Shown here one piece after another: positions 1-34,310 of a stretch of 34,310 nt of DNA. Location of the stretch: the NCBI GenBank assembly GCA_028710685.1, contig JAQTTQ010000001.1:80946-115255 (forward strand), given 5' to 3'. The notes beneath the pieces were generated by a model. That model saw only the letters and a program-made list of their open reading frames with translations. It did no database searches and was not told the origin of the DNA. Position numbers and translations under genes: made by a program. The DNA comes from Candidatus Omnitrophota bacterium (GTDB lineage: Bacteria > Omnitrophota > Gorgyraeia > Gygaellales > Profunditerraquicolaceae). Position 1 is the stretch's first letter, and every line of letters starts with the position of its first letter.

Positions 1-2
1 GA

Positions 3-248
3 GGCATTGAGATATTGGCAATAAATACCGGAGAATCCGCACAAAAGGTAAATAGTTTCGTAGCAGGCCTTGGCCTGGGGTTTAAGAACCTTCTTGACCG
101 TGATGCTCAGGTTGCCTACGACTATAACGTTTTAGGCGTACCTACCTATTTTCTCATAAGTAAGGAAGGTAAAATAATATTTAAGGGCAACACTTTACCG
201 CAGGCCAGATTAAATGAATTATTTTCTGAGACAGGGATTAGTTCATGA
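3..248 (+). CDS. Thioredoxin-like (TlpA/redoxin family) protein, C-terminal part
   Basis: Partial gene: the reading frame is open to the left edge, so the N-terminus and any CxxC active site lie outside the window. The visible 80 or so residues look like the second half of a TlpA/AhpC-type thioredoxin fold. There is an IEILAINTGES strand and helix, then NVLGVPTYFLISKEGKI, where the Pro after Val would be the cis-proline next to the active site, then a final strand and a C-terminal helix. Such proteins are thiol-disulfide reductants, often exported for cytochrome maturation or peroxide reduction, but the half that would tell which is missing. The stop overlaps the next gene's ATG (ATGA), so the two are probably co-translated. 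Confidence 0.8.
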   Translation, partial: GIEILAINTGESAQKVNSFVAGLGLGFKNLLDRDAQVAYDYNVLGVPTYFLISKEGKIIFKGNTLPQARLNELFSETGISS

Positions 249-871
249 ATGACCGGATAAAGGGATTAATCAATAATTTAGCCAAGAGGAATATAGGCGC
301 GTTTTATTGTGCTAATGCCCAGGAGGCAAAAGATAAGGTTTCGGAATTTATTCCTTTAGGTGCTAGTGTTGGGATATCCGGATCAAAAACCCTTCAGGAT
401 CTGAATCTCGTTGAAATACTTAAGGGCCGGGGGGTCAAGGTTTTTGATCAGTACGGCCTAGGGGTAGATAAAGAAGAGGGTATGAGGTTGAGGCAGCTTG
501 GGATAGGCGCCGATTATTATTTAACTAGCGCTAACGCCGTATCTTGGGCTGGGGAGCTTGTTTTCTTGAGTGCCTTTGGTCATAGGAGCGCAGGTATAGC
601 TAATGCCAAGAATTTAATTATAGTATGTGGAATAAATAAGATTACTGATGACCTTAATGCAGCGTTAATTCGGGCCAGGGAATATGTTGCTCCTTTAAAT
701 TGTAAGCGGCTTAACTGGAATTCAGTTTGTCTTGATAAAGGTATCTGCCAAGAGGATGTATGTTTTCCACCTCAGTATAAAAGGATGTGCTGCCAGATTT
801 TAATTATAGAAGCAGAAATTAATCCCGGCAGGGTTAAGTTTATCCTCTGCCAAGAAAATTTAGGTATTTGA
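245..871 (+). CDS. LUD-domain protein (LutC/YkgG-like, DUF162)
   Basis: This 208-residue protein matches the size and layout of single-domain LUD proteins. It has an N-terminal helix (RIKGLINNLAKRNIGAFYCANAQEA), a glycine-rich loop with GISGSKTLQDLNLVEILKGRG, and the family's AVSWAGELVF segment near residues 98-107, followed by IIVCGINKITDDLNAALIRARE. LUD proteins take part in lactate or other hydroxyacid oxidation with iron-sulfur partners (LutB). No LutA or LutB gene is visible here, so the substrate is unknown. The C-terminal part holds several Cys residues (CLDKGICQEDVC and RMCC), which could bind metal. It starts on the ATGA overlap with the upstream redoxin gene. Confidence 0.8.
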   Translation: MNDRIKGLINNLAKRNIGAFYCANAQEAKDKVSEFIPLGASVGISGSKTLQDLNLVEILKGRGVKVFDQYGLGVDKEEGMRLRQLGIGADYYLTSANAVSWAGELVFLSAFGHRSAGIANAKNLIIVCGINKITDDLNAALIRAREYVAPLNCKRLNWNSVCLDKGICQEDVCFPPQYKRMCCQILIIEAEINPGRVKFILCQENLGI

Positions 872-873
872 TC

Positions 874-1908
874 ATGAGTAATCTAAAGGGTTTAGCTACC
901 GGTATAGGAAGCCTGCCTCATCAGGACGCAGACCTTGCGCTGGACTTGATATTTAAGAACCTTCCCGTTATTCCTTTCTGGCCTCAACTGCCTCAGCGTG
1001 ATTTGCGCGAGGGGATGGTGGCTCAATTTAGCGAAAATATGCCTTGTCTAAAATTCAGCGATGCAGGTGTTTATTTTGACCCCCAGGGTGAGGAGGATGA
1101 GCTGGAGAAATTTTATGAAAAGGCTATTGCCAACGATTACGACTATTTTAAGATAAGCCGGGAATATGCCCCCGGCCTTTACAGGTTTCACGAAAGGCTT
1201 AAAGGGGAGGCGCTTTCTAGAGTTGAATTGATTAAACTCCAGGTTACCGGTCCGTTTACCTTTGCCGCAGCAGTTAATGATGAAAATGGGGTAGCCCTTA
1301 TGCATGATAAGGTATTTATGCAGGCGGTAATAAAGTTCTTAAATATGAAGGCGCTCTGGCAGCTTGATATGTTCAAGGGGTTCGGCAAGAAAATGGCCAT
1401 GTTTATTGATGAGCCATATCTTGGGTGTTTTGGCTCCGCCTATACCCCTTTAGATAAGAAGGGCGCGGTAAGCTCCCTGGCCGAATTCACCGACGGGCTT
1501 AAGTCTGAGTCGGTTATGTTGGGGGTGCATTGTTGCGGGAATACGGACTGGTCTATATTTACCGATTCCCAAGATATTGATATCATAAGTTTCGATGCTT
1601 TTAATTATCTGGATAAGTTTGTGCTTTATGCCGATGAGATTAAGTCATTTTTAAGCCGGGGAGGGGTTATCTGCTGGGGTATTGTTCCGACTCAAGAGTT
1701 TACCGGGCAGGAAGATGTAGCGCTTTTAATCCGCAGAATCCGCCAGGGTATAGATACCCTGGAGAAGAAGGGGGTAGACGGGCAATTGCTCAAGGATAGG
1801 CTTCTTATCTCTCCTGCCTGCGGGCTGGGGACCTTCGCGCCGCAGAAAGCTGAAAGGATATTCAGTCTTCTTAATGAAACCTCTGATTTTATCAGGGAAA
1901 ACTTCTAA
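874..1908 (+). CDS. Cobalamin-independent methionine synthase (MetE C-domain)/UROD-like protein
   Basis: About 344 residues with the TIM-barrel of the MetE C-terminal/UROD superfamily. The start GIGSLPHQDADLALD is the usual opening of stand-alone MetE-like proteins. Candidate zinc ligands are H219 and C221 in VHCCGN and C316 in SPACGLG, matching the H-x-C...C arrangement of MetE. Known relatives move methyl groups between a corrinoid, folate or methylated compound and a thiol. At about half the length of full MetE, it lacks the N-terminal folate-binding duplicate, so the donor is uncertain. I prefer ATG 874 to the overlapping TTG at 868 because it gives a normal start with the same product. 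Nothing in the immediate neighbours (redoxin, LUD protein) fixes the pathway. Confidence 0.75.
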   Translation: MSNLKGLATGIGSLPHQDADLALDLIFKNLPVIPFWPQLPQRDLREGMVAQFSENMPCLKFSDAGVYFDPQGEEDELEKFYEKAIANDYDYFKISREYAPGLYRFHERLKGEALSRVELIKLQVTGPFTFAAAVNDENGVALMHDKVFMQAVIKFLNMKALWQLDMFKGFGKKMAMFIDEPYLGCFGSAYTPLDKKGAVSSLAEFTDGLKSESVMLGVHCCGNTDWSIFTDSQDIDIISFDAFNYLDKFVLYADEIKSFLSRGGVICWGIVPTQEFTGQEDVALLIRRIRQGIDTLEKKGVDGQLLKDRLLISPACGLGTFAPQKAERIFSLLNETSDFIRENF

Positions 1909-1919
1909 AAATAAATTAT

Positions 1920-1948
1920 TTGACAAACTACAAGAAAGGTTATATCAT
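1920..1948 (+). promoter_or_regulatory. Sigma-70-type promoter of the por operon
   Basis: A perfect -35 box TTGACA (1920-1925), a 17-base spacer and a -10 box TATCAT (1943-1948, five of six consensus). Transcription would start near 1955, leaving a leader of about 30 bases before the porC start at 1986, with GGGAAG just upstream as the ribosome binding site. Confidence 0.75.
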
Positions 1949-1985
1949 ACTTAAACATTTTTACTTTTAAGGGAAGATAAAAGAA

Positions 1986-2537
1986 ATGAAAGAAATACGC
2001 ATTCATGCCCGTGCAGGCCAGGGGGCAATAACTACGGCTTCTTTGTTAGGATATGCCTATTTTTTAAAGGGCATGTATCCTTATGCCTTCCCCAGTTTTG
2101 GCGCTGCCCGTATGGGCGCGCCTATGAATGCCTTTGTGCGCGTTGACTCTAAGCCTGTCCGTTTAAGAAGCCAGATTTACGAGCCTAATTATTTATTAAT
2201 AGTAGACCATACTATTATGCGAGGTTTTAATTGTTTCTCGGGATTGCAGGAAGACGGAGTTGCCATTATTAACGCTAAGGAAGGCGCAATTGAGGTCCCG
2301 AAGATTAAGGCTAAGCAGAAAGCCTATCTTGTGCCTGCTAATGAAATTGCCTTAAAGCATATAGGAAGGCCCTTAGGTAATACTGCTATGTTGGGCGCCT
2401 TTTGTGCGGCTACAAAAGAATTGAACCTGGAAGATTTGAATGCCGCTATTAAGCATAGGTTTGATTTGAAATTACAGGAAGTAAACATTAAAGCGGCAAA
2501 GGAAGGATTTGATTATGTTCGGTCCATTAGTATGTAA
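1986..2537 (+). CDS. porC: Pyruvate/2-oxoacid:ferredoxin oxidoreductase, gamma subunit
   Basis: 183 residues, the usual length for a stand-alone gamma subunit. It opens with IRIHARAGQGAITTASLLGYA, the typical glycine-rich start, followed by FPSFGAARMGAPMNAFVRVD and PNYLLIVDHTIM. In the known complexes gamma helps form the CoA-binding side. The gene is the first of a gamma-delta-alpha-beta run, the same order as porCDAB of Thermotoga-type enzymes. The pyruvate assignment rests on overall resemblance of the alpha and beta chains; a 2-oxoisovalerate enzyme cannot be excluded. Its 3' end overlaps the start of porD by 23 bases, so the subunits are probably translated in a coupled way. Confidence 0.9.
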   Translation: MKEIRIHARAGQGAITTASLLGYAYFLKGMYPYAFPSFGAARMGAPMNAFVRVDSKPVRLRSQIYEPNYLLIVDHTIMRGFNCFSGLQEDGVAIINAKEGAIEVPKIKAKQKAYLVPANEIALKHIGRPLGNTAMLGAFCAATKELNLEDLNAAIKHRFDLKLQEVNIKAAKEGFDYVRSISM

Positions 2538-2775
2538 GCCCGGATCAAGCAGGAATAATAAGACCGGCCCGTGGCGTACTGAATTGCGGCCCAAGTTCCT
2601 TAAGAAAGAATGTATCGCCTGTAATATGTGTTTGGTTGTCTGCCCCGAGGCTTGTATATCCGGGCAAGGCAAGAATAATTATGATTTTGATCCTGATTTC
2701 TGCAAGGGTTGCGGTAATTGTGCCGCGGTCTGCCCTAAAAAAGATATCGAAATGGTCAAGGAAGATAGCGCATGA
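2515..2775 (+). CDS. porD: Pyruvate/2-oxoacid:ferredoxin oxidoreductase, delta (2x[4Fe-4S]) subunit
   Basis: An 86-residue dicluster ferredoxin-like subunit. Two motifs, CIACNMCLVVCPEAC and CKGCGNCAAVCPK, each supply the CxxCxxCxxxC pattern for a [4Fe-4S] cluster. It conducts electrons from the thiamine centre to soluble ferredoxin. The N-terminal GPWRTELRPKF stretch is typical of PorD. I chose ATG 2515 over the TTG at 2509 because GGAAGG at 2501-2506 lies 8 bases upstream of the ATG. The gene overlaps both neighbours: the end of porC, and porA through ATGA. Confidence 0.92.
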   Translation: MFGPLVCKPGSSRNNKTGPWRTELRPKFLKKECIACNMCLVVCPEACISGQGKNNYDFDPDFCKGCGNCAAVCPKKDIEMVKEDSA

Positions 2776-3953
2776 AAGAGTTATTAGAGGGTTCATTAGC
2801 TGTAGCTGAAATAGTCAGGCTTTGCAAGCCGGGGGTAATTTCCGCGTATCCTATTACTCCTCAGACCCATATAGTCGAAGAATTGGCTCAGATAGTGGCA
2901 AACGGAAAGCTTAATGCCCAATTCGTTAACGTAGAGAGCGAGCATTCAGCAGCCTCGACTGTATTGGGTTCGGTTGCCTGCGGTGTCCGCAGTTATACTG
3001 CCACAAGTTCCCAGGGGCTTTTTTTGATGGCAGAGGTGCTTTATAATATTGCGGGTATGCGCCTTCCGGTAATTATGACCACTGCTGCGCGCGCAATATC
3101 CGCTCCGATTAATATCTGGAATGACCATCAGGATGTCGTATCTTTGCGTGATTCGGGATGGATTCAATTCCATGCCGAGGATATTCAGGAGGCGGTAGAC
3201 CTGCATCTTATCGCTTATAGATTAGGGGAAGATAAATCTATTATGCTCCCGGTTATGGTGTGCATTGACGGTTTTATCCTCACGCACGGATTAGAGACCG
3301 TAAATATGCCTTCCCAGGAAGAGGTAGATAAATTTCTTCCTTCCTACAAAGCCCCTTATAAATTAGATGTAACAAATCCCTTGACCTTAGGGCCCTTAGT
3401 TGACCCGGAGTTTTATACAGAGGCGCGTTTTGCCCTTAACGAAACCCATAAAGAAGCCTTGGCGCTTATACCTAAGATTACCGTTGAGTTTTCTAAAGTC
3501 TTCGGACGTAATTATAATGGTTTAATAGAAGGCTATCAGATGAAAGATGCAGAACGTGTGATTGTAGCTATGGGCTCAGTCTGCGGGACAGTTAAGGACG
3601 TAGTAGATGAGTTGAGAAAGAAGGGTAAGAAGGTAGGGCTGCTTAAAATAACATCCTTAAGGCCTTTTCCGGCGAGCTATATATACGAAGCCTTGAAGAA
3701 TATACCTAAGGTTGCCGTGATTGACCGGGCGCTTTCCCTGGGTTCTTTTGCCCCGCTTGCCGCTGAAATTAAAGCGGTTTTCTTTGGCAGGCCTAAGATG
3801 CCTAAGACTATAAGTAGTTTTGTAGTAGGTTTAGGCGGGCGCGATATTACAAGGGAATCAATTAAAGAGATCTTCCGGCTTCTAACCGGTAAAGAGAAGC
3901 AGGGGGAGTTCATTGATTTAAAGCCTGAACTTTTGAAGGAGAGTTATGAGTAA
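2772..3953 (+). CDS. porA: Pyruvate/2-oxoacid:ferredoxin oxidoreductase, alpha subunit
   Basis: 393 residues, full length for a separate alpha chain. The N-terminal half carries ISAYPITPQTHIVEELA and NVESEHSAASTVLGSVACG, the pyrimidine-binding part of the thiamine diphosphate site with the conserved Glu. ATSSQGLFLMAEVLY and SAPINIWNDHQDVVSLRDSGW follow and are characteristic of pyruvate/2-oxoacid oxidoreductases. The C-terminal domain (about residues 260-380) is the transketolase C-like fold, including KITSLRPFP. Together with beta it decarboxylates the 2-oxoacid oxidatively to acyl-CoA, or runs in reverse as a synthase in autotrophs. Start on the ATGA overlap with porD; 8-base overlap with porB. 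Confidence 0.92.
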   Translation: MKELLEGSLAVAEIVRLCKPGVISAYPITPQTHIVEELAQIVANGKLNAQFVNVESEHSAASTVLGSVACGVRSYTATSSQGLFLMAEVLYNIAGMRLPVIMTTAARAISAPINIWNDHQDVVSLRDSGWIQFHAEDIQEAVDLHLIAYRLGEDKSIMLPVMVCIDGFILTHGLETVNMPSQEEVDKFLPSYKAPYKLDVTNPLTLGPLVDPEFYTEARFALNETHKEALALIPKITVEFSKVFGRNYNGLIEGYQMKDAERVIVAMGSVCGTVKDVVDELRKKGKKVGLLKITSLRPFPASYIYEALKNIPKVAVIDRALSLGSFAPLAAEIKAVFFGRPKMPKTISSFVVGLGGRDITRESIKEIFRLLTGKEKQGEFIDLKPELLKESYE

Positions 3954-4824
3954 AACCTTATTTAATTCCGGGCATACTGCTTGCGCGGGCTGCGGGCAAT
4001 CTATGGCAGCGCGCTTGGTTATCGATGCCGCAGGATCGAATACTATAGTAGCTAATAACACCGGTTGCCTTGAGGTTTTTTCTACAAAATACCCCGAGAC
4101 AAGCTGGGGGGTGCCTTTTATTCATTCTCTTTTCGAGAATGCTGCCGCGGTTGCATCAGGCATTGAATCTGCGGTTAAGTATTTAGGTAAGGGGGATGAG
4201 ATTAATATTATTGCCCAGGCAGGGGATGGCGGGACTGCGGATATAGGCCTTCAGGCTTTATCCGGCATGCTGGAACGCGGCCACAATATCCTATATGTTT
4301 GCTATGATAATGAGGCTTATATGAATACCGGTGTACAGCGTAGCGGCCTGACTCCATTTGATACTAATACTACTACTAGCCCTGTGGGGAGTGCCTCTTC
4401 CGGGAATTTGAGGCCTAAGAAACCTATGCCTGAGATTGCCAATGCCCACGGGATCCCTTATGTGGCTACTGCCTCGGCAGGATTACCTCTGGATTTGCAG
4501 AGGAAGGTTAAGAAGGCTATCTCTATAAAAGGGCCAAAATATATTCAGGTGCATGTTCCCTGTCCTTTGGGCTGGAGGCATGAAACCAATCTTACTATTA
4601 ATGTGGCAAAGCTTGCGGTTGATACCGGGCTTTATCCCTTGATTGAATATGAAAACGGTATAATCTCTGCCCGTCGCCAGATTACTCCTAAACCTGTTGA
4701 GGAGTACTTAAAGGTCCAGGGCAGGTTTAAGCATCTGCTTAAAAATCCCGAAGAGATTAAGAAAATTCAGGATATAGCAGATAATAATATCAAGAAGTAC
4801 GGGTTGAAATTAGAAGCTTCTTAA
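3946..4824 (+). CDS. porB: Pyruvate/2-oxoacid:ferredoxin oxidoreductase, beta subunit
   Basis: 292 residues. The N-terminal HTACAGCGQSMAARL gives the first two Cys of the proximal [4Fe-4S] cluster. NNTGCLEVFS and HVPCPLGW supply the others. The thiamine diphosphate motif is clear: AGDGGTADIGLQALSG, followed by CYDNEAYMNTG. These features define the catalytic beta chain of the ferredoxin-dependent 2-oxoacid oxidoreductases. It ends the subunit run; the next genes, a ferritin-like protein and a ferredoxin, follow within 20 bases and so look co-transcribed. Confidence 0.93.
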   Translation: MSKTLFNSGHTACAGCGQSMAARLVIDAAGSNTIVANNTGCLEVFSTKYPETSWGVPFIHSLFENAAAVASGIESAVKYLGKGDEINIIAQAGDGGTADIGLQALSGMLERGHNILYVCYDNEAYMNTGVQRSGLTPFDTNTTTSPVGSASSGNLRPKKPMPEIANAHGIPYVATASAGLPLDLQRKVKKAISIKGPKYIQVHVPCPLGWRHETNLTINVAKLAVDTGLYPLIEYENGIISARRQITPKPVEEYLKVQGRFKHLLKNPEEIKKIQDIADNNIKKYGLKLEAS

Positions 4825-4840
4825 TGCCAAGGAGGTAAAT

Positions 4841-5320
4841 ATGGGTAAGCAGGCAAGGGCAATAACAGAGATGAGCTTAAAAGAGCTGGTCAAGGATTTA
4901 AATAAGGCCTATGCGGATGAATGGTTAGCTTATTACCTTTATTGGTATATGGCCCAGACAGTTTCCGGCAGGAATTACCATGGGGTAAAGAGCGCTTTGG
5001 AAAAGCTAGCAAAGGATGAGCTGGAGCATGCAGGCGAATTGGCGGATTTAATTACCAAATTGGGAGATGTCCCCATAGCTAACCCTATGGATTTGGAGAA
5101 AAATGCTAATGCCCCCTACCTGCTTCCTCCGAAGAACACCGCGGATATCAACCGTATCATTCGTATTGTTTCCGAGGCAGAAGCAGAGGCAATAGAGGTT
5201 TATAATAAGTTGGCTAAAAAGACCTTCGGTAAAGAGCATGTTATTTACCAGGTAATTACCCATATTCTGTCGGAAGAAATTGATCACGAAGAGATGTTTG
5301 AGAATCTTTTAGAAAGATAG
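4841..5320 (+). CDS. Ferritin-like diiron protein (bacterioferritin/Dps-like)
   Basis: A 159-residue four-helix-bundle protein. Metal-ligand residues are placed as in ferritin-like proteins: the first helix has NKAYADEWLAYYLYWYM, the second ends in KDELEHAGELADLI (an ExxH motif), the third has VSEAEAEAIEVY, and the fourth has ILSEEIDHEEMFENLL (a second ExxH-type motif). Such proteins oxidise and store iron, or remove oxygen or peroxide at a diiron site. Which role applies cannot be told from sequence. A very strong Shine-Dalgarno (AAGGAGGT) precedes the ATG. It sits between the ferredoxin-dependent oxidoreductase and a ferredoxin, so it may protect or supply these iron-sulfur enzymes (inference). 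Confidence 0.85.
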   Translation: MGKQARAITEMSLKELVKDLNKAYADEWLAYYLYWYMAQTVSGRNYHGVKSALEKLAKDELEHAGELADLITKLGDVPIANPMDLEKNANAPYLLPPKNTADINRIIRIVSEAEAEAIEVYNKLAKKTFGKEHVIYQVITHILSEEIDHEEMFENLLER

Positions 5321-5328
5321 GAGAGAAC

Positions 5329-5511
5329 ATGAGTAAAGTAAGCGTTGATGCTTCAACTTGCGTAGGTTGCGGTTTATGCGAGCAGGCATGCCCTGAAGTA
5401 TTTGAGATTCAGGGGGACGGAATTGCCCATGTAAAAACTCAGATCTGTACAAGTTGCAATCTGCAGGAAGTTGCGGATTCCTGCCCGGTTAACTCAATAA
5501 AAATAAGCTAA
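5329..5511 (+). CDS. Single-cluster [4Fe-4S] ferredoxin
   Basis: 60 residues, like the small Thermotoga/Pyrococcus-type ferredoxins. C11, C14 and C17 (CVGCGLC) plus C52 (SCPV) would bind one [4Fe-4S] cluster. C21 and C43 fall where those ferredoxins carry a disulfide, and C40 is extra. A ferredoxin of this kind is the usual electron acceptor of pyruvate:ferredoxin oxidoreductase. It is the last gene of the same operon, so it is the likely partner of PorCDAB (inference from position). It is followed at once by a hairpin. Confidence 0.92.
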   Translation: MSKVSVDASTCVGCGLCEQACPEVFEIQGDGIAHVKTQICTSCNLQEVADSCPVNSIKIS

Positions 5512-5538
5512 GCCTTATATTAAGGCAGAGCCTTTTTA
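5512..5538 (+). terminator. Hairpin terminator between convergent genes
   Basis: Two alternative stems share one arm. GCCTTA (5512-5517) can pair with TAAGGC (5521-5526). Alternatively AAGGC (5522-5526) can pair with GCCTT (5530-5534), which is then followed by TTTAT. The second form is the better terminator for the plus-strand por operon. The stems are short (5-6 bp), so efficiency is uncertain. The site lies in the 27-base gap between the ferredoxin stop and the stop of the minus-strand chaperone gene and may serve both. Confidence 0.55.
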
Positions 5539-6609
5539 TTACCGGCTTATTTTCTTATCTAACTCAATCAAGAATTCGTTAAATTTATCCTGCTTTTTTT
5601 GGTTAAGCAGTGATTCCCTGATAAGAGCCTTCTTTTCATTGTATTCTTTTTCATCGATCCCGGCAGAATCCTTTACCTTAATTATATAAAAACCCAACGG
5701 AAGGCGTATAATTGAGCTAGTTTCATCTGACTTTAAACCTCTTGCGGTATTCCAGAATAAATCTGAAGCGCCGATCCCCTCGATTTTATCTCCAAATTTA
5801 AAGAATTCGGTTGTTCTTACTCTTAACCCGCATTTTTTTGCTGCCTGCCTGAATTCCTGTGATTTTAGTTCCCGGGTGAATTGGTTGATTTTTTCTTCCG
5901 CCCTCCTTAAGGCTTCAGCATTAATAAAATCTTCTTTGACCTTGTCTTTGGGCAGCTTGGGGTTCTTGGCAGAATAATCCTTGAGCGCTTTTTCTTTAGG
6001 CCTGATTTTCTTTGCGAAGTCAGCCGGAAGGCTGGAAACATAATAAACGCTAAATTTTTGATTTTCCCGCTCATAGCCTTCCCTTATCTTTTGCTCATCA
6101 ATATTAACATTTTCGGTTATTTTCCGGTATAGTTTTAAAATTGCAATATTCTGGCGGGTTTCTTCTTCAAAAGCGCGCGGCTGGGTGCGAAAGGTGTACC
6201 TTAGAAGATCATTGTAAAGCCGGTTATCAAACATGCCATTACGCAGAAAGAAAGGGAATTCTTCAATTCTTTCCACTACTTCCCTATCAGAGACCTCAAT
6301 TTTCATTTTCTTGGCTTCTTGGGTTAAGGCTAATCTTTGCCAGGCCTGGGATTCTAGGTCGGTATCATTGATGACTTGCCTGAAATTTTCCCCATACTGC
6401 ATGAGCAGCGTGTTTTTAACGGCCGAAAATGATTCAATAAGCTCCTGGTTGGTTATCTTTTTGCCCGATATTTCTCCGGCGTATTTCTTCTCACTTTTGC
6501 CGCCGATTGCCCCGCCCAGCCCCCAGAAAATAAAAGCAGGCATTATGATCAGGCCCAGCCCGATCCATATCTTTTTGGCAATTTTCTTATCGCGTAATAT
6601 CTTAAGCAT
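5539..6609 (-). CDS. PpiD/SurA-like membrane-anchored periplasmic chaperone
   Basis: 356 residues. Residues 1-35 form a cytoplasmic basic stretch and one membrane anchor (IWIGLGLIIMPAFIFWGLGGAIGG), as in PpiD. Residues 45-160 match a SurA_N-type helical chaperone domain: YAGEISGKKITNQELIESFSAVK, then VSDREVVERIEEFPFF and FDNRLYNDLLRY. The C-terminal part has a parvulin-like last strand, IIRLPLGFYIIKVKD, but I do not see the GGDLGW-type motif or the catalytic residues of active parvulins. PpiD itself is about 620 residues. The protein is therefore probably a holdase chaperone for exported proteins rather than an isomerase. The start is supported by a perfect AAGGAGG 7 bases upstream. It is the only minus-strand gene here. 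Confidence 0.75.
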   Translation of the reverse strand: MLKILRDKKIAKKIWIGLGLIIMPAFIFWGLGGAIGGKSEKKYAGEISGKKITNQELIESFSAVKNTLLMQYGENFRQVINDTDLESQAWQRLALTQEAKKMKIEVSDREVVERIEEFPFFLRNGMFDNRLYNDLLRYTFRTQPRAFEEETRQNIAILKLYRKITENVNIDEQKIREGYERENQKFSVYYVSSLPADFAKKIRPKEKALKDYSAKNPKLPKDKVKEDFINAEALRRAEEKINQFTRELKSQEFRQAAKKCGLRVRTTEFFKFGDKIEGIGASDLFWNTARGLKSDETSSIIRLPLGFYIIKVKDSAGIDEKEYNEKKALIRESLLNQKKQDKFNEFLIELDKKISR

Positions 6610-6655
6610 GCTAAGGCCTCCTTGGTTCCACCAGCGATTATATTATTTAGGCATC

Positions 6656-6683
6656 ATTATAAGCCAATATTTTGTTATTTCAA
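6656..6683 (-). promoter_or_regulatory. Promoter of the PpiD-like gene
   Basis: Read on the minus strand: -35 TTGAAA (6678-6683), a 16-base spacer, and a perfect -10 TATAAT (6656-6661). Transcription would start near 6649, about 40 bases before the start codon, with AAGGAGG at 6617-6623 in between. It is divergent from, and does not overlap, the plus-strand promoter at 6712-6740. Confidence 0.7.
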
Positions 6684-6711
6684 CTATAAAATAAACCGGA
6701 TAAACTTTCTC

Positions 6712-6740
6712 TTTACAAAATAATACTGTCTAGCTATAAT
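6712..6740 (+). promoter_or_regulatory. Promoter of the hisG operon
   Basis: -35 TTTACA (6712-6717, five of six), a 17-base spacer, and a perfect -10 TATAAT (6735-6740). The predicted start of transcription (about 6747-6749) falls on or next to the GTG start of the small basic ORF, so that ORF would be translated from an mRNA with essentially no leader. Confidence 0.75.
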
Positions 6741-6748
6741 AATTATCC

Positions 6749-6883
6749 GTGTTAGAAAGACCGTTAAAATTAAGAAAGGGCTGGATTATTAATCCGGCGA
6801 CAAGGGTTAAGAAGAGCAAAAAGGTTTATTCCCGCCAAAAAGCTAAATTGGGATTAAAGAGGGCATTAAATGGAAAAGAATAG
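6749..6883 (+). CDS. Small basic protein, 44 residues, unknown (ArfA-like tail)
   Basis: An open frame of 44 residues beginning at GTG 6749 that overlaps the start of hisG by 14 bases. It is very rich in Lys and Arg and contains [20 protein letters not shown]. The RVKKSKKxYxRxK pattern resembles the basic tail of the ribosome-rescue factor ArfA, and I have seen similar short basic ORFs in other bacteria. That is recollection, not a search result. An in-frame TAA lies at 6740-6742, so GTG 6749 is the only reasonable start. It begins 8 bases after a perfect -10 box and has no Shine-Dalgarno. Translation through its end could also help hisG initiation. Function unknown. Confidence 0.5.
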
Positions 6884-7757
6884 GGTATTAAAACTGGGTT
6901 TGCCTAAGGGCAGTTTGCAGGAGGCGACTTTCAGGATGTTCAAGAAGGCGGGATTTAATATTTCTTTGCCTTCGCAGCGCTCGTATTTTCCTTCTATAAA
7001 CGACATTGAGATCAAGCCTGTTTTATTACGGGCCCAAGAGATGGCCCGTTACGTGCAGGATGGCGCGCTTGACTGCGGGATTACCGGAGAAGACTGGATC
7101 CTGGAGAATAAGGCGGATATCGTAAGGATCACGGATTTAAGTTATGCAAAACAGAGCCTGAATAAAGTGCGCTGGGTATTGGCGGTGCCTTTTGACAGCG
7201 GTATTAAATCTATCCGGCAGCTGCAGGGCAAGCGTATCGCCACCGAGCTGGTCAACGTAACAAAAGAATACTTTAGAAAGAATAAGGTAAAGGTTGATGT
7301 GGAGTTTAGCTGGGGGGCAACGGAAGTCAAGGTGAGCTCCGGATTAGTAGATGCTATTGTTGAGCTGACGGAAACCGGCAGTTCATTAAGGGCGAATAAG
7401 CTGGTTGAAATTGCAACGCTCTGCGAATCAACCTCTCAGTTTATCGCCAATAAGTCCTCTTATAAAAACAGCTGGAAAAGGTCAAAAATGGAAGAGGTAG
7501 CCCTTCTTTTAAAAGGGGCGATTGCCGCAGAAGAGAAGGTAGGCCTTAAGATGAATGTCAGGAAGGAAAATTTAAAAAAGGTTATTTCCAGCCTTCCGGC
7601 GCTAAAGAAGCCTACTATCTCCGGGCTTTCTCAGGATGGTTGGTTTGCCATAGAGACTATTATTGACGAGAAGGTTGTCCGTTCTATAATCCCCGGGCTG
7701 AAAAAGGCAGGTGCCGAAGGGATTATTGAGTATCCTTTAAACAAGGTTATTTATTAA
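6870..7757 (+). CDS. hisG: ATP phosphoribosyltransferase, long form
   Basis: First enzyme of histidine synthesis: ATP plus PRPP to phosphoribosyl-ATP, in the cytoplasm. 295 residues is the length of the long, self-contained HisG with a C-terminal regulatory ACT-like domain, so no HisZ partner is needed. Visible signatures are [21 protein letters not shown] at the N-terminus, [13 protein letters not shown], the PRPP-binding [17 protein letters not shown] (about residues 165-181), and the C-terminal [20 protein letters not shown] of the regulatory domain that binds histidine in the family. AGAGGG lies 6 bases upstream of the ATG. No other his gene is in the window. prs, which makes PRPP, is further downstream. 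Confidence 0.95.
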
Positions 7758-7791
7758 GGAATTTTTAGCGGTTGGTTAACGGAGGTAAAAG

Positions 7792-7893
7792 ATGCCTTGC
7801 GGTAAGAAAAGAAAGAAGCAGAAGATTAAGACGCATAAAAGAAAGAAAATGCGCCGTAAGCTTCGCCATCTGAAGAAGAGAGCCTGGGGTTAA
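7792..7893 (+). CDS. 33-residue AURKAIP1/COX24 (mS38-like) small basic protein
   Basis: A very short gene with a strong GGAGGT 5 bases before its ATG. The product is almost entirely Lys, Arg and His, with IKTHKRKKMRRKLRH in the middle. This matches the Cox24/AURKAIP1 C-terminal motif found in mitochondrial ribosomal protein mS38 and in tiny proteins of Bacteroidota and other phyla that begin with MPSGKKRKR-type sequences. Those relatives are thought to bind the small ribosomal subunit. The role here is inference from the motif. It sits between hisG (34 bases upstream) and the TPR gene (6 bases downstream). Confidence 0.65.
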   Translation: MPCGKKRKKQKIKTHKRKKMRRKLRHLKKRAWG

Positions 7894-7899
7894 AAGATA

Positions 7900-8862
7900 G
7901 TGGCTAAGAGGTTTTTTTGGTTTATCCCGGCCTTGTTTTTTATCGTGCTAGGTTTAGGAAATACCTCCCTGGCCTCGAATAGAAAAGGTTCCTTACCCTT
8001 AAGCCATTATATCATGGCCCTTTATTACGACGATACGGGCCAATGGGACTTGGCTATTAAGGAGTATGAAAAGGCCTTAAGGCTAGATTGGGACAATTAC
8101 CTAACGCATTTTAATTTAGCGTTAACTTGGGTAAGAAAAAACGATATTGAAAGGGCAAAAGATTCGTTAAGCCAAGCGCTTAAGATTAATCCCGAGGCTT
8201 CAGAGCCGCATGCTTTATTAGCTATATTGAATTTGGCAGAAGGTAAGTCTGATCTTGCGGCTAAAGAATATGAGTTAGCGCTTAAAAGTGCCGTAAGGCT
8301 TAATCCTAAAGATGTAGAGATGTACAAAGTCTTAGCGGGTTTGTATATCCGGCAGGGGAATATACAAGAAGCGAAGGATACCTACCGCATAATATCGGAA
8401 CTGACGCCTAATGACCCCGAGGTACATTTTTATCTGGGAGTAGTTTACGCCGAACTAAAGGAGAGTGTTTCTTTAGAGGAATCGTTTAAAAAGGCGATAT
8501 CCTTAAAGCCTGATTATGCTCAGGCGCTGAACTTTTTAGGGTATACTTACGTAGAGGATAACAGAAACCTTAAGGAGGCAGAGGGTTTAATCAGAAGGGC
8601 TCTTGCGGTTGACCCGGATAACGGCGCTTATTTAGACAGCCTGGGCTGGCTCTTTTACAAGAAGGGCAGGATTAAGGAAGCAAGAGATACTTTAATCAGG
8701 GCGGCATCTTTAATGCCTGATGCGGTTATATTCGATCATTTGGGGGATGTATACTTTAAGATGAAGGATGCAGAAAACGCCAGGATTAACTGGCAGGAAT
8801 CTTTAAGGCTTAACCCTGACCAGGAAAAGGTTGAGGAAAAGCTGAAGGGCCTTAAGAAATGA
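7900..8862 (+). CDS. Exported TPR-repeat protein
   Basis: 320 residues. The N-terminus is a signal peptide or signal anchor (RFFWFIPALFFIVLGLGNTSLAS). The rest is about seven tetratricopeptide repeats, recognisable by spaced A, L, Y and P residues such as MALYYDDTGQWDLAIKEYEK, SKSALAIL-type turns and LNPKDVEMYKVLAGLYIRQG. TPR proteins are binding scaffolds. This one probably acts in the periplasm, perhaps in envelope assembly, but the partner is unknown. It begins with GTG at 7900, just after the preceding stop, without a clear Shine-Dalgarno, so translation is probably coupled to the upstream small gene. It ends with an ATGA overlap into the transketolase gene. Confidence 0.8.
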   Translation: MAKRFFWFIPALFFIVLGLGNTSLASNRKGSLPLSHYIMALYYDDTGQWDLAIKEYEKALRLDWDNYLTHFNLALTWVRKNDIERAKDSLSQALKINPEASEPHALLAILNLAEGKSDLAAKEYELALKSAVRLNPKDVEMYKVLAGLYIRQGNIQEAKDTYRIISELTPNDPEVHFYLGVVYAELKESVSLEESFKKAISLKPDYAQALNFLGYTYVEDNRNLKEAEGLIRRALAVDPDNGAYLDSLGWLFYKKGRIKEARDTLIRAASLMPDAVIFDHLGDVYFKMKDAENARINWQESLRLNPDQEKVEEKLKGLKK

Positions 8863-9680
8863 AATATACTAAGGATAATCTCAGGGATTTAGAGGCCAAG
8901 GCAAAGAATATAAGGCGGCTAATTATACGGATGATTGCTAAGGCAGGCTCAGGCCATCCGGGCGGAAGCCTTTCTTCAACGGATTTAATCACTGCTTTAT
9001 TCTTTTCTGTGTTAAGACATGATCCCAAAAATCCAAAATGGCCTGAACGGGATAGGTTTCATATGTCAAAGGGGCATTGCTGTCCTTTGTGGTATGCGCT
9101 TTTATCAGCCACGGGCTACTTTCCAGAAGATAAGCTTTTTACCTTAAGGCAGCTGGGTTCTTTGCTGCAGGGGCACCCTGACCGTCGTACGCCCGGTATA
9201 GAGTCAGCCTCCGGATCACTGGGGCAGGGGTTATCGGTTGCCTTGGGTATTAGTTTAGCTGCCAGAATCGATAAGAAGGGATATAGGGTTTACGTGCTTA
9301 TGGGTGATGGTGAGATACAGGAGGGGAATATCTGGGAAGCAGCTATGGCGGGTGCGCATTATAAATGCGATAATCTTTGCGCAATATTGGATTACAACGG
9401 TTTTCAGATTGACGGTAAAACATGTAATGTTATGAGCCTGGAGCCGATAGTGGATAAATGGCGTTCTTTCGGATGGCATACTATAGAGATAAACGGGCAT
9501 AATATGGAAGAGATATTGTCAGCCTATGAAGAAGCCGGGTCAGTCAAGGGCAAGCCGTCTATAATCATTGCGCATACAATTAAGGGCAAGGGCGTTTCTT
9601 TCATGGAAAATGTCTGCGATTTTCACGGGCGTGCCCCTACCCAGGAAGAATCTCAGCAGGCCTTAAAGGAACTGGCTTAA
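8859..9680 (+). CDS. Transketolase, N-terminal subunit
   Basis: 273 residues forming the thiamine diphosphate-binding half of a split transketolase. Motifs seen: AGSGHPGGSLSSTDLITALFF (about residues 28-48), MSKGHCCPLWYALL, GHPDRRTPGIESASGSLGQGLSVALG, and the thiamine motif MGDGEIQEGNIWEAAMAGAHYKCDNL. The enzyme moves two-carbon units between sugar phosphates in the non-oxidative pentose pathway. The second half is the next gene, 1 base after the stop. Two-gene transketolases are common in archaea and many anaerobic bacteria. The ATGA overlap with the TPR gene places it in the same transcript as hisG. Confidence 0.93.
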   Translation: MKYTKDNLRDLEAKAKNIRRLIIRMIAKAGSGHPGGSLSSTDLITALFFSVLRHDPKNPKWPERDRFHMSKGHCCPLWYALLSATGYFPEDKLFTLRQLGSLLQGHPDRRTPGIESASGSLGQGLSVALGISLAARIDKKGYRVYVLMGDGEIQEGNIWEAAMAGAHYKCDNLCAILDYNGFQIDGKTCNVMSLEPIVDKWRSFGWHTIEINGHNMEEILSAYEEAGSVKGKPSIIIAHTIKGKGVSFMENVCDFHGRAPTQEESQQALKELA

Positions 9681-9681
9681 T

Positions 9682-10611
9682 ATGGCAGAACAATTATTTC
9701 AGAGGGATGTTTACGGGCAGACCCTGGTTGAGTTGGGCAGGGATAACAAGGATATTGTAGTCTTAGATGCGGATTTATCCAGCTCTACCCGCACTAACCT
9801 ATTCGCTAAGGAATTTCCCGGCAGGTTTTTTAATTTCGGCGTTGCCGAGCAGAATATGATGGCAACTGCCGCCGGGCTTGCCTCCTGCGGCAAGACTGTT
9901 TTTCTTTCTACCTTTGCCATATTCGCCTCCGGGCGGGCATGGGATCAGGTACGTAATTCCATTTGTTATAATAATTTTAATGTGAAGATCGTAGCTACTC
10001 ACGCCGGAATAAGCGTAGGCCCGGACGGGGCAAGCCACCAGGCCCTGGAAGATCTTGCGCTTATGCGGGTTATTCCGAATATGAATATTATTGTTCCTTG
10101 CGACGGGCCGCAGACCGCAAATGCTATAAGGGTTGCCGCCAATACTAAGGGTCCTTTCTACATCAGGCTTGGCAGGCCCAAGGTTCCTACATTAACAAGT
10201 AAAAATGTATTTGAATTTGGCAAGGCCCAGGTTTTAACCGAGGGCAATGATTTAACAATTATTGCTTGCGGTATAATGGTTAATCAAGCCATGCTGGCAG
10301 TAGAAAATCTCGCTAAAAAGGGAATCAAGGTTCGTCTGATAAACCTGCACACCTTAAGGCCTATAGATGCTGAAACGATTATCAATGCTGCTTCTCAAAC
10401 CCGCGGCATCATAGTCTGTGAAGAGCATACAATAATCGGAGGGCTTGCCTCAAGCATTGATGAGGTGGTCTCCGAGAATCACCCTACCAAGGTCATACGT
10501 ATGGGGATAAAGAACAGATTCGGCCAATCAGGGGATCCTTCAGAGCTTCTAAAAGAGTATAATCTTACAAGTCTAGATATAGAGAATTCCGCTCAAGAAC
10601 TGCTTCGCTAA
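9682..10611 (+). CDS. Transketolase, C-terminal subunit
   Basis: 309 residues. It has the pyrimidine-binding domain (VVLDADLSSSTRTNLFAKEFPGRFFNFGVAEQNMMATAAGLA), with the conserved Glu in GVAEQNM that activates thiamine. The transketolase C-terminal fold follows, including KVRLINLHTLRPIDAETI and CEEHTIIGGLASSI. It completes the enzyme begun by the previous gene; one heterodimer equals one ordinary transketolase chain. 1-deoxyxylulose-5-phosphate synthase shares the fold, but that enzyme is a single chain, so transketolase is the better call. Confidence 0.93.
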   Translation: MAEQLFQRDVYGQTLVELGRDNKDIVVLDADLSSSTRTNLFAKEFPGRFFNFGVAEQNMMATAAGLASCGKTVFLSTFAIFASGRAWDQVRNSICYNNFNVKIVATHAGISVGPDGASHQALEDLALMRVIPNMNIIVPCDGPQTANAIRVAANTKGPFYIRLGRPKVPTLTSKNVFEFGKAQVLTEGNDLTIIACGIMVNQAMLAVENLAKKGIKVRLINLHTLRPIDAETIINAASQTRGIIVCEEHTIIGGLASSIDEVVSENHPTKVIRMGIKNRFGQSGDPSELLKEYNLTSLDIENSAQELLR

Positions 10612-10621
10612 ACCAGAAAAA

Positions 10622-11488
10622 TTGAACCTTAAATCCTTCGCCAAAGTAAATCTTTACCTTCAGGTTATCCGTAAGCGCTTGGATAACTACCACAGCTTAA
10701 GGACGGTCTTTGAGAGAATCAGCCTCTTTGACTCAATAACCTTAAGAAACCGCAGAGACAATGAAATTAAGGTTAGTTCTGACGATAGGAGTCTTCCCGC
10801 GGATGAGGGCAATCTTTGTTTTAAGGCAGCTAAGGTATTGAGGGATGAATTTTGTCCTTTAAGAGGCCTGGATATAAAAATAATAAAACGCATTCCTATA
10901 GGTGCCGGCTTAGGCGGAGGCTCTTCTAATGCCGCTGTTGTTTTATTGGGCTTAAATAAACTGTGGGGGCTGAAGCTTTCTAAGGAGAGGTTAGCAAAAT
11001 TTGCCGTTAAAATAGGAAGCGATGTTCCTTTTTTTATATATGAGAAGCCTTTTGCTTATGGTTTCGGCAGGGGAGAGAAAATAGAGCCGTTAAAGGGCCT
11101 TCATAAGGCCAGGCTTTGGCATTTGCTCGTTGTGCCTAAAATACATGTTTCCACACCTTTAATATACGATAAATGGGATAGTTTTACGGGGTTGACAAAG
11201 CCACCCTGCAATGTTAAAATGTTAACTTCAGTATTGGCTAAAAATGAGGCGCTTCCTGCTTTTGATTTATTCTTTAATAGCCTGGAGCAGGTAACAATAA
11301 AATTATATCCGCAGGTAAAACGCGCTGAGGATTTGCTTTTAAGTTTAGGATTAAGCCATGTGCTTATGTCCGGGAGCGGCCCGGCAGTTTTCGGAATTGT
11401 TCCTTCACGCAAAAAGGCCTTTAAGCTGGCTAAGATTTTAAGGAAGAAATATAAGTCTTGGCGTATTTTTGCGGTGAGTACGGTTTAA
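10622..11488 (+). CDS. ispE: 4-diphosphocytidyl-2-C-methyl-D-erythritol kinase
   Basis: GHMP kinase of the non-mevalonate isoprenoid pathway; it phosphorylates CDP-methylerythritol with ATP. 288 residues, normal length. The N-terminus LKSFAKVNLYLQVIRKRLDNYHSLRTVF matches the family start. The ATP-binding loop is PIGAGLGGGSSNAAVVLLGL (about residues 92-111), and the C-terminal motif is HVLMSGSGPAVFGIV. The start must be the TTG at 10622, since the conserved residues begin at once and no ATG is near; no clear Shine-Dalgarno is seen. It heads the ispE-spoVG-glmU-prs-rplY-pth gene order known from many bacteria. Confidence 0.93.
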   Translation: MNLKSFAKVNLYLQVIRKRLDNYHSLRTVFERISLFDSITLRNRRDNEIKVSSDDRSLPADEGNLCFKAAKVLRDEFCPLRGLDIKIIKRIPIGAGLGGGSSNAAVVLLGLNKLWGLKLSKERLAKFAVKIGSDVPFFIYEKPFAYGFGRGEKIEPLKGLHKARLWHLLVVPKIHVSTPLIYDKWDSFTGLTKPPCNVKMLTSVLAKNEALPAFDLFFNSLEQVTIKLYPQVKRAEDLLLSLGLSHVLMSGSGPAVFGIVPSRKKAFKLAKILRKKYKSWRIFAVSTV

Positions 11489-11523
11489 TTAGCAGGGCCT
11501 GTTTTTTGATAAGGGGGTAACTT

Positions 11524-11916
11524 ATGGAGATTACCGAGGTTAGGATTGCCCTTAAAGATTCGCCCGATAAAAAACTTAAAGCTTACGCAACAGTGACTTT
11601 TGACAATTCGTTTGTGGTGAGGAATATAAAGGTTATTGAAGGAACCAGCGGCCTTTTTATCGCTATGCCTTCAAGAAGGGTAAAGCAGCCTTGCCCTAAG
11701 TGCGGTTTTAAGAATGAACTTCGCAGTAAGTATTGCAATCAGTGTGCAGGCTCTTTATCTGAAAGCTCAAAGGTTAACGCTATCGGAGAGGCAGGTTCCT
11801 CTCAGTCAGAGCATAAGGATATCGCTCATCCTATAACGCAATCGTTTAGGGAGTATCTGCAGAAAAGAGTGCTTGATGCGTACGAGCTGGAGAAAACAAA
11901 AGGCATGAGTATATGA
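11524..11916 (+). CDS. spoVG: SpoVG-family RNA/DNA-binding regulator with inserted zinc ribbon
   Basis: The first 55 residues (MEITEVRIAL, then YATVTFDNSFVVRNIKVIEG and GLFIAMPSRR) and the last 33 (KDIAHPITQSFREYLQKRVLDAYE) align with the usual SpoVG of 85-95 residues. Between them, where ordinary SpoVG has only a short loop, about 40 extra residues carry C57-x-x-C60 and C71-x-x-C74 in a CPKCGF...YCNQCAGSL zinc-ribbon pattern, followed by a Ser/Gly-rich linker. SpoVG proteins bind nucleic acids and modulate cell-envelope and developmental genes in Firmicutes and Borrelia. The ribbon could alter target choice (inference). A good GGGGGT Shine-Dalgarno precedes it. The stop overlaps the next ATG by ATGA. 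Confidence 0.88.
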   Translation: MEITEVRIALKDSPDKKLKAYATVTFDNSFVVRNIKVIEGTSGLFIAMPSRRVKQPCPKCGFKNELRSKYCNQCAGSLSESSKVNAIGEAGSSQSEHKDIAHPITQSFREYLQKRVLDAYELEKTKGMSI

Positions 11917-12638
11917 TTCTTAAGTTAAGAAAGTTACTAAAACAACATAAAACAACTTCGCTCATTGAGTTATCTAATAAATTAAAAGTTTCCTTGAATA
12001 AAATAAAGAATATTTCATCCGGACGAACACGGGTATCTTCGCTTTTTGTAAATAGATCTCAGCATAGGGTGTCGCCAAGGCATTCTAAAGAATTAGCCGA
12101 GCTTATCGGGATAGTCTTAGGGGATGGCAACATTTATAAATTTAATAGATGTCAAAGATTAACAATAAGTTGTAACGGTTCATATAAGAATTATGTTAAA
12201 CATGTTAGTTATTTGGCAAGAAACATTTTTAAGAATTCACCCAGTGTTATAAAAAGGTCTAAAGCCAATTGTTGCGATGTAACTTTGTATATGCAGGATA
12301 TTGATAAAGCGCTGGGGTTACCGGCGGGTAATAAAATAAACAACTCAGTTAGAATTCCAGAGTGGATTCTTAAAAAAAGAGAATATTCAAAAAAATGCCT
12401 TAAGGGGCTTTTTGAAACCGATGGTCATTATGGTTTGAGCAAAAAGAATTATGTTGAATATATCCAATTTTGTAATGAGTGTACATCTTTGAAGAAATCT
12501 GTTTTTGATGCGTTGGGTTTTTTAAAATATTCACCTCAGTTAGGAAAAAATTACGTAAGGTTGGCAAAGAAAATCGAAGTGCGTAAATTTATTGAAGAAA
12601 TGGATTTTGTGAGACCATTTCCCTCCTTGGCGAATTAA
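11913..12638 (+). CDS. Free-standing LAGLIDADG-type homing endonuclease-like protein
   Basis: 241 residues. Two LAGLIDADG-like helices are visible: LAELIGIVLGDGNI (residues 61-74, acidic residue D71) and KCLKGLFETDGHYG (161-174, D170). That is the pseudo-symmetric two-motif arrangement of single-chain enzymes. Residues 1-50 look like a small helix-turn-helix (SLIELSNKLKVSLNKIKNISSG). These proteins cut long DNA targets; some become maturases or regulators. The gene is AT-rich with many AAA and TTT codons, unlike its GC-richer neighbours, which suggests transfer. It sits by ATGA overlap directly behind spoVG and 13 bases before tRNA-Gln. No intein or intron host is seen, so it is free-standing. 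Confidence 0.8.
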   Translation: MILKLRKLLKQHKTTSLIELSNKLKVSLNKIKNISSGRTRVSSLFVNRSQHRVSPRHSKELAELIGIVLGDGNIYKFNRCQRLTISCNGSYKNYVKHVSYLARNIFKNSPSVIKRSKANCCDVTLYMQDIDKALGLPAGNKINNSVRIPEWILKKREYSKKCLKGLFETDGHYGLSKKNYVEYIQFCNECTSLKKSVFDALGFLKYSPQLGKNYVRLAKKIEVRKFIEEMDFVRPFPSLAN

Positions 12639-12651
12639 TAAAAGTAGTAAT

Positions 12652-12725
12652 TGGGATGTCGTCCAATGGTAGGACACGAGAATTTGGGTCTCGCTATTGT
12701 GGTTCGAATCCACACGTCCCAACCA
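12652..12725 (+). tRNA. tRNA-Gln (anticodon TTG)
   Basis: Full cloverleaf: acceptor TGGGATG (12652-12658) with CGTCCCA (12715-12721), a D arm, anticodon stem CGAGA/TCTCG with loop ATTTGGG and anticodon TTG at 12684-12686, and T arm TGTGG-TTCGAAT-CCACA. Discriminator A, with CCA encoded (12723-12725); the other tRNA genes whose 3' side is visible here have no encoded CCA. No intron. A tRNA-Gln near ispE and prs is, as I recall, a common arrangement in other bacteria. Confidence 0.95.
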
Positions 12726-12866
12726 ACTTGAGGGGCCCTTGTAAATAAACTATTTGCGAAGGTTTTCCTTCTAGGGTAGTATATAAATTACGAATGCTTT
12801 TTGGATTAGGATTGGTTGTGCATAGGGATAGCGAGAGTGGTCAAAGATACATAGAACCAATAAAAA

Positions 12867-14120
12867 ATGGATAAAAAATTAGCAATTATAATTCTGGCGG
12901 CGGGCAAGGGGGTAAGGATGAAATCCTCCCTTCCTAAGGTGATGCATAAGGTCTGCGGCCGGCCTATGTTAGGCTATGTAGTGGATTTAGCTTTTTCTTT
13001 AAATCCTAAGCGTATAGTTGCCGTATTAGGCCACAAGCATGAGCTGGTCAGAAAAGAAGTTCCTGCCAGGGTCAGGGTTGCCATCCAAAAACGGCTTTCC
13101 GGGACTGCGGATGCGGTTAAGGTATCTTTGAAAGAGCTGAAAGGGCTTAGTGGCACGGTAGTGATTCTTTATGGCGACGTGCCCCTGCTTAAGAGAGAGA
13201 CGGTTAAGGGTCTTATTAAACGCCATCTTGAAAATAATGCCGATGTAACTTTATTGACCGCGGATTTGAAAAAACCCAAGGGTTACGGAAGGGTCTTACG
13301 CGATAAATATTCGTCTGTTTGCGGGATAGTGGAAGAAAAGGAAGCAGATGATTTCGATAAGGATATCAAAGAGATTAATACCGGGATTATGTGTTTTAAT
13401 AAGAAGAGCCTGGAATCGGCGTTGGGTAAGGTCAGGGCGGATAACAAGAAGAAAGAGTATTATCTTACCGATGTCATTAAGATACTTTATTCCAGGGGCG
13501 GGCTTATTGAAGGGATGAAGATTGAAGATGCAAACGAGGCCATGGGTATAAACTCTAGAGTAGAGTTAGCCAAGGCAAATCTACTGATGCAGTCAAAGAT
13601 AAACGAAGATTTTATGCTTAAGGGTGTTTCTATAATCGACCCGGGATCTACCTTCATAAATTACGGGGCCAAGATAGGCCAGGATTCGGTTATTTATCCC
13701 TTTACAGTTATTGAAAGTGATGTTAAAATCGGAAAACGTTGTTCTATCGGTCCCTTCGCGCGCTTAAGGGAAGGGGCGCATATACTTGATGATGTAACTC
13801 TAGGTAATTTCCTGGAGATTACCCGCGCTAAAATCGGTAAAAATACCTTTGCTAAGCATTTTTGTTATATAGCAGATACCAGGGTGGGAAATTCCGTTAA
13901 TATCGGCGCGGGTACGGTTACTGCCAATTTCGACGGTCTAAATAAGCATAATACGGTTATAAAAGATAAAGTTTTTATCGGTTCCGATACAATTATGGTT
14001 GCTCCGGTTAAAGTAGGCAAGGGGTCAAAAACCGGAGCAGGCGCAGTAGTGATAAGGGACATACCGGATGGTAAGACTGCAGTAGGGGTCCCGGCGAGGA
14101 TTTTAAAAAAGAAGGGATAG
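12867..14120 (+). CDS. glmU: Bifunctional UDP-GlcNAc pyrophosphorylase / GlcN-1-P acetyltransferase
   Basis: Makes UDP-N-acetylglucosamine for peptidoglycan and lipid A. 417 residues, a little short of the usual 450. The N-terminal uridylyltransferase has IIILAAGKGVRMKSSLPKVMH (residues 7-27), GTADAVK and LYGDVPLL. The C-terminal left-handed beta-helix (from about residue 245) has acetyltransferase signatures: a KHFCYIAD stretch whose His fits the catalytic base of E. coli GlmU, then NIGAGTVTANFDG and FIGSDTIMVAPV. Both activities therefore look intact. The start is fixed by a TAA two codons upstream; no Shine-Dalgarno is visible. The 141-base gap from tRNA-Gln holds only a weak possible promoter (TTGCGA at 12754-12759). 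Confidence 0.93.
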   Translation: MDKKLAIIILAAGKGVRMKSSLPKVMHKVCGRPMLGYVVDLAFSLNPKRIVAVLGHKHELVRKEVPARVRVAIQKRLSGTADAVKVSLKELKGLSGTVVILYGDVPLLKRETVKGLIKRHLENNADVTLLTADLKKPKGYGRVLRDKYSSVCGIVEEKEADDFDKDIKEINTGIMCFNKKSLESALGKVRADNKKKEYYLTDVIKILYSRGGLIEGMKIEDANEAMGINSRVELAKANLLMQSKINEDFMLKGVSIIDPGSTFINYGAKIGQDSVIYPFTVIESDVKIGKRCSIGPFARLREGAHILDDVTLGNFLEITRAKIGKNTFAKHFCYIADTRVGNSVNIGAGTVTANFDGLNKHNTVIKDKVFIGSDTIMVAPVKVGKGSKTGAGAVVIRDIPDGKTAVGVPARILKKKG

Positions 14121-14122
14121 CT

Positions 14123-15061
14123 ATGGATAAATTGGCGATATTCAGCGGCAATGCACATCAGCGCTTGGCAGAGGATATCTGCAAAAGCCTTAAGACAAAG
14201 CTCTCCGATGCTTTAGTTACAAGGTTCAGTGAAGGGGAGGTAAGGGTTAAGATTAATGATAATGTCCGCGGTAAAGATGTATTTATAGTCCAGCCTACTT
14301 GCCCCCCGGCGAACGAAAACCTGATGGAGCTTTTGATTATGATGGATGCCTTAAGAAGGGCTTCTTCCGCGCGCATTACCGCAGTAGTGCCTTATTTTGG
14401 ATATGCCCGCCAGGACAGGAAAGATCAGCCCCGTGTGCCTATAACCGCAAAATTGGTGGCTAATCTTTTGACTGTTGCCGGGGCTAACAGGGTATTAACT
14501 ATGGACTTGCATGCAGGGCAGATCCAGGGTTTCTTCGATATACCGGTGGATCATCTTTTCTCTGTAGGGGTATTTACGGATTATTTTAAGGGCCTTGATA
14601 TAAAGAATTCGGTGGCTGTCTCTCCTGATGTAGGCGGCATTAAAACCGCCCGTGCTTATGCCAAGAGGCTAGGTGTTCCTTTAGCCATTATCGATAAGAG
14701 GCGTGAATCTCCGGAGAAGACTGAGGCGATGCATATTTTAGGTACGGTTGAAGGCAAGAATGCGATTATGGTAGATGATCTGGTGGCTACCGGCAGCTCT
14801 CTCTTTGAAGGAGTAGAGGCGTTAAAGAAGGCAGGGGCTAAGAATATTTATGCTGCTATATCCCACGGAGTTTTATCGGGTGATGCTATTGAGCGTTTGG
14901 AAAATTGCAAAAACTTAAAAGAACTGGTTATTACGGATAGTATCCCTTTATCTCAGAGTAAAGAGCATCCGCGGATAAAGGTTCTTACTATAGCCAGCCT
15001 TTTGGCTGAGGCAATTAAGAGGATACATAATGAAGAATCAATAAGCTGTTTATTTGATTAA
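14123..15061 (+). CDS. prs: Ribose-phosphate pyrophosphokinase (PRPP synthase)
   Basis: 312 residues, the normal class I length. It makes PRPP from ribose-5-phosphate and ATP for purines, pyrimidines, histidine and NAD. Signatures: FSGNAHQRLAEDI at the N-terminus, FSEGEVRVKINDNVRG, VVPYFGYARQDRKDQPRVPITAKLVANLL, the metal-binding VLTMDLHAGQIQGFFDIPVDHL, and the PRPP loop IMVDDLVATGSSL near residues 215-227. It begins 2 bases after the glmU stop, with AAGAAGGG inside the end of glmU as the ribosome binding site. Confidence 0.96.
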   Translation: MDKLAIFSGNAHQRLAEDICKSLKTKLSDALVTRFSEGEVRVKINDNVRGKDVFIVQPTCPPANENLMELLIMMDALRRASSARITAVVPYFGYARQDRKDQPRVPITAKLVANLLTVAGANRVLTMDLHAGQIQGFFDIPVDHLFSVGVFTDYFKGLDIKNSVAVSPDVGGIKTARAYAKRLGVPLAIIDKRRESPEKTEAMHILGTVEGKNAIMVDDLVATGSSLFEGVEALKKAGAKNIYAAISHGVLSGDAIERLENCKNLKELVITDSIPLSQSKEHPRIKVLTIASLLAEAIKRIHNEESISCLFD

Positions 15062-15083
15062 CTAAGAAAACGGAGCTAAAGTT

Positions 15084-15779
15084 ATGGATGAATTATTTTT
15101 GGACGCGCAGGTAAGGGAAGAGATAGGAAGAGGCAAGACTAAAGGTTTAAGGGGCCAGGGTTTTGTCCCGGCAGTGATTTATTCTGAAGGTAAGGATGCC
15201 TTGGCGCTTAAGTTGTCACACCGTCAATTGGTGCAGTTAGTCCATCAGCACAGGATAGAAGGTGTTGTAATTAATGTCCATATAAAGGACGATAAAAAGC
15301 AGAAATCCCGGCCTTGCATTATAAGGGAGATTCAGCATGATCCTGTCCACGGAAATATTGTGCATGTAGATTTTAATCAGATTTCCCTAACCAAGAAGAT
15401 TAAGGTTAATGTCCCCATTGTGGCTAAGGGTGAGCCTGTTGGCGTTAAACTGGAGGGCGGTTCCTTAGAGCATGTGCTTTGGGAGATAGAGGTGGAGTGT
15501 TTGCCTACCAATATCCCGCAGGACATAGAGATAGATGTCTCTGCCCTTAAATTAGGAGATTCAATACACATCAAAGATATATCTCTACCCCCGGGAGCTG
15601 AAATATTGAACGACCCGGAGGCAATTATTCTTTCTGTTGCTGCCCCGATGAAGGAAGAAGTCTTAGCTGAGCCTTTAGAGGGAGAGGGTTCTCAGGAGCC
15701 TGAGGTTATCAAAGAGAAGAAAGAAGTTGCTGTTGAGGGCGGAGAATCAGAAGAAAAAGAGAATAAAGAGAAGAAGTGA
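15084..15779 (+). CDS. rplY: 50S ribosomal protein bL25 (Ctc form)
   Basis: 231 residues: the long Ctc-type bL25 that binds 5S rRNA. Residues 1-95 are the L25 domain (REEIGRGKTKGLRGQGFVPAVIYSEGKDALALKL, then IIREIQHDPVHGNIVHVDFNQI). Residues 96-190 are the TL5 C-terminal beta domain (KIKVNVPIVAKGEPVGVKLEGG, LPTNIPQDIEIDVSALKLGDSIHI). A charged tail rich in Glu and Lys of about 35 residues follows. The prs-rplY-pth order is conserved in many bacteria. Its TGA overlaps the GTG start of pth. Confidence 0.95.
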   Translation: MDELFLDAQVREEIGRGKTKGLRGQGFVPAVIYSEGKDALALKLSHRQLVQLVHQHRIEGVVINVHIKDDKKQKSRPCIIREIQHDPVHGNIVHVDFNQISLTKKIKVNVPIVAKGEPVGVKLEGGSLEHVLWEIEVECLPTNIPQDIEIDVSALKLGDSIHIKDISLPPGAEILNDPEAIILSVAAPMKEEVLAEPLEGEGSQEPEVIKEKKEVAVEGGESEEKENKEKK

Positions 15780-16345
15780 AGCTTATTGTAGGATTAGGCA
15801 ATCCGGGCTTACAGTATGCCGGCTCAAGACATAATATTGGTTTTGAGGTTGTCAAGCATCTCGCTAAAACTTGGAAGGTAGTGCTGAAGAAAGAAAAAGG
15901 TATCCGGGCGTTATCGGCCAAAGCAAATTTTGATTCTTTAGACGTAATCTTAGCCTTGCCGCTTACTTTCATGAATTTATCCGGCGAAGCGGTCAGGCTT
16001 TTGCTTAAAAAGTACAAGGCGCAAGCCTCTGATCTTTTGGTAGTTTATGACGATTTAGACCTGGAGTTCGGGAGGATTAAAATCCGTTCATCCGGGGTTT
16101 CCGCGGGGCATAGAGGCGTTGAGTCTATAATAGGAACCCTCAAGGGTAATGATTTTAACCGCATACGCGTAGGAATAGGCAGACCGGCGGATAAAGATGC
16201 CAGCGATTTTGTTCTTTCGCGTTTTAATCGCAGGGAAAAAGCCGATCTTCCGGGGATCATTGATAGGGCGTCCCGATGCTGTAAGGAATGGGCAGAAGAA
16301 GGCGTTGTTTGCGCCATGAACAGTTTTAACCGTAAGGATATATAA
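15776..16345 (+). CDS. pth: Peptidyl-tRNA hydrolase
   Basis: 189 residues, the expected length. It releases peptides from stalled peptidyl-tRNA. Family motifs: LIVGLGNPGLQYAGSRHNIGFEVV with the catalytic His (about residue 20), LPLTFMNLSGEAV with the conserved Asn, VVYDDLDLEFGRIKIRSSGVSAGHRGVESII with the catalytic Asp, and RIRVGIGRP. It starts with GTG in a GTGA overlap with rplY, so its translation should depend on rplY. Confidence 0.95.
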   Translation: MKLIVGLGNPGLQYAGSRHNIGFEVVKHLAKTWKVVLKKEKGIRALSAKANFDSLDVILALPLTFMNLSGEAVRLLLKKYKAQASDLLVVYDDLDLEFGRIKIRSSGVSAGHRGVESIIGTLKGNDFNRIRVGIGRPADKDASDFVLSRFNRREKADLPGIIDRASRCCKEWAEEGVVCAMNSFNRKDI

Positions 16346-16359
16346 AAGGAGCGTAAGGC

Positions 16360-16647
16360 ATGAATAAGTATGAAGCAATGTTTATAGTTAGGCCCGATTT
16401 ATCTGAAGAGGAGAAAAATACCCTTTTTCAGCAGCTCAACGATGTTGTTACAAAGCACAGCGGAATTGTGAACCAGGGCGCTATATGGTCTGAGAAGAGA
16501 AAGCTTTATTTTCCGATCAAGAAATACATGGAAGGCATTTATTACCTTTTGAGTTTTTCTCTTAATCCGCTTGTAATAAAAGATATCAGGCATGCCTATA
16601 AGCTTAATGAAAGTATTTTGAGGGTTCTTATTTCAAAACTAGAATAA
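16360..16647 (+). CDS. rpsF: 30S ribosomal protein bS6
   Basis: 95 residues. MNKYEAMFIVRPDLSEEE is the usual start, GAIWSEKRKLYFPIKKYMEGIYYLLSF matches the central strands, and LNESILRVLISKLE is the end. bS6 binds the 30S platform with bS18. It starts the rpsF-ssb-rpsR-rplI-dnaB run, which is conserved across bacteria. AAAGGAGCG precedes the ATG. No long acidic or glutamate tail is present. Confidence 0.95.
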   Translation: MNKYEAMFIVRPDLSEEEKNTLFQQLNDVVTKHSGIVNQGAIWSEKRKLYFPIKKYMEGIYYLLSFSLNPLVIKDIRHAYKLNESILRVLISKLE

Positions 16648-16663
16648 ACAGACAGGAGATTTT

Positions 16664-17107
16664 ATGGCAAGCTATAATAAAGTTTTATTGATGGGTAATT
16701 TAACCAAGGATCCGGAGCTTCGTTATACCCCTTCGGGGGCGGCAGTAGCGAATTTAAGGCTTGCGGTTAACCGCAGGTATAAGGATAAAAACCAAGAGTT
16801 GAAGGAAGAGGTTTGTTTTATAACCGCCGTAGTATGGAATAAGCAGGCGGAGACTTGCAATCAGTACCTGCATAAAGGAAGCAGTGTTTTTATCGAGGGA
16901 AGGCTGCAGTCTCGTTCCTGGGAGGATAATACGGGGGCTAAGCGTAATGTTATAGAGGTTAGGGCAGAGAGGGTGCAGTTTTTAGGCGCTCCCGGCCAGG
17001 GTAAAACACAGGCTGCGCCGGTAGAGGCAATAGAGGAAGTTTCCGGTGGGCCGTCAACAGAATCAACATGGTTAGGTGAAAGCGAGGTTGATACAAATGA
17101 AAGTTAA
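16664..17107 (+). CDS. ssb: Single-stranded DNA-binding protein
   Basis: 147 residues. The OB fold (residues 1-108) is typical: [37 protein letters not shown], then [39 protein letters not shown], then [15 protein letters not shown]. The C-terminal tail is short and ends in [10 protein letters not shown]. The usual acidic tip ending in Pro-Phe, which recruits partner proteins in most bacteria, is not there. The last 11 bases overlap rpsR, so rpsR constrains this end. Role in replication and repair, beside dnaB. Confidence 0.93.
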
Positions 17108-17375
17108 AGCAAAGGTAAAGGCATTCTCTAAAGGTAAATTAGGGGATAAAAAACGCTCTGCGCATATAATAGTCAGGAAGAAATTTTGCCGTTTATGCGT
17201 GGATAAAGTAAAATCACTGGATTATAAGGACGGCAAGAGGCTGGAGGCATTTATTACCGAGAGAGGCAAGATCGTCTCTCGCCGTTATTCGGGCAACTGC
17301 GCTAAGCACCAGAGGCTTATAGCTGAGGCAATAAGCAAATCCAGGTTCGTTTCTTTATTACCCTATACGCGTTAA
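17097..17375 (+). CDS. rpsR: 30S ribosomal protein bS18, zinc-ligand-containing form
   Basis: 92 residues. The core [54 protein letters not shown] is typical of bS18. A CRLC motif before it and NCAKH after it give a C-x-x-C...C-x-x-H set that fits a zinc-binding (C+) version of the protein. I place the start at ATG 17097 because the upstream GTG at 17076 would only add unrelated residues overlapping ssb. GAGG around 17083-17086 can serve as the ribosome binding site. Confidence 0.93.
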
Positions 17376-17396
17376 AAGCGTTTAAGAGAGGATAAG

Positions 17397-17840
17397 ATGA
17401 AAGTTATACTGACTAAAGACGTAGAAAAAATTGGCAAGGCCGGAGCCTTGATGAAAGTAAAAGACGGGTTTGCCCGTAATTTTCTTTTGCCCAAAGGCTT
17501 CGCCATAGAGGCAAGTGCCGGGAATTTAAAGAGGTTAAAGCAAGATCAGGAGAAGATGGCCTTGGTGCTTGAGAAGAAAAAGGGAGTAGCTGAAGAATTA
17601 AAATCGCGTTTAGATAATTTCTCGCTTAATATCCCTGTGCTTGTGCAGGAAGACGGCAGCCTTTACGGAAGCATCTCAGAGGTTGATATCTGCGCTGCCT
17701 TAGAGAGCGAAGGTATTGAGGTTGAGAAAACCTGTGTTATCATGGAAGGGCCTATTAAGGCCTTGGGTATTTATGAAGTAGTGCTTAAGCTTCATCCGGA
17801 AGTAAGCTCAAAATTAAAAATTTGGGTCGTTAAAAAATAA
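17397..17840 (+). CDS. rplI: 50S ribosomal protein bL9
   Basis: 147 residues, normal length. N-terminal domain: VILTKDVEKIGKAGALMKVKDGFARNFLLPKGFAIEAS, with the RNA-binding loop. A long connecting helix (residues about 42-75) follows, then the C-terminal domain with EDGSLYGSISEVDICAALESEGIEVEK and GIYEVVLKLHPEVSSKLKIWVV. It belongs to the rpsF-ssb-rpsR-rplI-dnaB run and is followed after 1 base by dnaB. AGAGAGGAT precedes the ATG. Confidence 0.96.
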   Translation: MKVILTKDVEKIGKAGALMKVKDGFARNFLLPKGFAIEASAGNLKRLKQDQEKMALVLEKKKGVAEELKSRLDNFSLNIPVLVQEDGSLYGSISEVDICAALESEGIEVEKTCVIMEGPIKALGIYEVVLKLHPEVSSKLKIWVVKK

Positions 17841-17841
17841 A

Positions 17842-19179
17842 ATGCCCGGCAATCAGCAGATAGAAAAAATTACCCCTCAGAACCTTGATGCCGAAATGGC
17901 GGTATTGGGCTCTATGCTCCTCGATGAAGAGGCAATTGCTACGGCAGTTGAAAAGCTGGATAGGAATTTCTTTTACAAAGATTCCCACCAAAGGATATTC
18001 CAGGTTATTTCAGATTTATATAGCGCCAATAAGGCAGTAGACCTTATTACCCTGACTGATGCCTTAAAGAGGGAAGGTATAATTGATGCCGTAGGCGGGG
18101 CAAGTTATCTTACGGCCTTAGCCAATTCTGTCCCCAGTTCCGCCAACATCGGGCACTACGTCCATATCGTAAAAGAAAAGAGCATTTTAAGGACGCTAAT
18201 TAATAATGCCACTAAAATTATTTCGCTTTGTTATGAGAGCGAAGGTAATATTGACGAAGTAGTTGATAATGCGGAAAGGTTCATTTTTGAGGTAAGGGAG
18301 AGAAAGGCCCAGGGCTCTTATCTGCATATCAAGGAGATTGTTTCAGATAGTATCGAAACCATTGATTCCTTATACCGTAAAAAAGCCCATGTTACCGGAA
18401 TACCTACCGGGTATATAGATTTTGATATTAAGACAGCAGGGCTTCAGGAATCGGATTTAATCGTTGTTGCCGGAAGGCCTTCCATGGGCAAGAGCGCTTT
18501 TGCCTTAGGCATGATTGAGCATGCGGGAATTGTGGAGAAAATCCCTACTGCTGTTTTTAGCCTGGAGATGTCTAAGGAGCAGCTGGCCCAAAGGATGCTT
18601 TGTTCGCATGCACGGGTTGATGCCCAGAAGGTACGCACAGGTTACCTTGCTACATCTGATTGGCCTAAGCTTACTGCCGCCGCAGGTAAATTATCAGAGG
18701 CGCCGATATTCATAGACGATACGCCCGGTATCTCAGTTATGGAACTGCGGGCTAAGGCCCGCAGGCTCAAGGCACAGCAGGATATTAAATTTATTGTCTT
18801 AGATTATATGCAGCTTATGAGGGGGTCAAGTGGGGTAGAGAGCAGGCAGCAGGAGATATCGGAGATCTCCCGGTCCCTTAAGGCCCTGGCCAGGGAATTA
18901 AGGGTACCTATTGTAGCTATCAGCCAGTTATCCCGTGCGGTAGAGTCCAGGACTGACCATCGCCCTCAATTGTCTGACCTGAGGGAATCCGGAGCTATTG
19001 AGCAGGATGCGGATGTCGTCGTGCTTATACTTAGGGAAGAATATTATAACCCTACTTCAGATAACCAGGGTGTAGCTGAGGCAATTATTGCAAAGCAGAG
19101 AAATGGCCCGGTAGGCTCCTTAAGGCTGGCCTTTATCAAGGAGTATACCCGTTTTGAAAATATCGCCAGAATGGAATAA
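17842..19179 (+). CDS. dnaB: Replicative DNA helicase
   Basis: 445 residues. The N-terminal helical domain (QNLDAEMAVLGSMLLDEEAI, FYKDSHQRIFQVISDLY) binds primase in the family. The RecA-like ATPase domain has Walker A VAGRPSMGKSAFALG (about residues 208-222), Walker B KFIVLDYMQLM, and SRQQEISEISRSLKALARELRVPIVAISQLSRAVESR. The ring-shaped hexamer unwinds DNA at the fork. There is no intein, although dnaB is a frequent intein host. It is the last gene of the ribosomal/replication run and ends 40 bases before bamA. Confidence 0.96.
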   Translation: MPGNQQIEKITPQNLDAEMAVLGSMLLDEEAIATAVEKLDRNFFYKDSHQRIFQVISDLYSANKAVDLITLTDALKREGIIDAVGGASYLTALANSVPSSANIGHYVHIVKEKSILRTLINNATKIISLCYESEGNIDEVVDNAERFIFEVRERKAQGSYLHIKEIVSDSIETIDSLYRKKAHVTGIPTGYIDFDIKTAGLQESDLIVVAGRPSMGKSAFALGMIEHAGIVEKIPTAVFSLEMSKEQLAQRMLCSHARVDAQKVRTGYLATSDWPKLTAAAGKLSEAPIFIDDTPGISVMELRAKARRLKAQQDIKFIVLDYMQLMRGSSGVESRQQEISEISRSLKALARELRVPIVAISQLSRAVESRTDHRPQLSDLRESGAIEQDADVVVLILREEYYNPTSDNQGVAEAIIAKQRNGPVGSLRLAFIKEYTRFENIARME

Positions 19180-19183
19180 GTTA

Positions 19184-19212
19184 TTGCGCCAAGGCGGCAA
19201 TTCTTATATAAT
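19184..19212 (+). promoter_or_regulatory. Possible leaderless promoter for bamA
   Basis: A perfect -10 TATAAT (19207-19212) with a weak -35 TTGCGC (19184-19189) at a 17-base spacing. The transcript would start around 19219-19220, that is, at the ATG of bamA. There is no Shine-Dalgarno in front of that ATG. The -35 match is poor, so this is a suggestion only. Confidence 0.45.
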
Positions 19213-19219
19213 AATAAAA

Positions 19220-21568
19220 ATGCGTAAAGTACTCTCCTTAATTTTATCCTTTCTTTTTGTCTTCTGGGCGGCCTCATTCTCTTTTGCGGAGAAAGAAGCA
19301 GAAATTTCCAAAGAAGGCAAGCTGGTCAGCGCAATAGAAATAACAGGAAATAAGGCCATATCTACTAATACTATTGCTTCCAAGATGAAGACCCGCATTG
19401 GAAGCCCCTATCAGGAAAATGTCATCAGCGATGACTTAAAGAGGCTTTATCTCCTAAATTTCTTTAGCGACATTAAAATAGACAGCCACTTATATAAAGA
19501 AGGGGTAAAGGTTATCATCGCGGTAGTTGAGAGGCCGATTATTGAAAAGATTACCTTTTCCGGAATAAACCGTATTACCATAAAGGATGAAAAGTTAAAG
19601 TCCCAGTTAAAATCCAGAGAAGGCCAGTATCTGGATTATCCAAGCCTTGCCGAAGACCTGCGCATTTTCCAGAAGATGTATGAAAAGATAGGTTACAGCG
19701 GGGCAAAGATTGATTATAAATTGGATATCGATGAAACTACCAATAAGGTTAAAATTAATTTTAATGTCGTAGAAGGGGGCAGGGTCCGTATTAAGGATAT
19801 CGTTATTAAGGGGAACAACAATTTTAAGGACGAGCGCATATTAAAGCTTTTAAAGACTAAAAGGGCATGGTTTTTTAACGCCGGGGTCCTGAAGGATGAC
19901 GTCCTTGCCGAGGATATTGAGCGCATAAAGGCTTTTTACCGCAGGGAGGGCTATATTGATATTGCGGTTGCCTTTGAGGTGGTACCTGATGAGAAAAAGC
20001 CTTTCTTGCTTTTTGTTAACATAGCTATAACGGAAGGAAATAAGTATTTAGTTGGTGATGTGGTCATAAGGGGGAATAAGGATATAACCGAGAAAGAGAT
20101 CCTTATGCGCCTTAAGGAATGTGTCACCGGAAAGACCTTCAGCGAAGAGGCGATGCGCTATGATGTTTCTTATGTGCAGGGGCTTTATTTTGACCGCGGG
20201 TATATCTCCGCTTCTGTGCAAGAAGCGGTTTCTTTAAATCCCCAGACAAGCCGGGTTGACATAGTCTACAATATAATCGAAAATGACATTACCTATGTCG
20301 ATAAGGTCAGGGTGAGGGGAAATATTAAGACTAAGGATATCGTAATACGCAGGGAGATGCGTTTGCATCCGGGCGATAGGTTTGACGGGGAAAAATTAAG
20401 GCGCAGCAAGGAGAGGCTTAATAACCTGGGTTATTTTGAAGAGATAAGCTATGATACCGAAGATACTGATACAGCCGATAAAAAGAATTTGATTGTTGAT
20501 GTCAAGGAGTCCAAGACAGGCTCTTTCAGTTTCGGCGGGGGATATAGTACCGTAGATGATTTTGTAGGGTTTGTAGAGGTGGAACAGAAGAATTTTGATT
20601 GGAAGAATTGGCCTTATTTCACCGGGGCAGGGCAAAACCTTAAGCTGCGCGCTACAATCGGGACTATAAGCAGCGGTTTTGATTTAAGTTTCACCGAGCC
20701 GTGGCTTTTTGACTATCCGGTATCATTCGGGTTTGATGCCTACAGGCGTACCCATAAGAGGGATAGCGATGTGGGGTATGGCTATGATGAAGAGGTAACC
20801 GGAGGCGCGCTGCGTTTAGGCAAGGAGTTGTCCGAATATTTAAGAGGCGACCTGGTATACAGACTGGACTTAATAGATATAAGCAACATTTCTTCAGGAG
20901 CTACTTATTTAGATGAGGAGAAGGGGTCTAATGTTATAAGCAGTATTACCCCCAGTTTTACCTTTGACAGTAGGGATAATATTTTTGATACGCATAAGGG
21001 TAATTTTCTCTCTGGTTCTTTAGAGTTTGCCGGAGGGCCGCTAGGAGGGGATAAGAACTACTGGAAATTCTTTGGCCGGGCAAGCCATTATATTCCGCTA
21101 CCGCGCAATTCTACCTTAGAGCTTCGCGGCAGGATCGGGTTGGCAGATCCTTATGGCGATTCAAGCAAGATACCAATATACGAAAGGTTTTTTTCCGGAG
21201 GAGCTTACACTATCAGGGGCTATGAAGAAAGAAAAATCGGCCCGTATGACCCCGTCACTAAAGATCCTCTCGGCGGTAATGCTATGTTTGTCGGAAATAT
21301 CGAATATGTCTATCCTCTTTTCGGGTTTCTTAAGGTGGCTGCATTTTATGATGTAGGAAATGTCTGGGAGAAGATAGGCGACATTGGTTCTTCCCGCAAT
21401 ACGGTAAATAACACCGGAAAGCTTAAGTCAAGTTTTGGTCTGGGTTTTAGGATTAAGACGCCTATCGGTCCTATCATGCTTGATTACGGTATCCCTATGG
21501 ATAAGGCGCCGGGAGAAGATAGTAAATCCAGCGGCAGGTTCCACTTCAGCGTAAGTAACAGTTTCTAA
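19220..21568 (+). CDS. bamA: Outer membrane protein assembly factor BamA
   Basis: About 782 residues. A signal peptide (KVLSLILSFLFVFWAASFSFA) is followed by five POTRA repeats (about residues 30-400), seen as repeated V-x-I-x-G-N motifs: ISAIEITGNKAIS, KITFSGINRI, DIVIKGNNNF, DVVIRGNKDI, KVRVRGNIKT. The C-terminal part is the Omp85 beta-barrel (GSFSFGGGYSTVDDFVGFVEVEQKNFDW, ...). It has the loop-6 IRGY motif in GGAYTIRGYEERKIGP and ends with a C-terminal aromatic strand SVSNSF. BamA inserts beta-barrel proteins into the outer membrane. I start at ATG 19220, where the signal peptide begins; a longer frame to 19154 overlaps dnaB and adds nothing recognisable. Confidence 0.94.
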   Translation: MRKVLSLILSFLFVFWAASFSFAEKEAEISKEGKLVSAIEITGNKAISTNTIASKMKTRIGSPYQENVISDDLKRLYLLNFFSDIKIDSHLYKEGVKVIIAVVERPIIEKITFSGINRITIKDEKLKSQLKSREGQYLDYPSLAEDLRIFQKMYEKIGYSGAKIDYKLDIDETTNKVKINFNVVEGGRVRIKDIVIKGNNNFKDERILKLLKTKRAWFFNAGVLKDDVLAEDIERIKAFYRREGYIDIAVAFEVVPDEKKPFLLFVNIAITEGNKYLVGDVVIRGNKDITEKEILMRLKECVTGKTFSEEAMRYDVSYVQGLYFDRGYISASVQEAVSLNPQTSRVDIVYNIIENDITYVDKVRVRGNIKTKDIVIRREMRLHPGDRFDGEKLRRSKERLNNLGYFEEISYDTEDTDTADKKNLIVDVKESKTGSFSFGGGYSTVDDFVGFVEVEQKNFDWKNWPYFTGAGQNLKLRATIGTISSGFDLSFTEPWLFDYPVSFGFDAYRRTHKRDSDVGYGYDEEVTGGALRLGKELSEYLRGDLVYRLDLIDISNISSGATYLDEEKGSNVISSITPSFTFDSRDNIFDTHKGNFLSGSLEFAGGPLGGDKNYWKFFGRASHYIPLPRNSTLELRGRIGLADPYGDSSKIPIYERFFSGGAYTIRGYEERKIGPYDPVTKDPLGGNAMFVGNIEYVYPLFGFLKVAAFYDVGNVWEKIGDIGSSRNTVNNTGKLKSSFGLGFRIKTPIGPIMLDYGIPMDKAPGEDSKSSGRFHFSVSNSF

Positions 21569-21592
21569 ATTATATAAAAAGGAGGATTCAAA

Positions 21593-22093
21593 ATGAAGAA
21601 GTTAGTTTTGGTTTTAGCAGCGGCATTATTGGGGATGTTTATGGTAACCGGTTCGGTGTATGCCCAGGATAAGCTTGCTTATGTTGATTTAAGCCGGGCC
21701 TTTAGTGAGTATAATAAAACAAAAGATTATGATAAGAAATTAACCGATAAAGAGAATAGCTATGTTAGCGAAAGGGACAAGAAGGTCGGAGAGTTTAATA
21801 CATTAAGGGATAAATTTGCGCTTTTAAGCGATAAAGATAAAGAGGCCAAGAAAGGTGAACTTGAGTCAAAGGCAAAAGCGCTTAAGGATTTTGTGACCCA
21901 GAGAGAAGAAGATTTGCGTAAGGAGCAGGAAGAAAAGATGAAGGAGATCCTTCAGGATATACAGGATGCAGTTAAATCTTATTCCGAGAAATCCGGGATC
22001 ACTTTTGTTTTTAATGACCGTGTCTTAGTTTATCAGACTAAGAGTATGGATATTACGGATAATATTATCGCGATATTAAACAAAAAGAGGTAG
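21593..22093 (+). CDS. skp: Periplasmic chaperone, Skp/OmpH family
   Basis: 166 residues. Signal peptide [23 protein letters not shown] with cleavage before Gln. The mature protein begins with the family's [20 protein letters not shown], followed by a long charged coiled coil (about residues 45-125), and ends with [28 protein letters not shown]. It holds unfolded outer-membrane proteins in the periplasm for BamA. It lies 24 bases behind bamA with AAGGAGG as ribosome binding site, and in front of lpxD, an order conserved in diderm bacteria. Confidence 0.92.
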
Positions 22094-22106
22094 TCTTCGG
22101 AATATA

Positions 22107-23138
22107 ATGCGTAAGACCTTAAAAGAAATTGCTCTGCTTATTAAGGGTGAGGTTGTAGGCGATGATAATATTGTCATAACCGGCGCAAACGGCATAAAAG
22201 AGTCAGAGGCCGGAGATATTACTTTTTTATCTAATCCTAAATATTATCCATTGCTTGATTCCACTGCTGCCTCCGCGGTTATAACCTCCAGGGATAAATT
22301 TGAAACCCGTAAGGCAGTTATCCGCACCGATAATCCTTCGCTTGCCTTTGCCAAGATAATTTCCCTGATTAAGGCTGATACCACTAGCTGCTTAAAGGGG
22401 ATTCATCCCAGCGCAGTCTTAGGTAAAAATGTCAATCTGGGGAAAAATGCGGCATTAGGGGCGCATGTTGTTATTGAAGATGATGTCTCCATAGGAGACG
22501 ATGTTTCAATATACCCTGGGGTTTTTATCGGTAGGGAGAGTAAGATCGGCGAGGGTTCTTTAATTTATCCCAATGTTACTATACGCGAGCGTACTATTAT
22601 CGGCAAGAAAGTAATAATTCACAGCGGTACGGTTGTCGGTTCAGATGGTTTTGGTTTTGTTACTATAGATGACCTGCACCATAAGATCCCGCAGGTAGGT
22701 ATTGTTGAGATATGCGATGATGTTGAGATCGGGGCAAACGTAACAATTGACCGTGCGCGTTTTGACAGGACAGTTATAGGTTCGGGTACCAAGATAGATA
22801 ATCTTGTGCAGATAGCGCATAATGTAGTTATAGGGAAGAATTGCCTGATTGTTGCCCAGGTGGGTATATCCGGGAGCACTGTTATAGGCGATAATGTTGT
22901 TTTGGCCGGACAGGTAGGATTAGTAGGGCATATTAATATCGGAGATGGGGCGATAGTGACTGCTCAGTCGGGGGTAACTAAATCTATCCCGCCTAAAGGG
23001 ATGGTTTCAGGTTCTCCGGCAAGGCCCTTTGCTATTAATCAGAAGGTACTCGCTTGCACTCAGAGCCTTCCTAAGTTTTTTGTTCTGATAAAAGAATTGA
23101 AGAAGAAGATCGAAGGCTTAGAGTCAAAACTCCCTTAA
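22107..23138 (+). CDS. lpxD: UDP-3-O-(3-hydroxyacyl)glucosamine N-acyltransferase
   Basis: 343 residues. The N-terminal uridine-binding domain ([41 protein letters not shown]) is followed by a left-handed beta-helix of hexapeptide repeats from about residue 100 to 310 ([24 protein letters not shown]...). The catalytic region DGFGFV...[12 protein letters not shown] carries the conserved His residues, and [13 protein letters not shown] follows. It adds the second, N-linked acyl chain in lipid A synthesis, using acyl carrier protein. Confidence 0.95.
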
Positions 23139-23150
23139 GAAAAGGACATG

Positions 23151-24446
23151 ATGGATTTTCAGAGGACTATTGCTAAAGAAATCAGTTTTAGCGGTACAGG
23201 CCTGCATACCGGCAATAAAAGCAATGTTACCTTAAGGCCGGCGGATATCGATACCGGGATTGTTTTTGTGCGTTGCGACTTACCGGGCAGCCCTAGGGTT
23301 AAAGCCGCTATCAGCTCGCTCTCCACTGTTGGGAAAACCCCTCGCAGAACCACAATCGAATTCCAAGGCGCCCAGGTACAGACCATAGAGCATTTTATGG
23401 CTGCCCTCTCGGGCTCGGGTATAGATAACCTGGAGATTGAGTTGGATAATAATGAAATGCCCGGATTAGACGGCAGCAGCCTTAAATACCTTGATATCCT
23501 TAGTCAGGCCGGTATCAAAGAGCAGGATAAGGGCCGGAATTATTTCTCCCTAAAAGAGCAGATCCGTATAGAAGAGGGCGGGGCTTCTATTATGGCCTTG
23601 CCTTGCGATGATTTTAAGATATCTTATACCCTGGACTATAACCTTGTTGAGCATAGGACGGAGTTTATAGAATTAAACTTTTCCGCCCCTGAAGTATTTA
23701 AGCAGGAGATTGCTCCTGCCCGGACATTCTGCCTTGAGAGCGAGGCGAAAGAGCTTCAGCGGCAGGGTTTGGGGCTCGGGGCTAATTATGAAAATACGCT
23801 GGTATTGACCAGGGATGGTACCGTGATTAATAATACAGTCCGGTTTTGCGATGAGTTTGTGCGGCATAAGATTCTTGATTTGATGGGGGATTTAAATCTT
23901 TTAGGTTTTAGCCTCAAGGCTCATATTATAGCTTTGAAGAGCGGGCATTCGCTAAATCTTAAATTGGTAAATGCGATCATTAAGCAGAGGGAGAAATATT
24001 CTATGAAAAAAGAAGGTGGTATTCTAGAGGTGGCTGACATTATGAAAATCCTTCCGCATCGCGAGCCTTTTCTTTTTGTGGATAGGATTATAAAGCTTGA
24101 ATACGGCAAGCACGCTACGGGCATTAAGAATGTAACTATTAATGACTATTTTTTTAAAGGGCACTTCCCGGGCCACCCGGTTATGCCGGGGGTTATTATT
24201 ATAGAGGCTATGGCTCAGGTTGGCGGGGTAATGATGCTTGCCCCTGAAGAAAACAGAGGTAAATTGGCTTTTTTTATGGCGATAAATAACGTTAAATTCC
24301 GCAAGCCTGTTGTACCCGGAGATCAGCTCATTCTTGAGGTTGAGGCAGTAAAGGTTAAGTCTAAGACCGGTCAGGTGCGCGGAAGGGCCTTAGTTGAAGG
24401 TAAGGTAGTGGCAGAGGCAGACCTTATGTTCGCTTTAGTTGAATAA
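23151..24446 (+). CDS. lpxC/fabZ: LpxC-FabZ fusion: UDP-3-O-acyl-GlcNAc deacetylase / 3-hydroxyacyl-ACP dehydratase
   Basis: 431 residues holding two complete enzymes. LpxC (about 1-280) has FSGTGLHTG, the zinc ligand His of IEHFMAAL (about residue 81), and the HKILD motif with the other His and Asp ligands (about 239 and 243). FabZ (about 290-431) has ILPHREPFLFVDRI and GHFPGHPVMPGVIIIEAMAQVGG with the catalytic His and Glu. LpxC commits UDP-GlcNAc to lipid A; FabZ acts in fatty acid elongation, so the fusion links the two pathways' balance in one polypeptide. Such fusions are known in Bacteroidota and some other phyla. Two ATGs are adjacent; the AAAGGA at 23141-23146 fits 23151 better than 23148. 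Confidence 0.95.
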   Translation: MDFQRTIAKEISFSGTGLHTGNKSNVTLRPADIDTGIVFVRCDLPGSPRVKAAISSLSTVGKTPRRTTIEFQGAQVQTIEHFMAALSGSGIDNLEIELDNNEMPGLDGSSLKYLDILSQAGIKEQDKGRNYFSLKEQIRIEEGGASIMALPCDDFKISYTLDYNLVEHRTEFIELNFSAPEVFKQEIAPARTFCLESEAKELQRQGLGLGANYENTLVLTRDGTVINNTVRFCDEFVRHKILDLMGDLNLLGFSLKAHIIALKSGHSLNLKLVNAIIKQREKYSMKKEGGILEVADIMKILPHREPFLFVDRIIKLEYGKHATGIKNVTINDYFFKGHFPGHPVMPGVIIIEAMAQVGGVMMLAPEENRGKLAFFMAINNVKFRKPVVPGDQLILEVEAVKVKSKTGQVRGRALVEGKVVAEADLMFALVE

Positions 24447-24448
24447 AA

Positions 24449-25237
24449 ATGCAAATACATCAAAGCGCGATTGTTTCCAGTAAAGCTAAGATAGCCGATA
24501 ATGTAAGTATCGGACCCTATAGCATCATTAATGACGAGGTTGTTATAGGCTCCGGGACAAAAATCGGCAGCCATTGCATAATTGAGGGCAACACCCTGAT
24601 TGGAGAAGGCTGTGAGATATTTACCGGAGCCTGTATTGGATCCCGCCCGCAGGATTTAAAATATAAAGGCGAAAAGGTATTTTTAGAGATTGGCGATAAT
24701 AATATTGTCCGTGAATATTGCACTTTTAACCCGGGGACGGGAGACGGAGGCAAGACTAGGATTGGGTCCCAGAATCTATTCATGGCTTATTCTCACGTTG
24801 CGCACGACTGCAGCGTAGGGAATAATTGTGTTTTTGCTAATAATGCCACGCTTGCCGGGCATGTTATAGTTGAGGATCTGGCAGTTATCGGCGGTTTAGT
24901 TGCTATACACCAGTTTGTCCGGGTGGGTAAGCTTTCTATAATAGGAGGCTGCTCTAAGGTTGTTCAGGATATTCCTCCATTTTCTACCTGCGACGGGCAT
25001 CCTGCGCTTGTATACGGCCTTAATCTGATCGGATTAAGGCGCCACAAGGTTTCCCGCGAAGCTATTAAAGAGCTTGACCGTGCCTACAGAATATTTTTTA
25101 ACTCCGGTTTTACCCCTAAGCACGCCTTAGAAGAATTAGGCGCAGGGAAGGCTGATTCTGCGGAAGTTAGTTATCTTATCGATTTTGCCAGAGGCTCCAG
25201 CCGCGGCTTAAGCAAATCTTGTAGAGTAGAAAAATAG
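24449..25237 (+). CDS. lpxA: UDP-N-acetylglucosamine acyltransferase
   Basis: 262 residues, the normal length. The N-terminal left-handed beta-helix (QIHQSAIVSSKAKIADNVSIGPYSII and further hexapeptide repeats) contains MAYSHVAHDCSVGNNCVFAN, where the His of AHDC fits the catalytic base. The helical C-terminal domain begins near residue 190 (LNLIGLRRHKVSREAIKELDRAYRIFF). It performs the first, reversible step of lipid A synthesis. The start lies 2 bases after the lpxC/fabZ stop, with no separate Shine-Dalgarno, so it is probably translated by coupling. Confidence 0.95.
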   Translation: MQIHQSAIVSSKAKIADNVSIGPYSIINDEVVIGSGTKIGSHCIIEGNTLIGEGCEIFTGACIGSRPQDLKYKGEKVFLEIGDNNIVREYCTFNPGTGDGGKTRIGSQNLFMAYSHVAHDCSVGNNCVFANNATLAGHVIVEDLAVIGGLVAIHQFVRVGKLSIIGGCSKVVQDIPPFSTCDGHPALVYGLNLIGLRRHKVSREAIKELDRAYRIFFNSGFTPKHALEELGAGKADSAEVSYLIDFARGSSRGLSKSCRVEK

Positions 25238-25240
25238 CCC

Positions 25241-26044
25241 ATGGAAAGAATAGGTTTGATTGCCGGTAACAGGAAATTTCCTTTACTCTTTTGTGAAGGG
25301 GCGAGGAAAAGCGGTTTTTATATTGTGGCTGTTGCCATTAAGGGAGAGACTTCCCGGAGGATAAATAGCCTGGCAGATAAAGTCTTCTGGCTCAAGCTTT
25401 CTGATTTTAGCCGTATTTTCGGTATATTCAAGAATGAATCTATCAAGCGTGTTGTTATGGCCGGGCAGGTTAGCCCTTATCGCCTCTTTAGCAAGGAGGT
25501 GGTTAATAACCCGGATATAAACCAGATTTTATCCAGCATCAGAAATAAAAAGGCGGATACGATATTTGGCGCAATTGCTGACAGGCTCAAGGATGCCGGG
25601 TTAGATTTGATTGATTCCACAATTTTTGTGAAAGATTACATCCCTGGTAAGGGGGTGCTTACTGCTCAACAGCCCGATGCCCAGCTTCTGGATGATATTA
25701 ACTTTGGCCTGGGATTGGCAAGATCAATAGGTGCTTTGGATATCGGCCAGACAGTAGCAGTAAGGGATAAAGCTATAGTTGCGGTTGAGGCCTTGGAGGG
25801 GACAGATAACCTTATCTTAAGGGCAGGCAGGCTTGTTGGCGGAGGTATTACGGTAGTGAAGGTAGCTAAGCCGAATCAGGATATGCGTTTTGATATCCCG
25901 GTAATAGGGCTAAAAACTATAAAACGCCTCATTATGGCTGGGGCAAAATGCCTTGCTTTTGAAGCAGATAAGACGCTTTTTATTGATCGGGAAGCCTCTA
26001 TTAGATTAGCCGGGAAAAAGGGGATTGTGGTAGTAGCGGTATAG
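25241..26044 (+). CDS. lpxI: UDP-2,3-diacylglucosamine pyrophosphatase LpxI (DUF1009)
   Basis: 267 residues. The N-terminal domain has RIGLIAGNRKFPLLFCEGARKSGF and RVVMAGQVSPYRLF. The C-terminal catalytic domain has VKDYIPGKGVLTAQQPDAQLLDDINFGLGLARSIGALDIGQTVAVRDKAIVAVEALEGTDNLILRAG, typical of LpxI. It hydrolyses UDP-diacylglucosamine to lipid X, replacing the unrelated LpxH of enterobacteria. It ends the bamA-to-lpxI block. lpxB and lpxK are not in the window. Confidence 0.92.
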   Translation: MERIGLIAGNRKFPLLFCEGARKSGFYIVAVAIKGETSRRINSLADKVFWLKLSDFSRIFGIFKNESIKRVVMAGQVSPYRLFSKEVVNNPDINQILSSIRNKKADTIFGAIADRLKDAGLDLIDSTIFVKDYIPGKGVLTAQQPDAQLLDDINFGLGLARSIGALDIGQTVAVRDKAIVAVEALEGTDNLILRAGRLVGGGITVVKVAKPNQDMRFDIPVIGLKTIKRLIMAGAKCLAFEADKTLFIDREASIRLAGKKGIVVVAV

Positions 26045-26054
26045 AATAAACCCC

Positions 26055-26082
26055 TTGACAGGCTTTTGGGCGGTGATATAAA
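26055..26082 (+). promoter_or_regulatory. Strong promoter of the CBM48 protein gene
   Basis: Perfect -35 TTGACA (26055-26060), a 16-base spacer, and -10 TATAAA (26077-26082) preceded by TG at 26074-26075 (extended -10). It lies just after the lpxI stop and gives the following small gene its own transcript with a leader of about 60 bases. Confidence 0.75.
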
Positions 26083-26147
26083 TATATATAACAATACCCG
26101 GCCTTAACTGATAGGCCGGTATGCACTTACTGTGCAAGGAGGGAGAC

Positions 26148-26423
26148 ATGCCAAGAATAATTGGGTCAAAGCCGGTTGAGTTCAAGCTTTATGCGCCAGC
26201 TGCTAAAAAGGTGACAGTAGCCGGAAGTTTCAATAAATGGGATATTAAAAAGGTTCCTGGTAAAAAAGATTCCAAGGGTAACTGGATAGTGAAAACTACC
26301 CTTAAGCCCGGAAGATATGAGTATAAATTCTTCGTGGACGGTTCTTGGCAGAATGACGCTAATTGTACTGCATGTGTACCCAATTCTTTTGGTACGCACA
26401 ACTGTGTAATAGAGGTCAAATAA
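26148..26423 (+). CDS. Stand-alone glycogen-binding domain protein (CBM48/AMPK-beta type)
   Basis: 91 residues consisting of one carbohydrate-binding module: VEFKLYAPAAKKVTVAGSFNKWDIKKV, then GNWIVKTTLKPGRYEYKFFVDGSWQNDANC. The Trp and Phe residues in these segments are the usual glucan-stacking positions of CBM48/AMPK glycogen-binding domains. There is no catalytic domain, so it is not a branching enzyme or isoamylase. Two Cys in CTAC and one near the C-terminus are unusual. I start at ATG 26148 because GGAGG at 26138-26142 is well placed; the earlier start at 26121 has no support. It has its own promoter and is followed by a strong hairpin, so it is monocistronic. It may tether something to storage glucan (inference). 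Confidence 0.8.
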   Translation: MPRIIGSKPVEFKLYAPAAKKVTVAGSFNKWDIKKVPGKKDSKGNWIVKTTLKPGRYEYKFFVDGSWQNDANCTACVPNSFGTHNCVIEVK

Positions 26424-26449
26424 TCTATTCTATTTAGTTCTAGTAATTA

Positions 26450-26475
26450 AGGGCGCTATTTTTTTATAGCGCCCT
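26450..26475 (+). terminator. Strong hairpin, probable terminator
   Basis: AGGGCGCTAT (26450-26459) and ATAGCGCCCT (26466-26475) form a perfect 10-bp stem with a six-T loop. It lies 27 bases after the CBM48 gene. The T-run after the stem is poor (AACGTTTTA), so it may be a partly leaky terminator or a processing site protecting the short mRNA. Confidence 0.65.
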
Positions 26476-26489
26476 AACGTTTTATCATT

Positions 26490-27209
26490 ATGCAGTACCT
26501 TTACGGACCTATAAAATCACGCAGGCTGGGAGTATCATTAGGGATAAATCTCACCCTTCCTAAGACATGCAGCTTTGACTGTCTTTATTGCCAAATCGGT
26601 AAGACCGGTAACCTCACTCTCTCAAGATCAGAGTATGTTAAGATCAGCCAGATAATTGAAGAGCTAAAAGAGTGGATTGATAACGGCAAGAACGACTTAT
26701 CCTGCCTGGATTATATTACTTTATCCGGTTCCGGTGAGCCAATGTTAAATAGCGGGATCGGTGAACTTATTGCTTATCTTAAGGGGCTCTCTAATGCTAA
26801 AATAGCGCTGATAACAAATGCCTCTCTTTTATACGAGGCGTCATTGCGTAAGGAAATATCTAAAGCAGATTTAATCGTTCCGTCTTTGGATGCGGTAACC
26901 CAGGAATTATTCGTTAAAATTGACCGCCCGCATAAAGGATTAAGGATTGAGGATATTATTGAGGGGCTCATTTCTTTAAGGAGGGAGTTTAAGGGGAAAA
27001 TTTGGCTTGAGGTTATGTTGGTTAAGGGAGTGAATGACGATATACGCCACATAAGAAAATTGAAGGAAGTTATAGAGAGGATAAATCCTGACAAGATCCA
27101 GCTTAATTCGCCTGTGCGTACTGCCAGTGAGGCGGGTATTCTCTCTGTTTCCAGGCCTAAGCTTAAGAAGATAGCGAATATTTTAGGAGAAAAGGCAGAG
27201 ATAGTTTAA
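26490..27209 (+). CDS. Radical SAM protein (COG0731-like)
   Basis: 239 residues. The radical SAM cluster motif CxxxCxxC is C27, C31 and C34 in TCSFDCLYCQIG. TLSGSGEPML gives the SAM-binding GGE-type strand, and VMLVKGVNDD lies further down the barrel. It opens with YGPIKSRRLGVSLGINLTLPKTC, as in the COG0731 family related to wyosine-forming enzymes and to activase-like proteins. There is no C-terminal SPASM domain. The substrate is unknown. The gene has no Shine-Dalgarno and begins 14 bases after the hairpin. A tRNA-Arg gene follows its stop directly, but whether it modifies tRNA is not shown. Confidence 0.82.
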   Translation: MQYLYGPIKSRRLGVSLGINLTLPKTCSFDCLYCQIGKTGNLTLSRSEYVKISQIIEELKEWIDNGKNDLSCLDYITLSGSGEPMLNSGIGELIAYLKGLSNAKIALITNASLLYEASLRKEISKADLIVPSLDAVTQELFVKIDRPHKGLRIEDIIEGLISLRREFKGKIWLEVMLVKGVNDDIRHIRKLKEVIERINPDKIQLNSPVRTASEAGILSVSRPKLKKIANILGEKAEIV

Positions 27210-27210
27210 A

Positions 27211-27282
27211 GCGCCCATCGCCCAATGGATAGGGCACCAGTCTTCGGAACTGGCCTTGGTGGTTCGACTCCACCTGGGCGCA
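27211..27282 (+). tRNA. tRNA-Arg (anticodon TCG)
   Basis: Acceptor GCGCCCA (27211-27217) with TGGGCGC (27275-27281), a D arm, anticodon stem CCAGT/ACTGG with loop CTTCGGA (anticodon TCG), T arm GGTGG-TTCGACT-CCACC, and discriminator A. CCA is not encoded. It follows the radical SAM gene by 1 base, so it is probably cut from a longer transcript. Confidence 0.95.
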
Positions 27283-27290
27283 AATAGCAT

Positions 27291-27749
27291 ATGATAAAAT
27301 TAAATATTAAACGGATAATTGCCAAAGAAGCCTTAGTTATCTTAGGGATAACAGTTTGTTTATATATACTGATACATTTTTTCCTTCAGAATGTCCCTAT
27401 AGCCTTGCCAAGATATAAATTAGATTTTGCCAATGGAGAGACACATAGCCTTGATATAATTCCGCAGATTCGCAGTTACTCTGACTACCGGCAATTTCTT
27501 GAGACGGCATATAATCCTCCCCCTAAGGTGGTTGAGAAGCGCGTAAAAGAATTTGTAAAGGTGCTGAATATTAGGTCCCAATTAAGGGGTACCAGGTTAA
27601 TAAATTCAAGGCAGGTTTATTTCTCAAGATTATACAGCCGCTTTATAGGCGTGGGATTTATTGTGAAGCTCATTTTTGTTTATTTATTCTTATTGCTCAT
27701 TCGTTTTATGGTTTGGGCGCTGAGAGTATTGTTAAGGCCGTCTTTATAA
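27291..27749 (+). CDS. Unknown membrane protein with two membrane segments
   Basis: 152 residues, family not recognised. There are two clear membrane helices: residues about 12-32 (ALVILGITVCLYILIHFFL) and 120-145 (GVGFIVKLIFVYLFLLLIRFMVWAL). Between them lies a basic, soluble stretch of about 85 residues (with PPPKVVEKRVKEFVKVLNIRSQLRG), probably outside the inner membrane if the N-terminus is inside. No Shine-Dalgarno is visible, and it begins 8 bases after tRNA-Arg. The coding character is plausible (typical codon use, hydrophobic helices at both ends), but no function can be given. Confidence 0.6.
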   Translation: MIKLNIKRIIAKEALVILGITVCLYILIHFFLQNVPIALPRYKLDFANGETHSLDIIPQIRSYSDYRQFLETAYNPPPKVVEKRVKEFVKVLNIRSQLRGTRLINSRQVYFSRLYSRFIGVGFIVKLIFVYLFLLLIRFMVWALRVLLRPSL

Positions 27750-27783
27750 TTTAAAGGGTTTTACTGAGTTTGCGGGGAATTTT

Positions 27784-28089
27784 ATGAAAAGACTATTTTT
27801 GTTGGCAGGATTTCTATTGTTTATCTTTCAACAAGGTTTCGGTAATTCTGAAGGCTTTAAATCATCTGAGGACTTCAGTTCTTCAGAAAGCTTTGTTTCT
27901 TCCGAAGACTTTAGTCCCTCCGAGAAATTTAATTCTTCCGAGAGCTTTGTTTCTTCTGAGGACTTCAGTTCTTCAGAAAGCTTTGTTTCTTCCGAAGACT
28001 TTAGCTGTACCGAAGATTTTGGCTCAAGCGAATCCTTTAACTCCTCTGAGGATTTTAGTTCTTCCGAGAGTTTTAAAGGCGCGGATTAA
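27784..28089 (+). CDS. Secreted acidic hexapeptide-repeat protein, unknown
   Basis: 101 residues. A signal peptide (KRLFLLAGFLLFIFQQGFG) is followed by thirteen back-to-back six-residue repeats covering residues 21-98 (bases 27844-28077), then GAD. The consensus is S-S-E-(D/S)-F-x; Glu at position 3 and Phe at position 5 are kept in all thirteen, and Ser at position 2 in twelve. Types SSEDFS and SSESF(V/N/K) tend to alternate, giving a 12-residue super-repeat. The mature part is strongly acidic (about 20 Asp/Glu against 3 Lys) and has one Cys (CTEDFG). Codons for the same residues vary between repeats, which suggests selection on the protein. A regular solenoid or surface/biofilm or metal-binding role is possible, but none is shown. 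Confidence 0.7.
   Translation: MKRLFLLAGFLLFIFQQGFGNSEGFKSSEDFSSSESFVSSEDFSPSEKFNSSESFVSSEDFSSSESFVSSEDFSCTEDFGSSESFNSSEDFSSSESFKGAD
27844..28077 (+). repeat. Thirteen tandem 18-base repeats encoding S-S-E-x-F-x
   Basis: In-frame 18-base units with variable third positions. Superimposed on these is a longer duplication: bases 27865-27914 and 27955-28004 are identical over 50 bases at a distance of 90 (five units), which points to a more recent tandem duplication. Confidence 0.85.
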
Positions 28090-28101
28090 TTCATTATTTT
28101 C

Positions 28102-28130
28102 TTGCTTTACTTTTTTATATAAGCTATACT
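28102..28130 (+). promoter_or_regulatory. Probable promoter of tRNA-Lys
   Basis: -35-like TTGCTT (28102-28107), a 17-base spacer, and -10 TATACT (28125-28130). The transcript would begin near 28137, about 19 bases before the tRNA. The -35 is weak; the -10 matches five of six. Confidence 0.5.
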
Positions 28131-28155
28131 TTTACTGCACTTTTGTTAATTCTTA

Positions 28156-28228
28156 GGGCCATTAGCTCAATTGGCAGAGCAGGACACTCTTAATGTCAAG
28201 GTCGTAGGTTCGACTCCTACATGGCCCA
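28156..28228 (+). tRNA. tRNA-Lys (anticodon CTT)
   Basis: Acceptor GGGCCAT/ATGGCCC (28156-28162, 28221-28227), D arm GCTC-AATTGGCA-GAGC, anticodon stem GGACA/TGTCA with loop CTCTTAA (anticodon CTT), T arm GTAGG-TTCGACT-CCTAC, and discriminator A without encoded CCA. The first pair of the anticodon stem (27-43) is a G-A mismatch; the other four pair. Confidence 0.92.
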
Positions 28229-28269
28229 ATATATTTAATTCCATTCTTATCCCAGTGTAATTCCCCGTT

Positions 28270-28689
28270 ATGACGATAAAATATGAGATCATTGATCATA
28301 CCGCAGATATCGGCTTAAAGATTATCGGCAGTGATCTTAAGGAGTTGTTTGAAAATTCCGGTTTAAGCCTTTTTCAGATCTCATCCCGCAAGCAATTCAC
28401 TAAAGACAAGAAGCACATCTCTGTGGTTATAAAACAAAAATCAGAAAATATCGAGGAGCTCTTTATAAATTGGTTAAATGAGCTTCTTTCTTTATCTGCC
28501 GCAAGGGAGTTGATTTTTCACCATATTAAGGTCAATAAAATTAATGAAACCGGTCTAGAGGCAATTTGCCAGGGAAGCAGTATTAATAATTACAAGGTTA
28601 ATATTGAGATCAAGGCCGCAACTTACCATAATCTCAGTATAAAAAATAATGAGAAGGGTTGGGAAGCCAGGGTGATATTAGATGTCTGA
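28270..28689 (+). CDS. Archease, RtcB activator
   Basis: 139 residues, the normal archease length. YEIIDHTADIGLKIIGSDLKELFENSGLSLFQI is the family's N-terminal signature with the Asp residues that bind metal, IEELFINWLNELLSL matches the central helix, and VEIKAATYHNLSI-like NIEIKAATYHNLSIKN matches the end. Archease speeds GMP loading of the RNA ligase RtcB, which is encoded by the next gene with an 8-base overlap. There is no Shine-Dalgarno. TGTAAT at 28256-28261 lies 8 bases before the ATG and could drive a leaderless transcript, but no good -35 is seen. Confidence 0.9.
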   Translation: MTIKYEIIDHTADIGLKIIGSDLKELFENSGLSLFQISSRKQFTKDKKHISVVIKQKSENIEELFINWLNELLSLSAARELIFHHIKVNKINETGLEAICQGSSINNYKVNIEIKAATYHNLSIKNNEKGWEARVILDV

Positions 28690-30133
28690 TGTTTTAAGGT
28701 TGGAAAAGATCGATGATTTCCGTTGGCGCATACCTATGGATTATAAGCCCGGAATGCGTGTGCCGGGGGTAATCTATGCTGATGAAAGGCTTTTAAGGGA
28801 TATAAGGGAGGATAAGGCTTTAGAGCAGGTGGCTAATGTCGCATTCTTGCCCGGGATTGTAAATGCCTCACTTGCTATGCCGGATATCCATTGGGGTTAT
28901 GGTTTCCCTATCGGAGGCGTAGCGGTAACTGATCCTGCAAAAGGCGGCGTTATTTCTCCCGCGGGAGTGGGTTTTGATATAAATTGCGGAGTACGTATGC
29001 TAAGAACCGATCTTGCTTATGAAGATATAAAGCATAAGCTTAAAGACCTGGTTTATGCTTTGTTTTCCGGGATTCCCTCAGGCGTTGGTTCAAAAGGAGA
29101 TATAAGGGTCGGCCTAAAAGAAGAAGAAGAAATTTTGGTTAAGGGGGCAAGATGGGCGGTTGAGAAAGGTTTCGGCACACAGGATGATTTGGATTGTACC
29201 GAAGAAAACGGAGCTATGCAGGGCGCAGACCCAGCGGCAGTATCCTCCCGGGCATACCAAAGGGGGAGGGCCCAGTCAGGGACACTGGGCAGCGGAAATC
29301 ATTTTCTGGAGATTCAGGTAATTGATAAGCTTTATGATCTTAAAATATGCGACGCGCTTAATTTGAACCAAGGGCAGATTACCCTAATGATTCATTCCGG
29401 CTCAAGGGGGTTAGGTTATCAGGTTTGCGAAGATTATACGCGCAGCATGGTCCAATGCCTTAAGAAGTACGATATTAATATTCCTGACCGCCAGTTAGCC
29501 TGTGCGCCGGTTAACTCTGACGAGGGAATGGCCTATTTATCCGCAATGAAGTGCGCGGCCAACTATGCCTGGGCAAATAGGCAATGCCTTATGCATCTTA
29601 CCCGTAATATTTTTGAGAAAGTTTTGAATTCTTCATGGCAGAAGATGGGTATGTCTCTGATTTACGATGTAGCGCACAATATCGCGAAAATAGAAAGGCA
29701 TATAGTCGATGGAGAAAACAGGGAGCTTTGCGTACACAGGAAGGGTGCAACCCGGGCCATACCTGCAGGGCATTTGGATTTACCGCAAAAATATATGGGC
29801 ATAGGCCAACCCGTAATAATCCCCGGAGATATGGGTAGAAATTCCTATCTTTTAGCTGCAGATGAGAGCGCGGAAGAGACTTTTTTCTCTTGCTGCCATG
29901 GGGCGGGCCGCCTTAAGTCACGCAGTGTTGCCTCGCGTACAATCAACGCAGATACTTTGTTGAAAGAATTGGAATCTCAGGGTATAATAGTAAAAGCCTC
30001 AGGCCAATCAACTATAGCGGAAGAGGCTCCGCAAGCCTATAAAGATGTAAATGATGTGGTTAAGGTGGTGCATAGTGCTCGTATTGCCAGGCGCGTTTGC
30101 AGGATGCGGCCGTTAGGGGTTATTAAAGGCTAA
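28682..30133 (+). CDS. rtcB: RNA-splicing ligase RtcB
   Basis: 483 residues, full length. RtcB joins RNA 2',3'-cyclic phosphate ends to 5'-OH ends using GTP and manganese. Metal-site motifs are seen in order: GVGFDINCGVRML (Asp and Cys ligands, about residues 98-110), GTLGSGNHFLE, LMIHSGSRGLG, and YDVAHNIAKIE. The His that takes GMP is H406 in SCCHGAGR, close to H404 of the Pyrococcus enzyme. None of the five tRNA genes here has an intron, so repair of cleaved RNA is more likely than tRNA splicing (inference). It is coupled to the archease gene and followed 14 bases later by serS. Confidence 0.96.
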   Translation: MSDVLRLEKIDDFRWRIPMDYKPGMRVPGVIYADERLLRDIREDKALEQVANVAFLPGIVNASLAMPDIHWGYGFPIGGVAVTDPAKGGVISPAGVGFDINCGVRMLRTDLAYEDIKHKLKDLVYALFSGIPSGVGSKGDIRVGLKEEEEILVKGARWAVEKGFGTQDDLDCTEENGAMQGADPAAVSSRAYQRGRAQSGTLGSGNHFLEIQVIDKLYDLKICDALNLNQGQITLMIHSGSRGLGYQVCEDYTRSMVQCLKKYDINIPDRQLACAPVNSDEGMAYLSAMKCAANYAWANRQCLMHLTRNIFEKVLNSSWQKMGMSLIYDVAHNIAKIERHIVDGENRELCVHRKGATRAIPAGHLDLPQKYMGIGQPVIIPGDMGRNSYLLAADESAEETFFSCCHGAGRLKSRSVASRTINADTLLKELESQGIIVKASGQSTIAEEAPQAYKDVNDVVKVVHSARIARRVCRMRPLGVIKG

Positions 30134-30147
30134 GAGGAAGGTGGAAT

Positions 30148-31416
30148 ATGCTGGATTTAAAATTTATCCGTGAAAATCTAGAATTGGTTGAGGAATCCCT
30201 CAGAAACCGCAACCTTAAATTAGATTTAAGCGTCCTTGTTAAGATAGACGATAAACGCAGGGATGTCTTGTTAAGGCTTGAAAACTTACGCGCTAAGCGC
30301 AATAAGGCTAACGATGAAATAGGCGCTCTCTTAAAAGAGAAAAAGGATGCTAAAGAGAAGATTAATTCAATGAAGTCTATATCTTTAGAGATAGGCCAGA
30401 TGGAAGATGAGGTTAAGGCTGCGCAGGAGGCGTTAGATGAAATTTTAATTAAGATTCCCAATGTTGCGCATGCCTCTGTGCCGGTAGGCGACCTAAAGAA
30501 GAATTCACTGGTGCGCACTTGGGGTAATCTCAGGAAATTTGATTTTAAGCCCTTAAGCCATATTGACATTGCCCAGGGGTTAGACATTATCGATTTTAAC
30601 CGCGCCACTAAAATAACCGGATCAAACTTTATACTCTACAAAGGCCTGGGGGCTAAACTTGAGCGCGCCTTGATTAATTTCATGCTTGACCTGCATACAA
30701 AAAAGCACGGTTATACGGAAATATTGCCTCCGTTTCTGGTGAATCGGGCCTCAATGACCGGCACAGGCCAGCTTCCCAAGATGGAAGAAGATATGTATAA
30801 GCTTAAAGATGATGACCTTTTTCTTATCCCCACGGCAGAGGTGCCGGTTACCAACATATTCCGTGATGAAATATTAGATGAGGGTATTTTACCGGTTTAT
30901 TATGCCGCCTTTTCAGCATGCTTCAGAAGAGAGGCAGGGGCATACGGTAAGGATACACGAGGTTTAATGCGCGTACATGAGTTTAATAAAGTTGAGATGG
31001 TTAAATTTGTTAAGCCTGAAAGTTCTTACGATGAATTAGAGGGTTTGGTGAATAACGCAGAAGAGGTGCTTAAATTACTAGAGATACCTTATCGGGTAGT
31101 GATGCTGGCCACGCAGGATTTAAGTTTTGCCGCAAGCAAATGCTATGATTTAGAGGCTTATGCGCCCGGTATGGATAAATGGCTGGAAGTTTCAAGCTGC
31201 AGTAATTTTGAGAGTTTTCAGGCACGAAGGGCGAATATACGCTTTCGAAGGAAAGACGATAAAAAAGTGGATTTTATTCATACCTTAAACGGTTCCGGAA
31301 TAGCCCTGCCGCGCACAGTCGTTGCCATATTGGAGAATTATCAGCAGGAGGATGGTTCGGTTTTGATACCTAAGGTGCTAAAGGAGTATATGGATGGAAA
31401 AGAAAGAATTTCCTAA
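30148..31416 (+). CDS. serS: Seryl-tRNA synthetase
   Basis: 422 residues, normal length. The N-terminal antiparallel coiled coil (about residues 25-100) contacts the long variable arm of tRNA-Ser. The class II core has motif 1 (AKLERALINFMLDLHTKKHGYTEILPPFLV), motif 2 (CFRREAGAYGKDTRGLMRVHEFNKVEMVKF) and motif 3 (NGSGIALPRTVVAILENYQQEDGSV). Two tRNA-Ser genes lie downstream in the window. GAGGAAGG precedes the ATG. The 3' end overlaps the next gene by 23 bases. Confidence 0.96.
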   Translation: MLDLKFIRENLELVEESLRNRNLKLDLSVLVKIDDKRRDVLLRLENLRAKRNKANDEIGALLKEKKDAKEKINSMKSISLEIGQMEDEVKAAQEALDEILIKIPNVAHASVPVGDLKKNSLVRTWGNLRKFDFKPLSHIDIAQGLDIIDFNRATKITGSNFILYKGLGAKLERALINFMLDLHTKKHGYTEILPPFLVNRASMTGTGQLPKMEEDMYKLKDDDLFLIPTAEVPVTNIFRDEILDEGILPVYYAAFSACFRREAGAYGKDTRGLMRVHEFNKVEMVKFVKPESSYDELEGLVNNAEEVLKLLEIPYRVVMLATQDLSFAASKCYDLEAYAPGMDKWLEVSSCSNFESFQARRANIRFRRKDDKKVDFIHTLNGSGIALPRTVVAILENYQQEDGSVLIPKVLKEYMDGKERIS

Positions 31417-32077
31417 GAAGGAACTCGGGCGTAACTTTAATCCGGATAAGGCTGCCGCCGGCAAGCCTAGCTGGATTTCTAATAAGGTCTTCGATATTAT
31501 AAAGCTGGTTTTAGGGATATGTCTTTTGCCTTTTGTTTATTCCTCTACCGTTGCTTTCTTAAGGCAGATATCCTATATTGATCCCTCTCTGCAAAGTTAT
31601 TTTTGGTCTGGGGTAATCACTTTTCTTATAGTGTATCTTTTTATTATTGAGGCGGGATGGGTTTATGAAAAAGGGCATAAGCTCCTGGAGGTTATATTCA
31701 GTTTTTTCCAGCCCTTGGTTAAGGTTGCGCCGTACTTATTACCGGTTTATACGATAATTATCTTTTTTGTTTATCTTATCTTGAGCCTCTTTATCAAGGA
31801 TCACTGGCTTATCAATTATACGATGTTTTTCTTCGGGGTAACCCTGATGATGCATCTTATATTCTCCTCAAAGGCTATCCGTTTAAAAAAAGGGGATCTC
31901 CTAAGGAGTAATTATATTTTCGGTTTTTCTTTTATTTATATTATCAATCTTGGAATTCTTGCTTTCTTTTTAAATGTTATTTTCAAGAATTTTTCTTTTG
32001 TTAATTTCTGTAATACTGCCCACTCTATCGCAGGCAGTATATTCGCCGTTATCTTTTCGCAGCTTTTTAAAGTCTGA
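31394..32077 (+). CDS. Unknown multi-pass membrane protein
   Basis: 227 residues, family not recognised. The N-terminal 30 residues are soluble and charged. Five or six membrane helices follow: about 36-59 (IIKLVLGICLLPFVYSSTVAF), 69-91 (YFWSGVITFLIVYLFIIEAG), 105-135, 142-162 (MFFFGVTLMMHLIF), 178-200 (FGFSFIYIINLGILAFFLNVI), and a short last segment. The start at 31394 has AAGGAG 7 bases upstream, inside serS. Probably an inner-membrane protein; no motif suggests a substrate. Confidence 0.7.
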   Translation: MEKKEFPKKELGRNFNPDKAAAGKPSWISNKVFDIIKLVLGICLLPFVYSSTVAFLRQISYIDPSLQSYFWSGVITFLIVYLFIIEAGWVYEKGHKLLEVIFSFFQPLVKVAPYLLPVYTIIIFFVYLILSLFIKDHWLINYTMFFFGVTLMMHLIFSSKAIRLKKGDLLRSNYIFGFSFIYIINLGILAFFLNVIFKNFSFVNFCNTAHSIAGSIFAVIFSQLFKV

Positions 32078-32082
32078 ACTTT

Positions 32083-32169
32083 GGAGGAGTGGCAGAGCGG
32101 TTGAATGCGGCGGTCTTGAAAACCGTTAGGTACGCAAGTGCCTCGAGGGTTCGAATCCTTCCTCCTCCG
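32083..32169 (+). tRNA. tRNA-Ser (anticodon TGA)
   Basis: Class II tRNA with a long variable arm. Acceptor GGAGGAG/CTCCTCC (32083-32089, 32162-32168), anticodon stem GCGGT/ACCGT with loop CTTGAAA (anticodon TGA), variable arm around TACGCAAGTG, T arm GAGGG-TTCGAAT-CCTTC, discriminator G, no encoded CCA. It lies between the membrane-protein gene and glgP. Confidence 0.95.
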
Positions 32170-32189
32170 GTAACGTAAAAGGGAAATAT

Positions 32190-34217
32190 ATGGAAGATAT
32201 CCTGTTAAGAGAATTTCGTACTTTAGTTGATGTTGATGGTTTCGAAAGCCGTTACTCGAAAGAAATAGGCAACGGGAAATATTTCGGTTTTCCCCTTGAG
32301 CCTATTGTAAGGGCAGAGAAGAGGCTGCGGGATGCCAAAGAGCAGTCTATTGCTTATTTTTCTATGGAGTATGGCCTGGCGACCAGTTTCTATAATACGT
32401 TTCAATCTCAAAACGTCACCCAACTGGAGAATAAAACTCCCAGGAATACGGTTTTTTCAAATTACCGTGTAGCTGACTATCTTTTTGACGTAAAGGTAGA
32501 TAGCCTTATAGATATGCCCATTTATAGCGGCGGCTTAGGTGTCCTTGCGGGAGATACCATAAAAACAATGGCCGATTTTAAGCTGCCGGCTTTAGGTATC
32601 GGTATCTTATGGCACTGCGGATATTTCCGTCAGGAATTCTGGTTTAAATACGGGCAGGTACCGGAGAAGATGCATTGGGATCCTTATAGCTATCCCGGGC
32701 TTATACCTCTTAAGAATACCGTTACTATTAAGTTGAGGGATGAGGAGGTCCGCTTAAAACTCTGGAAATATTATGTCTATAGTTATAAGCGTGATTATGC
32801 CATCCCGCTTATTTTACTCGATGCAGAAACTCCCGATAATAGGGAAGACATAAAGATGCTTACCGACCAGCTCTATCGCAGTGATAACTCCTGGATTAAG
32901 CTCATGCAGAGGGTTCTTCTTGGTTTTGGCGGGGTAAGCGCAGTAAATAACCTGGGCTACCCTATTAAGATTTTTCACCTTAACGAGGGTCATGCAATTT
33001 TTGCTTTTGTGGAGAAGGCCCGCGGGCTTGCTGATAAGCAGGTTGAGGAACTAAAGAAGCACTTTTGTTATACTTGCCATACCCCTGTGCAGGCTGGCCA
33101 TGACCGCTTTTCACAAGATGATATTAAGAGGGTATTACAGGAAAATGACTTTAATTTAATCAATAAATACGGCAGGGAAGATTCCGGAAGTATTAATTTA
33201 ACCCTTCTTTCTATGAATATCGCCTCTTCGATAAATGCGGTTTCTAAAAGGCATCAGGAGGTTATGCAATTACAATTTCCGGCCTATAAAGATAGGATAG
33301 GCTATGTTACTAACGGCGTGCATCCTTATACGTGGATTTCTAAAGATTACCTTGAATTGTTTAAGAAGTTCACCCCTCCCATTGATGATATTGAATCTAA
33401 TCCTTTGTCGCTGGTTAAGGTTTTAGGCCTCAAGGAAAATAATGATTTTCGCAGGCAGATATGGCTTGCGCATAATGCTAATAAGAAGGGGCTCTGTTCT
33501 TTATTGGGAAAGTGGAAGCTAAAAGAAGATATATTTACGGTATGCTGGGCGCGTAGAATAGCTGCTTATAAGAGGCCGAGTTTAATACTCTATGATGTGG
33601 ATACTCTTATTGAAATTGCCAGAAAGGTTGGCCCCCTGCAGATAATACTGGCGGGTAAGGCCCATCCAAATGATAATCTGGGTTTTACTTTTATTAATGA
33701 AATGATGGATAAGGTTGATAAGTTAGGCGATAAGAATTATGATATGCTGAAGATAGTAATATTGGAGAATTACGATATTTACTTAGGTAGAATCCTTACC
33801 AGCGGCGTAGATTTGTGGTTGAATAATCCTTACCCTCCTTTTGAGGCTTCCGGGACAAGCGGAATGAAGGCTATCCTTAACGGGGTTGTCCAGATGACTA
33901 CATCCGATGGCTGGGTAGTAGAGGCTGAGAATAACGGGATAGGTAAGATTTTCGGATACCGTTATTCTGAGGGAAAGATAGGTAATGAATTTGACCGTTC
34001 AATGAAAGATGATGCCCAAGAGCTATACAAGGGGCTTGAGGAGCTCGCTGCTCAGTATTATTCTACTTTTAAGAATAATCTTTCCTCTAAGTGGATTGAT
34101 ATGATGATTAATTGCGTTGCTACGGGGGCGCATTTTAATACCTATAGGATGCTGGATGAGTATAAGAATTTGATTTGGGACTCCTGTTTAGAAAAAGAGA
34201 GAGCATTGAAGGTTTAG
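32190..34217 (+). CDS. glgP: Alpha-glucan (glycogen) phosphorylase, GT35
   Basis: 675 residues, a shorter phosphorylase of the Thermotoga/archaeal type, compared with about 800 for E. coli GlgP. It releases glucose-1-phosphate from glucan with phosphate. Seen: SIAYFSMEYGLA, IDMPIYSGGLGVLAGDTIKTMADFKLPALGIGILW, FHLNEGHAIFAFVEKAR, CHTPVQAGHDRF, YVTNGVHPYTW, and EASGTSGMKAILNGVVQMTTSDGWVVE, where K560 would carry pyridoxal phosphate. The gene lies between two tRNA-Ser genes. The CBM48 protein at 26148 may act in the same storage-glucan metabolism (inference). AAGGG precedes the ATG. Confidence 0.94.
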   Translation: MEDILLREFRTLVDVDGFESRYSKEIGNGKYFGFPLEPIVRAEKRLRDAKEQSIAYFSMEYGLATSFYNTFQSQNVTQLENKTPRNTVFSNYRVADYLFDVKVDSLIDMPIYSGGLGVLAGDTIKTMADFKLPALGIGILWHCGYFRQEFWFKYGQVPEKMHWDPYSYPGLIPLKNTVTIKLRDEEVRLKLWKYYVYSYKRDYAIPLILLDAETPDNREDIKMLTDQLYRSDNSWIKLMQRVLLGFGGVSAVNNLGYPIKIFHLNEGHAIFAFVEKARGLADKQVEELKKHFCYTCHTPVQAGHDRFSQDDIKRVLQENDFNLINKYGREDSGSINLTLLSMNIASSINAVSKRHQEVMQLQFPAYKDRIGYVTNGVHPYTWISKDYLELFKKFTPPIDDIESNPLSLVKVLGLKENNDFRRQIWLAHNANKKGLCSLLGKWKLKEDIFTVCWARRIAAYKRPSLILYDVDTLIEIARKVGPLQIILAGKAHPNDNLGFTFINEMMDKVDKLGDKNYDMLKIVILENYDIYLGRILTSGVDLWLNNPYPPFEASGTSGMKAILNGVVQMTTSDGWVVEAENNGIGKIFGYRYSEGKIGNEFDRSMKDDAQELYKGLEELAAQYYSTFKNNLSSKWIDMMINCVATGAHFNTYRMLDEYKNLIWDSCLEKERALKV

Positions 34218-34222
34218 AGATT

Positions 34223-34310
34223 GGAGAGTTGGCAGAGCTGGTTGAATGCGGCGGTCTCGAAAACCGTTGTCGTTGTAAAACGACCGGAGGTTCGAATCCT
34301 CCACTCTCCG
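34223..34310 (+). tRNA. tRNA-Ser (anticodon CGA)
   Basis: Class II tRNA. Acceptor GGAGAGT/ACTCTCC (34223-34229, 34303-34309), anticodon loop CTCGAAA (anticodon CGA), a long variable arm with GTCGTTGTAAAACGAC, T arm GGAGG-TTCGAAT-CCTCC, and discriminator G as the last base of the window. Whether CCA is encoded cannot be seen. It begins 5 bases after the glgP stop. Confidence 0.95.

Follow-up and report, generated by a model that had tools for sequence, protein, structure and literature searches.

A hexad-repeat protein, probably exported, in one genus of Candidatus Omnitrophota

Staphylococcal Clf/Sdr surface proteins carry serine-aspartate (SD) repeats, in which a dipeptide unit makes up the wall-anchored stalk that carries an adhesin domain. 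The hexad protein described here, coded within a window of 34,310 nucleotides (the whole stretch of DNA analysed) from a small draft Candidatus Omnitrophota genome (1.24 Mb, 90% complete), is likewise Ser- and acid-rich, of low complexity, predicted to be exported, presumably extended, and able to vary in repeat number, but differs in having a six-residue unit with regular Phe, no adhesin domain, no LPXTG and no detectable family match. With the LbH hexapeptide repeat (PF00132) it shares a period of six and one large hydrophobic residue per unit; that repeat, however, folds and has small or aliphatic residues at fixed positions, whereas the hexad protein gave no Hexapep match and no beta-helix in AlphaFold2 (AF2). 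Its period of 6 rather than 5 separates it from the pentapeptide repeat. The earlier note on this DNA had placed the repeat in no named class, neither LbH nor pentapeptide, and this agrees with searches of Pfam (0 families up to E = 1), NCBIfam and PHROGs, in which no family matched. Other E-x-F hexad arrays (VSTEGF in L070, FSSTEP in L092, ESSEHF in L204) are likewise built of 18-bp tandem units, but are mostly near-perfect repeats in unrelated or implausible ORFs, from other phyla or viral contigs, with no common signal or flanks among the matches listed. The LIM-domain protein of PDB 9e5c has T-E-[AV]-x-x-A hexads that are also six-residue and acidic but without a regular Phe; its phmmer match (E = 7e-12) was a sum of many single-stretch matches, of which not one reached significance by itself (best i-Evalue 16), and was rejected as compositional chance. 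A different six-residue repeat, FPGETF, was seen in long ORFs of a myxobacterial MAG and another genome (L142 and L167).

The hexad gene lies at 27784..28089 on the + strand (101 amino acids and stop, ATG to TAA) and is an intact ORF with a syntenic ortholog and frame-specific protein-level constraint. As the earlier note had described, thirteen S-S-E-x-F-x hexads follow a signal-peptide-like start, and the layout is exactly 20 + 13x6 + 3 residues with the register unbroken: a 20-residue N-terminus, MKRLFLLAGFLLFIFQQGFG (27784..27843, +), thirteen 18-bp units coding S-S-E-[DS]-F-x hexads (27844..28077, +), and a C-terminal GAD (28078..28086, +), which is SGN in the ortholog. After MKRLFLLAGFLLFIFQQGFG, units 1-7 read NSEGFK, SSEDFS, SSESFV, SSEDFS, PSEKFN, SSESFV and SSEDFS, and units 8-13 read SSESFV, SSEDFS, CTEDFG, SSESFN, SSEDFS and SSESFK, followed by GAD, giving a 12-residue super-repeat in which SSEDFS and SSESFV alternate. 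Over the 13 units, position 1 is S in 10, position 2 is S in 12, position 3 is E in all 13, position 4 is D in six, S in five, and G or K in the others, position 5 is F in all 13, and position 6 is variable. The array is not a product of chance: a degenerate DNA pattern that requires three S-S-E-x-F hexads in a row gave 7 matches in the window, against 0 in 100 shuffles that preserve dinucleotides, and the F spacing of 6, found 12 times in the mature part, was reached in none of 20,000 residue shuffles.

Part of this regularity is recent. Units 2-4 (27862..27915, +) and units 7-9 (27952..28005, +) are two copies of a duplicated three-unit block, with 1, 0 and 1 base differences between corresponding units (2 in 54), and TRF reported a period of 90 for the array. 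Units outside the block diverge chiefly at synonymous sites in the core, and pairwise comparison of the E and F columns across units gave 64 synonymous and 0 nonsynonymous differences, which supports selection on the residues. The statement of the earlier note that codons differ between repeats is confirmed, with the recently duplicated block as a qualification.

Of four congeners, one (G001, a genome that is 73% complete and the sole source of an ortholog) carries the gene in synteny, at L003:1498-1785 on the - strand, within a gene order common to both genomes (radical SAM, tRNA-Arg, 152-aa membrane protein, hexad gene, tRNA-Lys, archease). Its product is 95 amino acids long: a recognisable N-terminus (MKVLLILAGFVLFIFQEGFS) is followed by twelve hexads and by SGN. 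There is therefore an intact homologue with a matching signal-peptide-like start, and the outcome by which the earlier note would have been refuted did not arise. The start region aligns in both species, with purine-rich stretches 5' of the ATG. Repeat number, which had been proposed for comparison, is 13 in the window and 12 in G001, with no frameshift and a difference of exactly 18 nt, or one hexad. The invariance claimed for Glu and Phe applies to the source genome (13 of 13 each) and does not extend to the ortholog, where E is kept in 10 of 12 hexads, F in 7 of 12 with one further Y, and S at position 2 in 10 of 12; the tidiness of the window's array is therefore partly recent homogenisation. 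The core most common to both species is S-E at positions 2-3 with an aromatic residue two residues on, and the hexad register is maintained across both species, which differ in how many units they have and at the variable positions.

Over 75 aligned codons, pN was 0.17 and pS 0.73 in frame 0, values that are rough since synonymous sites are saturated and the units of the two arrays are perhaps not one-to-one orthologous, and the ratios in frames +1 and +2 were above 1. Differences by codon position numbered 14/14/36, third positions accounting for 36 of 64. For the array only, dN/dS was ~0.09, compared with 0.06-0.11 in three neighbouring genes, again with saturated synonymous sites and uncertain unit-to-unit orthology. 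Since the substitutions show protein-level constraint in frame 0 and not in +1 or +2, the comparison indicates a genuine gene under selection for its protein product, as the earlier note had supposed, translation being read from the constraint. One antisense frame ('rev 1') also had a low ratio, 0.23, which stems from codon complementarity; an antisense gene was rejected, as no minus-strand start-to-stop ORF of at least 40 amino acids lies there and the reverse frames contain stops, that of 'rev 1' in the window's copy. As RNA, the array has an unremarkable fold (z = -0.6, not beyond shuffles), which argues against a role at the RNA level.

Searches for relatives were carried out at several depths. 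Beyond G001, none was found by protein search of 195 relatives, by profile search of 108 family genomes, or by pattern search of 384 phylum genomes, where nothing comparable appeared; the profile search of related genomes called for earlier thus yielded one congener and nothing else in the family. Weak family matches were rejected, one (G028) as the antisense of a VVEEPK repeat, one (G105) as a basic EFKPKG tail, and the remainder as signal region or chance. A D/E-x-F triple-hexad pattern gave only single matches elsewhere in 105 family genomes, at about the rate of a reversed-pattern control. No hexad array was found in phages and plasmids, and a protein-based scan of 84,980 species genomes returned 170 pattern matches, of which 0 were confirmed. 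A relaxed (E-x-F-xxx)n pattern, applied to genome and viral contigs, gave at least about 200 stretches; most were microsatellite-like, with near-perfect units, and lay in unrelated ORFs, and there was no relative among the matches listed. Literature searches turned up no description of the hexad. Judged by these sequence searches, the gene, found only in G000 and G001, is a genus-restricted orphan, and the hexad is new, narrow and not represented in the libraries searched.

Such a distribution, together with the recent block duplication and an unrelated ORF at the same slot in another congener, would suit a short-lived lineage-specific orphan that arose by 18-bp microsatellite-like expansion and is exported with little or no fitness role. 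However, frame, start and register are intact in both species, and pN/pS is low though dS in the flanking genes is about 0.7-1.0 between them, where unselected slippage would be expected to produce frameshifts and stops; we consider this reading unlikely. We regard the gene as a clear example of a repeat gene that is young and confined to one genus, and is already constrained at the protein level.

Both orthologs have, by sequence, a charged n-region, a hydrophobic core of 7-15 residues and small residues at -3/-1, and the likely cleavage point is preceded by the small residues G-F-G in the window's protein and GFS in the ortholog. The N-terminus, conserved in G001 and modelled by AF2 as a helix over residues 2-19, is therefore taken as a putative signal peptide, and the protein is probably exported, with Sec export and cleavage after about residue 20 inferred from these features. 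The window also codes for diderm envelope functions (BamA, OmpH/Skp, LpxD, LpxC-FabZ, LpxA, LpxI); BamA, OmpH/Skp and the lipid A genes point to a diderm cell, where export would bring a protein to the periplasm or further out.

For structure, AF2 run on a two-row alignment gave no secondary structure in the array, at a pLDDT of about 50, although two-row alignments often yield low confidence for any orphan and low pLDDT is not proof of disorder. The mature part of 81 residues is 40% Ser, 16% Glu, 16% Phe and 9% Asp, with a net charge of about -17. Its mean hydropathy is 0.41, which places it on the disordered side of the charge-hydropathy boundary at 0.49. The array is thus predicted to be intrinsically disordered, and these results argue against the regular stacked structure suggested in the earlier note. 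A related alternative is an ordered, self-assembling structural protein, in which stacked hexads would build a beta-solenoid or an amyloid-like fibre, each rung contributing one Phe, to give an exported matrix fibre. The strict six-residue register across 78 residues and the alternating super-repeat fit such a fibre, and the even-numbered step would place all Phe on one face of a beta-strand, or of a polyproline-II-like chain, and not of an alpha-helix. Against it, AF2 predicted no strand, no Pfam hexapeptide or other repeat family matched although LpxD and LpxA of the window do match Hexapep in that library, 40% Ser and a net charge of -17 disfavour packing, and the ortholog loses Phe in 4-5 of its 12 units, which together make an ordered fibre rather unlikely.

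The conserved S-E pair bears on a further alternative, in which the protein is a substrate for serine phosphorylation or glycosylation and would act as a cation- or mineral-binding phosphoprotein. SSE holds the S-x-E motif of secretory Fam20C-type kinases, and S-x-E is present in most units (S at position 2 in 12 of 13 and, in the ortholog, 10 of 12; E at position 3 in 13 of 13 and 10 of 12). Yet no modification enzyme adjoins the gene, and the secreted kinase CotH (PF08757) was not detected in any of the 5 genus genomes, which are incomplete drafts, in a search whose positive controls worked; we hold this explanation to be quite improbable.

The hexad gene sits between tRNA-Arg(tcg) (27211..27282, +) and tRNA-Lys(ctt) (28156..28228, +), and shares the slot with an upstream gene for a predicted inner-membrane protein of 152 amino acids (27291..27749, +), in which two hydrophobic helices flank a small soluble part. 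The two genes are 34 bp apart and are possibly co-transcribed; the 152-aa gene is present in other genomes without the hexad gene, so an obligate partnership is not indicated. Homologs of the 152-aa protein are patchy in the family, and a further one, 55% identical, comes from a different family of the same order (G124). It has no Pfam or NCBIfam match, its AF2 model has a pLDDT of 82, and Foldseek against the PDB gave no match below E = 0.3. The interval between the tRNA genes (window 27283-28155) recurs in several genera of the family (L049, L051, L054, L056, L058) with differing contents, often short genes with signal- or lipoprotein-like starts, and in G004, of the same genus, it is occupied by a different 255-aa ORF of no confident family (L048 1812-2579) that runs through the tRNA-Lys gene. 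The interval may therefore be a variable slot for small exported proteins, with the hexad gene as one occupant.

A radical SAM gene (PF04055; 26490-27209) lies two genes upstream, and with the short repeated motif and leader-like N-terminus it brings to mind a precursor peptide with repeated cores, matured by that radical SAM protein into a modified natural product. This is very improbable: G004 keeps the radical SAM gene without the hexad gene, the best curated matches of the radical SAM protein are far below cut-offs, and the hydrophobic, Sec-like N-terminus is unlike a typical leader.

The reading we prefer, to which we give an even chance, is that the cell exports an intrinsically disordered polyanion whose aromatic stickers are evenly spaced, and that this chain serves in the envelope or extracellular space as a flexible linker, as a brush or as a component that associates weakly with itself; the sticky acidic polymer proposed in the earlier note is compatible with the evidence. 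The protein would cross the inner membrane of the diderm cell via Sec, and cleavage after about residue 20 would leave an 81-residue, strongly acidic disordered chain with one aromatic 'sticker' per six residues, an even step that would bring every Phe to a single face wherever the chain is strand-like or polyproline-II-like. As to location, contacts and role, we infer a multivalent polymer of low specificity that may act, at the surface or in the periplasm, as a flexible polyanionic brush or linker; its Phe residues would weakly contact the chain itself, the envelope or a partner, and Glu, Asp and Ser would hydrate the chain and bind cations. Slippage or unequal exchange of 18-bp units would tune chain length and sticker number. 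A stronger version, in which the protein founds a new class, a minimal exported sticker-and-spacer polymer whose exact six-residue Phe spacing drives an extracytoplasmic condensate or matrix with length tuned by 18-bp gain and loss, seems to us unlikely. If the preferred reading is confirmed, an uncultured bacterium would be exporting a natural, very short and near-monotonous sticker-spacer polypeptide, well suited to studying how the spacing of aromatic residues governs the way an acidic disordered chain behaves; general importance is modest for an orphan whose function can only be guessed.

Two further observations concern the tRNA genes of the window. Conservation is strong in the spacer from the hexad stop codon to tRNA-Lys (91% mean identity across the block aligned between window 28060-28160 and L003 1425-1525), which holds TTGCTT-N17-TATACT, promoter-like by eye and probably the tRNA promoter. 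Directly before tRNA-Gln, a 241-aa ORF (11913-12638) matches LAGLIDADG_2 weakly (E = 1e-4, which does not reach the curated cut-off) and is a possible free-standing homing endonuclease.
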